From Pseudoalteromonas luteoviolacea (GTDB lineage Bacteria > Pseudomonadota > Gammaproteobacteria > Enterobacterales > Alteromonadaceae), in contig NZ_JWIC01000004.1 in assembly GCF_000814765.1 (NCBI RefSeq), forward strand, positions 558,001-622,000: a stretch of 64,000 nucleotides of DNA. Direction: 5' to 3'. The translations under genes and the position numbers were made by a program. Below, one piece after another: positions 1 to 64,000 of the stretch (position 1 is its first letter; each line of letters begins with the position of its first letter). Below the pieces are notes generated by a model. The model was not told the DNA's origin, did not search any database, and worked only from the letters and a program-made list of their open reading frames with translations.

Positions 1-723
1 AGTTGGATTGAAGAGGCTAAAAAGCCTGAAAACTTGCAACGACTACTTGTTGACCATATGCATTGTGAATTAAAAGCGGCGCAAAGCGCTGCGTTTTTAA
101 TTCGTAAATATGCAGTGGACAATCAGTCTGCAAAAACGTTGTTGGGCTGGGTAAAGCCTTATGAGGACTTTGTATATCGTAAAATAGGTGACGGCACGTT
201 TGCAGCGAGCAAAAATGAGTTAATTGGCAGCTTAACTGCAAAACCAGAATATGCCTATAACCAAGATATATTAGACAAAATGGTGCGTCTTATTAAAGAA
301 GAGCTGCATCATTTTGAGCAGGTGCTTGAGATCATTCAGCAAAGAGGCTTGCGTGTACAAAGCCTAAATGCTTCTCGCTATGCTGCGGGTATGATCAAGC
401 ATGTACGCACGTTTGAGCCAGCTGCGCTCATTGATAAGCTCATTATTGGTGCATTCATCGAGGCGAGGTCGTGTGAGCGCTTTGCTAAGCTTGCGCCATT
501 TTTAGATGATGAACTGGCGCGTTTTTATGTATCACTACTGCGTTCTGAAGCACGCCACTATCAAGATTATATTGAGCTTGCTGAGCAAGTCGCACAGGCA
601 ACCGATCCGACACGTTTTGATGTAACTGCGCGCATTGCCGAGTTTAAAGCCATTGAAAATGCACTCATAGATACACCAGATGAAGACTTTAAATTCCACA
701 GTGGTGTGCCTGTAGCGGCATAA
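1..723 (+). CDS. miaE: tRNA-(ms2io6A) hydroxylase, 5'-truncated by window edge
   Basis: Diiron monooxygenase that hydroxylates the isopentenyl group of ms2i6A at position 37 of tRNAs reading U-starting codons. The frame is open from base 1 with no start codon, so the N-terminus lies outside the window; 240 residues are visible, close to the family's usual length of about 250. Carboxylate/histidine motifs typical of the ferritin-like diiron fold are visible: an EELHHFEQ segment (ExxH), then EARSCERF and EARHYQDY (ExxH) near the C-terminal end. The stop lies only 8 bases from the convergent stop of the polymerase-like gene, and no terminator hairpin is visible between them. The family assignment is by recognition of sequence and motifs. 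Confidence 0.9.
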   Translation, partial: SWIEEAKKPENLQRLLVDHMHCELKAAQSAAFLIRKYAVDNQSAKTLLGWVKPYEDFVYRKIGDGTFAASKNELIGSLTAKPEYAYNQDILDKMVRLIKEELHHFEQVLEIIQQRGLRVQSLNASRYAAGMIKHVRTFEPAALIDKLIIGAFIEARSCERFAKLAPFLDDELARFYVSLLRSEARHYQDYIELAEQVAQATDPTRFDVTARIAEFKAIENALIDTPDEDFKFHSGVPVAA

Positions 724-731
724 AAACTAAA

Positions 732-2066
732 TTAACGCCCCGCGCGTCTGCTTGGAAAGTGCTCTATTTGCCGGTGTTTTCTTGTTGATGCGCGATATGC
801 CTTCTCGCCTTTGAATACGATGCCAAACCATAGCAATGCCGGCCAGTACAAAAACGACAAAATCTCTAAGTTTTCAAAAAAGCTATAACAGATAAACACC
901 GTCATTAAACACAGTGCCGTTTGTGCTGTTTTAGAGTCTTGTGATTTCCATAAAAAGTAAATAAAGGTAAGCGCCATTGGCACGGCAAGGGCGATGGCGC
1001 CAACAATACCTTTGACAAAAAGTAGTCCATACCAGCTATGGTGAGAGCCAATTGGCATACGCTCAACGAGTTTAGGCCCGCGCTCAACAATACCGTGACC
1101 CCAAATAGGCGCTTCAGCTTCCCAGCGCTGCACGGCTATATTGGCTAATGCTTGCCTTACGCGCGTTGAGCCTGGTCGCTGTTGCTTGACGGCTTCGTAA
1201 GAGTCCATCACCCATTGATACACAGGCTCACCGAGTAACAGTATCACGGGCACTAAAAAGCCGAGTAAAAATAAAAACCATGGCTCTTTGAATTTATCGC
1301 TGAACATCACCATAGGAAAGAGCATAATAAAAATGGCAATGCCCGCACGGGATTGAGAAAGTAGCAGCATGGCCCAGCATCCAGCGATGGCCCAGCGGCG
1401 AATACGCGCGTTTTGCTCTTGCAGGCAAAATACCAGATAGATACAGGCCATAAACCCGGCTGCGGGAGCCCATGGAGTGAAGAAGCGCCATCTTCCAGCA
1501 CCGGTTTCTGGGTTTATGCCGTAAAAACTCACCATGAAAAAGCTTTCCCCGGGCCCGCCGATGACTTTTAATGGAGAGAGGAAAATGTCGCCGGGTAAGC
1601 GACCTAAGTAAAAAATAAAAGAAACCACAGCAAAGATCAGGGTTTGAATACCGATGATGCATACCGCGCGGATCACGACTTCTTTGCGAATTTGAATTAA
1701 GTTACCGATTAGAGGAAACAGCGCTAAAAGCGCCCACCCTTTCATCCAGCCGATGGATGATTTTATGGTTTTCCCTATGCCTAATGACCAATTAAAATGG
1801 GCAATAATGAGCGCCACCAGCATCACCATCATGGCGATGACCCATAACCACACCATAGGGTTAACTCGGCTGTGTTTTTTATCAACCTCAACATAGAGGC
1901 GGGTGATCACCATAGCAAATAAGATCCAGCCAATCACTGAACCGAGGACGTATAGTGTGCCGGTTAAAAAGGAAGGGTAGGTCAGCACTAAGCCAGCCCA
2001 GACGACGAATTCCTCTGAGCTGACAAATTCTTTTTTCTCTCCTGGTAATGCTGACAGTAGTAGCAT
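732..2066 (-). CDS. O-antigen ligase/polymerase-like membrane protein (Wzy-type) of EPS locus
   Basis: 444-residue polytopic membrane protein with many hydrophobic segments across its length. It has a large extracytoplasmic-type loop in the second half and the short SRAGIAIF segment typical of Wzy_C/O-antigen ligase-like proteins. The likely role is polymerisation of lipid-linked repeat units in the periplasm. It is the last gene of a minus-strand operon: the Wzz-like gene ends 3 bases before this start, and the Wza-like gene precedes that. Ligase and polymerase cannot be told apart from sequence alone; the Wza/Wzz/flippase context favours polymerase. Confidence 0.75.
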   Translation of the reverse strand: MLLLSALPGEKKEFVSSEEFVVWAGLVLTYPSFLTGTLYVLGSVIGWILFAMVITRLYVEVDKKHSRVNPMVWLWVIAMMVMLVALIIAHFNWSLGIGKTIKSSIGWMKGWALLALFPLIGNLIQIRKEVVIRAVCIIGIQTLIFAVVSFIFYLGRLPGDIFLSPLKVIGGPGESFFMVSFYGINPETGAGRWRFFTPWAPAAGFMACIYLVFCLQEQNARIRRWAIAGCWAMLLLSQSRAGIAIFIMLFPMVMFSDKFKEPWFLFLLGFLVPVILLLGEPVYQWVMDSYEAVKQQRPGSTRVRQALANIAVQRWEAEAPIWGHGIVERGPKLVERMPIGSHHSWYGLLFVKGIVGAIALAVPMALTFIYFLWKSQDSKTAQTALCLMTVFICYSFFENLEILSFLYWPALLWFGIVFKGEKAYRASTRKHRQIEHFPSRRAGR

Positions 2067-2069
2067 CCA

Positions 2070-3470
2070 TTATCCTTTTGCTTTTGGCTTCTCTACAACG
2101 AGTGCAACGATTTCTCTGCGTTTGTTAACCATTAATATAGCAAGTGATGTGAAAATCATCGCAAAAAGCGCTGCAGCAATGGCCAACCCTTTTTTCGGAC
2201 TCACTGCTTTGAAAGCCATTGAGGGTGGCGTCATAAGTTGCACAATCGGATAGGAAGCGAATACATCGGCTTTACTTGCTTCTAAGCGCGCTGCTGCTGA
2301 CGTGAATACGGCTTCTGCTAGGTCAAACTCGCGTTGAAGGCGTTCAAGCTCTGCTGCTTCTCGTGCATATATTTTGATTTTTTCGTTTAACAACGTTTGT
2401 GCTTGGTCTAGTTCAACTAATTTTGCTTCTTTGCCTTTTTTAACGGCATACGCATTGATAAGATCGGCAAAAAGTTGCGCTCGTTTTGGGTTATTCTTTA
2501 AATCTAGCGACGTGAATATATGTGCTGCGTTTGGACCGACTAAACCTTGTGAGCGGTTACGAAGCGATTGTTTTGAGTATTCAAAGCGAGCAAATTCTGC
2601 TTTGACTTTCGGGTGACCTTCACCCCAACGTGAACGATATTCGCTTAACTGAGATGCACTAGAAGTCAGCTCTGATAGATAGCCGCGAAACTCACTGTCA
2701 GATTGAAGCACAAATGCTTGCCCCGCCATAGCCGGTGATACACCCAAGTCTACACTCAATTGGCTGACATAGTCTTCACCTTGGCCGATCTCCGCTTGGA
2801 TCATCACCATTTTTTCTCTAATTGAAGACAGAGTTGCTGTTTCTCTTTGTAATTGCTCAGCAGAAACAATGAGTGAGCGCTGCTGGAAATCAATAATGTT
2901 ATTACGCGTTAGGTTTAGACGCTCACGATATTGGTCTAAAACAGCTTTGATGCTTTCATCGCGGCGTTTGACCTCATCTGCACGCAAATGGTCGAGCTGT
3001 GCTTGTAGTGCGTCGTAGATAGCCCATGCTTTGTTTTGTGCAATTTGTGGTGAGTCGCCGGTTGTTTCTACATTCAAAATAGAGGTTTGCTCGGTTAAGC
3101 GTACTTTTGGATTGCCAAACTCGCGACCTGTTAGATTCATTGTTTTAGCAGCGCTGTCGATTAGGTTACGACTCATGATCATCTCTTTGTAGTTCACGCG
3201 CGGGTTATACCCTTTGCCAAAAGGTGCACTAGTGGATGAGACCACTTGACCTACTTCGTCGATATTGACTTGGCTGTTAGCACCAGTACCCGGTAGCACA
3301 ATGTCAAAATCACTTTTGAAAGTGGGTGCTTTTTGCAAATAGGCAATCACCAACAATGTAATAACAACATAACTAATCGCACATGCAGCTAAGTATGGTC
3401 TGTGCAGCCAACGATAAATCGTTGCTCTAAAGCGGCTGTATGGCGTCGTGACTTGAAGTGCTGTACCCAT
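2070..3470 (-). CDS. Polysaccharide co-polymerase / chain-length determinant (Wzz/GumC family)
   Basis: 466-residue inner-membrane protein. An N-terminal membrane helix lies at about residues 27-46 and a C-terminal helix at about 425-450. Between them is a long periplasmic coiled-coil region (about 150-410) rich in Glu, Leu, Gln and Arg. This is the topology of class 2 polysaccharide co-polymerases, which control chain length and contact the outer-membrane exporter. No C-terminal tyrosine-kinase (Walker) domain follows the second helix; the protein ends with a short basic tail. It starts 10 bases after the Wza-like stop and ends 3 bases before the Wzy-like start, so the three genes are surely co-transcribed. 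Confidence 0.85.
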   Translation of the reverse strand: MGTALQVTTPYSRFRATIYRWLHRPYLAACAISYVVITLLVIAYLQKAPTFKSDFDIVLPGTGANSQVNIDEVGQVVSSTSAPFGKGYNPRVNYKEMIMSRNLIDSAAKTMNLTGREFGNPKVRLTEQTSILNVETTGDSPQIAQNKAWAIYDALQAQLDHLRADEVKRRDESIKAVLDQYRERLNLTRNNIIDFQQRSLIVSAEQLQRETATLSSIREKMVMIQAEIGQGEDYVSQLSVDLGVSPAMAGQAFVLQSDSEFRGYLSELTSSASQLSEYRSRWGEGHPKVKAEFARFEYSKQSLRNRSQGLVGPNAAHIFTSLDLKNNPKRAQLFADLINAYAVKKGKEAKLVELDQAQTLLNEKIKIYAREAAELERLQREFDLAEAVFTSAAARLEASKADVFASYPIVQLMTPPSMAFKAVSPKKGLAIAAALFAMIFTSLAILMVNKRREIVALVVEKPKAKG

Positions 3471-3480
3471 GATACACCTC

Positions 3481-4752
3481 CTAAAACACCTTGAATGGTG
3501 CGACTAAGTCTAAAACTGTTTGTGCCACGTCTCTTAAATTTGTGATATCAGAGTCGTAACAGGCGATAGCGTCATTTGGCATTACGTATGGATTGATTTT
3601 ATCTCTATAAGGCATACGCATAAGTTGCTCGATTGAACGCTCTATAACTTGCGTCTGTTTTGTAATTGGGTGGGTGCTGACTAACACTACGCGACGAGGC
3701 GCGTTAGTATATGATTTACCACCCACACAGTTGGCAGAGACTGCAGCTTGTAATAAGCGCGTACCATAAGGCAGGCTACTTGAAAAACGACCGATGGCTG
3801 CGTTTGAATTACTCTCTGCAGAATCAATCAAGTTCGACATAAATACTCGAAAGCCTTTTGGCGTGATCTGCGACGGTCTCACTAAGTGAGGTTGAAAACA
3901 CCCTGTACTTGGCACTATCACTTGGTCACCAGCTATCAGTGCATAGTCAGTTACCGGCTCGCCGGTTAAAATACCCGTGAGGTCAACTTCTACCTGCCAT
4001 CCTGAACGGATTAAAATCACTTGGTCTAGCTTCGCATCTGGGCGAATACCAGAGGCGGTTCTGACCGCTTCAGACAATAAACGCTTTTTACTTTGGTCAC
4101 CTGAAGCTGCAAGGCGTTCTTGCTGCACTTGCGAGGGGATCGTTGCATTAATTGTCACGCGACCTGGTTCAAATACCGCGCCTGATACAGGCACTTCTAT
4201 GGAGGCTAAGTTCAGTACTTTGATATTTACATCAAGCGTATGCGCTTTGAATATATTCGCTCTGATCAATGCCAGTTCAATGCGCTCGCTTAAATGCTTG
4301 GTGGTCAAACCCGCTGCAAAGATAGGTTCAATCACGGGCATTTCCAATAGGCCAGAGCTATCTAGTATATAGCGGCCATTGAAACCTTCACCAAACTCCA
4401 TATTAATGTCGATCAAGTCGCCCGGGCTCAGTGGTAAAGAATTTGCATCTTTTCCACCTAGCACAGGTACGGGCGCTTGATTGTTTGGGTGCGTAACAAT
4501 TGCTTTGTCAACGCGGTACTGTTTTGATATGGCAAATTCGTTCGCGCCTGAGCAATCTAAACCGGCTGCGAATACTGTGCCGGGCTCTGCTGGATTAATC
4601 ACTGTGCCTTGTGCATCAGGGTGGCCATAAAAACGGTCGTCGTTATCTTCTAACTCTACTGTTCCGTCAATATGTGCACAGCCAGCAGTCAGCGCGATAT
4701 TGCACACAAGTGCTAATATACTGAGCTTTGTTGAGATGCTGGTGACTGTCAT
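3481..4752 (-). CDS. Outer-membrane polysaccharide export lipoprotein (Wza family)
   Basis: 423 residues with a lipoprotein signal peptide ending in the lipobox LTAGC at about residues 22-26. A polysaccharide export (Poly_export) domain follows at about residues 105-190 (LSPGDLIDINMEFGEGFNGRY region). SLBB-like segments come after it (SGAVFEPGRVTI and later). The predicted role is the outer-membrane channel for the EPS. It is the first gene of the wza-wzz-wzy operon and has a -24/-12 type promoter about 40 bases upstream of its start. There is no amphipathic C-terminal helix as obvious as in E. coli Wza, so the outer-membrane pore arrangement is inferred. Confidence 0.85.
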   Translation of the reverse strand: MTVTSISTKLSILALVCNIALTAGCAHIDGTVELEDNDDRFYGHPDAQGTVINPAEPGTVFAAGLDCSGANEFAISKQYRVDKAIVTHPNNQAPVPVLGGKDANSLPLSPGDLIDINMEFGEGFNGRYILDSSGLLEMPVIEPIFAAGLTTKHLSERIELALIRANIFKAHTLDVNIKVLNLASIEVPVSGAVFEPGRVTINATIPSQVQQERLAASGDQSKKRLLSEAVRTASGIRPDAKLDQVILIRSGWQVEVDLTGILTGEPVTDYALIAGDQVIVPSTGCFQPHLVRPSQITPKGFRVFMSNLIDSAESNSNAAIGRFSSSLPYGTRLLQAAVSANCVGGKSYTNAPRRVVLVSTHPITKQTQVIERSIEQLMRMPYRDKINPYVMPNDAIACYDSDITNLRDVAQTVLDLVAPFKVF

Positions 4753-4789
4753 AGTCTATTCCTTAATGAAAGATATTGTCTTAAATAAA

Positions 4790-4805
4790 GCATTAATTAG
4801 GCCAG
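4790..4805 (-). promoter_or_regulatory. Candidate sigma-54 (-24/-12) promoter of the wza-like operon
   Basis: On the minus strand the sequence reads CTGGCCTAATTAATGC. GG and GC dinucleotides are separated by exactly the 12-base step needed for sigma-54. It lies about 38 bases upstream of the wza-like ATG, and TTTGCAA-type repeats sit about 65-95 bases further upstream. The -24 element deviates from TGGCAC (it is TGGCCT), so this is a moderate match. Confidence 0.55.
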
Positions 4806-4864
4806 TTGTCGAAATCATTTAAAAACAGGAGGTTATAAAGTTGTTTTGCGGTTTTTATATTGGC

Positions 4865-4898
4865 TTTTTGCAATTTGCATTGAGTGGCGTTTGCAAAA
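4865..4898. promoter_or_regulatory. Candidate enhancer sites (TTTGCAA repeats) upstream of the wza-like operon
   Basis: Three TTGCA-centred sites occur within 34 bases: TTTTTGCAATT, ATTTGCATT and GTTTGCAAAA. The first two share the string GCAATTTGCA with the region upstream of the flippase gene (7345-7380). The position, roughly 60-110 bases upstream of the -24/-12 promoter, is where a sigma-54 activator would bind. Recognition by the response regulator encoded at 7393-8841 is inference. Confidence 0.5.
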
Positions 4899-4901
4899 TA
4901 G

Positions 4902-4927
4902 AAAAACCAGCCTCTGCTGGTTTTTTA
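4902..4927 (-). terminator. Rho-independent terminator after the flippase-glycosyltransferase pair
   Basis: A stem of ACCAGC paired with GCTGGT, with a 4-base loop and A/T runs on both sides. On the minus strand the T-run follows the stem just downstream of the glycosyltransferase stop at 4958. It separates this unit from the wza-like operon and its control region. Confidence 0.8.
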
Positions 4928-4957
4928 TTTATGGGTACTGAATGTGATAAGTGAACA

Positions 4958-5965
4958 TTAATGCGACTTTTGAAGGTATGAAACACCGCGCATCGCCGCG
5001 TTCTCTATGGTGTTATAAATACAGGCAGGTAATGTACTTAAATACGTACAAGCCCAAGTTGCTAGGGTGCGTTTTGGCTCTTCTTTCAAAATACGCCAGT
5101 TAGTTTTAAGTGCTTGGTGCATCAACTTAATTGCCTGAGTGCTGTTTCTTGACTGGATCGCACGGCGGCATAAATAACGTAGCTGATAAGCTTTTGCCAG
5201 TGAGGCATATTGATTGAAGAAGGCTTCATGGCCGATACGGTTTTGGTCAACAGCATACTGCCAGCTGGTAAATTGCTTATGCAAGTTAGATGATAAGCCT
5301 GATGCGTTGACGCGATAATAAGTCAGTGGTTGGGCAATACCTTCAAATTCAAAATCAGTATCTAGTGCCATTCTCAACCACATTTCGATGTCTTCAGACT
5401 GGCGCAGCTCTTCATCAAAGTATTGTGTCCATGCACGCATGCCATCTTGAAAGGCCACTGCATCAAATACCGCTTTTCTGATAACAGGCGCAGAACCATT
5501 ACCAACCGGGTTGCGGCAAAAAATTTGTTTTGTGGTGATGCCTGTTAAAGCGGGAAATTGGCCAATGCCCAGAGGCGCACCGTCTTCATTCACAAACAGA
5601 GATGGGCAGTAGCTCACTCCCACTTTAGGGTTGCTATCTAAGTGTGCGACATGTAATTCTAGTTTTTTTGCTGACCAAAAATCGTCGGCGTCCAGTAGAG
5701 CAATGTATTTACCTTTCGCGGCTCGTATTCCTGTGTTTCTAGCACCCGATAAGCCACGATTAAGTTGTTGAATGACTTGAATACGTGAGTCATCAAATTG
5801 TGCGACTTTAGCCAGAGTATCGTCACTGCAACCATCATCAATACATAATACTTCAAAGTCTTGATAAGTTTGCTTCAGTACCGAACCGATGCTTTGCTCA
5901 ATATATTTACCTACATTGTACATAGGAATAACGACGCTAACTGTTGGGTTGATTAAAGTAGTCAT
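4958..5965 (-). CDS. Family 2 glycosyltransferase (EPS)
   Basis: 335-residue GT-A type transferase that adds a sugar to the lipid-linked EPS repeat unit on the cytoplasmic side. The N-terminal half carries the family 2 signature: the VSVVIPMYNV start, CIDDGCSDD, and the metal-binding LLDADD at about residue 95. The start at 5965 is chosen over an in-frame ATG at 6016. An AGGAG ribosome site lies 6 bases upstream of 5965, whereas the longer version would overlap the flippase gene by 41 bases. The gene follows the flippase by 10 bases and is followed by a terminator. The sugar donor and acceptor cannot be told. Confidence 0.85.
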   Translation of the reverse strand: MTTLINPTVSVVIPMYNVGKYIEQSIGSVLKQTYQDFEVLCIDDGCSDDTLAKVAQFDDSRIQVIQQLNRGLSGARNTGIRAAKGKYIALLDADDFWSAKKLELHVAHLDSNPKVGVSYCPSLFVNEDGAPLGIGQFPALTGITTKQIFCRNPVGNGSAPVIRKAVFDAVAFQDGMRAWTQYFDEELRQSEDIEMWLRMALDTDFEFEGIAQPLTYYRVNASGLSSNLHKQFTSWQYAVDQNRIGHEAFFNQYASLAKAYQLRYLCRRAIQSRNSTQAIKLMHQALKTNWRILKEEPKRTLATWACTYLSTLPACIYNTIENAAMRGVSYLQKSH

Positions 5966-5975
5966 AGCAAGCTCC

Positions 5976-7217
5976 TTAGGCGGCTTTGATGGCGCTGAAT
6001 TTGACAAGAAGTACATTGATGGCAGGGAATACCAGCCACAATATGCTGCTCAAAAGTAAAACTAGGGCAAATGTGTCTGGCTGCTGTGGTGCGATAGCCA
6101 ATACACCGATGATGGATACGATAAGGCAGAATGCACATTGTTGTGTTTCTAACTTAAATAGGCCTTTACTGCGTAGCATTGCACTGTAGGTGTCTGACCA
6201 TACTGTTGTGATTGCAATAAGGCACAATAAACTGGTTGTTGTAAAACTTGCCTGCCAATCTGCTGAGAAAAGAAAGGGTACATAGACTGGCACCAAGACC
6301 GATTGGCATACAAAAATGGCAGATACCGCAGCGGTAACCCACATGATTTTTTGATTTAGGTTGCCCGTTTGTGCATTTTTTTGTTGCTGGCAAACATACG
6401 GGTAAAGCGCAGTAATGTAGGCTTGGCTGATTGACATGGCAAGTCCAATGCCCGCACTTTTAGCAAAGCTGTAAAGGCCAAACAGTTCAGGTGAAAGTAA
6501 TCTTGCACCAATGAAGATGTCCATGTTCATACGAAGTGAACGCAGGCCTTCAGCAGCAGCGAGTTGCGTAGAAGAACCAAGTAAATAAAAAAAGGTGTCA
6601 CGCTTGAAGCCTATTTTATGAGGCAGAGTGTCAACCAGTGAAAAAGCGCCAAGCCATAACAGTGCAAATGCCCATTTTGCGTAAACAATCGATAGTAGGC
6701 CCGCATCAAAATATAGCGCAATAGCTATCGTGGTATTTTCTAAAATGATGCAGCAGCTACTGATCATGCTAAACAGTGCCATGCGGTTATCGCGCTGTAC
6801 CAAAAATGCTCGGGTGCTGACGATAGGGAATACTAAGTAAGTAAATGCCATCAAGGCTACTAAGGTTGTGATGTCATGCTCTGGGAAAAGCCACTGAGTG
6901 GCGTAGGCAGTAATGAGTTGCACGATGCAAAGTGCAATGCACAATAACCATTGTATGCACAAGCCATTTGACAGGTAATCAGGTAAATCACAGTCTTTTG
7001 CACGGATAATTTGTGCGCCAGTACCTGAGCGTAAAAGTAAACGAATGACTTCATGTATGCTCAGTGCCAACATAGCTGCGCCATATTCGACAGGTACCAA
7101 AAATGCAGCCATCGCCATGATGCTCAGTAAGCGCGTAGCTTTGGCTACAACTTCCGCGCCCACCAGCCAAGAGGTGTTTCGCAGTAGTAGCTTCAGTGAG
7201 TGTTTACTTGATTGCAT
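5976..7217 (-). CDS. Polysaccharide flippase (Wzx/MOP family)
   Basis: 413-residue polytopic protein with about 12 hydrophobic segments. The N-terminal SWLVGAEVVAKATRLLSIM resembles the MOP/Wzx family. The expected role is flipping lipid-linked EPS repeat units across the inner membrane before Wzy-type polymerisation. It forms a two-gene unit with the family 2 glycosyltransferase downstream. A -24/-12-like sequence lies about 40 bases upstream of the start and TTTGCAA-type sites lie near 7345-7380. Confidence 0.85.
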   Translation of the reverse strand: MQSSKHSLKLLLRNTSWLVGAEVVAKATRLLSIMAMAAFLVPVEYGAAMLALSIHEVIRLLLRSGTGAQIIRAKDCDLPDYLSNGLCIQWLLCIALCIVQLITAYATQWLFPEHDITTLVALMAFTYLVFPIVSTRAFLVQRDNRMALFSMISSCCIILENTTIAIALYFDAGLLSIVYAKWAFALLWLGAFSLVDTLPHKIGFKRDTFFYLLGSSTQLAAAEGLRSLRMNMDIFIGARLLSPELFGLYSFAKSAGIGLAMSISQAYITALYPYVCQQQKNAQTGNLNQKIMWVTAAVSAIFVCQSVLVPVYVPFLFSADWQASFTTTSLLCLIAITTVWSDTYSAMLRSKGLFKLETQQCAFCLIVSIIGVLAIAPQQPDTFALVLLLSSILWLVFPAINVLLVKFSAIKAA

Positions 7218-7250
7218 TGGCTTTACTCGGTTTTAAGTGATACCTCTATC

Positions 7251-7268
7251 AATCAATAATTACGCCAA
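7251..7268 (-). promoter_or_regulatory. Possible sigma-54 promoter of the flippase unit
   Basis: On the minus strand TTGGCGTAATTATTGATT has TTGGC at -24 and TTG at -12 with the correct spacing, but GA replaces the usual GC. The candidate pspA promoter in this window has the same deviation (TTGGCA-N6-TTGA). It lies about 35 bases upstream of the flippase start. This is a weaker call than those at 11389, 12481 and 14655. Confidence 0.4.
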
Positions 7269-7344
7269 TTCTATTTTTATTTTTAACGTTTTGATTTTTA
7301 TGGTTATTTTGTTTTATTTTATAAGTTAACCGTATTTCTTTGTC

Positions 7345-7380
7345 GCAATTTGCAATGCAGATGTTTTCTAATTTGCAAAG
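7345..7380. promoter_or_regulatory. Candidate enhancer sites upstream of the flippase unit
   Basis: CGCAATTTGCAATGC at 7345 and ATTTGCAAAG at 7371 repeat the TTTGCAA core. Their cores are 23 bases apart, and 23 bases also separates the outer two sites upstream of the wza-like operon. On the minus strand the second site reads CTTTGCAAATTAGAAA, nearly the same as the site at 12393 on the plus strand. Located about 80-125 bases upstream of the possible -24/-12 element. Confidence 0.5.
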
Positions 7381-7392
7381 TGCTTATCCTTG

Positions 7393-8841
7393 TCAAGGCT
7401 CCCATTTTTGTATTTTGCGATACAAAGTTGAAGGACTGACTTCTAATAGACTAGCGGCTTTGACTACATTGTCTTCACAAACAAGTAAGGCTTGTTCAAT
7501 GGCAATACGTTCTACTTCTGAAAGGGGCACAATGTTGCTGGCATCGGGCGTTACCGTGCTGATTGGTGCAGCCGAGCCATTAGTCGGCTGTGGGACAGAT
7601 GATGGTTTGTCTTTAGGTTTGAATAGCTCTTCACTGGGTTTTAAATGCAGCTGCTGCATTAGTGTTTCTTCACTTACCATGGGTCCATCGGACATGACTA
7701 CGGCACTATGAATAAGATTTTCTAGCTGCCTGACATTGCCGGGCCAAGCATAATTCAAAATGAGCTGTTCAGCACGTTTTGAAAAACCGACAAATAGCTT
7801 ATTTTCCATTTCGCTAAATTTGTTGAGATAGAAGAGTGCAATTTGCAAAGGGTCTTCATCGCGATCAGACAAGGCGGGCATATCTATCGCAATAACGTTA
7901 AGTCGATAAAACAGGTCTTCACGTAGCAGCTGTTGTTCAATGGCTTCCAGTGGATTGCGGTTGGTAGCGCACACAAACCGCACATCGACCTTTTCGACTT
8001 TGCCGCTACCGACGCGCTGGAAAGTACCCGTTTGAATAAAGCGCAGAATTTTTGCTTGTAGCGCCATATCCATTTCGCCAATTTCGTCTAAAAACAGCGT
8101 GCCGCCATCTGCAAGCGTCGCAGCGCCATCTCGATTATTGGTCGCACCAGAGAACGCGCCTTTAATATGACCAAAGATTTCTGATTCCATCAGTTCTGAC
8201 GGGATTGCCGCGCAGTTAATACAGACAAGTTCGTTGTTGTGACGAGGGCTTAGGTTATGAATGGCTTCCGCGGCCAGTTCTTTACCCGTTCCACTGGGGC
8301 CGGTGATAAACACATTAGCACGGCTCGGTGCAGCCTTATCGATACATTTATACACAACTTGCATTGCTAAGGAGCCGCCAATAAAGCGTTGGAACTGAGA
8401 TCTATGTTCTCGTTTATAGCGCTTTAGACTGGCGCGCAGCATGTTACGCTCAGCAATGAGCATTTTAGTCTGTAGTGCCTGTTCTATGGTGATCCTGAGA
8501 TTATCGTTATCCCAAGGTTTTTGCATATAGCCCCAAACTTTCCCTTGGTTTATGGCATCAATGAGTGCAGCTTGCTCGGTGAAGGCTGTCAGCATAATAC
8601 GAATGGTATCTGGGTATTGCTCAGCGATGATGGCGAGCAATTCATTGCCTGTCATTTCTGGCATATTTTTGTCAGTGACGACCACATCGATGGATTCATT
8701 CGCCAAAATCTCTAGTGCGGCAGGTCCACCTTCAGCGGTATGAATATGATATTGATCGGAGCGTAATGCTCTGCTGAGTGAGCGCAAAATATGTGGCTCG
8801 TCATCAACTAGCAAAATATTAAGTCCTGTTATTTTATCCAT
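7393..8841 (-). CDS. Sigma-54-dependent response regulator (NtrC-type), probable EPS activator
   Basis: 482 residues in the classical three-domain order. The receiver domain spans about 8-120, with acidic pair D13/D14, phospho-acceptor D57 in TDKNMPEMTG, and a K in MQKPW. The AAA+ domain spans about 155-390, with Walker A GPSGTGKE near 180, the sigma-54 loop near 225, and Walker B GTLFLDEIGEMD. A Fis-type helix-turn-helix lies at the C-terminus (about 440-478). The loop reads GAFSGA rather than GAFTGA, a conservative change. It sits between EPS transcription units that carry -24/-12 promoters, so it is the natural candidate activator. No cognate histidine kinase is adjacent. The control of the EPS genes is inference. 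Confidence 0.88.
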   Translation of the reverse strand: MDKITGLNILLVDDEPHILRSLSRALRSDQYHIHTAEGGPAALEILANESIDVVVTDKNMPEMTGNELLAIIAEQYPDTIRIMLTAFTEQAALIDAINQGKVWGYMQKPWDNDNLRITIEQALQTKMLIAERNMLRASLKRYKREHRSQFQRFIGGSLAMQVVYKCIDKAAPSRANVFITGPSGTGKELAAEAIHNLSPRHNNELVCINCAAIPSELMESEIFGHIKGAFSGATNNRDGAATLADGGTLFLDEIGEMDMALQAKILRFIQTGTFQRVGSGKVEKVDVRFVCATNRNPLEAIEQQLLREDLFYRLNVIAIDMPALSDRDEDPLQIALFYLNKFSEMENKLFVGFSKRAEQLILNYAWPGNVRQLENLIHSAVVMSDGPMVSEETLMQQLHLKPSEELFKPKDKPSSVPQPTNGSAAPISTVTPDASNIVPLSEVERIAIEQALLVCEDNVVKAASLLEVSPSTLYRKIQKWEP

Positions 8842-8937
8842 TCAAGCGCTCCTTTATTAATTTTTGTTCTCTATTAAGATATAGCAGTGTAACTCTCAGA
8901 GTTCCAAAGACTTTTGTTAGAAAGTAGCGGATATTTA

Positions 8938-8962
8938 ATATTTATCACAATGCGATAAATAT
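8938..8962. promoter_or_regulatory. Operator-like inverted repeat upstream of the response regulator gene
   Basis: Perfect 9-base arms ATATTTATC and GATAAATAT separated by 7 bases, about 100 bases upstream of the response regulator start. The rest of the 258-base gap (8842-9099) holds no recognisable gene. This could be a binding site for an unknown regulator; no family is recognised. Confidence 0.35.
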
Positions 8963-9058
8963 AACCGCAACAAGCATAGACAAAGATTCTGACTAACGTA
9001 TAAAGATCTGGCAATTTTGTTGTGACAGGGGGTGGGCGTGTGAAAGAGAGAGAATAAA

Positions 9059-9084
9059 GTGCGCTCCACATATGCAGAGCACAC
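9059..9084 (-). terminator. Probable terminator of the LruC/lipoprotein unit
   Basis: GTGCGCTC pairs with GAGCACAC (one G-U pair) around a 10-base loop, starting 16 bases past the lipoprotein stop. On the minus strand it is followed by TTTATTCTCTC, a modest T-rich tail. Confidence 0.55.
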
Positions 9085-9099
9085 TTTGGCTTGGAGAGC

Positions 9100-9705
9100 T
9101 TACTTAAATGTATGGACTATTGTCTCGTCTGAATCGAGCGAGAACAGCACTTGGTTTGTCTCTAACATGCTATCCACGCGCACCAGCATCGTTTTTGCGG
9201 TCTGTGGTAACGTTAGGGTGTGCTGTAGCTGCCCAGACGGATTAAATCTCAAAGTGGCAACCAGCTTTCTATTACCCATCAACTCGTCTTCAACAGAAGG
9301 CACCTCGACATCAAATGAATAAATTTTGATGGTTCTTCCTGCCAAAGACTCACCAAACACATTCTCACCACTGAACTCCATTGTTACTTCATCGCTGGTT
9401 CTGAATTTAAAATCAGGCATAACATAGAGATCTGTCGAGTCTGTCGCAGCAGATTCTTTAAGCTCTGATTGTGGCATAAAGTCTTCCATTGCTGCCGTCG
9501 GCTCCTGTGCTGGAGTTTGCGCTGGCTCAGTTTGTTGCGGTTCACTGGTAGCTGCGCTGGATGTTGCAGCTGGTTGCGTCGCTGCTTGTGTCGCTGTTGG
9601 GGCTGGCGAACTCGATTCAGAGCCGCCACCTCCTCCGCAGCCTGTCATCAGAGTAGCCAGTAGGGTGATGCTGAACATTGCGGTTAAGTTAGTTACTGTT
9701 TTCAT
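9100..9705 (-). CDS. Putative outer-membrane lipoprotein linked to LruC-domain protein
   Basis: 201 residues of unknown function. A signal peptide with lipobox LMTGC is followed by a glycine run, a low-complexity Ser/Pro/Ala/Thr/Gln linker (about residues 28-70) and a compact C-terminal domain of about 110 residues with alternating beta-strand-like pattern. Gly at +2 after the lipidated Cys predicts outer-membrane sorting. It starts 13 bases after the LruC-domain gene stop and has no promoter of its own, so the two are co-transcribed. The long linker suggests that the folded domain is displayed away from the membrane. No function is assigned. Confidence 0.75.
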   Translation of the reverse strand: MKTVTNLTAMFSITLLATLMTGCGGGGGSESSSPAPTATQAATQPAATSSAATSEPQQTEPAQTPAQEPTAAMEDFMPQSELKESAATDSTDLYVMPDFKFRTSDEVTMEFSGENVFGESLAGRTIKIYSFDVEVPSVEDELMGNRKLVATLRFNPSGQLQHTLTLPQTAKTMLVRVDSMLETNQVLFSLDSDETIVHTFK

Positions 9706-9718
9706 GGTGCGCTCCTAA

Positions 9719-11347
9719 TTACTCTGATTCTGGCATGTAGTAGTGGGTGTCTCTGTCACTGGTTTTATACCAATCTTGTGCTTGTGCACCGCTTGATTCA
9801 ACCCAGGTCTCGTAGTTAGGGTATGCCCATAACACATCAATATATTCACGTGGGTAGTTAAACTCTTCACTCACGGTCAGCGCCCAAGGTAAGTTGTCAG
9901 CTGTTCTGAAATAACGGTTCAGGCTTGGATCTGATGAGTCATCCACCTTACCAAAACGAGTTTGGTCGAATAAGTCTGTTGGCGGATAATCAGCCATGTG
10001 AACTTCTATGGTGCGATCCGCTGTTCTGAAGATAAAGAAGTCTAAATCCGCGATGCTGAGCGAAGGCTGAGATGCCTCAAATGTGACGTCGAGCGTAAAT
10101 GGTATCGGCTCAAAGTAACTACATTCTTTCACTGTATTAAAGTGGGTACACTTGCCTGATTCACCAGTTTGCGTGAATAGCTGTGTATTGCTCCAAAGTT
10201 GTAACACGGCATTTGATTGATATTCCTCTACGTTCTTTTCAAACGTTTGACCGTCTATGGTGACAGTGGCTTTTTCAATGAGTGCCGGTGCTGAGTCTAA
10301 TATGCGAAGCGCATAGCCATTTTCATATGCAGCACCACGCGCCGTGATCCAGCCGTGTAAAATAAACCCACTGACTTCGTTATTGGCATCAAACGTTGTT
10401 TGTATGCGTTGTTTTACGACTAAATCATTTAAGTCATAGTCGCCGCGTTGTGGCCAATTATCTTCATAAGCGAGTGTTGACACACCGGTTTGTGAAGGGA
10501 AGTACTGGCTGTGTGAACGTCTGAAATCATTTGGAAATTCATCTTGCTCGTCAGGTATACCATCCGCATCGCTGTCATTGGCTTCAGGCATGACAACAAG
10601 ATTGCTCGATTGAATAGCGGTGCCTGGACTACTTTGCACACTGAATACGGCATCGTTAAAGTCATTGTCACCCCAAGTGCGCGGTAAGTCTTCGAAACCG
10701 ATAACCACTTCTTGTTCTTGCTCATCATATAAGAGCACGCAATGCTGTCTTAAGTCTTCAGTCGGTTCAGGATTAAGTGACGAGATTGAGTAGTAGTAAG
10801 GTATCTGCCAATTTTTCACCCCTGTGTAGTACCAAAAACCATTTGCTGCGACGAAAAAGCCGATACTAGTGCCCGCAGGGTGTGTGCCGATACTGACGCG
10901 GTGGCCATTGGTCAAATGTGGATAGCTTAAGTTAGGAAAGACGATGGTTTCTTGTATTTGATCCGCTGAGGTAGGCGGGTTTTCAGGGTCAAAAGTGAAG
11001 TAACCAAAAGAGTTTTTATACCCAGCACCTTCATGAATAAAGGTAATGAATACTTCCGCTTCTTCTACCAAGTGTATAGTTGAACCGCTGTCACCAGTTA
11101 TAAAAGCTTCGTTAACTTTCGCTTCGGGTAGTGCATTACTAATCCGATGGAAAAAATCACTACCATACTCGTCGCGTGCGTAAATTAAGCTGTCTGGTTT
11201 ACCTGTATTTTGGTTATATCCGCCTGGCCAAGCTTGCCCAGATTGGAACTGCCATACGTAGTTGCCATCGACAACCTGTACTGCAACCGCGCTTGATGCC
11301 ATGGTGCAAAGCGCAGCAGAAACGCACATCTTTGTGAAATAGCTCAT
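9719..11347 (-). CDS. Secreted LruC/DUF4114-type domain protein with calcium-binding motif
   Basis: 542 residues with a Sec signal peptide (about 1-22, cleavage near AVA). A DUF4114-like segment around 200-235 contains FEDLPRTWGDNDFNDAVF. A thrombospondin type 3-like Ca-binding motif, DSDADGIPDEQDEFPND, lies near 258-275. A LruC domain covers about 290-500, where a second acidic DYDLNDLVV motif repeats the W-G-D-N-D-F-N-D theme. The predicted location is cell surface or extracellular. It is the first gene of a two-gene unit with the lipoprotein, inside the EPS locus and behind a strong -24/-12 promoter sequence. A matrix or surface role is inference; no enzymatic motif is seen. Confidence 0.8.
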   Translation of the reverse strand: MSYFTKMCVSAALCTMASSAVAVQVVDGNYVWQFQSGQAWPGGYNQNTGKPDSLIYARDEYGSDFFHRISNALPEAKVNEAFITGDSGSTIHLVEEAEVFITFIHEGAGYKNSFGYFTFDPENPPTSADQIQETIVFPNLSYPHLTNGHRVSIGTHPAGTSIGFFVAANGFWYYTGVKNWQIPYYYSISSLNPEPTEDLRQHCVLLYDEQEQEVVIGFEDLPRTWGDNDFNDAVFSVQSSPGTAIQSSNLVVMPEANDSDADGIPDEQDEFPNDFRRSHSQYFPSQTGVSTLAYEDNWPQRGDYDLNDLVVKQRIQTTFDANNEVSGFILHGWITARGAAYENGYALRILDSAPALIEKATVTIDGQTFEKNVEEYQSNAVLQLWSNTQLFTQTGESGKCTHFNTVKECSYFEPIPFTLDVTFEASQPSLSIADLDFFIFRTADRTIEVHMADYPPTDLFDQTRFGKVDDSSDPSLNRYFRTADNLPWALTVSEEFNYPREYIDVLWAYPNYETWVESSGAQAQDWYKTSDRDTHYYMPESE

Positions 11348-11388
11348 AACGTGTAGACCTTGTTTTCGATTAAGTTGATAAGACTAGA

Positions 11389-11404
11389 GCAGCAAATGTG
11401 CCAG
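11389..11404 (-). promoter_or_regulatory. Sigma-54 promoter of the LruC/lipoprotein unit
   Basis: On the minus strand CTGGCACATTTGCTGC contains a perfect TGGCAC at -24 and a GC at -12 with the correct 12-base step. The start codon is about 42 bases downstream. Confidence 0.7.
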
Positions 11405-11468
11405 AAAATAAAGTTTATAAATTACAGTTGCTTGCGTTTTTAAAGTGAGTTTTTAAGGGGGCGATTTT

Positions 11469-11544
11469 CGCAAATTAATACGCATATTTTTTAGATTTCT
11501 TAAAATGAAAAAATATTTCTTGTGCAAACTTATGCTGAGTTTGC
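11469..11544. promoter_or_regulatory. Candidate enhancer sites between the LruC unit and the divergent glycosyltransferase gene
   Basis: TCGCAAATTAAT at 11468-11479 matches the GCAAATTA core found upstream of other EPS units. At 11524-11544 there is an inverted repeat GCAAAC-N9-GTTTGC. Both lie 65-155 bases upstream of the LruC -24/-12 promoter and could also act on the divergent gene. No -24/-12 promoter was seen for the plus-strand gene. Confidence 0.4.
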
Positions 11545-11585
11545 TTTATTTAAAAAAGGCACGAAGTCATATTAAGGAGCGGTAA

Positions 11586-12329
11586 ATGACAAAGAATAAA
11601 AATGAGACTCTGGTATTTAGTGTGGCTTTGAATGGGTACCAATGGCGTTATAGCCACTGTATAAAAAGTCAAAAGCGATATGCAAAAAAAATGGGGTATG
11701 ACTATGTGGTTATCACTCGGCCTCTATTTACCTCGTTAGGGGTAGAGTGCTGCTGGCTTAAGTTGTTACTTTTAAAAGGGGCGTTACAGGCGGGCTATAT
11801 TAATGTGTTGTTTGTTGATGCGGATGCATTCATACAAGATGACTGCCCACAGATTGAATCGCTACTTGTTGCTGATAAGTTCATTTATATGGCCCACGGT
11901 TTTAGTGGCGAAATCAATTCAGGCGTGATGTTAGTGCACAATACCCCTGTTGCTATAGCGTGGTTTGAACAAGTGCTTGGCGCGATTGAAACCCCGGTGG
12001 CTGAGTCGAAAGGGATTGGCTGGGGGGAAAATGGACATGTCGCGCATTTTGCTAAAAGCACCGGTGGATTTCAGTTGATTTCGGATAAATGGAATAATAC
12101 GCACTCTAAAGACATGGCGGATTATATTCGTCACTTTAATTATGGCCCTTTGAAAAATAGCTTTTTTGATAAATTGGTCCATAAAATCATTTTTAAAGTG
12201 AGTAAGCTATTGCTTAAGTGCGACCTTAATGATGCCCAGCAACAAGGTAAAAAGCTCACCATTGTCAGCAGTAAACTGCCCGCGTTATTTAACAGAGTTC
12301 GTCGTATTTATCCGCAATTTAGTAAGTAG
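11586..12329 (+). CDS. Putative GT-A fold glycosyltransferase
   Basis: 247 residues. WLKLLLLKGALQAGY is followed by the DxD-type motif FVDADAF at about residue 80, then INSGVMLVHN. This is the arrangement of nucleotide-diphospho-sugar transferases of the GMA12/MNN10-like or PF03407-like groups. There is no signal peptide or membrane segment, so it is probably cytoplasmic. An AAGGAG ribosome site precedes the ATG. It is a single gene between the LruC unit (divergent) and the WecG-like operon. Membership in EPS synthesis is by context; donor and acceptor are unknown. Confidence 0.65.
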   Translation: MTKNKNETLVFSVALNGYQWRYSHCIKSQKRYAKKMGYDYVVITRPLFTSLGVECCWLKLLLLKGALQAGYINVLFVDADAFIQDDCPQIESLLVADKFIYMAHGFSGEINSGVMLVHNTPVAIAWFEQVLGAIETPVAESKGIGWGENGHVAHFAKSTGGFQLISDKWNNTHSKDMADYIRHFNYGPLKNSFFDKLVHKIIFKVSKLLLKCDLNDAQQQGKKLTIVSSKLPALFNRVRRIYPQFSK

Positions 12330-12392
12330 TAGGGAGGTATAACGAATAGTTACTCTCATATTTTTTAAATTAAAAAAACACTTCTCGTTGTG

Positions 12393-12434
12393 CTTTGCAA
12401 ATTAAGAAATTCTATTCACTCTAAAATTGCAAAG
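12393..12434. promoter_or_regulatory. Candidate enhancer sites upstream of the WecG-like operon
   Basis: CTTTGCAAATTAAGAAA at 12393 and AATTGCAAAG at 12425 lie 50-90 bases upstream of the strong -24/-12 promoter at 12481. The first site matches the minus-strand sequence at 7380-7365 almost base for base over 15 positions. Confidence 0.5.
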
Positions 12435-12480
12435 TTGAATTAAATTAATTTAATTCAACACTTTAAATTTTTTATTTCAT

Positions 12481-12497
12481 TTGGCACAGTCCTCGCA
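12481..12497 (+). promoter_or_regulatory. Sigma-54 promoter of the WecG-like/sugar transferase operon
   Basis: TTGGCAC at -24 and TCGCA at -12 with the exact 12-base GG-to-GC step, 36 bases upstream of the ATG at 12533. The same TTGGCACAG start recurs at 14655. Confidence 0.72.
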
Positions 12498-12532
12498 ATT
12501 ACCTCTACAACAAAGATTACGGAGGTGGTGAC

Positions 12533-13789
12533 ATGGCTGCTCAAACTAACAGACACAATATTGCATCTACAAAAAAAACAAGTGCAACACGTAGTGTAAT
12601 TAGATTTACGTTTGCAATTGTTTTGATGGTCGCTTTGCTTCCTTTATACATCTTAAACATTCTGTTTAGCATGCTAGTCTTGAAAGCTCCAATCAAAGGT
12701 GAAAACTGGATTGATATCGGTGGCGATGTGGTTGAGCTTTACAGCTGGCAAGTTGGTCCGTTCAAATCGAGCGCAAACATAATTAACGTTGCAATGGGTC
12801 AAGTTCACTTTGTAGGCACACCCATTATCCGCGGCACAACGTCAATCCCCAATGTAAAGCGGTTCAAATCACCATGTGAAAAAGCGGGTTTATATGATTG
12901 CTTACAGTTACATCACGCTACAGGTTTAGTTGCAAGTGATGAACTAACACTGCTGGAAGCACAGGCGACACAAAACTGTATTCAGGACGCAATGCTGGTT
13001 TTTAAGTTAGTCGTGTGTAATGCGCTGTATAAAAAAGGTGGCTGCACGCAAGGTGACTGCCAGATGTTTGGCATACCGTTCGCGAATACCACAATGCATG
13101 ATGCAATTAATTGGGTATGTCAAAGCGAGCAAACACAGACAAACTGTCGCGTCGGTTACTTCCTGAATGTGAATTCAATTAATTTAGCTTCGAGCAATAA
13201 ATCGTTACACTGTACGTTGTGCGGTAGTGATAAGAACTTTGTTGACGGCTCAGGCATGCGAATAGCAGCACAGCACTCAGGCATCGATTTGGCAGACAAT
13301 GTTAACGGCACTGACATGTTACCACTGTTGTGTGAGCAGGCTGTACAAACCGAACAATCATTCTTTTTGCTAGGGGCAAAAGAAGGCGTCGCGAAACAAG
13401 CAGGCGAAGCTCTACAAGCTAAATACACAGGCTTAGACATTCGCGGCACGCATCACGGTTATTTTAACAGTGATGACGACATCATCGAGCAAATTAATCA
13501 AAGCGGAGCAACCATTTTGCTGGTGGCTCTAGGATCACCTCGCCAGGAACTATGGCTTGCTAAAAACAAACATCGTTTAAATTGCCAGTGTGCATTGGCA
13601 GTAGGTGGTTTATTTGACTTCTTTTCTGGGGCAATTCCAAGAGCACCGCTCTGGATGCGCGAAATGGGCTTAGAGTGGGTATGGCGTTTAATGCAAGAGC
13701 CAAAAACCAAGTTCAATCGCTATGTCATTGGCAACCCCGTGTTCTTATTCCGAGTTTTCATTTTAAAACAATCTATCAGAGGGCTTTAA
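12533..13789 (+). CDS. WecG/TagA/CpsF-family glycosyltransferase with degenerate sugar-transferase-like N-terminus
   Basis: 418 residues, about 170 longer than a plain WecG/TagA protein. The C-terminal part (about 180-410) is a GT26 domain, with motifs FLNVNSINLA, DGSGMRIAAQ, LLGAKEG, LGSPRQELW and GGLFDFFSG. The N-terminal part has one membrane helix (about 23-48). SANIINVAMGQVHFVGTP follows, and later a segment that aligns in pattern with the DELPQLLNVLKGDMSLVGPRP and PGLTGLWQV regions of phosphoglycosyltransferases. The catalytic Asp-Glu pair is absent. GT26 enzymes add the second sugar to a lipid-linked monosaccharide, which fits the sugar transferase encoded 2 bases downstream. GGAGG ribosome site before the ATG. 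Confidence 0.82.
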   Translation: MAAQTNRHNIASTKKTSATRSVIRFTFAIVLMVALLPLYILNILFSMLVLKAPIKGENWIDIGGDVVELYSWQVGPFKSSANIINVAMGQVHFVGTPIIRGTTSIPNVKRFKSPCEKAGLYDCLQLHHATGLVASDELTLLEAQATQNCIQDAMLVFKLVVCNALYKKGGCTQGDCQMFGIPFANTTMHDAINWVCQSEQTQTNCRVGYFLNVNSINLASSNKSLHCTLCGSDKNFVDGSGMRIAAQHSGIDLADNVNGTDMLPLLCEQAVQTEQSFFLLGAKEGVAKQAGEALQAKYTGLDIRGTHHGYFNSDDDIIEQINQSGATILLVALGSPRQELWLAKNKHRLNCQCALAVGGLFDFFSGAIPRAPLWMREMGLEWVWRLMQEPKTKFNRYVIGNPVFLFRVFILKQSIRGL

Positions 13790-13791
13790 TC

Positions 13792-14481
13792 ATGGATATC
13801 ACAACTAAAATTGCGACAAACGTGACAGCTACATCAACTCAAACAGCAAAGAAAGTAACAAAACACCATATTGACGGTGTCCACCACGGCATTCCAGTGT
13901 GGTTCCAAAGAGCGGTTGCAGCGCTAGGCTTATTAGCCATTAGCCCTCTGTTATTACTATTGATGTTAGCGATAAAGCTAGAAAGCAAGGGGCCAGTGGT
14001 ATTTCGTCAAACGAGAGTAGGTAAATTTGGTCGTCGTTTCACTATGTACAAGTTCCGTTCAATGTATATGCAGGACGATCCGCGCTTCCAAGCGCCTGAC
14101 CAGAAAGACAGTGCTAGAGAGGGTGTATGTCAGAAGTATATCCACGACCCTCGTATCACTTGTATTGGTCGTTTCATTCGTAAATATTCGATTGATGAGT
14201 TACCACAGTTATTAAATGTTGTAAGAGGCGACATGATGTTAATCGGTCCAAGACCAGCACTAGAGATGGAAGTTGCTCAATACAAACCAGCACAACTGTC
14301 ACGTTTAAATTCAGAGCAGGGGTTAACAGGTCTTTGGCAAGTAACAGGCCGTGCAGATACGACGTTTGAACAGCAAGTGCAATTGGACGAGCAGTATATT
14401 GTTGAGCAGAGCATTATGAGCGACGTTAAGATTTTACTGAAAACCGTACCATGTGTAGTAGGTGCAAAAGGTGCATATTAA
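13792..14481 (+). CDS. Undecaprenyl-phosphate sugar phosphotransferase (initiating glycosyltransferase)
   Basis: 229-residue monotopic phosphoglycosyltransferase that transfers a sugar-phosphate to undecaprenyl phosphate to start EPS repeat-unit synthesis. One hydrophobic re-entrant segment lies at about 42-65. The motifs FRQTRVGKFGRRF, YKFRSM, the catalytic DELPQLLNVVRGDM, IGPRPALE and GLTGLWQVTGR are all present. It is a short form without the N-terminal four-helix region of WcaJ/WbaP. The start at 13792 (MDITTK) is chosen over an in-frame start at 13675 because it lies 2 bases after the upstream stop and has an AGAGGG ribosome site. It is followed by a terminator. Confidence 0.88.
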   Translation: MDITTKIATNVTATSTQTAKKVTKHHIDGVHHGIPVWFQRAVAALGLLAISPLLLLLMLAIKLESKGPVVFRQTRVGKFGRRFTMYKFRSMYMQDDPRFQAPDQKDSAREGVCQKYIHDPRITCIGRFIRKYSIDELPQLLNVVRGDMMLIGPRPALEMEVAQYKPAQLSRLNSEQGLTGLWQVTGRADTTFEQQVQLDEQYIVEQSIMSDVKILLKTVPCVVGAKGAY

Positions 14482-14504
14482 AATTCAATCCCTTCACTTT
14501 ATCC

Positions 14505-14531
14505 AGCCAGTAACTTATTTACTGGCTTTTT
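14505..14531 (+). terminator. Rho-independent terminator after sugar transferase
   Basis: AGCCAGTA pairs with TACTGGCT around a 7-base loop, followed by TTTTTTATTTT. Located 24 bases after the sugar transferase stop. Confidence 0.85.
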
Positions 14532-14550
14532 TATTTTAAAAATCCCCGCA

Positions 14551-14574
14551 TTTTGCATTTTCGTTCTGCAAATT
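14551..14574. promoter_or_regulatory. Candidate enhancer site upstream of the pyruvyltransferase unit
   Basis: TTTTGCATTTTCGTTCTGCAAATT contains TGCA-centred sites whose GC cores are 13 bases apart and form a TTTGCA/TGCAAA inverted repeat. It lies about 80-105 bases upstream of the -24/-12 promoter at 14655 and resembles the sites upstream of the other EPS units. Confidence 0.45.
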
Positions 14575-14654
14575 CTCATAGTGAAAATACCCGCCATTTA
14601 TTTCGGTTTTATTTTAAGTTATTGATAATAGTTAATTTAAAATTAAATTTTGTT

Positions 14655-14671
14655 TTGGCACAGCCCCTGCA
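14655..14671 (+). promoter_or_regulatory. Sigma-54 promoter of the pyruvyltransferase/glycosyltransferase unit
   Basis: TTGGCACAGCCCCTGCA: perfect TTGGCAC at -24 and TGCA at -12, correct spacing, 36 bases upstream of the ATG at 14707. This is the best sigma-54 match in the window. Confidence 0.78.
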
Positions 14672-14706
14672 ATATCTAGGTATAGACACAGAGTTGAGGA
14701 CTACAC

Positions 14707-15846
14707 ATGCAAAGCAAACACGACATATATGTTGTTGGTTACTACGGCATGCGCAACAGCGGAGACGATGCGCTGATGTTAGCAAGTATAGAAGGTGCAA
14801 AAAGCACGTTCGGTAGTAACAACATCGCTGTTAATGCCAGCAACCAATATGGTTTAGTGAGACAGCTAGAGGTACAAGGTCAAGCACCGATGTTGTTTAG
14901 AGGCCATCAAAGAGTAACGCATTACAAACGTGCATTTAATGCAAAGAAAATTGTTTTTGGTGGTGGCTCTGTATTGCACTCAAGCAGAGATATTGCACAA
15001 AAGTGTCATATGATTTCTTTGTGTGGTAAGCAGTCTAGCTACGCCGTTGGGGTTGGGATTGAAGATTTTAAAACAACAGCAGATGAAAAGCAGTGTGCGA
15101 AGTTTTTAAACAAATGTCACTTCACTGGTGTAAGAGATGCGAAAAGTTTTGACATTGCGAAAGCGATTGCACCGAATGCCAATATCGCGCAGACATTTGA
15201 TTTGGCTCCTTCGCTGTTACATTACTTCGGCAATTCAATTCAAGCAATTGAGCGCAGAGGTGTCGCGTTTAATTTCTGTCAGCAAGCGATTAATGCTTTT
15301 GGTGAAGCAGATCAGTTGAGCGAACGTGCCAGAATCAGAAAAGCAGTTAAGTTGATGACCGCTATTTGGGAAATGACACGTGAAGACATCTACCTTGTAG
15401 ATTTTAACGACCACAGCACATTAGGTGATAACAATGTGCACGAGCAAATTCTTCGTAAAATGCCAAGTTATGTACCGGTTAAACGTATTCGATATACAGT
15501 GAATCCACTGCGCTTACTACAAAGCATGGCAATGTTTAAAGCAGTGATTGGCATGAGATTACACGCTGCAGTTTATGCCTACATGGTGAATACGCCGTTT
15601 ATTAACTTGCAGTATCACAGCAAATGTAAGCAATGGTCAAAGCAAATTGGCATGGCAGACATGTATCAATTTGATGCTAATGACTATGACCCACTAGAGG
15701 TCATCAATATTACAAATCAGGTTGTATCGGGTCACTGTGTAGCACCAACACTACCAGTAGAGCAAGCGGTCGCATTATCAATGAATAATTGGAGCAATGA
15801 ATATGAACAGCATCAAATTCTCAGTTGTTATCCCTCTGTACAATAA
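14707..15846 (+). CDS. Polysaccharide pyruvyl transferase family protein
   Basis: 379 residues. The start YVVGYYGMRNSGDDALM is the family's Rossmann-like N-terminal motif (G-x-x-N-x-G-D-E/D). FGGGSVLHSSRD, VGIEDFKT and the late GMRLHAAVYAYMVNTPFI motif (His in RLHA) are also typical. The predicted reaction is transfer of pyruvate from phosphoenolpyruvate to form a ketal on an EPS sugar, which adds negative charge. It overlaps the next glycosyltransferase gene by 44 bases, so the two are translationally linked. GAGG-type ribosome site before the ATG. Confidence 0.82.
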   Translation: MQSKHDIYVVGYYGMRNSGDDALMLASIEGAKSTFGSNNIAVNASNQYGLVRQLEVQGQAPMLFRGHQRVTHYKRAFNAKKIVFGGGSVLHSSRDIAQKCHMISLCGKQSSYAVGVGIEDFKTTADEKQCAKFLNKCHFTGVRDAKSFDIAKAIAPNANIAQTFDLAPSLLHYFGNSIQAIERRGVAFNFCQQAINAFGEADQLSERARIRKAVKLMTAIWEMTREDIYLVDFNDHSTLGDNNVHEQILRKMPSYVPVKRIRYTVNPLRLLQSMAMFKAVIGMRLHAAVYAYMVNTPFINLQYHSKCKQWSKQIGMADMYQFDANDYDPLEVINITNQVVSGHCVAPTLPVEQAVALSMNNWSNEYEQHQILSCYPSVQ

Positions 15847-16726
15847 GCGTGATTGCATTGAACGTGCAATTAACAGTGTTGTTGCTCAGAGCTATGAAGC
15901 AGATGAAATCATTATCATTGATGATGGCTCTACAGATGACAGTGCAGAGATTGTCACTGCCTTGAATATCAGTAACGTAAAATTAGTGAAGCAGGCAAAT
16001 CAAGGTGTGTCAGAAGCGCGCAATGCAGGTGCTAATCTTGCTAAGAATGAGTTTATTGCTTTTTTAGATGCTGATGATACATGGTCGCCATTTTTCTTGA
16101 ATCGCATTGCAGATTTAATTAATCTACACCCAAACATGGGCCTGTATGCAACGCGTTACCAGAAAGTATACGGTGATAATGATTATAAAGACGCAAAAAT
16201 TGCGTTGACTCAATGGGATGCTAACGGCTATGAAATGAATAACTATTTCGCGGTTGCAGCAAGTGGTGACTTACCATTTACCATGTCGAGTATCGTTGTA
16301 AGAAAGTCGACATTTGATGAGTTAGGTGGCTTCCCGCGCGGTGAGTGGATGGGAGAAGATCAGAGCTTTTATGTCAACTTTGCTTTGTATTCGCGAATTG
16401 CCTACTCTCCGTTAATTGAAAGTTTTTATTTTCAAGGTACTCAAAATAGTGCATGTGACAAGGCGCCACCAAAAGAGTTATGTCCATTTGCTGAGCGTTT
16501 GCTGGATGATGTGAAAGCAGGGCGAATCGCACCTAAGTTAGAGCAGATGGTATTAAAGTACGTTGGCGCACATATTTGCGACTTGGCTAAACGCCATATT
16601 AAACATGGTTCTTATGACTATGCCGCACAGTTACTGTCAAACCCAGTATCTCGCACTAAACCGGTTCATTGGAGTTTTTACAAGCTGGTATCTACGCCAA
16701 TGTGTATTTTCTCTAAAGCCGCATAG
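15803..16726 (+). CDS. Family 2 glycosyltransferase (EPS)
   Basis: 307-residue GT-A transferase: FSVVIPLYNK start, IIDDGSTDDSAEIV, QANQGVSEARNAGA and FLDADDTW (the DxD-like site at about residue 90), later GGFPRGEWMGEDQSF. ATG 15803 is preferred because GGAG lies 8 bases upstream; the ATG at 15797 leaves only 2 bases. The gene starts inside the pyruvyltransferase gene, in another frame. Its N-terminal motif set resembles the other family 2 enzyme of the locus (4958-5965), but the C-terminal halves differ, so different acceptors are likely. Confidence 0.87.
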   Translation: MNSIKFSVVIPLYNKRDCIERAINSVVAQSYEADEIIIIDDGSTDDSAEIVTALNISNVKLVKQANQGVSEARNAGANLAKNEFIAFLDADDTWSPFFLNRIADLINLHPNMGLYATRYQKVYGDNDYKDAKIALTQWDANGYEMNNYFAVAASGDLPFTMSSIVVRKSTFDELGGFPRGEWMGEDQSFYVNFALYSRIAYSPLIESFYFQGTQNSACDKAPPKELCPFAERLLDDVKAGRIAPKLEQMVLKYVGAHICDLAKRHIKHGSYDYAAQLLSNPVSRTKPVHWSFYKLVSTPMCIFSKAA

Positions 16727-16751
16727 ACTTTGACAAGATGTTCAATATTGA

Positions 16752-16781
16752 GCGAGTAAAGTATTTCGCTACTTTATTCGC
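16752..16781. repeat. Inverted repeat between glycosyltransferase and lpxH
   Basis: Twelve-base arms GCGAGTAAAGTA and TACTTTATTCGC with a 6-base loop; all pairs form, including one G-U. It lies between two convergent genes and overlaps the lpxH stop codon. There is no T-run on either side, so it is not a standard intrinsic terminator, although it may stabilise or terminate both transcripts. Confidence 0.5.
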
Positions 16782-17493
16782 TAAAAGCGTGTTGTTCTAA
16801 AGATTGGCTCTCTTCTGTCACAAGTAAATATGAGCTTTGACTATACCAATCTCCTAACACTGTTCTGGTGAACTTATCTTTATGTACTTTTGGCCTATGT
16901 GTATGGCCGTGGATCATGTGTTGTACATTGTACTTTTCAAACATCTCGGCGACTGCGTCGTCTGTCACATCTAATATACTGGGCGCTTTGCCTTGTTGAT
17001 TAAGCTTGCTTTTTGCTCTGGCATTTTTAGCCACTCTGCGTCTGTACCATAACGGCATCGCGAGCATTAACTTCGGCCACCACCAGCCGCGACTTTTTTT
17101 TCGAAACTTTTGATACTCGATATCTTGAGTACACATTTCATCACCGTGCAAAATCAGTGTCGGCGTGCCGTATAGGTCTATCACTGCTTGCTCTGGCAAT
17201 AAAGTCATACCACATAACTTGGCATACTGTTCGCCAATTAAAAAATCACGGTTGCCGTGAATAAAGTACACGTTTGTACCTGTATGACTGATAGCTTTGA
17301 GTCGTTTAGCAACTTCAATTGCAAGTGGGTCGCCTTCATCATCGCCAATCCAAACTTCAAAAAAGTCACCCAATATGTATAACGCGTCCACACTGTCATC
17401 TATAAAAGCATCTAAGAAGTTATAAAAGGCGTTGGTGATGTCTGGTCTGTGTTCGGTTAAATGAAGGTCGGAAATAAAGTAGGTCTTGCGCAT
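16774..17493 (-). CDS. lpxH: UDP-2,3-diacylglucosamine diphosphatase
   Basis: 239 residues. Hydrolyses UDP-2,3-diacylglucosamine to lipid X and UMP in lipid A synthesis, as a peripheral inner-membrane metallophosphoesterase. Metal-site motifs are present: ISDLHL at the N-terminus, GDFFEVWIGDD, HGNRDFL, ILHGDEM and HGHTHRP near the C-terminus. The start at 17493 (MRKTYFISDLHL) is chosen because the family begins directly with this beta-strand; an in-frame start 13 codons upstream would add an atypical leader. It follows ppiB by 53 bases in the same direction and is probably co-transcribed, as in many gammaproteobacteria. Confidence 0.93.
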   Translation of the reverse strand: MRKTYFISDLHLTEHRPDITNAFYNFLDAFIDDSVDALYILGDFFEVWIGDDEGDPLAIEVAKRLKAISHTGTNVYFIHGNRDFLIGEQYAKLCGMTLLPEQAVIDLYGTPTLILHGDEMCTQDIEYQKFRKKSRGWWWPKLMLAMPLWYRRRVAKNARAKSKLNQQGKAPSILDVTDDAVAEMFEKYNVQHMIHGHTHRPKVHKDKFTRTVLGDWYSQSSYLLVTEESQSLEQHAFSE

Positions 17494-17546
17494 GATGTCT
17501 CTTGTTATAAATAAGAGCGCCTTAGCGCTCATATTTTTAGTCAGTG

Positions 17547-18041
17547 TTATTCAGTGATGGTTGCACTTTCGATGATTACATCATCCAGTGGCACATCCTG
17601 ATGGAAGCCTGATGAACCTGTTGCAACACCTTTGATCTTGTTCACAACGTCCATGCCTTCAACAACTTCAGCAAATACGCAATAACCCCAACCCTGAGAT
17701 GTTTCGCTTGAGAAGTTTAGGAAGTCATTGTCATTCACGTTGATGAAAAACTGTGCTGTTGCAGAGTGAGGATCTGGCGTACGTGCCATGGCAAGTGTAC
17801 CAACTTTGTTAGCAAGACCATTGTTTGCTTCATTTTGGATAGGTGCGTCAACTTCTTTTTGACTCATACCAGGCTCAAAACCACCGCCTTGGATCATGAA
17901 GCCATCGATCACACGGTGAAAGATAGTGCCAGTGTAAAAGCCGCTTTCAACATATTTTTTGAAGTTTGCAACTGTAGCAGGTGCTTCTTTTTCAAATAGT
18001 GCGATTTTGATTTCGCCGAAGTTTGTTTGTAAAACAACCAT
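17547..18041 (-). CDS. ppiB: Cytoplasmic peptidyl-prolyl cis-trans isomerase B (cyclophilin)
   Basis: 164 residues, full cyclophilin length with no signal peptide. The core motifs [32 protein letters not shown] and [15 protein letters not shown] are all present, including the catalytic Arg of FHRV. AAGGA ribosome site upstream of the ATG. It is divergent from cysS, the ppiB/cysS arrangement common in this group. It catalyses proline isomerisation during folding in the cytoplasm. Confidence 0.95.
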
Positions 18042-18248
18042 AATGGGTCCTTGAATTACAATGATAAGATTAAAACGCTATTTTATAGTACATCTGCTGA
18101 ACTACAAAGTGTTGAAATAACTTTGACAGTTTTGCTGTTTAAATTTTGTTACCTAGATAGGGTAAAATTCGCCTTTTTACGGTGGTGACGAGCTTTTTCA
18201 AGTGATATGATGCAAAAGTTTCAAACTCGAATTTAGGAAAATTACTAC

Positions 18249-19628
18249 ATGTTGCAGATATACGACACACTGACACGTCAAAAGTCACAATTTAAACCGC
18301 TTGTTGAAGGCAAAGTCGGCATGTATGTGTGTGGTATTACAATCTATGATTTCTGTCATGTAGGACATGCACGCACATATGTATCTTTCGATGTAATCAA
18401 CCGTTATTTTCGTTATTTAGGTTATGACGTTACTTATGTTCGTAACATCACTGATGTCGACGATAAAATCATCAAGCGTGCAGCAGAGAATAAAGAAGAG
18501 ATCAATGACCTGACAGTGCGTATGACCAAAGCTATGCACGATGACTTTGAGGCATTAAATATCTTACCTGCTGACATTGAGCCAACAGTAACGGGTCATA
18601 TGGATGAAATCATCGAAATGATCGAGCGCTTAATTGCTAAAAAACATGCCTATGTCGGAAAAAGCGGCGATGTATTATTTGATGTTTCCACATTTAAAGA
18701 TTACGGTCAGCTATCACAGCAAGATTTGGATATGCTTCAAGCCGGTGCGCGTGTTGAAGTGGCTGAAGGCAAAGATGATCCACTTGATTTTGTACTATGG
18801 AAAAAAGCCAAGCCAGGTGAGCCATCTTGGACATCACCATGGGGCGAAGGTCGACCAGGTTGGCATATTGAATGTAGTGCAATGAGTTCTAAGCACTTAG
18901 GTGATTTATTTGATATTCATGGTGGTGGTTCAGATCTACAGTTTCCGCACCATGAAAATGAAATTGCACAATCTTGCTGCGCAAATAATGGCTGTTACGT
19001 AAATACTTGGATCCACACAGGTATGGTACAAGTCAACAAAGAAAAAATGTCTAAATCTTTAGGTAACTTCTTTACTGTACGTGAAGTATTAAAGGCGTAT
19101 GACCGCGAGACGGTGCGTTATTTCCTGATTAATGGTCACTACCGTAGTCAGTTAAACTACTCACAAGAAAACTTAGATCAAGCTCGCTCATCTCTAGAGC
19201 GTATCTACACGGCTCTACGTGGTGTGGAGCTTGTGGAAGTTGAGCTTAAGGGCAATGCTTACGCAGAGCGTTTTGAAGCTGCCATGAATGATGATTTCAA
19301 TACGCCAGAAGCTTTACCTGTTATTTTTGAGTTGGCCAAAGAAGTAAACTTATTGAAAGATACTGACGTAAAAGCCGCAGGTGAGCACGCCTATATTTTG
19401 GTAAAATTAGCTGAAGTACTCGGGATCGCTCAACAGACGCCGGAGAGCTTTTTACAAGGTGAGCAAGATGAAGATGAAGTGGCGAAAATTGAAGCTTTGA
19501 TCGAGCAGCGTAACACTGCACGTGCCAATAAAGATTGGGCTGCTGCTGATGAGGCGAGAGATGCATTAACTGCGCTGGGCGTCGTGTTGGAAGACAGTGC
19601 TGGAAAAACGACTTGGCGTAAAGCGTAA
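18249..19628 (+). CDS. cysS: Cysteinyl-tRNA synthetase
   Basis: 459 residues, class Ia synthetase charging tRNA-Cys. The HIGH-equivalent [12 protein letters not shown] (about residue 30-40) and KMSKSLGNF (about 266-274) are intact. Zinc-binding cysteines occur ([13 protein letters not shown]) together with an H-E pair in FPHHENE. The DALR/anticodon domain occupies the C-terminal third. ATG 18249 matches the family start [10 protein letters not shown]. Followed by a good terminator. Confidence 0.97.
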
Positions 19629-19652
19629 GCACATCTTAATAAATATTTAAAA

Positions 19653-19678
19653 AGGAGCACTGAGTGCTCTTTTTTTTT
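19653..19678 (+). terminator. Rho-independent terminator of cysS
   Basis: GAGCAC paired with GTGCTC around TGA, flanked by AAAAAGG and an eight-base T-run. Confidence 0.9.
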
Positions 19679-19991
19679 AGCAGAAATATGTATGGCAGGG
19701 CCCATTTGAGTGAAATGCGTCAGTGCTCCCATTACCCCCTGTTTTTGTCTGGTAGCCCCCAGCAATATTCGTTCTCTCAGCATAAGGGAGTGCACGGCTA
19801 TCGTTACTTAAATTCTTTACTTTCTTTTTATTTTCATCTTATCACCGGTATTTTCTTACAGGCGAAATTATGCTGATACATTTTTAAGCTATTCTTTGCG
19901 TGCTTAAATGCCAGTCTCTTTGGCTGAAAATATCCTTGGCTTTTTTTTGAACGGTGATATTTTGAGTGTATCGTGTTTTGAATGGAAACGT
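19679..19991. other. Intergenic gap without recognisable gene
   Basis: 313 bases between the cysS terminator and the RidA start. Short ORFs here have no ribosome site or recognisable motif. The region must hold the ridA promoter, but no convincing -35/-10 pair was found. Confidence 0.4.
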
Positions 19992-20453
19992 ATGATGAAG
20001 GAAAAAATAATTGCTTTAACTTTTTTGGCCGCAGCGAGCCATGGCATCGCTAAACCTAACAAGCAGGTTGAGCACCTAAACTCTTATGCTGTTTTACCTG
20101 CTGGCCATAATTTGCCATTTTCAGAGGCTGTACGTGTGAATGATATGGTGTACTTATCTGGCCAAATTGGCATTCAACCCGGCACAACACAGCTGGTGAA
20201 AGGCGGTATTACCGGTGAAAGTAAGCAAACTATGGAAAATATTCAAGCAAGCTTAGAAGCTCACGGCTTATCGATGCAGAATATTGTGAAGTGCACGATT
20301 ATGCTTGCAGATATCAAGGAATGGCCTAAGTTCAATACGGTGTATACGAAGTATTTTTCAAAACCTTATCCAGCGCGAAGTGCTTTTGCAACCAACGGAT
20401 TAGCATTAGGGGCTCGGGTAGAAGTAGAGTGTATGGCGGCAATACCGAAATAA
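19992..20453 (+). CDS. RidA/YjgF-family protein with signal peptide
   Basis: 153 residues with an N-terminal Sec signal-like segment (MMKEKIIALTFLAAASHGIA) followed by a complete RidA domain. The domain has FSEAVRVNDMVYLSGQIG, the catalytic-type Arg in PARSAFATNGLALGARVEVE, and the conserved Glu of VEVECMA. RidA proteins hydrolyse reactive enamine/imine intermediates, and most are cytoplasmic. The signal segment here predicts a periplasmic version. ATG 19992 is chosen because the longer in-frame form (from 19908) would bury the signal peptide. The substrate is unknown. Confidence 0.8.
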   Translation: MMKEKIIALTFLAAASHGIAKPNKQVEHLNSYAVLPAGHNLPFSEAVRVNDMVYLSGQIGIQPGTTQLVKGGITGESKQTMENIQASLEAHGLSMQNIVKCTIMLADIKEWPKFNTVYTKYFSKPYPARSAFATNGLALGARVEVECMAAIPK

Positions 20454-20572
20454 TCACGGTAAATATTTACTGTTCAGCTTGCTCCTCATTTAGTTTATCT
20501 ATTTGACGCTTTGTTAATCTTAGAGTGCATGCTATTTTTGCGCCCTAAGCAATAAATAAGGAGTTGAATATA

Positions 20573-20854
20573 ATGAAGTTTGCTTGTGGTATAGGTTTAC
20601 TCGCGCTGTTTTTAACTGGGTGTAAGGTTAATGAGGGTGAGTCTTTTGATAAAGATGCAGCCCCAGAAGAACGTACAGAATACCAAGGTGTTGAAGGGGT
20701 TGTGCAGTCGCAAAAAGATAAAGTCTACCTCATGAATAAAGAGCTAACAGAAAAGTGTAAAAATGCCAAAGTCGATCATGCTGTGGCTATTACAAATAAC
20801 GATATGAAGGCACAAAAAGCACAATTAGAAATTATCAAGTCTATGTGTAGATAA
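20573..20854 (+). CDS. Small putative lipoprotein
   Basis: 93 residues with signal peptide and lipobox LTGC at about 16-19 (MKFACGIGLLALFLTGC), followed by a charged helical region with two further cysteines near the end. AAGGAG ribosome site 10 bases upstream of ATG 20573. No family is recognised. It is a monocistronic gene between ridA and the 137-residue hypothetical gene, followed by a 9-base-stem inverted repeat. Confidence 0.6.
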   Translation: MKFACGIGLLALFLTGCKVNEGESFDKDAAPEERTEYQGVEGVVQSQKDKVYLMNKELTEKCKNAKVDHAVAITNNDMKAQKAQLEIIKSMCR

Positions 20855-20882
20855 ATCAGGCTTTAGGTGCTAAATGTGACAG

Positions 20883-20911
20883 GCCAAGTTGACTACTGCC
20901 CTCAACTTGGC
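20883..20911. repeat. Perfect inverted repeat, possible weak terminator
   Basis: GCCAAGTTG and CAACTTGGC with an 11-base loop, 28 bases past the lipoprotein stop. The downstream sequence GCGGTGTTTGCTTTG is only mildly T-rich. Confidence 0.5.
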
Positions 20912-20972
20912 GCGGTGTTTGCTTTGAATTTGTGGTAGAGGAGCATATTTACCACAGTTTAAGGAGAAGACA

Positions 20973-21386
20973 ATGTTATTGCATAAAAGCGTCTCAATTC
21001 CCCCTACCGAATTCATGCAAATAAAAGGGCCCAAATCAAAAGAGAGCGAGCCTCAGGTGTTTGCTAAAGAAATGACTAGCTTCAGTACAGACTCGGAATT
21101 ATCTCAATCATTAAAGCAAAAAGATCTCTCAGCCTCTCGATTAAATGACAGTTTTTTAGCACAAGCCCGTCAATCAATGATGTTTAATCGCATCGGGGTG
21201 AATGAAGATAAGATCAAAGAAATAGAGTCAAAAATGCAAGAATTATTGGCAAGACTTGAGTCTGGAGAAATTGATCAAAAAGAATTTGAAAAGCAAATGT
21301 CTGCTTTGCAAGAGATGCTTGCGAAAGAATATAGAAGAGGAGGGGGTGAGGAAAGTGAAGAGGATGTAAAAGTGGAGCACCCTTAA
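20973..21386 (+). CDS. Hypothetical protein with C-terminal coiled coil
   Basis: 137 residues and a strong AAGGAGAAG ribosome site 6 bases before the ATG, so it is very likely translated. The N-terminal 65 residues are polar and look disordered. About 75-120 form a heptad-like helix (EDKIKEIESKMQELLARLE, then KEFEKQMSALQEMLAKEY), and the tail is acidic. No signal peptide, membrane segment or known domain is seen. It converges on folD with a 22-base gap. Confidence 0.6.
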   Translation: MLLHKSVSIPPTEFMQIKGPKSKESEPQVFAKEMTSFSTDSELSQSLKQKDLSASRLNDSFLAQARQSMMFNRIGVNEDKIKEIESKMQELLARLESGEIDQKEFEKQMSALQEMLAKEYRRGGGEESEEDVKVEHP

Positions 21387-21408
21387 CATTGAGCACTCCA
21401 ATAATACA

Positions 21409-22263
21409 TTAGCTGTGGTAGTTTTCGCACGCTTCTAATGTATTTTCAATTAAGCTCGCGACTGTCATTGGACCAACACCACCAGGGACTGGTGTAATAA
21501 AGCTGGCTTTTGTTTCTGCAACATCATATTGCACGTCACCAACTAGTTTGCCCGACTCTAGGCGGTTAATGCCTACATCAATCACAATTGCCCCTTCTTT
21601 TACCCAGTCGCCAGGAATAAACTCTGGTTTCCCGACTGCGACAACTAACAGATCAGCACGGCGAACATGAGATTCTAAGTCTTGCGTAAACTTATGACAT
21701 ACCGTTGTTGTGCAGCCTGCGAGTAGAAGCTCAAGAGACATGGGTCGGCCAACGATATTTGATGCCCCAACAACGACCGCGTGCATACCCTTGTAGCGGA
21801 CACCGGTTGATTCCAGTAACGTAATAATGCCCTTTGGTGTGCATGGTCTCAGTGCAGGCATTCTTTGTGCAAGTCTTCCCACATTGTAAGGGTGAAAACC
21901 ATCTACGTCTTTATGAGGATGAATTCGTTCAAGGATTTTTTCTGCATCAAGCCCTTCAGGTAAAGGCAATTGAACAAGGATCCCATCCACTTCTTGATCT
22001 TGGTTTAAATTGTCGATTAACTCCAACAGCTGTGCTTCGCTTGTATCACTAGGTAAGTCATATGATTTAGAAACAAAGCCAACTTCTTCACATGCTTTGC
22101 GCTTTGAGCCAACATATACTTGGCTCGCGGGGTCTTGTCCGACAAGTACCACTGCCAGTCCTGGAGCTCTAAGTCCTTCAGTTACGCGCTGCTCAACACG
22201 TGTTGCGACAGTACTGCGAACCTGCTTCGCAATTGCTTTGCCATCGATGATGTTTGCCGTCAT
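21409..22263 (-). CDS. folD: Methylenetetrahydrofolate dehydrogenase / cyclohydrolase
   Basis: 284 residues, bifunctional one-carbon enzyme interconverting 5,10-methylene-, 5,10-methenyl- and 10-formyl-tetrahydrofolate. The motifs [12 protein letters not shown] (catalytic Lys), [30 protein letters not shown] (NADP-binding) and [14 protein letters not shown] are present. AAGG ribosome site upstream of the ATG. Divergent from the tRNA cluster across about 300 bases. Confidence 0.97.
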
Positions 22264-22566
22264 GGGTGACCTTTATATCTAGGGGTTATTTACTTGAACG
22301 ATTATAGAGCTTATTTGGGGACTCTATTAACAATACTTACAGCTGCAGTCTTAATGGGCACATACAATATTGCTTTTCAGAGATAATAAAGCTGTGTTGA
22401 CTATATTTTCGCAAACTTGAGCTAATTAGCCAAGCAAGATTCCGTGTTAATGTAGCTGCATTAATATAAGTCACAGTGGTTGTTGAGTGATTTTTGTCTT
22501 TTTAAGCTGCTTTTTAACCCTTTTGAGTCAAAAATAGGCAGTTGAACGAATTTATAAAAAAAATGT

Positions 22567-22595
22567 TTGACCTCAACAACTCAAAACCCTATTAT
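22567..22595 (+). promoter_or_regulatory. Sigma-70 promoter of the tRNA cluster
   Basis: TTGACC (-35), exact 17-base spacer, TATTAT (-10), then a GC-rich discriminator GCACCCCG of the kind seen at stringently controlled stable-RNA promoters. The first tRNA begins about 50 bases after the expected start point. The rest of the 22264-22566 gap shows no gene. Confidence 0.8.
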
Positions 22596-22651
22596 GCACC
22601 CCGTTGCCAACGAGGGGTGTTAAACAAAAAATTCTTAGTAAGTAACAAATT

Positions 22652-22728
22652 CGGCGATTAGCGCAGCTTGGTAGCGCACTTGGTTTGGGTCCAAGGGGTC
22701 GCAGGTTCAAATCCTGCATCGCCGACCA
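22652..22728 (+). tRNA. tRNA-Pro (anticodon TGG), copy 1
   Basis: 77 bases. The acceptor CGGCGAT pairs with ATCGCCG, followed by discriminator A and encoded CCA. The anticodon loop carries TGG, and the T-arm is GCAGGTTCAAATCCTGC. Identical to the copies at 22980 and 23081. Confidence 0.97.
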
Positions 22729-22777
22729 CTTCCTCCTCGAGGAAGTAGGTGGATAGCACACAAGTGTTGTTTGTGTT

Positions 22778-22854
<77 letters not shown>

Positions 22855-22881
22855 TTTAAACAAAGTCCACAAGTATGTAGT

Positions 22882-22958
22882 GGCGGCTGTAGCTCAGTTG
22901 GTAGAGCCCTGGATTGTGATTCCGGTTGTCGTGGGTTCGAGCCCCATCAGTCGCCCCA
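22882..22958 (+). tRNA. tRNA-His (anticodon GTG)
   Basis: The extra G-1 at 22882 faces C73, diagnostic of tRNA-His. Acceptor GCGGCTG with CAGTCGC, anticodon GTG in GGATTGTGATTCC, encoded CCA. Confidence 0.96.
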
Positions 22959-22979
22959 TCTACACACTCAAAATTATAT

Positions 22980-23056
22980 CGGCGATTAGCGCAGCTTGGT
23001 AGCGCACTTGGTTTGGGTCCAAGGGGTCGCAGGTTCAAATCCTGCATCGCCGACCA
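22980..23056 (+). tRNA. tRNA-Pro (anticodon TGG), copy 2
   Basis: Identical over all 77 bases to the copy at 22652. Confidence 0.97.
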
Positions 23057-23080
23057 CTTTTCAAAAAAATATACTATTAT

Positions 23081-23157
23081 CGGCGATTAGCGCAGCTTGG
23101 TAGCGCACTTGGTTTGGGTCCAAGGGGTCGCAGGTTCAAATCCTGCATCGCCGACCA
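23081..23157 (+). tRNA. tRNA-Pro (anticodon TGG), copy 3
   Basis: Identical to copies 1 and 2; 24 bases after copy 2, the signature of recent local duplication. Confidence 0.97.
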
Positions 23158-23236
23158 TCTTCCTTCTAATTATCTCATATTATCTCATTCATTTAATTTA
23201 CTGTCTTTTTTCCTATTATTTATTTGTTCTGATTGC

Positions 23237-23264
23237 TCGACTCTCCCGTTTTATAGGTTATAAT
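23237..23264 (+). promoter_or_regulatory. Probable sigma-70 promoter of tig
   Basis: Perfect -10 TATAAT at 23259 with a weak -35 TCGACT (four of six) 16 bases upstream. It lies about 170 bases upstream of the trigger factor ATG, leaving a long 5' leader that contains a TGCCCT/GGGGCA short hairpin. Confidence 0.55.
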
Positions 23265-23431
23265 GCCGCGTCTAATGTTTAACATAGTGCCCTGATGGGG
23301 CAGGCAGCAAGCTCGACAGGTAATTGGTTGTGAATAAATGCAGTGTTTGCATTGTTTCTGATTACACTATTATGTCGACTTGTTTGTGAAGGAAGGCGCG
23401 TTGCCGCCAAAAATGAAAATTGAGGTATATC

Positions 23432-24739
23432 ATGCAAGTTTCTGTTGAGACGACTCAAGGCCTTGAGCGCCGTCTGACTATCACCGTTCCTGCAGAGAAC
23501 GTTGAGACTGAAGTTAAAAAACGCTTACAACAACTGTCTAAAACACAGCGTATTGACGGTTTCCGTCCTGGTAAAGTACCAGTTTCTGTGATCAACAAGC
23601 GCTACGGTGCAGCAGTTCGTCAAGAAGTTGCTGGCGACCTTATGCAGCGTAACTACATTGAAGCAATCGTTTCTGAAAAAATTAACCCAGCAGGTGCACC
23701 GAGCTTTGCTCCTAAATCACTTGAAGCTGGTAAAGATCTAGAGTTTGAAGCGACTTTTGAAGTTTATCCAGAAGTTGAAATTAAAGACTTAGATAAAGTA
23801 GCTGTTGAAAAGCCAGTTGTTGAAGTAACTGCAGACGACCTTGCTAACATGCTTGAGACACTTCGTAAGCAGCACGCAACTTGGACTGAAGTCGATGCAG
23901 CTGCAGGCGAAAACGATCGCGTAACAGTTGATTTCCTAGGTACTGTAGACGGTGAAGAGTTCGAAGGCGGTAAAGCTGAAGACTTCCCTCTAGAGCTAGG
24001 CCAAGGTCGTATGATCCCAGGTTTTGAAGATGGTATCGTAGGCAAGAAAGCGGGTGAAGAAGTCGTTGCTGACGTAACTTTCCCAGAAGAGTACCACGCT
24101 GAAAACCTAAAAGGTAAGCCAGCTCAATTCACTATCACTGTGAAGAAAGTTGAAGTGCAAGAGCTTCCTGAGCTAAGCGATGAGTTCGCAACTAAGTTCG
24201 GTGTTGCTGAAGGCGGTGTTGATGCACTTAAAGAAGAAGTTAAGAAGAACATGACTCGCGAACTTGACCAAGCTGTTAAAGCAAAGGTAAAAGAGCAAGC
24301 AATCAAAGGTCTTCTAGACACAAATGAAGTTGAAGTGCCAAAAGCACTTATCGATCAAGAAATTGACGCGCTTCGTCAGCAAGCTGCACAGCGTTTTGGC
24401 GGCGACGCTAAAAACATGCCAGAGCTTCCTGCTGAGCTTTTCCACGAGCAAGCAGTAACTCGTGTTAAAACTGGTCTTCTTCTAGGTGAAGTGATCAAAG
24501 CAAACGACATTAAAGTTGATGATGCTAAAGTTGAATCACTAATCGAAACGGTTGCTTCTGCATACGAAGATCCTTCAGAAGTAGTTAACTACTACAAAGA
24601 AAATGATCAATTAATGCAGCAAATGCGTAATGTTGCAATGGAAGAGCAAGCTGTAGAAGCTGTACTTTCAAGCGCAACGGTAACTGATGTTGAGAAATCT
24701 TTCGACGACATCATGAACCCACAGCAAGCTGCAGAGTAA
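23432..24739 (+). CDS. tig: Trigger factor (ribosome-associated chaperone)
   Basis: 435 residues. Binds ribosomal protein L23 at the exit tunnel and folds nascent chains. The ribosome-binding segment carries the signature GFRPGKVP (about 44-51). A central FKBP-type PPIase domain (about 160-245) contains [17 protein letters not shown] and [14 protein letters not shown] helical C-terminal substrate-cradle region follows. ATG 23432 gives the family start [14 protein letters not shown]; an upstream in-frame TTG at 23420 is not needed. It heads the tig-clpP-clpX-lon block and is followed by its own terminator. Confidence 0.97.
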
Positions 24740-24796
24740 GTTTCTTACCTCGTCTTAGAGGAAAGCATTGACTTACAGCTAAGCTAACGCTTAAAT

Positions 24797-24839
24797 GGCT
24801 CGTAATGCTCTGTTAAACGCAGCGCTGCGAGCCTTTTTT
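24797..24839 (+). terminator. Terminator of tig
   Basis: GGCTCG pairs with CGAGCC across a loop that itself holds a small AGCGCT palindrome, followed by TTTTTT. Confidence 0.8.
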
Positions 24840-24929
24840 GTTAATAGTGATTAATAGTTTAAGGCATGTTCAAGTAGTGATGCTTGAATGACGCGGCAAG
24901 CCTGCCTCGCATATAAAGGAACCAATAAT

Positions 24930-25538
24930 ATGAATGACGGTATGATAGACCCTCTAAACGCCTTAGTGCCTATGGTTGTTGAACAAACAGCGAAAGGTGA
25001 ACGCTCGTACGATATTTACTCGCGTCTTTTAAAAGAAAGAATTATTTTCTTAACAGGCCAAGTTGAAGACCATATGGCTAACTTAATTGTGGCGCAGATG
25101 CTATTCCTAGAGTCAGAAAGCCCAGAAAAAGATATATTTCTATATATTAATTCTCCAGGTGGCTCTGTGACTGCAGGTATGTCAATTTACGATACGATGA
25201 ACTTCATCAAGCCCGATGTGAGCACTGTTTGCGTTGGTCAAGCGGCAAGTATGGGGGCGTTTTTATTGTCTGGTGGTGCTAAAGGTAAGCGTTACTGTCT
25301 ACCAAATTCTCGTGTAATGATCCATCAACCTCTAGGGGGTTTCCAAGGGCAGGCATCTGACTTTGAAATTCACGCCAAAGAAATCCTAACTATCAAAGAA
25401 AAATTAAACAGGTTAATGGCAGAGCATACAGGTCAGCCATACGAAGTACTTGCTAATGACACTGACCGTGATAATTTTATGAATGCGCAAGAAGCAGTCG
25501 ATTACGGGCTAGTTGACGCGGTGCATACAAGCCGCTAG
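24930..25538 (+). CDS. clpP: ATP-dependent Clp protease proteolytic subunit
   Basis: 202 residues, serine protease forming the tetradecameric chamber that works with ClpX/ClpA. The catalytic triad is visible: S107 in [10 protein letters not shown]132 in IHQPLGG and D181 in DTDRDNF. ATG 24930 is chosen because AAAGGA lies 9 bases upstream and it gives the family start; the in-frame ATG at 24888 would add 14 atypical residues. clpX follows after 229 bases in the same direction. Confidence 0.96.
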
Positions 25539-25767
25539 AGATAAAAGCTAAACAAAGGTGAAATTTTACACCTTGAAATAATAAAACTTGGATCTATATC
25601 TTAAAGATGTCCAGTTGAGTTACTCTCGGTGTAAAACGCTATTTATGACTAAGTAGTGACACTTTGCTTTAGCTTAGTTATGCCAACTGAAAGTTTATTT
25701 GGTATAGTTAAAGCATATATTGTGTTATCCAAATAGAGATAACTCACCCAATTTAAGAGGTAGTTGA

Positions 25768-27051
25768 ATGTCAGACACTCCTACAGACGGCGACAAGAAC
25801 AGCAAACTCTTGTACTGCTCATTTTGTGGTAAGAGTCAGCACGAAGTACGCAAATTGATAGCTGGTCCTTCAGTTTATATTTGTGATGAATGCGTCGAAC
25901 TGTGTAACGACATCATTAGAGAAGAGATCAAGGATATCGCGCCGCAGCATGATGCGTCTGATAAACTGCCGGTGCCTAAAGAGATCCGTAATCACTTAGA
26001 TGACTATGTTATCGGCCAAGAACATGCAAAGAAAGTTTTGTCAGTGGCGGTATACAACCATTACAAGCGTCTTAAAAACCAAGGTATTAAATCCGATGTA
26101 GAACTCGGAAAAAGTAATATCTTGTTAATCGGACCTACAGGTAGTGGTAAAACGTTACTTGCAGAGACGTTAGCACGATTGTTAGATGTGCCATTTACTA
26201 TGGCTGATGCGACAACATTGACCGAAGCTGGATACGTTGGTGAAGACGTTGAAAATATCATTCAGAAGCTTTTGCAAAAGTGTGATTATGACGTTGAAAA
26301 AGCACAGCGTGGTATCGTTTACATAGATGAAATTGATAAAATTTCACGTAAGTCTGATAACCCATCTATTACCAGAGATGTGTCTGGTGAAGGTGTGCAG
26401 CAAGCGTTACTGAAATTGATTGAAGGCACCGTTGCATCGGTTCCTCCACAAGGCGGGCGTAAGCACCCTCAACAAGAGTTTTTGCAAGTTGATACGTCTA
26501 AAATCTTATTCATCTGTGGTGGCGCTTTTGCAGGCCTAGATAAAGTCATCGAGCAACGTAGTCACACCAATACTGGTATTGGCTTTGGTGCAGAGGTGAA
26601 GAGTTCTGATGGTGAACGTTCATTGAGCGAGACATTTAAAGATGTTGAGCCTGAAGATTTGGTTAAGTATGGCTTAATTCCAGAGTTCATTGGTCGTCTA
26701 CCAGTTGTAGCGACCTTGACTGAGCTCGATGAAGATGCGTTGATACAAATCTTAAACGAGCCAAAGAATGCATTAACAAAGCAGTATGGTGCGTTGTTTA
26801 AGATGGAAGGCGTTGAACTTGAATTCCGTGAAGACGCGTTAAGAGCCATTGCACATAAAGCGATGGAGCGTAAGACTGGTGCTCGAGGACTGCGTTCAAT
26901 TGTTGAAGCTGTTCTACTTGAAACCATGTATGAACTTCCTTCAGTTGAAGATGTCAGCAAAGTTGTTATTGACGAAACAGTCATTAAAGGGGAGTCAGAC
27001 CCCATTTTAATTTACGAAAATAGCAATCAAGATAAAGCTGCATCTGAATGA
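25768..27051 (+). CDS. clpX: ATP-dependent Clp protease ATP-binding subunit ClpX
   Basis: 427 residues, AAA+ unfoldase that recognises tagged substrates and feeds ClpP. The N-terminal zinc-binding domain has C-x2-C...C-x2-C ([15 protein letters not shown]). Walker A GPTGSGKT is near 118, pore loop GYVG near 153, and Walker B VYIDEIDK near 183. The IGF-type loop that docks ClpP is present as [11 protein letters not shown]. The 229-base gap after clpP holds an AAGGTG/CACCTT hairpin and probably a separate promoter. Terminator follows. Confidence 0.97.
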
Positions 27052-27068
27052 TTTATCAGTTAAGTTAG

Positions 27069-27094
27069 AAAAGGAGCCTAGTGCTCCTTTTTTT
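27069..27094 (+). terminator. Terminator of clpX
   Basis: AAAGGAGC pairs with GCTCCTTT around a 5-base loop, followed by T-run. Confidence 0.9.
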
Positions 27095-27102
27095 GTCCAA
27101 GA

Positions 27103-27131
27103 GTTGAACTTTATAGAGGGCATCCCCATAT
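27103..27131 (+). promoter_or_regulatory. Heat-shock (sigma-32) promoter of lon
   Basis: GTTGAAC at -35, 14-base spacer, then a perfect CCCCATAT at -10, immediately downstream of the clpX terminator and 43 bases upstream of the lon ATG. This matches the sigma-32 consensus (CTTGAAA, CCCCATNT), with one -35 deviation at the first base and one at the last. Confidence 0.8.
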
Positions 27132-27174
27132 ACCTCTGTAATCTTAAAAATAAATGAAGTGCAAAGAGAACATA

Positions 27175-29544
27175 ATGACGCTTGAGAGAACGGATCGAGT
27201 CGAAATTCCAGTGTTAGCACTGCGTGATGTTGTGGTTTACCCTCACATGGTGATCCCACTATTCGTTGGCAGAGAGAAATCTATTAGATGTCTTGAAGCT
27301 GCAATGGAAAATGACAAGCAAATTTTTTTAGTGGCTCAGAAAGAAGCCTCCATCGATGATCCTAGTACTGACGATATCTATGATGTCGGTACAGTTGCCA
27401 CTGTATTACAACTTCTGAAACTACCAGACGGCACGGTCAAGGTTTTAGTTGAAGGCACACAAAGAGCGAGAATTGATGAGTTTTTGGTTACTGATGAGTA
27501 TTTCTTAGCAAATGCACAGTTCATTGCTTCAGAAAACATTGCTGAGCAAGAACAAGATATATTCATTCGCAGTGCAGTGAGCCAGTTTGAAGGGTATGTA
27601 AAACTCAATAAAAAAATCCCACCTGAAGTACTGACCTCTGTTTCTGGCATCGACGAAACTGCACGTTTAGCTGACACCATGGCTGCGCATATGCCAATTA
27701 AAGTACCTGAAAAACAAAAGGTGCTTGAGTTGTATAACGTTACTGAGCGCCTAGAGTACTTGATGGCATTGATGGAAGGTGAAATAGACTTACTTCAAGT
27801 TGAGAAAAAGATTCGCTCTCGCGTGAAAAAGCAAATGGAAAAATCGCAGCGTGAGTACTACCTCAACGAGCAGATGAAAGCGATTCAAAAAGAGCTTGGT
27901 GAACTAGATGATGTGCCAGATGAGTTTGAGACGCTTAAAAAGCGTATCAGTGAAGCTCAGATGCCAAAAGAAGCGGAAGAAAAAGCCACTTCAGAGCTGA
28001 ATAAGCTTAAAATGATGTCGCCAATGTCTGCTGAAGCCACAGTGGTGCGTTCGTATATTGATACGCTAATCAATGTGCCTTGGAAAAAACGCTCAAAGGT
28101 GAAGAAAGATTTAGCGAATGCGCAGAAGATTCTAGACGCTGATCATTACGGCTTAGATAAAGTCAAAGAGCGTATTATCGAATATTTGGCGGTACAGCAG
28201 CGTACCAATAAACTAAAAGGCCCTATATTGTGTCTTGTTGGCCCTCCTGGTGTGGGTAAAACGAGCCTAGGTCAATCGATAGCGCGCTCTACAGGCCGCA
28301 AATATGTACGTATGGCACTGGGTGGTGTACGTGATGAAGCTGAAATACGGGGCCACCGCCGTACATATATTGGATCTATGCCAGGCAAGCTCATTCAGAG
28401 CATGAGTAAAGTTGGCGTTAGAAACCCACTTTTCCTGTTAGATGAAATCGACAAGATGTCATCAGATATGCGTGGTGATCCAGCATCAGCATTACTGGAA
28501 GTTTTAGATCCAGAACAAAATAGCAGTTTTGCTGATCATTACCTTGAAGTTGAATACGACCTGTCTGATGTTATGTTCGTGGCAACATCAAATAGTTTTA
28601 ATATTCCAGGCCCGTTATTAGACCGTATGGAAGTGATCCGCTTGTCGGGTTATACCGAAGATGAAAAGCTGAATATTTCTAAGCAGCATTTAATTCCAAA
28701 GCAAATTAAACGCAATGGCTTAAAAGCGGGTGAAATTGAAATAGAAGATAGCGCAATTATCAATACCATTCGATATTACACACGTGAAGCGGGTGTACGT
28801 AACTTAGAGCGTGAAATGTCTAAGTTGTGTCGTAAAGCGGTGAAAACCATTTTGTTAGATAAGGATCAGAAGAAGGTCGTTATCAATGCAGACAATCTGG
28901 AGAGCTTTTTGGGCGTTCAGCGCTTTGATTACGGAAAAGCCGAAGATGGTGACAGAGTCGGTCAGGTGACAGGCCTTGCATGGACTGAAGTCGGTGGTGA
29001 TTTATTGACCATTGAAAGTGCGGCTGTGCCTGGTAAAGGCAAGCTGTCTTACACAGGTTCTTTGGGTGACGTCATGCAAGAGTCCATTCAAGCTGCGATG
29101 ACAGTCGTCAGAAATCGTGCCGAGAAACTTCGAATCAACGAAGATTTTTATGAAAAGCGTGATATTCATGTGCATGTGCCTGAAGGTGCTACTCCTAAAG
29201 ATGGCCCAAGTGCTGGTATTGCGATGGTCACAGGCTTAGTTTCAAGTTTGACTGGCAATCCGGTAAGAAGTGATGTGGCTATGACTGGTGAAATCACACT
29301 GCGTGGTGAAGTATTACCAATTGGTGGTTTAAAAGAGAAGTTACTGGCTGCGCACCGTGGTGGAATTAAGACAGTGGTCATTCCGAAAAAGAATGAACGT
29401 GACTTAAAAGAGATCCCAGATAACGTATTAGATGGCCTCGAAATTCACCCTGTGACATGGATTGAGGACGTTTTATCTATTGCGCTTGCTCAACCTGTGG
29501 ACAGTTTTACTGTGGAAACGCAAAAAACTGCTGTTAAAGCTTAA
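27175..29544 (+). CDS. lon: ATP-dependent protease Lon
   Basis: 789 residues, close to E. coli Lon (784). Order: N-terminal substrate-binding domain (about 10-200), coiled coil with YYLNEQMKAIQKELGE, AAA+ domain with Walker A GPPGVGKTSLG near 355 and Walker B PLFLLDEIDKM, and C-terminal Ser-Lys protease domain with the catalytic Ser in PKDGPSAGIAM. ATG 27175 is chosen because MTLERTDRVEIPVLALRD matches the family N-terminus; an in-frame ATG 7 codons upstream is possible. It has its own heat-shock promoter and precedes hupB, the standard order. Degrades misfolded and regulatory proteins in the cytoplasm. Confidence 0.97.
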   Translation: MTLERTDRVEIPVLALRDVVVYPHMVIPLFVGREKSIRCLEAAMENDKQIFLVAQKEASIDDPSTDDIYDVGTVATVLQLLKLPDGTVKVLVEGTQRARIDEFLVTDEYFLANAQFIASENIAEQEQDIFIRSAVSQFEGYVKLNKKIPPEVLTSVSGIDETARLADTMAAHMPIKVPEKQKVLELYNVTERLEYLMALMEGEIDLLQVEKKIRSRVKKQMEKSQREYYLNEQMKAIQKELGELDDVPDEFETLKKRISEAQMPKEAEEKATSELNKLKMMSPMSAEATVVRSYIDTLINVPWKKRSKVKKDLANAQKILDADHYGLDKVKERIIEYLAVQQRTNKLKGPILCLVGPPGVGKTSLGQSIARSTGRKYVRMALGGVRDEAEIRGHRRTYIGSMPGKLIQSMSKVGVRNPLFLLDEIDKMSSDMRGDPASALLEVLDPEQNSSFADHYLEVEYDLSDVMFVATSNSFNIPGPLLDRMEVIRLSGYTEDEKLNISKQHLIPKQIKRNGLKAGEIEIEDSAIINTIRYYTREAGVRNLEREMSKLCRKAVKTILLDKDQKKVVINADNLESFLGVQRFDYGKAEDGDRVGQVTGLAWTEVGGDLLTIESAAVPGKGKLSYTGSLGDVMQESIQAAMTVVRNRAEKLRINEDFYEKRDIHVHVPEGATPKDGPSAGIAMVTGLVSSLTGNPVRSDVAMTGEITLRGEVLPIGGLKEKLLAAHRGGIKTVVIPKKNERDLKEIPDNVLDGLEIHPVTWIEDVLSIALAQPVDSFTVETQKTAVKA

Positions 29545-29605
29545 AAAAGTCGAGAAAAAGGGTTTTCAAATCCCGTTGGTGTGCTAAGTTAAGCACTGGA
29601 TTTAG

Positions 29606-29639
29606 GCCTAGGACACGGGAAGCCCCGTAGTTTCTAGGC
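29606..29639. repeat. Interrupted hairpin in the lon-hupB intergenic region
   Basis: Outer arms GCCTAG/CTAGGC and inner arms ACGGG/CCCGT with a 4-base apical loop. Just upstream (29581-29596) lies a second small hairpin, GTGCT/AGCAC. No T-run follows. It could end lon transcription, protect its 3' end or act in a hupB leader. Confidence 0.5.
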
Positions 29640-29753
29640 TGTAATACATTTAAGCAATAGAGAATCGAAAGATTTCTCGTAGTTAACAACAAAAGTGATG
29701 TTAGTTTTAAAACGCCATCGCTCTTGATAATAACAATGTAAGAGGATGATATT

Positions 29754-30026
29754 GTGAATAAATCTCAATTAATCGATCAAATCGCAGCTGATGCTGATAT
29801 TTCTAAGGCCGCTGCTGGTCGTGCACTGGATTCATTCATTGAGTCAGTAACCGCTGCGCTAAAAGAAGGCGATTCAGTTGCCCTTGTAGGCTTTGGTACT
29901 TTTTCTGTTCGTGAACGCGCTGCACGTACAGGCCGTAACCCTCAAACGGGTGCTGCAATTGATATTGCTGCTGCTAACATCCCTGCTTTTAAAGCTGGTA
30001 AAGCTTTAAAAGACGCGGTTAACTAA
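29754..30026 (+). CDS. hupB: DNA-binding protein HU-beta
   Basis: 90 residues, histone-like nucleoid protein, full length. [11 protein letters not shown] start, [21 protein letters not shown] (the DNA-binding arm with the conserved RxGRNPQTG) and the C-terminal [12 protein letters not shown] are all typical. It uses a GTG start, supported by AGAGGA 9 bases upstream. Located after lon and before ppiD as in E. coli. Forms dimers that bend DNA. Confidence 0.97.
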
Positions 30027-30093
30027 GAAAGAGCTTATTTTTACAATCACACTATTGTTATGTAGATGTAATTGGACGCATAAGCTTCAAGAT

Positions 30094-30125
30094 AAAAAGC
30101 GTATCTGGTAAGATACGCTTTTTTT
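30094..30125 (+). terminator. Terminator of hupB
   Basis: AAAAGCGTATC pairs with GATACGCTTTT around TGGTAA, followed by T-run. Confidence 0.95.
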
Positions 30126-30184
30126 ACATGAGCTAACTGATGCAAAGTACCTTGGTGCTTTGACTTAGATAAGAGATAGAATAA

Positions 30185-32098
30185 ATGCTTGAAAAGATTA
30201 GAGAGGGGTCTCAGGGCCTTGCTGCCAAGATCGTTCTTGGTGCAGTTATCTTGTCTTTTGCGCTGGCAGGGATCGGTGGTTACCTAGGTCGAACCACAGA
30301 GCAACCAGTTGCAGAAGTCAATGGTATTGAAATTTCGCAATTAGACTTTGCGAGAGCGTTCGAAAATGAACGTAGTAGATTAGAGCAACAGTTTGGAGAG
30401 TATTTCGAACAAATCGCTTCTGATCCTGCTTATATGGCGCAAATCCGTGAAGGAGTTGTAGACCGTTTAGTACAACAAGAGTTGCAAAATCAGCTTGCGC
30501 TAGAGCTAGGTCTACGCGTTAGTGACGAGCAGATAAAGCAAGCAATTTTTGAAATGCCTTATTTTCAAATTGGTGGTCAGTTTAGTAATGACCGTTATTT
30601 GCAATTAATCAGACAAATGAATTTCCAACCAGATGATTTCCGTGAATATCTGCGTGCAGAAATGACGCGTAACCAGTTAGTTTCTGCAATTGCTGGATCT
30701 GACTTTGCGCTTGATGGTGAAATAAAGCACACTTTGGTTTTACAACAGCAGACGCGTGACGTTGATTACTTAGTACTTGATAAAGAAAAGTTAAAAGAAC
30801 AAGTGTCAGTATCAGAGTCAGAGGTTAAAGACTACTATGACTTAAACCAAGATCAATTTATGTCTGCTGAGCAGGTTGCACTGAATTATATCGAGCTAAA
30901 AGCATCTGATGTAGAACTACTTGATCCTGTGACTGATGAGCAAGTTAGAGCTTATTATGATGAGAATCAGGCTCAATATTTAGAAGAAGAGAGACGTCGT
31001 GTTTCGCACATTCTAGTTGAAAGTACTGAAGATGCAGAGGCTGCGAAAGCGAAAGCACAAGATTTATATGCCCAACTGCAAGGCGGGGCTGATTTCGCTG
31101 AACTAGCTCAAACACATTCAGATGATGTGGCAAGTGGAGAGTTAGGCGGAGACCTTGATTGGATCGAGCGCGAGATGATGGAGCCAGAATTCGAAGCTGC
31201 TGCATTTGCGTTAACCAATATCGGTGACTATTCAGAGGTTGTTGAGTCTGAGTTTGGCTTCCATATTATTCAGTTAACGGATCTTCAGGCGCAAGAAGTT
31301 AAATCGTTCGAAGAACTAGCTGCTGAGCTAAGAGCTGAGCTTGAGCAAAATGCAAAAATCGATGCGTTTTACGGCAAGCAAGAAGATGTACGTGAGCTAG
31401 CATTCGAAGTGGCTGATACATTAGATGATGCAGCAGCAGTGGCTAACCTTGAAGTTAAGCGCACTGAATTGGTTGCACGCAACTTGCTTCCTGCACCATT
31501 AAATTCACCTGAGGTTTCTCGTGTTATTTTTACACCTGAATTGTTAGAAGATGGCGTGAACTCAGAAGTCATCGAAGTTGCGCCAGAGCACGTAGTTGTA
31601 GTAAGGGTTGTCGAGCATAAGCCTGCGGCGGTGAAGCCACTGGAGGAAGTAACTGCGCAGATTACTACACGTTTAGAAAACGATAAAGCTTCTGAACTGG
31701 CTAAAGACAAAGCGCAAGAGTTGTTTGCGCAGCTTGAAGGTGGCAAAACGTTAGCTGAAATAGCGGCAGCGGAGTCATTGGAAGTGAAATCAGAAGCTGC
31801 GCTAGCACGTCAAAGCTATGCGGTCTCACCAGCGCTGGTAAGTAAAGCCTTTAAGATGGCTCACCCTACAGAAGAGGGCACATCTAAAGCGATGGTAGAG
31901 CTTAATAATGGTGACTCTGCACTATTAGTGGTTAAAGCGGTTAATCTAGCTAACGTAACAGATGAGCTTGAGCCTCAGCAAAAGCAAAGCATTACTAGAA
32001 CACAGGTAAATAAAAATTACTTGGCGTTGCTAGGTGCACTTGAAGGTACGGCTGAAATTGTTAAACCAAGTACTTTTGAAGTGACTGAAGAGAACTAA
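30185..32098 (+). CDS. ppiD: Periplasmic folding factor / peptidyl-prolyl isomerase D
   Basis: 637 residues, inner-membrane-anchored periplasmic chaperone at the Sec translocon. A short cytoplasmic N-tail precedes a membrane helix (about 15-33, IVLGAVILSFALAGIGGYLG), a SurA-N-like helical domain (about 40-200), a parvulin domain at about 265-365 (ERRRVSHILVES ... GELGGDLDWIEREMM ... EFGFHIIQL) and a long helical C-terminal region. In many PpiD proteins the parvulin domain is weakly active or inactive; here the GDLGW-type motif reads GGDLDW. Terminator follows. Confidence 0.94.
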   Translation: MLEKIREGSQGLAAKIVLGAVILSFALAGIGGYLGRTTEQPVAEVNGIEISQLDFARAFENERSRLEQQFGEYFEQIASDPAYMAQIREGVVDRLVQQELQNQLALELGLRVSDEQIKQAIFEMPYFQIGGQFSNDRYLQLIRQMNFQPDDFREYLRAEMTRNQLVSAIAGSDFALDGEIKHTLVLQQQTRDVDYLVLDKEKLKEQVSVSESEVKDYYDLNQDQFMSAEQVALNYIELKASDVELLDPVTDEQVRAYYDENQAQYLEEERRRVSHILVESTEDAEAAKAKAQDLYAQLQGGADFAELAQTHSDDVASGELGGDLDWIEREMMEPEFEAAAFALTNIGDYSEVVESEFGFHIIQLTDLQAQEVKSFEELAAELRAELEQNAKIDAFYGKQEDVRELAFEVADTLDDAAAVANLEVKRTELVARNLLPAPLNSPEVSRVIFTPELLEDGVNSEVIEVAPEHVVVVRVVEHKPAAVKPLEEVTAQITTRLENDKASELAKDKAQELFAQLEGGKTLAEIAAAESLEVKSEAALARQSYAVSPALVSKAFKMAHPTEEGTSKAMVELNNGDSALLVVKAVNLANVTDELEPQQKQSITRTQVNKNYLALLGALEGTAEIVKPSTFEVTEEN

Positions 32099-32120
32099 TC
32101 AGCGCAGTTTAAAATAAATA

Positions 32121-32149
32121 AAAAAACCACCATTCGGTGGTTTTTTTTT
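32121..32149. terminator. Bidirectional terminator between ppiD and sapF
   Basis: AAAAAACCACC and GGTGGTTTTTT around ATTC, with A-run and T-run on opposite sides, serving both convergent genes. Confidence 0.93.
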
Positions 32150-32171
32150 GCGTTCAAGATCGGCTGCGGGT

Positions 32172-32933
32172 TTATACGGCGAGCAGCTTCTTCATTACTT
32201 TAGATTGCGGACGATTAAAAATAGTTTGGCAACAGCCATACTCCACGGCTTCACCATTGTTGAGTACGAGTAGCCGGTCGCTCATATGTTTTACGAGACT
32301 AAGGTGATGGGTGATAAGTACATATGTTAAATCTGTTTCTTGTTGCAACTTTAAGAGCAAGTTGACTATTTGTGCTCGCACTGAGGGATCGAGCGAAGAA
32401 AGTGCCTCATCTAATACCACGACTTTAGGATCTAAAATAAGCGCTCTGGCTAGCGCTACACGCTGTAATTGACCGCCACTGAACATATGTGGGTAATAGT
32501 CATAATGTTCTGAGAGCAGACCAACTCGAGACAGGGTCAATTCAATTTTTTTATCTCGTTGTGCATCTGTAAGCTTGGTGTTAAATCTTAGGCAATCATC
32601 AAGCATTTCGCCAATGGTCAAACCTGGGTTAAGTGAGCGGGTAGGATCTTGAAATATAAGTCTAATGTGATGGCATTCACGTTTAGATTGCCCATCATCA
32701 ACTATCATATCGCCGTTTAATAGGATCTGACCAGAATCGGCATCTTCTGCACCAGCCAGCACCTTAGCTAAGGTACTTTTGCCTGACCCGGTTTCTCCGA
32801 TGACCGCTAACGTTTGGCCCGGCAAAACAGCAAATGAGATATCTTTTAAAACTTGTACAGTATCTCGTTTGAATAATCCAGATCGAGTTTTAAATGTTTT
32901 ACTCAGGGCTTGAACTTTTAGCACGGGTTGCAT
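32172..32933 (-). CDS. sapF: Peptide ABC transporter ATP-binding protein SapF
   Basis: 253 residues, ABC ATPase of the Sap (antimicrobial peptide resistance / putrescine-type) transporter, energising SapBC. Walker A is GETGSGKST near 46, the signature is FSGGQLQRVALARAL, Walker B VVLDEALSSLD, and the switch His lies in LITHHLSL. The start overlaps the end of sapD by 16 bases, indicating translational coupling. Last gene of the pspF-sapABCDF unit. Confidence 0.9.
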   Translation of the reverse strand: MQPVLKVQALSKTFKTRSGLFKRDTVQVLKDISFAVLPGQTLAVIGETGSGKSTLAKVLAGAEDADSGQILLNGDMIVDDGQSKRECHHIRLIFQDPTRSLNPGLTIGEMLDDCLRFNTKLTDAQRDKKIELTLSRVGLLSEHYDYYPHMFSGGQLQRVALARALILDPKVVVLDEALSSLDPSVRAQIVNLLLKLQQETDLTYVLITHHLSLVKHMSDRLLVLNNGEAVEYGCCQTIFNRPQSKVMKKLLAV

Positions 32934-33925
32934 TTTTTCTTCTCCCTATTTAATGGGAAGTGGCATGCATAGGAATGCCCATGTGATTTAACTTGTATAG
33001 GGGTTGCAACGCACTCTTTTTGTGCCTGCGGGCAGCGAGGGCCTAATCTACAACCAATTGGCAGATGCTGTAATGGAGGGATTGTTCCTTTGAGAGCATA
33101 AAAAGGGGCTTTGTGGCCCAGCCCATGGGCATAGTCTGGCAATGATTTAACCAAGGCTTGTGTGTAAGGGTGAAAAGGGTCGGTAAATACTTTTTTAGTT
33201 GGCCCTGCCTCCACCATCTGGCCACAGTACAGCACATGAATGGCATGCGACCATTGGGTTATTTCTTCCAATTCATGAGAAATCATTAAGATAGACATAT
33301 TTTTTAGCTGATTTAGGCTCTTTAGCAACCTAAATACTTGAGCGCGAGTGGTACTTTCTAGTGCCGTGGTGGGCTCGTCAGCAATCAATAACTGAGGGTT
33401 TCTTGCAATGGCCATCGCTATCATGACTTTTTGGCATACTCCCTCAGAGAGCTCATGAGGGTAGCTACTACAGATCTTCTCATCATCGCGTATGCCCACC
33501 TTGTGCAGAAGTGCTTTTACCTTGACTTTACGCTCTTTTTTTCGACCAAAAAAACCGGCTTTAAAACACTCGTCTGGCAGTGACTCAGCGACTTGTTCAA
33601 ATATTTTTGCGGTGGGGTCCAAACTTCTTCTTGGCTCTTGATAAATCATAGCCATATCTCGACCGACGATTTTACGGCGTTTTTCAGGGCTCAAACGCAT
33701 TAAGTCCACCCCTCGCCAATGCATACGGTCTGCGGTCACTTTCCAGCGAGTATTGAGGACGCCAACAATGGCTTTGGCTATTAAACTTTTCCCTGAGCCC
33801 GACTCGCCAACAAGTGCATGTACCTCACCTTCTTTAAGACTCAAATTTACTTTATCCACGGCCCTAATTACACCGTCTTCAGTAGGGAGCTCAATGGTGA
33901 GGTTTTTAATATCGAGTAATTGCAT
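32918..33925 (-). CDS. sapD: Peptide ABC transporter ATP-binding protein SapD
   Basis: 335 residues, second ATPase of the Sap system. Walker A is GESGSGKSLIAKAI near 40 and Walker B LLIADEPTTALE. The signature is divergent (HELSEGVCQKVMIAMAIA, where LSGGQ-like is replaced by LSEGV), as in SapD/DppD-type subunits. The C-terminal oligopeptide-transporter extension with cysteines (CRLGPRCPQAQKEC) probably binds an iron-sulfur cluster, as described for OppD/DppD relatives. Its ATG overlaps the sapC stop by 1 base. Confidence 0.9.
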   Translation of the reverse strand: MQLLDIKNLTIELPTEDGVIRAVDKVNLSLKEGEVHALVGESGSGKSLIAKAIVGVLNTRWKVTADRMHWRGVDLMRLSPEKRRKIVGRDMAMIYQEPRRSLDPTAKIFEQVAESLPDECFKAGFFGRKKERKVKVKALLHKVGIRDDEKICSSYPHELSEGVCQKVMIAMAIARNPQLLIADEPTTALESTTRAQVFRLLKSLNQLKNMSILMISHELEEITQWSHAIHVLYCGQMVEAGPTKKVFTDPFHPYTQALVKSLPDYAHGLGHKAPFYALKGTIPPLQHLPIGCRLGPRCPQAQKECVATPIQVKSHGHSYACHFPLNREKKKCNPC

Positions 33926-34818
33926 CAGGTTGCCTTTCTAGCTTGCAGCGCTTTTCTCAGCCCATCACCAACAAGGTTAGTGGCTAACACAGACAAAAAC
34001 AATAGGGCGCCAGGTAAGCCAACGGTCCAAGGTGCTAAATAAATTAGGCTAAGGTTTTCAGCCAGCATGGCACCCCATTCGGTTGTGGGCGGTTGAGCAC
34101 CTAATTTTAAAAAGCCGAGTGCAGCAATATCCAAAATTGCAGTGGACAATGCCAAAGTAAATATCACCACGATATGTTCATAAATATTAGGAAACACACC
34201 CCGGAACAGGGTTTGAGTGCGGCTTGCGCCATCTAACCTATAAGCGCCTATGTAGTCTTTATTAAGCTCTTCAACGACGAGGTTTCGAATTGAGTGAATA
34301 TGTTGTGGTAACAAGGCTAAGATGATAGCCCACACAGTATTTAAAAGCCCAGGTCCTAAAATAGCGATAATGATGATAGCGAGTAACAGAGAAGGAATCG
34401 CGAGTGTAATATCGAGTAAATGGTTTAGTATACTCGATTTAAATCCTTTGTTTATCCCGGCTAAAGTACCCAGTACAACCCCAAGTATTGTGGTGACCAA
34501 TGCCGCTACAATGGATAAACCAAAAGTATAAGTGGCGCCATTCATCAGCCTTGAAAGAATATCTCGCCCGAGATCATCCGTACCCAAAATAAAGTGAACA
34601 TCACCATCATCATGCCAAGATGGGGGGAGCAGCAGCGCATCGCTATGCTGTTGGTCGATCCCATAAGGCGCTAACAAAGGCGCAGTCATCGCCAGCAGAG
34701 TTAACCCAATGAACATCCACAGGCCAACCAAGGCCAGGTGATTGGCTCTAAATGTGCGCCATAGCCGTGATAAAGGTGATCGGTTTGACTCTTCACTGTA
34801 TAGTCTAAACTTTGCCAT
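33925..34818 (-). CDS. sapC: Peptide ABC transporter permease SapC
   Basis: 297 residues, inner-membrane permease with a cytoplasmic N-tail and about six membrane helices. The EAA-type loop is VEELNKDYIGAYRLDGASRTQTLFRGVFPN. Overlaps sapB by 14 bases and sapD by 1 base. Forms the translocation pore with SapB. Confidence 0.9.
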   Translation of the reverse strand: MAKFRLYSEESNRSPLSRLWRTFRANHLALVGLWMFIGLTLLAMTAPLLAPYGIDQQHSDALLLPPSWHDDGDVHFILGTDDLGRDILSRLMNGATYTFGLSIVAALVTTILGVVLGTLAGINKGFKSSILNHLLDITLAIPSLLLAIIIIAILGPGLLNTVWAIILALLPQHIHSIRNLVVEELNKDYIGAYRLDGASRTQTLFRGVFPNIYEHIVVIFTLALSTAILDIAALGFLKLGAQPPTTEWGAMLAENLSLIYLAPWTVGLPGALLFLSVLATNLVGDGLRKALQARKAT

Positions 34819-35836
34819 GGGACTGGTTCCTAGATACAGGGTCGAGTAAAGAGTGGGTCAAATCGGCTAACATATTGGCAAAAATAACAAACATAGACAC
34901 AGCGAGCAAACCGCCTTGAATCGCAGGATAATCACGTTGATAAATGCTGTCGATTAACCATCGGCCAATGCCTGGCCACGAAAAAATGACTTCCGTTACC
35001 ATGGCCAGTGTGATCAGGGTGCTAAATTGCAAGCCTATTTGTTTTATAACTGGTAGAAGTGCGTTACGTAGCGCATGATCTAAAATAATTTGCCTCCGGT
35101 TAAGACCCTTTGCTCTGGCTGTTTTTATGTAGTTTTGTTCTAGTACATTGAGCATGGAGTCTCTAGTAAAACGGGTCAGCACGGTTGTTGGATACATGGC
35201 TAACACAATTGTGGGTAGCGTTAAGTGGTGCAGCGCATCAAGAAATGCCTGACCACCATAAGGAAAACCAAGCAACCAAATATCGATTAAAATGAAGTTA
35301 GTGACTGCGGGGATTTCGTATAAGAGGCCAATACGACCCGACATAGGGAACCAACCAAAACCAAGACAAAAAACCATAATAAGGAGCAGCGCCAGCCAAA
35401 ATACGGGGATTGAAAAGCCCAGTAAGGTAAGCGTACTGATAATTTTATCGGGCCACCTTTTATAGTAGGCACTGGTGATGATCCCTGCTGGGATCCCCAA
35501 TAAAACGGCAACAACCAATGCATAAAAGCACAGTTCTAATGTTGCAGGTAGCAGCACAGCGACATGTGATGAGACAGTTTGGCCTGATGAAAGTGATAGT
35601 CCCCAATCGCCTTGGAATAAACGGCTCACAAACGCACCATATTGGACAATGACGTTATCATCGATTCGATACTTTTCCTCGAGCATTTGAGATTGGTTAA
35701 AGCTGGTGTTTAATTGGCCGCTGAAATTAGTCAGTAAATCTCCAGGAAATAAGTAGTTTAAGCTAAATGTAAATGCTGTGAGCGCAAATAACATAAATAG
35801 CAGCAAGCTTAATCGCCTCAGTAAATAATCAAGCAT
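34805..35836 (-). CDS. sapB: Peptide ABC transporter permease SapB
   Basis: 343 residues. The N-terminal helix MLDYLLRRLSLLLFMLFALT is typical of DppB/SapB permeases, and the BPD-transport domain contains the loop EQNYIKTARAKGLNRRQII. Its start overlaps the end of sapA by 1 base. Confidence 0.92.
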   Translation of the reverse strand: MLDYLLRRLSLLLFMLFALTAFTFSLNYLFPGDLLTNFSGQLNTSFNQSQMLEEKYRIDDNVIVQYGAFVSRLFQGDWGLSLSSGQTVSSHVAVLLPATLELCFYALVVAVLLGIPAGIITSAYYKRWPDKIISTLTLLGFSIPVFWLALLLIMVFCLGFGWFPMSGRIGLLYEIPAVTNFILIDIWLLGFPYGGQAFLDALHHLTLPTIVLAMYPTTVLTRFTRDSMLNVLEQNYIKTARAKGLNRRQIILDHALRNALLPVIKQIGLQFSTLITLAMVTEVIFSWPGIGRWLIDSIYQRDYPAIQGGLLAVSMFVIFANMLADLTHSLLDPVSRNQSHGKV

Positions 35837-37491
35837 TACTGATCACCTTTTCTTACATTGGCCAGTGATACGCCGCCAAAGGGACGAAGTTCAGCACCCG
35901 CAATATCAGCACTGCGAGCCTGAAATCTAACCCCATGTGCAATGGGAACTACAGGAAGTTGCTCCACCAGCATTTTTTGTGCTTGTTGGTAGTAATGTTT
36001 ACGCATTTTGAGATCGTTGGTATCTAGCGCTTGCGTTAATAACAGATCAAATTCAGGGTTGCACCAATTGGCGGGGTTTTTACCGGTAAAGGTCGCAGTG
36101 CAACTGAGTAATGGGCTAAAAAAGTTATCTGGATCAGGCGTATCGGCAGCCCAACCAAGTAACACACTGTCATGTTCATGTCGGCCAATGCGTTCAATAA
36201 ATGCATTCCACTCATACTCAACAATTCTGGTTCTTATGCCTATTTGTCGAAGGTCACTTTGGATTAGCTCAGCCATTTTTCGAGCATTAGGGTTATAAAT
36301 CCGTGACACAGGCATGGCCCAAAGTGTCATTTCAAAACCATCTGGAAATCCTGCTTCCGTTAAATATTGTTTTGCTTTTTGGGGGTCATAATAAGGCATG
36401 ACTTGTTTCGTAAACGCCCACGATGACGGCGGGAGAATTGATTGTGCTGCAATACCGTTACCATAAAACACCGCTTGCATAATTTTGTCAAAATCAATGC
36501 TATGAGCTAGGGCTTTCCTGACTAAAACATTATCAAAAGGTGGCTTTTCAGTATTAAATGCCCAGTAGCCCACATTTAAGTTAACGGCCTTGTCGACCAC
36601 AATATCCTGCCGTTGTGATAGAGCCTCTAACTGGGTAGCACTTGGATGCGATGTAATATCGCATTCTTTAGTGAGCATTTTTGCAATTCGAGTTGTGTTG
36701 TTGGTTGTGATGTCATAGACCAATTGATCAACTGCGTAATCATGTTTCCAATAGCCGCTATGTTTGTGGAAACGGACTAAATTATCTCTTAAAAAATGTT
36801 TATATTTGTAGGGGCCTGTGCCAATTGGTAAGGAATCAAAAAGGTGCTTTTTATCTTGAGATTCACGTAACATTGCATATTCTTCAGATAAGATCACTGC
36901 AAAATCAGTGGCAATATTAGATAATAAACTGCTTTCAGCACTGAAAAGTTCAAATCTAACGGTGTAGTCGTCGACTTTAACAATTTTTCTTATCAACTGG
37001 TCCATCCCTACACTTTGAAAGTATGGGTAGTTGGCATCTTGAACAAAATGATAAGGGTTATACACATCAAACAAGCGGCTAAATGAGAAAATCACGTCAT
37101 CAGCATTCATCGTTCGAGTCGGCGTAAAATACTCGGTGCTGTGAAATTGCACGCCTTCTCTTAACTTGAATGTTATTTTCTTACCATCATCGCTAATTAA
37201 CCACTCGGTAGCTAATTCTGGTTTAAATTCCGCAGTGATCGGATCAATGCTAATCAAAGAGTTATACAGCTGATTGGCAATAATATCGATGGTTGAGCCC
37301 GTTGTGGTGACCTGAGGGTTAAAAGAAACAGGGTTTGCTTCTGCACAATAAACGATCCCTTGGGTTTTATTTGCCGATTTTGTTTGTGGCGATTCCCCAC
37401 ATGCCGAGAGATATACGGCAGTGAACGTGGCAAAAACCACAGTTTTATATCGTTGGCAGGTGTTATACAGATCAGTCATTGTGGCGACCAC
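35836..37491 (-). CDS. sapA: Peptide ABC transporter substrate-binding protein SapA (lipoprotein)
   Basis: 551 residues, SBP_bac_5 family. N-terminal signal with lipobox-like YLSAC near residue 31, so it is probably membrane-anchored rather than free periplasmic. The family segment LATEWLISDDGKKITFKLREGVQFH is present. A GTG start at 37491 is chosen because GAGG lies 7 bases upstream; the ATG at 37479 lacks a ribosome site. Only 2 bases separate it from the pspF stop, so sapA is read together with pspF. Captures peptides or polyamines for SapBCDF. Confidence 0.88.
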   Translation of the reverse strand: MVATMTDLYNTCQRYKTVVFATFTAVYLSACGESPQTKSANKTQGIVYCAEANPVSFNPQVTTTGSTIDIIANQLYNSLISIDPITAEFKPELATEWLISDDGKKITFKLREGVQFHSTEYFTPTRTMNADDVIFSFSRLFDVYNPYHFVQDANYPYFQSVGMDQLIRKIVKVDDYTVRFELFSAESSLLSNIATDFAVILSEEYAMLRESQDKKHLFDSLPIGTGPYKYKHFLRDNLVRFHKHSGYWKHDYAVDQLVYDITTNNTTRIAKMLTKECDITSHPSATQLEALSQRQDIVVDKAVNLNVGYWAFNTEKPPFDNVLVRKALAHSIDFDKIMQAVFYGNGIAAQSILPPSSWAFTKQVMPYYDPQKAKQYLTEAGFPDGFEMTLWAMPVSRIYNPNARKMAELIQSDLRQIGIRTRIVEYEWNAFIERIGRHEHDSVLLGWAADTPDPDNFFSPLLSCTATFTGKNPANWCNPEFDLLLTQALDTNDLKMRKHYYQQAQKMLVEQLPVVPIAHGVRFQARSADIAGAELRPFGGVSLANVRKGDQ

Positions 37492-37493
37492 AG

Positions 37494-38579
37494 CTAAGCC
37501 TCTTGTTGTGAGTCTAACAAATTGTATTTTTTCAAATATCCCCTTAGTTGATGATACGTCAATCCAAGGTTTTGTGCAGTTTTCTTTTGATTAAATTGAC
37601 TGAATTCAAGTGCTTTTTTGAGTAAGTCAATTTCGTAGTCACTTGAGAGAGTTTTTAAATCGCAAGGGAAGCTTTGTGATGTAACAGGCGAAGATGCGTT
37701 TTCAGTAATATCCAATGGCTCTTTTTCACCTATTTGTGGCTGTGATATGTGAGGTTGTGCTTCATTTTTTTGCGCTTTTATTCTCTGCTGTGGCCGATAA
37801 GGGCTTTCAAAAGGGTCAAACGTAATGTGATGCACTGCAAGGTGCTCGTTGCCATGGCGATATAAGCTTCTCTCTATCACGTTTTTCAGTTCGCGAATAT
37901 TGCCCGGCCAATCATACTCAAGCAATGCCTCAGTCGCTTTGCGAGTAAATCCGCTAAAGAGTGACCAGCCAAGATCTCTGGCCATATTAATTGCAAAGTG
38001 TTCTGCAAGTAGCAATATATCTTCTTGGCGTGCGCGTAGCGGTGGTAAGGTGATCACGTCGAATGCAAGCCTGTCTAATAAGTCATGTCTGAACTCCCCC
38101 TGTTCAGCAAGGCTTGGTAAGTCTTCATTGGTTGCACAGACTAGCCTGGTATCAACTTTGACAGTTTGTTTGCCCCCCACGCGTTCAAATTCGCCATACT
38201 CAATGACACGTAACAGTTTCTCTTGCACCATTGCTGATGTATTGGCCAATTCATCCAAAAATAGTGTGCCCCCATTAGCGCGTTCAAAGCGTCCTTCATG
38301 ACGTTTATTGGCGCCAGTAAAGGCACCTGATTCATGGCCAAACAATTCACTTTCAAGTAAGTTTTCGTTTAATGCTGCACAATTGAGCTTGACGTAGTTT
38401 TGGTCCCACCTTTCAGATAAAAAGTGTAATCGTGCTGCGATGAGCTCTTTACCTGTCCCACGTTCACCTATAATGAGCACTGGTTTTTCTAATGGAGCAA
38501 GTTGAGAGACCTGATCTAATACAGCTAAAAAGCTATCAGATTGGCCGAGTAAATTATCCTGCTGACGGAACTGACTCAT
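37494..38579 (-). CDS. pspF: Phage shock protein operon transcriptional activator PspF
   Basis: 361 residues, sigma-54 enhancer-binding protein without a receiver domain, normally held inactive by PspA. Walker A GERGTGKELIA is near 37, ESELFGHESGAFTGA near 75-89 (intact GAFTGA), Walker B GGTLFLDELA, and a Fis-type helix-turn-helix lies at the C-terminus. It is about 35 residues longer than E. coli PspF because of a linker rich in Gln, Glu and Pro between the AAA+ and DNA-binding parts (about 265-310). Divergent from pspA, upstream of sapA by 2 bases. Confidence 0.93.
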   Translation of the reverse strand: MSQFRQQDNLLGQSDSFLAVLDQVSQLAPLEKPVLIIGERGTGKELIAARLHFLSERWDQNYVKLNCAALNENLLESELFGHESGAFTGANKRHEGRFERANGGTLFLDELANTSAMVQEKLLRVIEYGEFERVGGKQTVKVDTRLVCATNEDLPSLAEQGEFRHDLLDRLAFDVITLPPLRARQEDILLLAEHFAINMARDLGWSLFSGFTRKATEALLEYDWPGNIRELKNVIERSLYRHGNEHLAVHHITFDPFESPYRPQQRIKAQKNEAQPHISQPQIGEKEPLDITENASSPVTSQSFPCDLKTLSSDYEIDLLKKALEFSQFNQKKTAQNLGLTYHQLRGYLKKYNLLDSQQEA

Positions 38580-38580
38580 A

Positions 38581-38625
38581 TTTGACTAACTCTTGGTTTT
38601 TTTGACTAACATCTAGTTTATTTGA
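38581..38625. repeat. 20-bp tandem repeats, probable PspF-binding sites
   Basis: TTTGACTAAC at 38581 and again at 38601, with a partial TTTGA at 38621: an exact 20-base period, about two helical turns. The second halves of the first two units also match (CT-GTTT). They start 1 base upstream of the pspF ATG and lie about 75-120 bases upstream of the pspA -24/-12 promoter. This is the expected place for enhancer sites that also give pspF autorepression. Recognition by PspF is inference. Confidence 0.55.
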
Positions 38626-38699
38626 AAAAAAACGGGATGGGTAGCTTTTTATTATAATTATAAGTTGTTGAAATTTATTGTTTATTTTTCTTTTTAAAG

Positions 38700-38715
38700 T
38701 TGGCAAGCTTATTGA
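38700..38715 (+). promoter_or_regulatory. Sigma-54 promoter of pspA
   Basis: TTGGCAAGCTTATTGA with TTGGCA at -24 and TTG at -12 (GA in place of GC), 47 bases upstream of the pspA ATG. The neighbouring pspF gene makes a sigma-54 promoter expected here. Confidence 0.7.
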
Positions 38716-38762
38716 TACATATTTATCAGCAATATAATTCACAACCAATGAGGTAAAAGATT

Positions 38763-39422
38763 ATGGGAATTTTTTCACGTTTTGCTGACATCGTAAATTC
38801 TAATATTAATGCAATCTTGGATAAAGCGGAAGATCCAGAAAAAATGGTTAAACTGATCATCCAAGAAATGGAAGACACGTTAGTAGAAGTGCGCTCTACT
38901 TCTGCAAAGACACTCGCTGAGAAGAAAGAGCTAGAAAGACGCGTTGAGCAATTAAATGGTCAAGCCAATGACTGGCAGGAAAAAGCGGAATTAGCACTGA
39001 CAAAAGAGCGCGAAGATCTTGCAAGAGCGGCGTTACTTGAAAAACAAAAGGCGTCGGATGCAGCACAAAGCGTTGCTGAAGAACTTAGTCATGTCGAGTC
39101 ACACATCGAGAAATTACAGCAAGAAGTGACCACACTGCAAGAGAAGCTAGCTGATGCGAAAGCACGACAGCAAGCGATTGTGCTACGTCAACGCTCAGCA
39201 GAGTCTCGCTTAGATGTTAAAAAGGCATTAGACAGCACGAAAGTTGAAGATGCATTGAATCGTTTTGAGCGCTACGAAAATAAAATTGATGGTTTGGAAG
39301 CGCAGGTCGAGTCATATGACTTGGGTAAAAAATCGTTAGCAGATGAAATTGCAGATCTACAAAAAAATGAAAAAGTAGATGATGAGCTTGAAGCTTTAAA
39401 AAAGAAACTTGCAAATAAGTGA
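38763..39422 (+). CDS. pspA: Phage shock protein A
   Basis: 219 residues, almost entirely helical coiled coil (ESCRT-III-like). MGIFSRFADIVNSNINAILDKAEDPEKM is the typical membrane-binding amphipathic start. Represses PspF in unstressed cells and coats damaged inner membrane under stress. Followed by a perfect hairpin before pspB. Confidence 0.96.
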   Translation: MGIFSRFADIVNSNINAILDKAEDPEKMVKLIIQEMEDTLVEVRSTSAKTLAEKKELERRVEQLNGQANDWQEKAELALTKEREDLARAALLEKQKASDAAQSVAEELSHVESHIEKLQQEVTTLQEKLADAKARQQAIVLRQRSAESRLDVKKALDSTKVEDALNRFERYENKIDGLEAQVESYDLGKKSLADEIADLQKNEKVDDELEALKKKLANK

Positions 39423-39430
39423 ACATAATG

Positions 39431-39453
39431 GCACCTACTGTTACAGTAGGTGC
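39431..39453 (+). other. Perfect hairpin between pspA and pspB
   Basis: GCACCTACTG and CAGTAGGTGC with a 3-base loop, 8 bases after the pspA stop and without T-run. It probably stabilises the pspA part of the mRNA or partly blocks read-through, giving more PspA than PspB/C. Confidence 0.7.
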
Positions 39454-39497
39454 AATACACAAATACGCTGCCAAGACTAAATAAACAGGAGAAGATT

Positions 39498-39731
39498 ATG
39501 TTTGACGCAGAGATACTAGTAGCCCCAATTATTCTTTTTATGCTCGTGGTGGCTCCGCTGTGGCTCATTCTTCATTACAAAAGTAAAAAACAGGTGAGTC
39601 AGGGGCTAAGTGAGCATGAACATCGCCAGCTTATCGAGTTGGCAAATAAAGCAGAAAAGATGGCAGAGCGCGTTGAAACATTGGAGGCGCTGTTAGATCA
39701 AGAATCACCAGATTGGAGGCGCAAAGTATGA
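39498..39731 (+). CDS. pspB: Phage shock protein B
   Basis: 77 residues. One N-terminal membrane helix (about 5-25, ILVAPIILFMLVVAPLWLIL) is followed by a cytoplasmic coiled coil. Relays membrane stress with PspC to PspA. ATG 39498 is chosen for the AGGAG site and the family start MFDAEI; the in-frame 39450 start is inside the hairpin. Its stop overlaps the pspC start (ATGA). Confidence 0.94.
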   Translation: MFDAEILVAPIILFMLVVAPLWLILHYKSKKQVSQGLSEHEHRQLIELANKAEKMAERVETLEALLDQESPDWRRKV

Positions 39732-40129
39732 GTCACAAACGCAGAGAGTTATATCGCGACCCAAAACGAGGCAAGTTAGCGGGTGTATGTGCAGGTCTTA
39801 GTGATTATTTTAACATGGAACTTTGGCTGGTACGTATTCTCTTTGTAACAGCGGTCTTGTTATCGGGTGGTCCTCTATTTGTCGTTATTTATATTGCCTG
39901 CTGGTTTATTTTAGACCGCAAGGCGCCAGAGCTGGAAAACACTGCCAATAGTTATGAAACGGATCCTGTCTCAGTGAAATTTAAAGTATGGCAAAAAGGT
40001 GAGCCGCCACGCCAAGCTTTGTTTGATTTGAAAGATAGGTTGGGTAAGCTAGATGGCCGCATTCAGTCAATGGAGCAGTATGTGACGTCACCTGAATTTA
40101 CGGTCAAAAGGGAAATAAATAAGTTGTAA
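39728..40129 (+). CDS. pspC: Phage shock protein C
   Basis: 133 residues. The PspC domain (RELYRDPKRGKLAGVCAGLSDYFNM) precedes a membrane segment (about 38-65), followed by a cytoplasmic or periplasmic tail with a Leu-rich helix. Starts at ATG 39728, overlapping the pspB stop, with GGAGGC 8 bases upstream. Works with PspB as membrane stress sensor. Confidence 0.94.
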   Translation: MSHKRRELYRDPKRGKLAGVCAGLSDYFNMELWLVRILFVTAVLLSGGPLFVVIYIACWFILDRKAPELENTANSYETDPVSVKFKVWQKGEPPRQALFDLKDRLGKLDGRIQSMEQYVTSPEFTVKREINKL

Positions 40130-40184
40130 TGGTACGTGGCGAATAGTCGCCACGCCACTTAAACGATAGGGATTTGTAATTAGT

Positions 40185-41591
40185 ATGAGCGTGAAACGTG
40201 TTACTCATAAGGCACTTGAAAAACTGCAAAGTAAAGCGCAAAAAACATTACAGCGCTCATTAGATCAACATGTTAAATTAGCCGTTACTGGGTTTAGTGG
40301 CAGCGGTAAAACCGCTTTTATTACTGCCTTGGTTAAACACCTGACAACTCAGGCAAACAGTCAGAACCTGCCATTTTTTGATGTGATCAGAGAGCAGCGC
40401 CTTATTGCTTGTAAACAGGTGCCACAAAAAGCGCTCGATATCCCCACATTTGATTACACCACAGCGTCCGCACATCTCATGCAGACACCACCTAGTTGGC
40501 CACCTTCGACAGAACGAATTAACACACTGACGTTAGCTCTCAAGTTTCAAAGCCGCAGTGGTCTGCGTCAACATATTGCAAACGACCATACCTTACATCT
40601 AGAGTTGATTGACTATCCTGGTGAGTGGTTGATGGATCTACCGCTATTAAATATGACATATGAGCAGTGGAGTAGAGCACAACTAGATATATTATCTACT
40701 CCCGGCTATGACACATATTGTGCGGCGTTTTTATCAGCACTCAATCAGTTTGATGCCAGCGTTGCGATTAATATGGCTGAATTAGACGAGCTCTCAGCAC
40801 TTTATCAAAGCACCCTTATTCAACTTAAAACACACACAAAAGTCGCTCAGTTGCAACCTGGCAGAATGTTGATCCCTGGTGATTTAGCTGGCGCGCCCAT
40901 TATTCAGTTTTTTCCTTTATTGACACATGGTCAGTACCATGATGAGAGTCAATATAAGCAATTGGAAAACCGCTTTGAAGCTTATAAAAAGCAGGTGATC
41001 ATGCCATTTTATAAAGATCATTTTTGCGCATTTGACCGACAATTAGTATTGGTTGATATTTTGGGAGCGTTAAATGATGGGCCAGCGACGCTTGCACAGA
41101 CTAAACTCGCGTTAAAAGAGACTGTAGGTATGTTCCAACATGGTAAAAGCGGCCTATTACAACGATTGTTTAAACCTAAGATAGATAAAGTACTATTTGC
41201 GGTCAATAAGTGTGACGCTGTAGCTTTACCAGAACAAGATAACCTGACACGCCTGTTACATGAGCTTTTATGTGAGCAAGAAAATGAGCTTAAATTTTCG
41301 GGCGTGACAGTGGATACGATGACCATTTCATCGGTGAAAAGTTGCCAATCTAAACAAGTCAATGAGTCGGGGAAGACGTTACATTGTGTGTATGGCCGAC
41401 CATTGAGTGAGCCTGAATATATAACCTATTTACCACCAGAGCCACCAGAGCATGTGCTTTCAGCTTCTCAATGGCCCCAGGAAGGCTTTAATTTTCTATC
41501 TTTTTACCCACTTCCAGCTCATCAAGGGCAGCTTGAACATATTCGCTTAGACCACACTTTACAGTTTTTGATTGGAGATAAGCTCACATGA
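40185..41591 (+). CDS. ycjX: YcjX family P-loop GTPase-like protein (DUF463)
   Basis: 468 residues. N-terminal P-loop GFSGSGKTAFI near 37, then LELIDYPGEWLMDL (Walker B-like) and NKCD (the GTPase G4-type motif) near 343. The family is co-regulated with the Psp response in gammaproteobacteria, but its biochemical role is unsettled. The gene sits 55 bases after pspC and overlaps ycjF by 4 bases. Confidence 0.9.
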   Translation: MSVKRVTHKALEKLQSKAQKTLQRSLDQHVKLAVTGFSGSGKTAFITALVKHLTTQANSQNLPFFDVIREQRLIACKQVPQKALDIPTFDYTTASAHLMQTPPSWPPSTERINTLTLALKFQSRSGLRQHIANDHTLHLELIDYPGEWLMDLPLLNMTYEQWSRAQLDILSTPGYDTYCAAFLSALNQFDASVAINMAELDELSALYQSTLIQLKTHTKVAQLQPGRMLIPGDLAGAPIIQFFPLLTHGQYHDESQYKQLENRFEAYKKQVIMPFYKDHFCAFDRQLVLVDILGALNDGPATLAQTKLALKETVGMFQHGKSGLLQRLFKPKIDKVLFAVNKCDAVALPEQDNLTRLLHELLCEQENELKFSGVTVDTMTISSVKSCQSKQVNESGKTLHCVYGRPLSEPEYITYLPPEPPEHVLSASQWPQEGFNFLSFYPLPAHQGQLEHIRLDHTLQFLIGDKLT

Positions 41592-42601
41592 CGGACTCAC
41601 AAAAAAGATTTGCAGGCAGGCGCATAGAAACGGAACAACCCGAGGCGCATTTGTCTACAAGCCCAAGATTGGGTGAGCGTATAGAGTGTGATGCTGTGCC
41701 TGTGAGCACAGAGCAAACGTTCGAACCGTTCTCAGGTGATGAGTCAGTTGAACAGAGTGTACAACCGAGTAAATCAAAACTTGGTTGGCGACATGGCTTG
41801 GTGTTTAGTTTGGCGATTCTAATACCTATAGAGCTGGCGTTAACCGTTTATGGTGCTTTTCAGCAAAACGTTATTCTAGCAAGTGTGTACTTACTTTTTA
41901 TGGCCTCATTGATTGCCTGGAGTGGTAAATTTCTGCTAAAAGAGGCGAAGGCTTTACGTACATTAAAGCAATTAGAGCAGCGTCGAGAACACGCATTGAG
42001 ACTGTTAAATAGTAATCAAATTGGTGAGGCACAGGCTTGGCTGAAGCCGGTGCTAGCGAAGTTGCCCAAAAGCGAGGTTACGACGTTTCAACAAAGCGTG
42101 AAGAGTCATTATACAGATCAGGAAATATTGCAACTGTACGAAGTGACGGTGTTGCAAGCGCAAGATGAGCAAGCGAGAAAAATGATTGCTGACTATGCAA
42201 CCACATCGGCGCTGATGGTGGCACTTAGTCCAATGGCCATTACAGATATGCTAGCCGTATTGTGGCGTGGTGTTAGTTTGATTGAAAAGCTGAGTCTGCA
42301 TTATGGGATCACATTGGGCTATCGTAGTCGTATAAAATTATATAAGTTGCTAGCCAAGCAAATCGTGTTTGTGGGGGCATCTGAGTTGCTCAGCGATCTT
42401 GCTGCGACGAGTTTAGGTGCAGAACTGCTTGGTAAACTCTCAGCCAGATCGGCTCAAGGACTCAGCGCGGGTGTTTTTACTGCCAGACTGGGTTACAAAG
42501 CAATGGCGCTATGCAGGCCAATTCCGAGTATGAAAAATAAAACAAACTTCTTATCTGATTTTGCAAAAAAACTAACAAACCAATTAATTAAACAAAACTA
42601 A
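41588..42601 (+). CDS. ycjF: YcjF family membrane protein (UPF0283/DUF697)
   Basis: 337 residues. A polar N-terminal about 75 residues precedes two membrane helices (about 77-118). The C-terminal DUF697-like domain (about 200-320) is rich in Ala, Leu and Met. The start overlaps ycjX (ATGA). Last gene of the psp operon; function unknown, but it is always linked to ycjX. Confidence 0.88.
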   Translation: MTDSQKRFAGRRIETEQPEAHLSTSPRLGERIECDAVPVSTEQTFEPFSGDESVEQSVQPSKSKLGWRHGLVFSLAILIPIELALTVYGAFQQNVILASVYLLFMASLIAWSGKFLLKEAKALRTLKQLEQRREHALRLLNSNQIGEAQAWLKPVLAKLPKSEVTTFQQSVKSHYTDQEILQLYEVTVLQAQDEQARKMIADYATTSALMVALSPMAITDMLAVLWRGVSLIEKLSLHYGITLGYRSRIKLYKLLAKQIVFVGASELLSDLAATSLGAELLGKLSARSAQGLSAGVFTARLGYKAMALCRPIPSMKNKTNFLSDFAKKLTNQLIKQN

Positions 42602-42777
42602 CTGAGCTGGTGCGCATAGGTGGTTGCGGTTTAAGTGACAACATATGTGTACAGGCTAAACAGATTAATCTTTCTCACTTAGACTTCTGAACTTCCAGCA
42701 TGCTTGTACATTTATCCATCATGGAATATCTAATTACATAAGATATAAACATTTTGAATAATAACAACAGGCAAGCA

Positions 42778-43956
42778 ATGAAGAAGTTACATGATTATAC
42801 CAACTGTATACACGGTCCACACCACGCAAATGATCCACATGGTGCATTAACAGCACCTTTGTACCAAACATCAACATTTAAATTTGAAAGTACAGCGCAG
42901 GGGGCTGCACGATTTGCAGGAGAAGAAGCGGGTTACATTTATACGCGCCTTGGTAATCCAACAACGCGAGAGCTTGAAGAAAAGCTCGCACAATTAGAAG
43001 AAATGGAAGATGCGGCAGCAACAGCCACGGGAATGGGGGCCGTGTCTGCATCGGTGCTCAGTTTTTTACAGCACGGTGATCATTTAATTGCCTCGAGTGC
43101 GTTGTATGGATGTAGTTTTGCATTATTTGCACATATGCTACCTAAATTTGGCATTGAGGTCAGTTTTGTCGATATGACAGATGAAGCAGCGCTCGCAAAT
43201 GCCATTCAGCCAAATAGTAAAATGTTATTTGCAGAAACACCGATAAATCCAAATATGACAGTATTGGATTTAGCTATGTTGGGCCAGTTTGCGAAAAGGC
43301 ATAATTTAATTAGCGTGGTTGACAATACCTTTATGACGCCTTTGCTGCAAAAGCCAAATCGTTATGGCATTGATATTGTGATCCACAGCGCCACTAAATA
43401 TTTAAATGGTCATGGTGACGTTGTTGCGGGGATCGTATGTGGTAGTAAAGAGCATATTGAAACCATCAAGTTAACAGTATTGAAGGACATTGGAGCGACG
43501 ATAAGCCCACATGATGCTTGGTTGATCAATCGCGGTTTAAAAACGCTGCATGTTCGCATAGAGCGTCACTGTCAAAGTGCTCAAAAAGTTGCGGAGTTCT
43601 TAGAAGACCACGCAAAAGTAGAGAGAGTCTATTACCCTGGGTTGGCATCTCATCCTGGACATAAATACTTAGGTGAGCAAATGAAAGGCGCAGGTGGTGT
43701 AATCGCCTTTGAAATTAAAGGTACACTGGCTGATGGTGAAGCTTTTATTAATGCCACTTCACTATGTACCTTAGCGGTTAGTCTTGGTGATCCTGAAACG
43801 TTAATTCAGCACCCTGCATCGATGACGCATTCACCTTATACCCAAGAAGAGCGTTTAGCTGCAGGGATCTCTGATGGGCTCATTCGTATCTCTGTTGGTC
43901 TTGAAGCGGTTGAAGATATCATCTTGGACCTAAAAAGTGCATTTGATCGTATATAA
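42778..43956 (+). CDS. megL: Methionine gamma-lyase (PLP-dependent)
   Basis: 392 residues, Cys/Met metabolism PLP family. It converts methionine to methanethiol, 2-oxobutyrate and ammonia. The PLP Lys lies in HSATKYLNGHGDVVAG. A Cys in SSALYGCSFALF corresponds to the active-site Cys that separates methionine gamma-lyases from cystathionine enzymes. VSLGDPETLIQHPASMTHSPYT is typical of the family. ATG 42778 is chosen over an in-frame TTG at 42754. A monocistronic gene: the upstream 176 bases hold no clear promoter motif. Confidence 0.87.
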   Translation: MKKLHDYTNCIHGPHHANDPHGALTAPLYQTSTFKFESTAQGAARFAGEEAGYIYTRLGNPTTRELEEKLAQLEEMEDAAATATGMGAVSASVLSFLQHGDHLIASSALYGCSFALFAHMLPKFGIEVSFVDMTDEAALANAIQPNSKMLFAETPINPNMTVLDLAMLGQFAKRHNLISVVDNTFMTPLLQKPNRYGIDIVIHSATKYLNGHGDVVAGIVCGSKEHIETIKLTVLKDIGATISPHDAWLINRGLKTLHVRIERHCQSAQKVAEFLEDHAKVERVYYPGLASHPGHKYLGEQMKGAGGVIAFEIKGTLADGEAFINATSLCTLAVSLGDPETLIQHPASMTHSPYTQEERLAAGISDGLIRISVGLEAVEDIILDLKSAFDRI

Positions 43957-44021
43957 AAGTTTACGGTGGTGTTGCTTGTAATGCCTATAAAGTAAGGGGT
44001 GTATTATTTTGTGTTCAATTG

Positions 44022-44039
44022 TGTAATTTTTAATTTACG
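44022..44039 (+). promoter_or_regulatory. TyrR/PhhR-like operator upstream of phhAB
   Basis: TGTAATTTTTAATTTACG matches the TyrR box TGTAAA-N6-TTTACA at 10 of 12 defined positions, 131 bases upstream of the phhA ATG. TyrR-family control of phenylalanine hydroxylase genes is known in Pseudomonas (PhhR); operation here is inference. Confidence 0.6.
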
Positions 44040-44169
44040 ATTTTAGAGTTCTGTAGGTGGGCCATTTTGGGCCTACCTATTAATATTTTGCTCACTTTTA
44101 CTTAGTATCGAAATAACAGGTTTGAATGCTCCACCACAAGAAGTGGAGATCGAGATAAAGAAGGTTACT

Positions 44170-44967
44170 ATGGCTAAATCTAGTAAATACACTTCCAAGC
44201 AGCCTAATGAGCAAGGCGTCATTGAGTGGAGTGAAGAAGAGAATAAAATTTGGTCTGAGCTAGTTGCAAGACAGCTTAAATGCATTGAGGGAAAAGCGTG
44301 TGATGAATATATGGAAGGTCTAAAGAAGATCAACCTACCTCATGACCGCATTCCTCAACTACATGAAATTAACGCTGTACTTGAAAGAGAAACTGGTTGG
44401 CAAGTGGCCCCCGTACCAGCACTGATCGACTTTGATGAATTCTTTAGATTGCTTGCCAATAAACAATTCCCAGTAGCCACGTTTATTCGATCTCGTGAAG
44501 AGTTTGATTACCTTCAAGAACCTGATATTTTCCATGAAATATTTGGTCACTGTGCCATGTTAACAAACTCTGCATTTGCTGAGTTTACACACAAATATGG
44601 CAAGTTGGGTTACGCAGCAGAGAAAAAAGATCGCGTTTATCTTGCTCGTTTGTACTGGTTTACAGTCGAGTTTGGTTTGATGCAAACTGACAATGGTTTG
44701 CGTATTTACGGCGGCGGTATTTTATCAAGTCCTGGCGAAACTCAATATGTGTATTCTGATACACCTGAGATCAATAAACTTGAAGTTTTAGATGTACTAC
44801 GTACACCATATCGTATTGATATCATGCAGCCTTTATACTACACCATTAATTCGATAGATGATCTATTTGATATTTCACAGATGGATATCATGGCTTTAGT
44901 TGAGAAAGCAAAAGAATTAGGGCTGTTTGAGCCAAAATTTCCACCTAAAAATAAATTAGCAAGTTAA
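44170..44967 (+). CDS. phhA: Phenylalanine 4-monooxygenase
   Basis: 265 residues, monomeric bacterial-type non-haem iron, pterin-dependent hydroxylase converting phenylalanine to tyrosine. Iron ligands are seen as HEIFGHC (two His) and the Glu of [12 protein letters not shown] 44170 is chosen for its AAGAAGG site; an in-frame ATG at 44122 has none. phhB, which recycles the pterin, follows by 10 bases. Confidence 0.95.
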
Positions 44968-44977
44968 GGAACCCCCC

Positions 44978-45322
44978 ATGTCTGATTTAAGTGCACAAAA
45001 ATGTGAAGCGTGTCGTGCGGATGCGCCAAAAGTGTCAGATGAAGAGTTAGCAGTACTGATTAAGCAGATCCCTGATTGGGTACCTGAAGTACGCGACGGT
45101 ATCATGCAACTAGAAAGAGTGTATAAGTTTAAAAACTTCAAACTAGCACTAGAGTTCACAAATAAAGTAGGTGATATGGCAGAAGATGAAGGCCACCATC
45201 CTGGTTTATTAACTGAATGGGGTAAAGTAACAGTAACTTGGTGGAGTCATTCAATTAAAGGTCTTCACAAGAATGACTTTATTTGTGCAGCAAAAACAGA
45301 CGAAGTTTTTGCAGCACTATAA
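44978..45322 (+). CDS. phhB: Pterin-4-alpha-carbinolamine dehydratase
   Basis: 114 residues. Dehydrates 4a-hydroxy-tetrahydropterin made by PhhA. The family motif [20 protein letters not shown] with the catalytic His pair is intact, followed by the late His of [11 protein letters not shown]. Second gene of the phhAB operon; terminator follows. Confidence 0.95.
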
Positions 45323-45341
45323 GATTTTATTTCGGAATGTT

Positions 45342-45366
45342 AAGGGCGCCATGTGCGCCTTTTTTA
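45342..45366 (+). terminator. Terminator of phhAB
   Basis: GGCGC/GCGCC stem extended by A-T and G-U pairs around a 5-base loop, with TTTTTT. It lies before the convergent barA stop. Confidence 0.85.
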
Positions 45367-45411
45367 TTGCTTGTAGGAAATTAACCGCGCAATTTCCTAC
45401 CGCGTGATGCA

Positions 45412-48180
45412 TTACAAGCTAGATGTGGCGGTAATTTCAGCATCGTTATTGAGGTTAGTGAGTTCATCAATGAGATCTAAAACCTCGGGTTCAACATAGT
45501 CAAAACCCTTGTCTTGTTTTAACGCCGTTTCGATGGTTTCCGCTAAAGCTTTTAACTTAGGTACGCCCGTGTAGCAACATGCGCCGTGAAATTTGTGAAT
45601 TACCTTTAATAATAATTCAGGATCTTCTTGTTCACTGGCCTCATTGAGGTGCTCTATGGTTTCAGGCACACTCTGTAACAACATATTGAGCATTTCGAGT
45701 GCTAAATGAGGTTTATTACCAGAGCGCTGCAAAGCCAGGTTCCAATCTAGCAAGTGACTTTCAAAAGGCGCTACACTGCTGACCATCTGTTCTTCTTTTT
45801 GCGCTCGCTCGACAGGTGAGGTTGCACTGTGATCACAGATGATCTGTTTGAGCATATCTTCATCAATGGGCTTGGTCATATATCCGCTAAACCCATCTTT
45901 GACCAACTGCTCTTTTTCTCCTGCGAGTGCGTGGGCAGTGACAGCAATAATGGGGGTATCATCATTCATCGATGACTCTTTAATACTTATACAGGCTGTT
46001 ATGCCGTCCATAATTGGCATCTGAATATCCATAAATATCAAGTCATATTTATGTGTTTTGCAAAGTCCAACGGCCTGCGCACCGTTGTGGGCAGTTTCAA
46101 TGGTTTCAACTTGCTCTTCTAACAAAGTATAGAGCAACTTTAAGTTAGCGTCATTGTCGTCTGCAATGAGTACTTTAAGCGGTAAGTGGGTGGCGCTGTC
46201 TGTTTCGATGGAAAGATCTGGGTGATCCAAGCGATAGGGCGCCGCAAGCATTTCACAGAGTTTCCTGTGATGGAGTGGCTTGCTAATACATGCATCAGCA
46301 CCGCTACCAATTAATGATTCCCGCATGTTGTGGGAGATGGTGTTGACCATCAGGTATAAGTAATCGGCTTTCTCTCGCGCTTGGCTAATATAGCCTTTCA
46401 CCGTTTGCATATCATCAACGGTTGCCATATTACCGACCAGGCAAATGTCATAACTAAACTCTTGCGCCAGTGCGTTATAAAAGGCTTCATCGCTGTCACA
46501 TACAGTTACTTGCATATGCCAGGTTTCAATTTGCGCGATGACTGCATTACGTGTGTGCTCTTGAGGCTCGAAATAAAGTACACGCTTGTTTTCGAGTGGT
46601 TTGCAAGGCAAATCATCATTAAAGAGTCGATTTGGCAAATTAAATATGGCATTAAATGTAAAGCAAGAGCCGCTGCCAAGTGCCGAGTTTAATGTGATCC
46701 TGCCTTGCATGACTTCAACAATATGTTTGGTGATGATGAGACCGAGCCCGGTTCCTCCAAACTTGCGTGTGATACTGGTATCGGCTTGTGCAAAAGGAGT
46801 AAATAACGTGTCCTGCTTTTCTTGCGCTATCCCCAAGCCAGTGTCACTGACAGAGACCAATAATGAAGTTTGAGAGTCACCTTTTAAGCGGTGGCTGATA
46901 TCAACCTTAACCGAGCCTTTTTCAGTAAATTTAATGGCATTACTAATCAAGTTAATCAGTACTTGTTTAAAGCGCGTTGGATCTCCGACTAGGTTGTCAG
47001 GCACTTGCCGGTTGACAGCAATGGACAATTCTAGCTGTTTTTCATATGCGCTAGGGGCAAGTAAAGTCATGACTTCATTCACCGCATCGCGCAGTTGGAA
47101 CTGTATATTCTCCAGCTCCATGGCACCCGCTTCTAATTTTGAGAAATCAAGAATATCACTGATGATGGTAAGTAGACTATTTGCTGAAAGCTCTATGGTA
47201 TCTAAGTAATCTTTTTGGTGTTTGTTTAAAGGCGTTTTGTAAAGCTGTCGGGTAAATCCAATGACTCCGTTGAGTGGTGTTCTGAGTTCATGACTCATCT
47301 TAGCCAAGAAATCAGATTTAACACGGTTGGCAACTTGGGCTTCTTTTTTTGCAATATTCAGCTGAATATTCTGCGTTTCGTACTGCTCTAAAGTTTCTCG
47401 GTAGTCGCTGGTGGCTTGATCGATGTGCTTTTGCATTTCATCTCTCTGTCCGACCATTTTTTCACTGATAGTGATTAAGCCTTGGCGCATCATATCAAAC
47501 TCGCCTTGCATTTGCTCATTGACGCCAATGTCAGTTTTACCTTCGATGAGCTTGTCAGTCGCCAGTTGCAATTGAGAAAGCGGAGTAGAAAAAGTCCGGC
47601 TTAGACGGGTTGAGAGAAAGATACTTAAAAACAATGCGGCAAGAATGATTGTACCGCTTAATAGCAAGGCCTTTTGTTGGCCAATGATGGCTTGATCTTG
47701 ACTTATCTCCACCATTAAAACGGCAATTGTTTGGGCATGGGCGTCCGTCCATGTTTCTCCAATTCCATAGTGTTTAACCGGTGCAAAAATGATGTAGTTG
47801 TTACGTAGCTTCTGCGCTTCGGTAGCATGTAGTGCGGCTACGTTTCCACGATAGTGTAAATCATTAAATTCACTGTGGTAATTACTCGTCATAATCAGCT
47901 GGTTGTGCAAATCAAAAACCGCAATACTGTTGACTAGAGCAGCATGTTGGTTATGGGCTTTGGTAATAATACTGTGTAGCTTGGCTTTATCTTTAGAATC
48001 GAGTGGTTGCTCAACGGTCATGGCCAGTGAGTTAGCAATACTGGTACCTTGCTGTTTTAGGATTTGTTCAAGCTCTACGTAGCGATTTATAGTAAAATAT
48101 CCACCAAGTATTAAACCGATTAACACCGTCGGGATCAGGGTAAGCAATAAAACGCTATCGCGTAAGCTTAATTTAGACAT
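45412..48180 (-). CDS. barA: Hybrid sensor histidine kinase BarA (tripartite)
   Basis: 922 residues. Two membrane segments (about 10-30 and 168-188) flank a periplasmic domain, and a HAMP follows. The HisKA domain has HELRTPLN near 295, with an ATPase domain (GLIITKHIVEVMQGRI). A degenerate receiver-like domain (about 530-650, no clear phospho-Asp) comes next, then a receiver with DIQMPIMDG near 716 and an HPt domain with His in HKFHGACCYTG near 863. Signals through UvrY/GacA to the Csr system. Divergent from rlmD, the order found in E. coli. uvrY is not in this window. Confidence 0.92.
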   Translation of the reverse strand: MSKLSLRDSVLLLTLIPTVLIGLILGGYFTINRYVELEQILKQQGTSIANSLAMTVEQPLDSKDKAKLHSIITKAHNQHAALVNSIAVFDLHNQLIMTSNYHSEFNDLHYRGNVAALHATEAQKLRNNYIIFAPVKHYGIGETWTDAHAQTIAVLMVEISQDQAIIGQQKALLLSGTIILAALFLSIFLSTRLSRTFSTPLSQLQLATDKLIEGKTDIGVNEQMQGEFDMMRQGLITISEKMVGQRDEMQKHIDQATSDYRETLEQYETQNIQLNIAKKEAQVANRVKSDFLAKMSHELRTPLNGVIGFTRQLYKTPLNKHQKDYLDTIELSANSLLTIISDILDFSKLEAGAMELENIQFQLRDAVNEVMTLLAPSAYEKQLELSIAVNRQVPDNLVGDPTRFKQVLINLISNAIKFTEKGSVKVDISHRLKGDSQTSLLVSVSDTGLGIAQEKQDTLFTPFAQADTSITRKFGGTGLGLIITKHIVEVMQGRITLNSALGSGSCFTFNAIFNLPNRLFNDDLPCKPLENKRVLYFEPQEHTRNAVIAQIETWHMQVTVCDSDEAFYNALAQEFSYDICLVGNMATVDDMQTVKGYISQAREKADYLYLMVNTISHNMRESLIGSGADACISKPLHHRKLCEMLAAPYRLDHPDLSIETDSATHLPLKVLIADDNDANLKLLYTLLEEQVETIETAHNGAQAVGLCKTHKYDLIFMDIQMPIMDGITACISIKESSMNDDTPIIAVTAHALAGEKEQLVKDGFSGYMTKPIDEDMLKQIICDHSATSPVERAQKEEQMVSSVAPFESHLLDWNLALQRSGNKPHLALEMLNMLLQSVPETIEHLNEASEQEDPELLLKVIHKFHGACCYTGVPKLKALAETIETALKQDKGFDYVEPEVLDLIDELTNLNNDAEITATSSL

Positions 48181-48262
48181 ATTGAGCGATATAAAACTTT
48201 GATAATTATGAACTCTAGAGTAGCGAGTTCATAGGTGTTTAGCAATGTATAAGGGGCGGTAC

Positions 48263-49576
48263 ATGGCACAAATTTTTCGTGCTAAAAAAACATCTGGCAA
48301 GGGTCAGGTGATTGAAGTAGAAATTGAGTCGCTTGATCACCAAGGGCGAGGTGTTACGAAGCACAATGGCAAAGTTGGTTTTATTGAGGGGGCGCTACCG
48401 GGTGAGCGCGTGAAAGTACGTGTATCTCAACAAAAAGCAAAGCTATTTGAGGGGACAGTTGAAAAAGTGCTCATAGCAAGTGCACAGCGCGTAGATGCAT
48501 TTTGTCCTCACTATCAGCAATGTGGTGGTTGTTCATTGCAACACTTAGAGAAGCCAGCGCAGCTTGGACATAAGCAATTAGCAGTTGAAAAGTTGTTTGC
48601 TAAGTTTTCGGGCACCGACACATTACCATGGGCACACCCAATAGAAAGTAACGGTAAACACTATCGTCGAGCTGCGCGTATTGCGACTTACTTTGATAAA
48701 AAAGAGAAATTGCTGAACTTGGGCTTTCGCGCAGCAAAATCAAAAAAATTGGTCGATGTGGTCGAGTGTGGCGTGTTAAGTCAGGTATATCAATCCGTTT
48801 TTATCGATTTGAGAAAAATATTAAATAGCCACACACAACTAAGAAGTGTCAGTCATGTTCAATTATGTGAAGCTGACAACGCCCCGTATATTCTTTTGCG
48901 TCATACCAAAGTGATTGACGATGAAGTAAAACAAGGCGTACGTACTCAGTTTGAGCAAAGAGGGTGGCGAGTCATTTGGGATGATGGCAATGAAGAGCCA
49001 TATTATTCTGTCTTACCAGAGTATCAAGTTGGTGGCACGGAATTTCAGTTTAGGCTGAATAACTTTATCCAAGTTAATGCTGCAGTTAACTCAGCCATGC
49101 TAGATCAAGCGCTGAATTGGCTTGAGTTAACAGGGCAGGAAAAGGTCCTCGATCTGTTTTGTGGCATTGGTAATTTTTCATTATTGTTCGCAAAACATGC
49201 AAAGCAAGTTATTGGTGTGGAAGGGGTTGCTTCTTCGGTTGCAATGGCGACGCAAAATGCGCACACTAATGGAATCGACAATGCACAGTTTTTCCAGTTT
49301 GACTTGACGCAAGAAATGGCTTCAGCCCAGTGGTTTAACAAAGGCTTAGATACATTGGTACTAGACCCTTCTCGCACCGGAGCGTATGAAGTATTAAAGC
49401 AAATGTCACTGCAGCAATTTAGCAAAGTGCTCTATGTGTCATGCGATCCTGTCACCTTGGCACGAGATAGCGCGCTATTAGTGCAAGCTGGATTTACTGT
49501 AAGCAAAGTTGCACTGATGGATATGTTTCCTCATACAGGACATATAGAAACAATGGCGTTGTTCCAAAGGAGGTAG
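48263..49576 (+). CDS. rlmD: 23S rRNA (uracil-1939-C5) methyltransferase RlmD
   Basis: 437 residues. N-terminal TRAM domain (about 10-70), 4Fe-4S cysteines (CPHYQQCGGC and the later VECGVL), SAM-binding LDLFCGIGNFSL, and catalytic Cys in YVSCDPVTLARD. The ATG at 48263 has AAGGGG 7 bases upstream; another in-frame ATG at 48245 is less likely. relA follows after 7 bases, so they are probably one operon. Confidence 0.94.
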   Translation: MAQIFRAKKTSGKGQVIEVEIESLDHQGRGVTKHNGKVGFIEGALPGERVKVRVSQQKAKLFEGTVEKVLIASAQRVDAFCPHYQQCGGCSLQHLEKPAQLGHKQLAVEKLFAKFSGTDTLPWAHPIESNGKHYRRAARIATYFDKKEKLLNLGFRAAKSKKLVDVVECGVLSQVYQSVFIDLRKILNSHTQLRSVSHVQLCEADNAPYILLRHTKVIDDEVKQGVRTQFEQRGWRVIWDDGNEEPYYSVLPEYQVGGTEFQFRLNNFIQVNAAVNSAMLDQALNWLELTGQEKVLDLFCGIGNFSLLFAKHAKQVIGVEGVASSVAMATQNAHTNGIDNAQFFQFDLTQEMASAQWFNKGLDTLVLDPSRTGAYEVLKQMSLQQFSKVLYVSCDPVTLARDSALLVQAGFTVSKVALMDMFPHTGHIETMALFQRR

Positions 49577-49583
49577 TCAAATA

Positions 49584-51740
49584 ATGGTAGCGACTCGCCA
49601 ATCTCACCATACCACTCTGCCAGCAGATTTTGATGCGCGATTAGCGTTATTAAAATTGTCAGAGGATAAAACCGATCGACTCAGTGAGGCATATGCTTTG
49701 TGCCCCGCAGAAACCAATGAAGATCTGTTAGAAAAAGCCATCGAGATGGTAGAGATCTTGGCTGAGCTGAATTTTGACTCAGAATCCCTCGCTGGGGCCT
49801 TTTTGACCCCTTATTTTCTTGCTCAGCAACTTGATATTGAAGCGGTTGAAAAAGCGCTTGGCGAAAACATCGCTTTGTTGCTCAAAGGCGTTGAGCAAAT
49901 GGCGTCAATCAGCACCTTGGCTCATCAGAGCAAAGGCAATGTCCAAATTGATAAAATTCGTCGCATGCTATTGGCGATGGTAGAAGATGTGCGCGCGGTG
50001 GTGATCAAGCTTGCGGAGCAGATCTGCTATCTCCGAAGTGTGAAAGACGCGTCTGAAGAAGAGCGTGTAGTTGCAGCAAAAACAACCGCCAATATTTTTG
50101 CCCCGCTGGCGAATCGTCTGGGTATTGGCCAACTAAAGTGGGAGCTTGAAGATCTCTCGTTTCGTTATCTACACCCTGACAGCTATAAAACCATTGCTAA
50201 AAAGCTGGCTGATAAACGCCTTGCACGAGAAGCGTATATGAGCGACATGGTCTCAGCTGTGCAGCAAAAGCTGGCTGATGCCAATGTAAAAGCTGAAGTG
50301 TATGGTCGCCCAAAACACATCTTTAGTATTTACAAAAAGATGTCTCAAAAAAATTATGAGTTTGAGCAGTTATTTGATATCCGCGCTATGCGTATTGTGG
50401 TTGACCAATTGCAAGATTGTTACGCGGCATTGGGTATTGTGCATACCAACTGGCGCCATCTGAATAAAGAGTTCGATGATTATGTCGCTACGCCTAAACC
50501 CAATGGCTATCAGTCTATACACACTGTTGTATTTGGACCTGAAGGCAAGACAGTCGAAATCCAGATCCGCACGCATGATATGCATAAAGATGCAGAGATG
50601 GGGGTCGCGGCACACTGGATGTATAAAGAAGGAGCATTACCTGGGCGCGGTTCTGGCTATGAGCAGAAAATTAGTTGGCTAAGAAAACTACTGCAATGGC
50701 AAGAAGAAGTGGTCGATGGCAGCGAGTTTGCCGAGGAACTCAAAAATCAAGTCGTGGAAGATCGCGTTTATGTATTTACACCGCGCGGAGATATTTTTGA
50801 TTTGCCTTTGGGGTCGACACCGCTGGACTTTGCTTATTATATCCATTCGAATGTGGGTCATCGATGCATTGGTGCCAAGGTGTTTGGCAAGATAGTTCCG
50901 TTTACGTATAAGCTGTCGACAGGCGATCAAATAGAAATTTTAACGCAGAAGAATCCATCTCCAAGTCGTGATTGGCTAAACCCATCTTTGGGCTATATAT
51001 ACTCTTCGCGGGCCCGTAGCAAAATTCATCACTGGTTTAAACAGCAAGACAGAGATAAAAATCTGCAAGCGGGTAAGGAGATTTTAGATAGTCACTTACA
51101 AAAACTAGATATCAGTTACAAAGAATTAGAGCCAGCCATTGAGCGCTTTAATTTTAAAGAGTTAGATGACTTGATGGTGGCGATTGGTGCCGGTGATGTC
51201 CGTATCAATCAATTCTTAAACTTTATTCAGGATAAGCCAGAGGTTGAACCTAAGTTAAAGCTTAGTACGCGTAAAAAGCACAAAGGTGATAAAAACGGGA
51301 TTGTGGTTGAAGGTGTGGGCAGCTTGCTCAGTCATGTTGCCAAATGTTGTCAGCCTGTGCCTGGCGATGAGATAGTGGGCTATATTACGCAAGGCCGAGG
51401 TATCGCGGTACACCGTGCTGATTGTGATTCTTTTGCACACATTACGCAGCAGCATCCTGAACGAGAAATTGCCGTGAGTTGGTCAGAAGATGTGCAATCA
51501 TTTTATGAGATAACCATCCGTATCGAAGCCAATGACAGACAAGGCCTTATTCGTGATATCAGTGCCATTTTAGCCAATGAAAAAGTCAATGTGCTTAATA
51601 TGAATGTGCAAACGCAGCATGAAAAAGGGGTTGCCATTTTCACAATGAAAATTGAAGTAGGCGATTTGTCCGCGACGAACCGATTACTGACTAAACTGCT
51701 GCAAACCGAAGGTGTGTTTGAAGCGAAGCGACAACATTGA
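49584..51740 (+). CDS. relA: (p)ppGpp synthetase RelA
   Basis: 718 residues. Makes ppGpp from GTP/GDP and ATP on stalled ribosomes. The N-terminal HD-like region lacks the clear HD hydrolase motif, as in monofunctional RelA. The synthetase domain includes YGRPKHIFSIYKKM, DIRAMRIVV and PNGYQSIHTVV. TGS is near 405-465, the zinc-finger region AKCCQPVPGDEIVGY near 585-600, and the ACT domain at the C-terminus. 26 residues shorter than E. coli RelA, mostly in the N-terminus. Lies between rlmD and mazG as in E. coli. Confidence 0.96.
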   Translation: MVATRQSHHTTLPADFDARLALLKLSEDKTDRLSEAYALCPAETNEDLLEKAIEMVEILAELNFDSESLAGAFLTPYFLAQQLDIEAVEKALGENIALLLKGVEQMASISTLAHQSKGNVQIDKIRRMLLAMVEDVRAVVIKLAEQICYLRSVKDASEEERVVAAKTTANIFAPLANRLGIGQLKWELEDLSFRYLHPDSYKTIAKKLADKRLAREAYMSDMVSAVQQKLADANVKAEVYGRPKHIFSIYKKMSQKNYEFEQLFDIRAMRIVVDQLQDCYAALGIVHTNWRHLNKEFDDYVATPKPNGYQSIHTVVFGPEGKTVEIQIRTHDMHKDAEMGVAAHWMYKEGALPGRGSGYEQKISWLRKLLQWQEEVVDGSEFAEELKNQVVEDRVYVFTPRGDIFDLPLGSTPLDFAYYIHSNVGHRCIGAKVFGKIVPFTYKLSTGDQIEILTQKNPSPSRDWLNPSLGYIYSSRARSKIHHWFKQQDRDKNLQAGKEILDSHLQKLDISYKELEPAIERFNFKELDDLMVAIGAGDVRINQFLNFIQDKPEVEPKLKLSTRKKHKGDKNGIVVEGVGSLLSHVAKCCQPVPGDEIVGYITQGRGIAVHRADCDSFAHITQQHPEREIAVSWSEDVQSFYEITIRIEANDRQGLIRDISAILANEKVNVLNMNVQTQHEKGVAIFTMKIEVGDLSATNRLLTKLLQTEGVFEAKRQH

Positions 51741-51749
51741 GAATAAGTA

Positions 51750-52529
51750 ATGAGTGAAAATATACATCGACTGCTAGAGATCATGGCCACACTTCGCGAC
51801 CCACAGAGAGGGTGTGATTGGGATAAGCAGCAAGACTTTAGCTCGATTGTGCCTCATACGCTTGAAGAGGCGCATGAAGTAGCTGATGCCATTGAGCAGC
51901 AAGATTATATAGCGCTTAAAGATGAGCTGGGAGATTTGCTATTTCAAGTAATCTTTTATGCTCAACTCGGTAAAGAAGCAGGGCTATTTGATTTTGAGTC
52001 CATTGTCGCTGGGCTGAATGACAAACTGGTTAGACGTCACCCCCATGTCTTCGATAAAAAAACGACATTGACAGAGCAGGAACTAGATGCACAGTGGGAA
52101 GCGATTAAACAGGCAGAGCGCAAAGAAAAGCCCGAATTTGGTGCCGATGTGATCCAAGGTCTGCCAGCACTCACTCGCGCTAAAAAAATTCAAAAGCGTG
52201 CGGCGTCATTAGGGTTTGACTGGCCAGACTATCATGGTGCGTTAGACAAGGTTGAAGAAGAGGTTGATGAAGTGAAAGAAGCCTTGGCACATGACCCCTA
52301 TTCTGAGCACAGTGCAGAAGAGTTGGGTGATCTATTGTTTGCAACGGTGAATGTCATTCGTCATACGAAACGCGACCCTGAACAACTGTTACGTCAAGCG
52401 ACACGAAAATTTAGCAATCGCTTTGTACAAATTGAAGGGGTTTTGGCTAAACAAAACTTAACCTTAGAAGACGCAAGCCTTGCACAAATGGATGAGGCTT
52501 GGGAGCTGATAAAAAAGCGAGCAAAGTAA
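51750..52529 (+). CDS. mazG: Nucleoside triphosphate pyrophosphohydrolase MazG
   Basis: 259 residues with two tandem MazG all-alpha domains. The metal-binding EEAHEVADAI...KDELGDLLFQV is in the first, and EEEVDEVKEALA...AEELGDLLFATV in the second. The motif CDWDKQQ lies near the start. Hydrolyses NTPs to NMPs and lowers ppGpp indirectly. It starts 9 bases after relA; no mazEF toxin-antitoxin pair lies between, unlike E. coli. Confidence 0.95.
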   Translation: MSENIHRLLEIMATLRDPQRGCDWDKQQDFSSIVPHTLEEAHEVADAIEQQDYIALKDELGDLLFQVIFYAQLGKEAGLFDFESIVAGLNDKLVRRHPHVFDKKTTLTEQELDAQWEAIKQAERKEKPEFGADVIQGLPALTRAKKIQKRAASLGFDWPDYHGALDKVEEEVDEVKEALAHDPYSEHSAEELGDLLFATVNVIRHTKRDPEQLLRQATRKFSNRFVQIEGVLAKQNLTLEDASLAQMDEAWELIKKRAK

Positions 52530-52577
52530 ATCCGCTGCTTGAGTAGACAATTTTTGCTGGATTGCTAATCACGTTTT

Positions 52578-52586
52578 TGCTATACT
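52578..52586 (+). promoter_or_regulatory. Possible extended -10 promoter of pyrG
   Basis: TGCTATACT fits an extended -10 (TGnTATAAT) with one mismatch in the hexamer. No good -35 hexamer is present. It lies about 58 bases upstream of the pyrG ATG, in the mazG-pyrG gap. Confidence 0.4.
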
Positions 52587-52628
52587 ATCGCCCCGTCTTG
52601 ATTCTTATTTAAATTCCATTTTCCTTGA

Positions 52629-54278
<1,650 letters not shown>

Positions 54279-54281
54279 AAG

Positions 54282-54313
54282 AAAAAGCCGTGCACGAGTG
54301 CACGGCTTTTTTG
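54282..54313 (+). terminator. Terminator of pyrG
   Basis: AAAAAGCCGTGCAC pairs with GTGCACGGCTTTTT around a 2-base GA; the perfect stem will open to a 4-base loop. T-run follows. Confidence 0.93.
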
Positions 54314-54368
54314 TTTTAATACCTAGTGTATTGCTATGCGACTGAGACACACTAATGCGGTTGCATAG

Positions 54369-55718
<1,350 letters not shown>

Positions 55719-55739
55719 AGTTTAATTTCTATTGTTAAT

Positions 55740-55773
55740 AAATCCGCTGTATGAAAATGCAGCGGATTTTTTT
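55740..55773 (+). terminator. Terminator of eno
   Basis: AAATCCGCTG pairs with CAGCGGATTT around a 10-base loop, followed by seven T in all. Confidence 0.93.
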
Positions 55774-55884
55774 GTTTTGTAAATGATGAGATGGGTGTTG
55801 TGAGCTGGTTGTTTAGTTGTTAAAATGGGTACGGACATTGTTAACTAATTCAGTTGGCTAATTCATAAATAAGGAATATTTAAA

Positions 55885-56270
55885 ATGAAGTTTAAAAAAT
55901 CTCTACTATCGCCTCTCTATACTTAAGCGCAGCATTGAGCTTCAATGTATCTGCGACAAATACTCATTACTGCTTTGGCAAAGTATCAAATGTACAATTA
56001 TCAACTAATGGATACGTTTCCGCCTCATTTAGTGGTGTTGGTTCTACACCGTTAAAAGTTACAAATTCAGTAGTATGTAACTTAAATGGAGTGACTGATG
56101 GCCATACTGGTGAATACTGTAATGCTATGTATAGTGCATTATTATTAGCTATGTCATCTCAAAATACAGTAACAATGTGGTTTAAAAACAATGAATCTAG
56201 TTGCCCTACGGGAGATTGGATTTCACTTGTATCAAAAGGGTTATATCACTTTAGAGTGGTTAAAGTGTAA
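55885..56270 (+). pseudogene. Small secreted cysteine-containing protein gene with frameshift in the signal peptide
   Basis: ATG 55885, preceded by AAGGAA, opens MKFKKSLLSPLYT and then stops at 55926. If the A6 run at 55893-55898 had one more A, the frame would read MKFKKISTIASLYLSAAL followed by SFNVSA and join the open frame continuing to 56270. That is a perfect Sec signal peptide with an A-x-A site. The mature part would be about 106 residues with four cysteines (HYCFG, VVCNLNG, EYCNAM, SSCPTG), suggesting two disulfides. No family is recognised. It is either a pseudogene, a sequencing error in a homopolymer, or a slippage-controlled gene. It lies between eno and mutH, more AT-rich than its neighbours. 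Confidence 0.65.
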
Positions 56271-56322
56271 TCTCGTAGTAGATTTTTTCTAATATAAGAT
56301 TATTGGCGAATTAAATGGGTGT

Positions 56323-56997
56323 TTAATTCGCAAATTGATTGAGCAGAATCGTGTGTGTAAATTGCGTTTTTAAATAAAATCCTCTCGGTAGTGTTTTAAT
56401 TAACCCCCCTTGTGGACCAATGGCATCAGTTAAAGCTTTGCTGTTGGCCGCTTTTGGTCTGATTTGCATAACTTCACCTAGGTGACCTGATATTTCATTT
56501 ACACGTCCAGTTGCGATTAATTCGATCTGTTCTTCCCAATCACGTTGTAATTGTGCCTCTTGCTGAGAGTCAGGTTGCCATAAAAAACCGCTGCCAATCG
56601 TTCTATCCACAGGCGCAATGTCTCGCTCAGCTAATATGGGCAACCATAAAACGTGGTTAAGCTTTCTTCTGACGCTAGAATGTAGCCAAGTGAGTCCTGT
56701 TAGGTTGGTCAGAGGCACGACAGAAACATACGTGGTCTCTAGTGGCTTGCCAGCATAACTGAGAGGAAGGGTTTTAAGCTCTACCCCGATATGCTCAAAA
56801 TCAGGCACAGGTTTTGATCCAGCACTGGCACCTAATACATATTCAATCAGTTGACCAGGCCAGCCTTTTTCTCTAAGTAAGTCATCTGGGCTTTTAAAAT
56901 GATACTGCGCAGCAAGTTCGCCAAGCGTTAACCCTGCGATTGCTTCGACTCGTTGTAGTAATTCAGGAATGGTTGTCGGTGGTGAGGGTTTTATCAT
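56323..56997 (-). CDS. mutH: DNA mismatch repair endonuclease MutH
   Basis: 224 residues. Nicks the unmethylated strand at hemimethylated GATC sites after MutSL activation. The catalytic D-x6-E-x-K is D66, E73, K75 in PDFEHIGVELKTLP, within a restriction-endonuclease-like fold. Full length. Its presence implies Dam-dependent strand discrimination. Divergent from rppH across 427 bases. Confidence 0.95.
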   Translation of the reverse strand: MIKPSPPTTIPELLQRVEAIAGLTLGELAAQYHFKSPDDLLREKGWPGQLIEYVLGASAGSKPVPDFEHIGVELKTLPLSYAGKPLETTYVSVVPLTNLTGLTWLHSSVRRKLNHVLWLPILAERDIAPVDRTIGSGFLWQPDSQQEAQLQRDWEEQIELIATGRVNEISGHLGEVMQIRPKAANSKALTDAIGPQGGLIKTLPRGFYLKTQFTHTILLNQFAN

Positions 56998-57053
56998 GGC
57001 CTTGTATTTATTGACTTTGATCTTGGTGTATTTTAACAGAATCCCCCTGAGAT

Positions 57054-57326
57054 TGTGGATTAAGTTGATTTGTTTGTTTTTTGTACTGAGTGTGGGTGTT
57101 GTTATTTTGTGCAGCTTAAAGTGGGGTGTGAATATTTTAAGGTTATGATTTTAATGGTTTTTATGGTTGGTTTGTATGTTTTACTTATCATCTAATAAGC
57201 AATGATTTGGATAAATACAGATATATGAACAACATTATCCACAGTTTCTGTGGAGAAGTTGGTGTTTTAGCGCTGATTCTGTGGATTTGTTTGTAAAATC
57301 TACTTATTTACTGAGAGTTATGCACA
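57054..57326. promoter_or_regulatory. Cluster of DnaA-box-like sequences in the mutH-rppH intergenic region
   Basis: Two full DnaA boxes of consensus TTATNCACA: TTATCCACA at 57235-57243 and TTATGCACA at 57318-57326. Three close variants on the minus strand: TAATCCACA (57062-57054), TTCTCCACA (57257-57249) and AAATCCACA (57288-57280). All are in an AT-rich 427-base gap (56998-57424) that contains no gene. It could be a DnaA titration or regulatory site; function is inference. Confidence 0.55.
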
Positions 57327-57424
57327 AGCTGTGAGTAACTTGAGTAAAAGCAGGAATAATATTTGCTGATGCCAGCCAGATATGGAACAATCAAATAAAA
57401 TAGACATAAGAATGAGGCGCTAAG

Positions 57425-57943
57425 GTGATTGATGCCGAAGGATTTCGTGCCAATGTGGGAATTGTCATATGTAACAACCAAGGGCAAGTTTTTTGGGCAA
57501 GGCGTTACGGCCAGCATTCTTGGCAGTTTCCCCAAGGGGGCGTGGATGAAGGTGAAACCCCTGAACAAACAATGTATCGAGAACTTCACGAAGAAGTGGG
57601 TTTGAGACCGGAAGACGTAGAAATCGTTGCGAGCTCAAAGCATTGGTTAAGATACAAGTTGCCCAAAAGGTTAATTCGTAAAGACTCTAGTCCGGTATGT
57701 ATTGGGCAAAAGCAGAAGTGGTTTTTACTCAAGCTCAGATGTAAAGATGAAGAGGTAGATTTACTTAGAACGCATCATCCGGAGTTTGATGATTGGCGCT
57801 GGGTAAGCTATTGGTACCCTGTTAGACAGGTGGTCTCGTTCAAAAGAGATGTGTACAGAAGAGTAATGAAAGAGTTTGCTCCATTTGCTATGCCTTTTAA
57901 TCGTAAAGAGCATAATCATAAAGAGCACTGGCGAAGACGATAG
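57425..57943 (+). CDS. rppH: RNA pyrophosphohydrolase RppH
   Basis: 172 residues, Nudix enzyme that removes pyrophosphate from 5'-triphosphate mRNA to start RNase E decay. The Nudix box G-x5-E-x7-R-E-x2-E-E-x-G spans residues 38-60 ([11 protein letters not shown] then [11 protein letters not shown]). GTG start at 57425, family start [13 protein letters not shown]. ptsP follows by 7 bases, the same order as in E. coli. Confidence 0.95.
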
Positions 57944-57950
57944 ATAGGAT

Positions 57951-60242
57951 GTGAAAGTGCTAGCAACGTTAAGGTCAATTGCGCAATCGGTATCTCAGCA
58001 AGAGAATTTAAATGATGCTTTAAACCTTTTCGTTGTCATGGTTAAAAATGCGATGCAAACCGACTGTTGCTCAATTTACTTTGCGGACTATAGTCAAGAT
58101 AATTTCGTATTGATGGCCAGTGATGGGCTTAACCCAGATGCTGTAGGGCAATTTCGTATAGGTTTCACAGAGGGGCTTGTTGGACTTGTTGCTCAGCGTG
58201 AAGAAACCATTAATATCGCCCAAGCCCAACTGCATCCTCGTTTTAAACATTCACCAGAGGTACAGGAAGAAGGATATCATGCCTTTTTATCTGTGCCTGT
58301 CGTCCACCAGCGTAAAGTGCTGGGAGTGATTGTAGTTCAACAAAAAAATACCCGAGAATTTAGTAATGATGAAGAGTCTTTTCTCATTACTTTGTCTGCA
58401 CAGCTGGCCTCTCAACTTGCTCATGTTGAACTACAGACTTTGCTGAAACAAGACGCCAATAATCATAAAACTTCAGTACTAAAAGGGGTGGCCAGTACCC
58501 CAGGCATCGCTTTAGGTAAAGCGTATGTTGTTTTGCCTAAGTTGAACTTTTCTAGTATCGAATCGAGCAAACACAATAATCTAAGTGAGCAAAAAAGGCT
58601 TTTCAAGCAGGCTGTTGAGGCGACTCGGCATGAATTTCATGTACTGGCTAACCGCCTATCGCTGACTTTACCTAAAGAAGCTTTAGCTGTATTTGAAGTG
58701 TATCAACAATTGTTAGATGCACGTAGCTTAGGGCTGCAAGTGACACAGGAGTTGGAGCAAGGTTGGGATGCTAAGTCTGCACTAAAACATGTGATAGAAG
58801 ACTTGGTAAAGCAGTTTGAGGCGATGCAAGACCCTTATATCAAAGAGCGAGCCGTAGATGTAAACGACTTAGGGCTGCGTGTCTTGCATCATCTTGTGAG
58901 TACGGAGTCTGTTTCAAAGTCTTATCACGAGCATACTATTTTAGTTGCAGAAACACTGACGCCAACTATGTTAGCCCACATCCCTAAGGAGAATTTAGTG
59001 GGGGTTGTGAGTGTGCATGGGTCGGCCAATTCACATGCTTCTATTTTAACTCGCGCAATGGGGATCCCTGCAATTTGGGGGATTGAAAATGTGCCTTTGC
59101 TGCAATTTGAAGATAAAGAAATAATTCTTGACGCTTATGCAGGCAGAGTCTACGTCTCACCTTCTAAAGTATTGTCATCAGAATATGAGGCGCTACGCCA
59201 AAAAGAAAGCCAATTACATGATAAGTTTGATGCCGAGCATAACCTACCGCCAGTGACTCTTGATGGTGAGCGGATAAGCTTGTTGCTTAATGCGGGACTT
59301 GATTTGTCGTCTGAACATGTCAGCGCTAAATTCAGCGACGGAGTGGGGTTATACCGAACTGAATCATGGTTTATGCAACGCGGACAGTTTCCGTCCCAAG
59401 CAGAGCAGGAGCAGTGTTACAGAGAGGTTTTATCATTGTACCATCCAGAACCGGTGGTGATGAGAACGCTGGACATTGGTGGTGATAAGGTTTTAGATTA
59501 CTTTGATATTGAAGAAGAGAACCCATTTTTGGGGTGGCGAGGTATACGGGTTACTTTGGATCATCCTGAATTATTTCTCGATCAATTGAAAGCCATGATC
59601 AAAGCCAATGCGGGCTTGGGTAACTTGCGCATTATGCTGCCTATGATCAGTCATACCGAAGAAGTTGACGAGGCGTTGGCCCTACTTGAACAAGCTTATT
59701 TTGAATTGCAAGAAGAGTGGGCAGACCAATTCTACCAAATAGATAAGCCAGAAGTTGGTGTAATGATTGAGGTGCCTTCCAGCATCTTTTTGCTGCCAGA
59801 GTGGGCTGAGAAAGTCGATTTTTGCTCAGTTGGCAGTAATGATCTTACTCAATATCTGTTGGCAGTAGATAGGGCTAATTCTCGTGTTGCCAAGCTGTTT
59901 GAACCTTATCATCCAAGTGTATTGAGAGCCTTGAACCGCATCGCGACAGAGTGCCAATCGCTGGAGCTACCCTTTAGTTTGTGTGGTGAACTGGGCTCTG
60001 AGCCTGAAGGGGCTATTTTACTTGTCGCGATGGGGTATCGAAAATTAAGTATGAATATTTCGGCATTGAATAAAGTTAAATGGGTATTGCGAAGATTAAA
60101 GGTGAAAGATATGGAAGCACTGCTTGAACAGTGCTTACAGGCATCCAGTGCCATTCAAGTACATCGTTACTTACAAGACTTTATCGTTGAGCAAGGCTTG
60201 GGTGAAATCATTTATACACAAAGCGGCGTGGACAACCTGTAA
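57951..60242 (+). CDS. ptsP: Phosphoenolpyruvate-protein phosphotransferase PtsP (EI-Ntr)
   Basis: 763 residues. N-terminal GAF domain (about 15-165), then an enzyme I-like region. The phospho-His lies in HGSANSHASILTRAMGIPAIW near 360, the PEP-binding barrel has DIGGDKVLDYF and VDFCSVGSNDLTQYLLA, and the catalytic Cys lies in FSLCGELGSEP. First enzyme of the nitrogen-type PTS relay to NPr and EIIA-Ntr. GTG start with TAGGA upstream. In operon with rppH. Confidence 0.94.
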   Translation: MKVLATLRSIAQSVSQQENLNDALNLFVVMVKNAMQTDCCSIYFADYSQDNFVLMASDGLNPDAVGQFRIGFTEGLVGLVAQREETINIAQAQLHPRFKHSPEVQEEGYHAFLSVPVVHQRKVLGVIVVQQKNTREFSNDEESFLITLSAQLASQLAHVELQTLLKQDANNHKTSVLKGVASTPGIALGKAYVVLPKLNFSSIESSKHNNLSEQKRLFKQAVEATRHEFHVLANRLSLTLPKEALAVFEVYQQLLDARSLGLQVTQELEQGWDAKSALKHVIEDLVKQFEAMQDPYIKERAVDVNDLGLRVLHHLVSTESVSKSYHEHTILVAETLTPTMLAHIPKENLVGVVSVHGSANSHASILTRAMGIPAIWGIENVPLLQFEDKEIILDAYAGRVYVSPSKVLSSEYEALRQKESQLHDKFDAEHNLPPVTLDGERISLLLNAGLDLSSEHVSAKFSDGVGLYRTESWFMQRGQFPSQAEQEQCYREVLSLYHPEPVVMRTLDIGGDKVLDYFDIEEENPFLGWRGIRVTLDHPELFLDQLKAMIKANAGLGNLRIMLPMISHTEEVDEALALLEQAYFELQEEWADQFYQIDKPEVGVMIEVPSSIFLLPEWAEKVDFCSVGSNDLTQYLLAVDRANSRVAKLFEPYHPSVLRALNRIATECQSLELPFSLCGELGSEPEGAILLVAMGYRKLSMNISALNKVKWVLRRLKVKDMEALLEQCLQASSAIQVHRYLQDFIVEQGLGEIIYTQSGVDNL

Positions 60243-60659
60243 TTGCATTAGTACCTGTGAAGCGAATTAGGTATTTATCCTCTGGGCATAATTGCTCTAT
60301 AAGTCCTATTCAGTATTAAGTACATGACACCTACCTTTATGTCATTATGAGAGTGGCGAGGGGAGGTTTTGTGTTGCATTGGCAGCCACTGCACCGTTAA
60401 TCTGCGTAAATAAACGTGCAAGTAATGTGTGGTATTTTATGCTGCGAAAACGTCACGTAGTTAAAAGTTAACGGTGATCAGGTTTTTTTAAGGTATGTTT
60501 ACTTAGCTGGTTTATTTGGTATGGTACTGACTTCTTAGCTTTGCGCGTTGCAAAAATGTGAAAGCGATACAAAATTGACCAATAGCAACAATTAAAAAGG
60601 TGTTTGTATTCATATTGACCATGAATATAGACAAAATTTTATTTTATTGAGGGAAAGCG
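60243..60659. other. Intergenic gap upstream of lgt
   Basis: 417 bases with no credible ORF. An inverted repeat TATTCAT/ATGAATA with a 7-base spacer sits at 60607-60627, about 35 bases upstream of the lgt start, and could be an operator or part of the promoter. No terminator with a clear T-run was seen after ptsP. Confidence 0.4.
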
Positions 60660-61460
60660 ATGGCTTTGCAGTTTCCAGAAATCGATCCGATTATCTTTTC
60701 AGTCGGGCCTCTAAGTGTCCGTTGGTACGGCCTTATGTATTTAATTGGCTTTGCATTTGCAATGTGGTGGGCAAATAAAGAAGCTGAAAAGCCCAATTCA
60801 GGATGGACCAAAGATCAAGTCAGTGATCTGCTGTTCTACGGCATGCTAGGTGTCATTTTAGGTGGACGTATTGGTTACGTACTGTTTTATAATTTCTCTT
60901 CCTTTTTATCCGATCCGCTCATGCTATTTAAAGTATGGGAGGGGGGCATGTCCTTCCATGGTGGCGCATTGGGCGTAATAACTGCAATTTTCATTTTCGC
61001 GTGGCGCACGAATAAATCGCCTTTGGCTGTTGGGGATTTTGTTGTACCTATGGTGCCTATCGGGCTCTTAGCTGGGCGAATTGGTAACTTCATTAATGGT
61101 GAGCTTTGGGGACGTCAAACGGATGTACCTTGGGCGGTTATTTTCCCGGGTGCCCATGCCGGTGGTGTGCCAAGACACCCCTCTCAACTTTATGAAGCCT
61201 TTTTTGAAGGCCTAGTACTCTTTTTAATTTTAGTTTGGTATCGAAAGCAACCTCGCCCAGCTGGGAGTATCGCGGGTCTGTTCTTATTGGGTTATGGTGC
61301 CTTTAGATTTGCGATTGAGTATTTCCGAGAGCCAGATGCACATATTGGTTTGCATGCAGGGATCATCTCTCAGGGCCAAATTCTATCTTTGCCAATGATA
61401 ATAGGTGGTCTTGGGTTAATGATTTGGGCGCATCGCCGAGAAACAGTTAAAGCTGCTTAA
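60660..61460 (+). CDS. lgt: Prolipoprotein diacylglyceryl transferase
   Basis: 266 residues, polytopic inner-membrane enzyme that transfers diacylglycerol from phosphatidylglycerol to the lipobox Cys of prolipoproteins. The signature [14 protein letters not shown] (about residue 140) is intact, as are [11 protein letters not shown] at the N-terminus and MSFHGGALG. Preceded by TTGAGGGAAAGCG as ribosome site. In E. coli thyA follows; here copper genes follow. Confidence 0.96.
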
Positions 61461-61576
61461 TTCATGTAAACTGAGTGTTTAGTGGAGCCTCAGTTTCACT
61501 AAACACAAACAATAATTTATTAATGGCCATTTTAGCGTTATAGTAATGGCAGATAATCCAAACGAAGTTGAAACAC

Positions 61577-61990
61577 GTGCGTTATTCATCTACATCAAAA
61601 AAAGCCTCTAGTGCCTTGCAGCTTTTGCTCGTAGTCACGGTATTTTTGATGTCTGTGTTTCAGCCTTTGGCCCAAGCTCAGATGATCTGTGATCATGACA
61701 TGCCCATGTCAAAAGTTACGATGTCTGCACACTCAACCAGCTATGATGTCGCTGCAAAGCGCCACCAGCACAGCGATATGCATCACACTATGCCTGCTGA
61801 CAACGAGATGGATTGCTGTGAAACAGAGTGTGCGTGCCCGACGAGTTTATGTGCGCCTTTTTCTCTCTTTATCAGTGAGTCTTCCGTATTTACCACATTT
61901 AAACAGCTAACAGAAAAGCCTGTATCTGCTTATACCGGTTCACCTAACCAGCATATTAACACTGTTTATAAACCCCCCATTCTGGCTTAA
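61577..61990 (+). CDS. Small secreted metal-binding protein (CopL-like)
   Basis: 137 residues from GTG 61577 (140 from TTG 61568). A GAAG ribosome site supports the GTG start, but the choice is uncertain. A signal peptide with LLLVVTVFLMSVFQPLAQA is followed by a region rich in Met, His and Cys (DHDMPMSKVTM, HQHSDMHHTMPADNEMDCCETECACPTSLC), typical of copper-binding regulatory or CopL-like proteins. It is the first gene of a metal-handling cluster behind lgt. A copper role is inference from residue composition and neighbours. Confidence 0.6.
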   Translation: MRYSSTSKKASSALQLLLVVTVFLMSVFQPLAQAQMICDHDMPMSKVTMSAHSTSYDVAAKRHQHSDMHHTMPADNEMDCCETECACPTSLCAPFSLFISESSVFTTFKQLTEKPVSAYTGSPNQHINTVYKPPILA

Positions 61991-62119
61991 CCCTAGGGCT
62001 ATTGCGCCCAAAAATCGGTTTTCTACTGTCTAGCCACCTCTTTAAGATGTTTTTGTTATGGTACAAACGTTTTCTAAATACTTTTGACCTGACAATGGTG
62101 GCGCTTTTTCAAAAATAAA

Positions 62120-62620
62120 ATGAGTTCCAGAATGTTTAAATTTAAATTTGTCGCCGGTGTATTATTGATTGCTGCCGTGTTTAACTTTCACACTCCTGTT
62201 TATGCGCAGCAAGGTGTAGTTCAACCATTACTCAAAGTATACAAAACCTCAACATGTGGGTGTTGTGTTAAATGGCTAACCCACTTAACACAACAGGGAG
62301 TCACCCATCAAACTTATGACCTGTCTGATTTGGGCAGTATTAAAAGCAAATTGCAGATCCTACCGCGTTATCAGTCTTGTCATACAGGTGTGAGTGAAGG
62401 GGGGTATGTATTTGAAGGTCATGTACCCGCTAAATTCATCAAGCAATTTATTACAAAGCCAGTGAAAGGAGCCATTGGCTTATCTGTGCCAGCCATGCCA
62501 CTTGGCTCTCCAGGCATGGAGGTGGGGCAACGCTTTCATCCATATCAAATATTAGTGTTGATGGCTGATGGGCGCAGTTTAGTTTTTGCTGAAATTAGCA
62601 CGTATGAGGAGCAGTTTTAA
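62120..62620 (+). CDS. DUF411 family metal-binding protein
   Basis: 166 residues. A signal peptide (about 1-29, cleaved near VYA) is followed by a DUF411 domain that opens with the metal-binding KTSTCGCC (C46, C48, C49) and has CHTGVSEGGYVFEGHVP (the family CHT motif). DUF411 genes recur in copper and silver resistance clusters. ATG 62120 could instead be 62132; neither has a strong ribosome site. Its stop overlaps the ATG of a 30-codon ORF. Confidence 0.85.
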   Translation: MSSRMFKFKFVAGVLLIAAVFNFHTPVYAQQGVVQPLLKVYKTSTCGCCVKWLTHLTQQGVTHQTYDLSDLGSIKSKLQILPRYQSCHTGVSEGGYVFEGHVPAKFIKQFITKPVKGAIGLSVPAMPLGSPGMEVGQRFHPYQILVLMADGRSLVFAEISTYEEQF

Positions 62621-62712
62621 TGCAGTTGGTATTGAATCGAGCGACTTCAAACGCATTGTTAGTTGGTTTACACCAAGGCAAAGGCTGGTCTGAAGTAAAA
62701 GGGAGTAAATGA
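62620..62712 (+). CDS. Possible 30-residue ORF between DUF411 and CusB genes
   Basis: ATG at 62620 overlaps the DUF411 stop (TAATG), has GAGGAG 7-8 bases upstream, and ends with a stop that overlaps an ATG in the adaptor gene's frame. The peptide is basic at both ends with no known motif. It could be a real coupled micro-ORF or a remnant of a deleted gene such as an outer-membrane CusC component. Confidence 0.35.
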   Translation: MQLVLNRATSNALLVGLHQGKGWSEVKGSK

Positions 62713-62714
62713 TA

Positions 62715-64000
62715 ATGCAAGTGTCAGTTGTAAAACTATTGTTGGCTGTATTGGTTGGCGCAGCGATGGGTGCTGTACTGGTTACAATGAAAGGTAACAG
62801 TGATGTTCAGGGGGACACAAATAGAGCGCAATCAGATGAGAAAAAGCCGCTTTACTGGGTTGCGCCTATGGATGCAAATTATCGCCGTGATCAGCCGGGT
62901 AAGTCACCGATGGGTATGGATTTAGTACCTGTATACGAAGAGTCTCAAGGAGAAGATAAGTTTGGCCCAGGGGTGGTAAACATCGCGCCTAATATTGTGA
63001 ATAATCTCGGGGTTAGAACAGCTGAGGTGACACTGGGCACATTGCAGCAAGATATTAATACTGTTGGGTATGTGCAATATGATGAACATAGATTGGTCCA
63101 TATTCATCCACGTGTCGATGGCTGGGTAGACAACCTATACGTGAAGGCTATTGGGGATGAAGTAGAGCAAGGGCAAGCTCTTTACGACTTATATTCGCCT
63201 GAACTGGTTAACGCGCAAAAGGAAATGTTGGTTGCGCTGAAGCAAGCTGATCAGCAATTGATTGATGCTGCACGCAAGCGGTTACGCGCGCTAAAAATGT
63301 CGACCGATTTTATTGAACAGTTGATAAAAACCAAGCAAGTACGTCAGACTGTCACTTTTTATACACCGCAATCTGGTGTCGTTAAAAATCTCAAGATCCG
63401 TGAAGGTTATTATGTACAGCCTGGCACGACGATGATGAGCATAGGTCAGCTTGATCATGTCTGGGTAGAGGCGGAAGTCTTTGAGCGCGAAGCAAGCCTA
63501 GTGCAAGCAGGGATACCCGCTTCTATGACATTAGACTATCTGCCTGGCAGGGTGTGGCAAGGACAAGTTGATTATGTGTACCCCAGCTTGGATGTACAAA
63601 ACCGCACGTTGCGAGTAAGGCTTAAATTTGCAAATGCGGATAAAACTCTCAAGCCCAATATGTTTGCAAAGGTCCAGATAAAACCGAATAACACCAACAA
63701 CACACTGATGGTACCAAAAGAGTCTGTGATTAGAACGGGCGAACAGAATCGAGTGGTTTTAGCATTGGGAGAAGGGCAATTTAAGTCTGTTGAAGTTGAA
63801 ATAGGGCGCACCGATAGAACGCATTTTGAGATTATATCAGGGCTGAATGAAGGGGAGACTGTGGTGACTTCCGCTCAGTTTTTGATTGACTCTGAGTCGA
63901 GCAAAAGTTCTGACTTTAGACGTCTGACACTCGATGAGAAGCCCCAATCGGTATGGATGCAGGGGGATATTCACAGCGTAATGGCTCAAAGCAGGCAGAT
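62715..64000 (+). CDS. cusB: CusB-type RND efflux periplasmic adaptor (3' end outside window)
   Basis: 428 residues visible, frame open to the last base. An N-terminal anchor (LLLAVLVGAAMGAVLV) is followed by a heavy-metal-binding domain (YWVAPMDANYRRDQPGKSPM then GMDLVPVY). The lipoyl/barrel-sandwich segments are VDGWVDNLYVKAIGDEV and FYTPQSGVVKNLKIREGYYV, separated by a helical hairpin, and a beta-barrel region precedes the edge. It is probably the adaptor of a Cu(I)/Ag(I) RND pump, with the CusA pump expected downstream. ATG 62715 is chosen for GGGAG 9 bases upstream; 62709 is an in-frame alternative. Confidence 0.85.
   Translation, partial: MQVSVVKLLLAVLVGAAMGAVLVTMKGNSDVQGDTNRAQSDEKKPLYWVAPMDANYRRDQPGKSPMGMDLVPVYEESQGEDKFGPGVVNIAPNIVNNLGVRTAEVTLGTLQQDINTVGYVQYDEHRLVHIHPRVDGWVDNLYVKAIGDEVEQGQALYDLYSPELVNAQKEMLVALKQADQQLIDAARKRLRALKMSTDFIEQLIKTKQVRQTVTFYTPQSGVVKNLKIREGYYVQPGTTMMSIGQLDHVWVEAEVFEREASLVQAGIPASMTLDYLPGRVWQGQVDYVYPSLDVQNRTLRVRLKFANADKTLKPNMFAKVQIKPNNTNNTLMVPKESVIRTGEQNRVVLALGEGQFKSVEVEIGRTDRTHFEIISGLNEGETVVTSAQFLIDSESSKSSDFRRLTLDEKPQSVWMQGDIHSVMAQSRQ

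Follow-up and report, generated by a model that had tools for sequence, protein, structure and literature searches.

The cluster of DnaA boxes lying between mutH and rppH in Pseudoalteromonas luteoviolacea is, judged from sequence and comparison, very probably the DARS2 (DnaA-reactivating) element of Pseudoalteromonas. In the 64-kb stretch of DNA analysed here (the window), mutH (56323..56997, minus strand) was assigned by synteny and by a match over cut-off to the MutH family NF003458, and rppH (57425..57943, plus strand) by a match over cut-off to the RppH family NF001934. The gap between them measures 427 bp and contains 33% G + C, compared with 43% for the window. RppH was matched in 59 of the 60 genomes searched (own genome included), its best named match being that of P. 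luteoviolacea DSM 6061 (98%).

Geometry and conservation of the core boxes

DnaA boxes were scored against the consensus TTWTNCACA. All five DnaA-box-like sites listed in the preliminary description were recovered, two of them exact, two with one mismatch and one with two mismatches, as it had stated, and its TCCACA-N5-TGTGGA pair was confirmed at 57238-57254. The five-site list was nevertheless incomplete, having overlooked a weak third core box, the sites resembling those of IHF and Fis, and the second partner of a box pair at 57318-57338.

The core spans 57223-57257 and reads ATATGAACA-ACA-TTATCCACA-GTTTC-TGTGGAGAA, in the order III-N3-II-N5-I. Box II (TTATCCACA, 57235..57243, plus strand) fits the consensus exactly, and box I (TTCTCCACA, 57249..57257, minus strand, one mismatch) stands head-to-head with it across five bases, while box III (ATATGAACA, 57223..57231, plus strand) is weak, with two mismatches, and is placed as in E. 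coli DARS1 and DARS2. In the sequence of E. coli DARS1 (bioD-uvrB), which has the same core as the window, box I is followed after N5 by box II in the opposite orientation and after N3 by box III facing the same way as box II. Boxes I and II of DARS elements are described as head-to-head (PMC10380432), and according to a review box I is opposed to II and III and the spacing of DARS2 equals that of DARS1 (PMC5742627). Applying the DARS1 geometry to E. coli DARS2 yields TTCTTCACA-ACT-CTATCCACA-GAAAA-GGTGAATAA, and the stretch between the published deletion-primer arms corresponds to the same three-box core plus three bases (PMC4585315). Two alternative assignments were rejected: the site at 57280 as box III, because the E. 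coli DARS1 spacing is N3, and a reverse reading of the near-palindromic I/II pair with TAAAACACC as third box, which was worse (four mismatches). The near-palindromic pair at 57238-57254 was also picked up as a terminator-like hairpin of the minus strand, a score that most likely just reflects the opposed orientation of boxes I and II.

The location agrees with the geometry. E. coli DARS2 is reported to reside between mutH and rppH (PMC4585315), so that a dense box cluster, previously regarded as unexpected here, occupies the very locus of a known element. The distance from the end of box I to rppH is 167 bp in the window and 157 bp in E. coli. At the level of DNA similarity, 57040-57440 gave only four weak matches to E. 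coli (about 32 bases, E about 5).

The core was found at no more than three mismatches in all 36 genus genomes, and that of E. coli DARS2 scores three; mononucleotide shuffles produced a core at up to four mismatches in one of 2360 cases. All 36 genomes carry box III in the form [A/G/C]TATRAACA, box II as TTATCCACA and box I in the form TGTGGARAA. Within the 6.06-Mb genome, the only exact match to TTATCCACAN5TGTGGANAA is the mutH-rppH core, and at up to three mismatches the pattern gives 29 strand-hits, compared with 17 for the reversed control. At the level of sequence, the earlier suggestion of a DnaA-binding, replication-linked element is supported. Among the weak points in relation to DARS2 are box III and the flank box at +45 (see below), each two mismatches from the consensus.

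It is the arrangement of these boxes that is special, not their bare count. The best 273-bp frame (starting at 57123-57127) holds eight boxes at up to one mismatch, and the frame starting at 57054 holds seven. In the 800 kb scanned of its own contig, C4 (972.5 kb), the cluster was the top 273-bp frame (eight boxes; the next had six, six and six), and two exact boxes within 273 bp also occurred at three other places. Accordingly, the density scan proposed in the preliminary description bore out the cluster in box density, whereas its exact-box count was tied by three other loci; the latter was therefore set aside as evidence. The core scan of these 800 kb passed over positions without CA-like letters at the box II core. 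In addition, TTATNCACA is only 1.5 times commoner genome-wide than its reversed control (319 versus 214). The three other loci would suit a chance cluster in AT-rich DNA, an explanation that we consider negligible in view of the simulations. Among 3000 Markov-1 simulations of the 427-bp gap, at least two exact boxes appeared in 21 and seven boxes (up to one mismatch) per 273 bp in four, but the observed eight were never reached; a DARS core arose in none at up to three mismatches and in three at up to five. Conservation of the core in 36 of 36 genus genomes likewise argues against chance.

Flanking sites on the mutH and rppH sides

On the mutH side, a search for an IHF site within the cluster, as had been proposed, revealed one candidate: TAAGGTTATGATT (57138..57150, plus strand), with one mismatch to YAANNNNYTGATW, lies 72 bp from box III. 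At a gap of 71-72 bp the IHF consensus is matched with up to one mismatch in 22 and with up to two in 35 of the 36 genus genomes; with up to one mismatch allowed, positions average 0.23 matches, and the runner-up has five. The E. coli IHF site TAATGCATTGACT is located 74 bp from its core. Outside the genus this spacing is a tendency only: among 36 core-bearing upstream regions, matches at up to two mismatches were most frequent at gaps of 83 (eight), 74 (seven) and 177 bp (six), and at up to one mismatch 6 of 12 Vibrio loci and 1 of 5 Shewanella loci have a site at 82-84 bp. Just before the IHF site of the window, GTGAATATTTTA resembles E. coli IBS2 by eye, but the genus alignment shows no conservation of it. 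A tract adjoining box III, TTTGGATAAATACA (57206..57219, minus strand), is conserved in the genus and includes the weak box TTATCCAAA.

Further out, the Fis-like site GTTTGTTTTTTGTAC (57072..57086; one mismatch to GNNYANNNNNTRNNC) stands at a gap of 136 bp. Of the 36 genus genomes, 23 have a Fis-like 15-mer with up to one mismatch at precisely this gap (mean 0.5 per position), and 31 have one when the best of gaps 131-140 is taken. The outermost site is a box-V-like DnaA site, TAATCCACA (57054..57062, minus strand, one mismatch), 160 bp from the core; in the genus it is present at up to one mismatch in a minority of genomes, weaker in many (e.g., CGTGGATAT, two mismatches) and absent in a few. 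E. coli has an exact box at 176 bp on the same strand. The Fis-like site at 134-138 bp adjoins the box-V-like site at 158-163 bp without overlapping it, whereas in E. coli DARS2 FBS2-3 overlap box V and low-affinity boxes, and IBS2 lies 3 bp from the other IHF site. The genes for IHF-alpha and Fis were detected over cut-off in the own genome, which also encodes DnaA.

The combination of boxes and a putative IHF site is shared with datA, and a datA-like titration or ATP-hydrolysis site was considered as well. It is very unlikely, as the head-to-head N5 pair, the third box at N3 and the mutH-rppH synteny are marks of DARS2, and datA differs in locus and role. It is reported to inactivate DnaA (PMC8682772, PMC4585315) and to lie beside the glyV-X-Y tRNA operon (PMC10380432), a neighbourhood not seen for the cluster, which sits between mutH and rppH. 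DARS2 is reported to do the opposite, reactivating DnaA from the ADP to the ATP form (PMC8682772, PMC10380432), and is described as the predominant site of DnaA recharging in E. coli (PMC8682772, PMC4245941). The titration role raised in the preliminary description is consequently unsupported; the core geometry, IHF spacing and synteny fit a DARS2.

On the rppH side, a flank box, TGTGGATTT (site AAATCCACA, 57280..57288, minus strand), starts 45 bp from the start of box II, and all 36 genus genomes carry TGTGGATTTG with up to one mismatch at exactly this offset. A pair of boxes, TTATGCACA-AGC-TGTGAGTAA (57318..57338), starts at +83, its first member TTATGCACA (57318..57326, plus strand) being an exact consensus box; the form TTATGCACA-N3-TGTGNGTAA is found with up to one mismatch at exactly +83 in 31 genus genomes and is missing in five. 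Beyond the genus, 16 of the 36 upstream regions with a core have a minus-strand box with up to one mismatch at +45/46 (14 of them at 46; mean 0.34 per position), and 20 have none there. Among core-bearing named loci, such a box stands at +45 to +47 in Vibrio (12/12), Photobacterium/Aliivibrio/Enterovibrio (5/5) and Shewanella (5/5), and a box at +54/55 in the Rheinheimera group (11/11). The named groups used for the counts of IHF sites, second triads and +45 boxes were picked from the core-bearing loci. The E. coli box at +46 is TGTTTATAA, which the deletion primers of PMC4585315 kept.

These spacings also bear on whether the boxes could serve a DnaA-controlled promoter of rppH or mutH, repressing transcription or timing it with replication. 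The boxes do sit between two divergent gene starts, and DnaA is known to regulate some promoters (PMC4585315). However, among the 36 genus genomes the core stands anywhere between 158 and 318 bp from rppH (sd 53), while the spacings of the core boxes, IHF site and +45 box hardly change, indicating that the parts of the DARS2 keep their places relative to each other but not relative to rppH. In addition, the two promoter-like sites returned by a consensus scan both face the mutH side, on the minus strand, and their number is no higher than that of shuffled sequences (1.8 on average). A promoter function is therefore improbable, and the earlier proposal that the cluster coordinates rppH-ptsP or mutH expression is weakened; a single scaffold is favoured over an rppH promoter.

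Taken together, the DARS2 of the window shares with that of E. coli the locus, the I-II-III geometry, the distance to rppH, the IHF site at 72-74 bp, a box-V-like site on the same strand and a minus-strand box at +45/46. It differs in its weak box III, single clear IHF site, displaced Fis-like site and fixed +83 pair, and in a gap shorter than the 684 bp of E. coli. Among the features expected of a DARS2, those present are boxes I-N5-II-N3-III with box I opposed (box III weak), the mutH-rppH location, genes for DnaA, IHF-alpha and Fis and, by consensus match and conservation, a candidate IHF site whose spacing from the core is fixed.

Distribution and genomic context

Among 80 named loci, the core (up to five mismatches) was found at mutH-rppH in 46, including those of Pseudoalteromonas (13/13), Vibrio (12/12), Shewanella (5/5), Rheinheimera (6/6), Alishewanella (2/2) and others, and was absent in Alteromonas (0/6), Idiomarina (0/5), Colwellia (0/4), Glaciecola (0/3) and Paraglaciecola (0/3). 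The mutH-rppH gap of the core-less genera is mostly 69-231 bp, with about 700 bp in two Paraglaciecola. Four of the 80 loci (L173, L178, L217 and L218) have no mutH gap value, the gap of L177 is 1067 bp, and L218 comprises only 199 bp upstream of rppH, making its missing core uninformative. Of 63 upstream regions from outside the genus (E. coli included), 36 carry the core at up to five mismatches and 27 do not; 40 of the regions were chosen among the matches listed (at least 188 genomes of the order), and L062 (G053) was left out, as its rppH start could not be placed. Homologues of DARS2 have been published for the related gammaproteobacteria Vibrio cholerae and Shewanella denitrificans (PMC8682772, Fig. 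8 legend), and the DARS2 of the window thus adds to a known kind of element.

A second core-like triad, nearer mutH, was observed in 32 of 69 core-bearing loci, in 30 of these at 298-355 bp from the core. It is present in E. coli L031, L035-L100 (25 loci), L215, L230, L231, L235, L240, L242 and L243; all five Shewanella loci have it, unlike the window, and none of the 12 Vibrio loci does. Its box I is often reduced to nnTGGATAA.

A second full core lies at C4:486752-486786 (L104, L140, L154), about 128 kb from the mutH-rppH cluster on the same contig. Downstream of it come a MATE gene and then uvrB, whose UvrB family match is truncated at the edge of the locus. On its sequence and position, this core is assigned as the DARS1 counterpart; DARS1 is reportedly independent of IHF and Fis (PMC8682772, PMC4245941). 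The full-core pattern was matched in 48 of the 60 genomes (counting the own one), including every one of the 36 from the genus, and in none with the reversed control. The MATE gene adjoins the second core in 28 of 29 genus loci inspected, and uvrB was seen beside it in the own genome and G059 only. A third DARS-like core was noted in two congeners, G003 (C94:2867-2901) and G033 (C58:20503-20537; L148), away from the rppH and MATE matches of these genomes.

Twelve of 13 genomes from other genera of the same GTDB family have no core at mutH-rppH. Eleven of these twelve harbor a DARS1-like core elsewhere, and six of the eleven harbor two. Such second cores were observed at L291-L293 (G141, G066, G156) and as second matches in G125, G207 and G218, all genomes without a DARS2 at mutH-rppH; three of these loci contain neither a MATE nor a uvrB gene. 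It is possible that the second DARS1-like cores represent relocated DARS.

In nine relatives, DARS2 lies at 0.48-0.63 of the replichore from dnaA, a mid-replichore placement that favours the DARS2 reading, compared with about 0.39 in E. coli. In the own dnaA (G000 C8:40361-40568, L131), the C-terminal DNA-binding family was matched in two frames; the 3' end is frame-shifted and unlike the dnaA end of G001. This frameshift in an essential gene is probably due to faulty assembly or sequencing.

Predicted mechanism and implications

DnaA reactivation is the best reading of the cluster, with DnaA binding and nucleotide exchange predicted by analogy. In E. coli, ADP-DnaA bound head-to-head on boxes I and II of DARS is reported to release ADP, with box III stabilising it; IHF and Fis activate DARS2 ahead of initiation, Fis being displaced by ATP-DnaA near box V (PMC8682772, PMC4245941, PMC10380432, PMC5742627). 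In Pseudoalteromonas, ADP-DnaA would likewise assemble head-to-head on boxes I and II, assisted by box III; contact between the AAA+ domains would release ADP, and apo-DnaA would depart and take up ATP. IHF bound at 72 bp would bend the DNA and return the Fis/box-V region towards the core, and this bent arm may turn DARS2 on before initiation. The fixed additional boxes on the rppH side would probably steady DnaA on box I.

The published E. coli DARS2 is a 455-bp element with named boxes IV-VI (PMC4245941, PMC8682772). Read jointly, our observations suggest a four-box DARS2, a tentative view to which we would give somewhat less than an even chance. The box at +45 to +47 (+54/55 in relatives of Rheinheimera), oriented as box I and shared by Pseudoalteromonas, Vibrionaceae, Shewanella and E. 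coli-like genomes, would keep DnaA in place on box I, a role that box III plays for box II; Pseudoalteromonas would have added the rigid +83 pair, and Alteromonas-type lineages would have no DARS2 at mutH-rppH, some having a second DARS1-like core elsewhere. The fourth box, which several clades have at a fixed 45-46 bp from box II, the second triad, and the absence at mutH-rppH in Alteromonas, Idiomarina and Colwellia are possibly new; the parts of the DARS literature examined contain no statement of the fixed +45/46 box, the second triad or the Alteromonas-type absence. A search mostly of papers available without subscription found none joining DARS2 with Pseudoalteromonas or 'DnaA-reactivating sequence' with Alteromonadales.

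The spacings frozen across 36 genomes point to the contacts that probably matter, namely the core, the IHF site at 72 bp, the +45 box and the +83 pair, and the distance to rppH is the part that probably does not. The relatives without a DARS2 at mutH-rppH provide natural comparisons.
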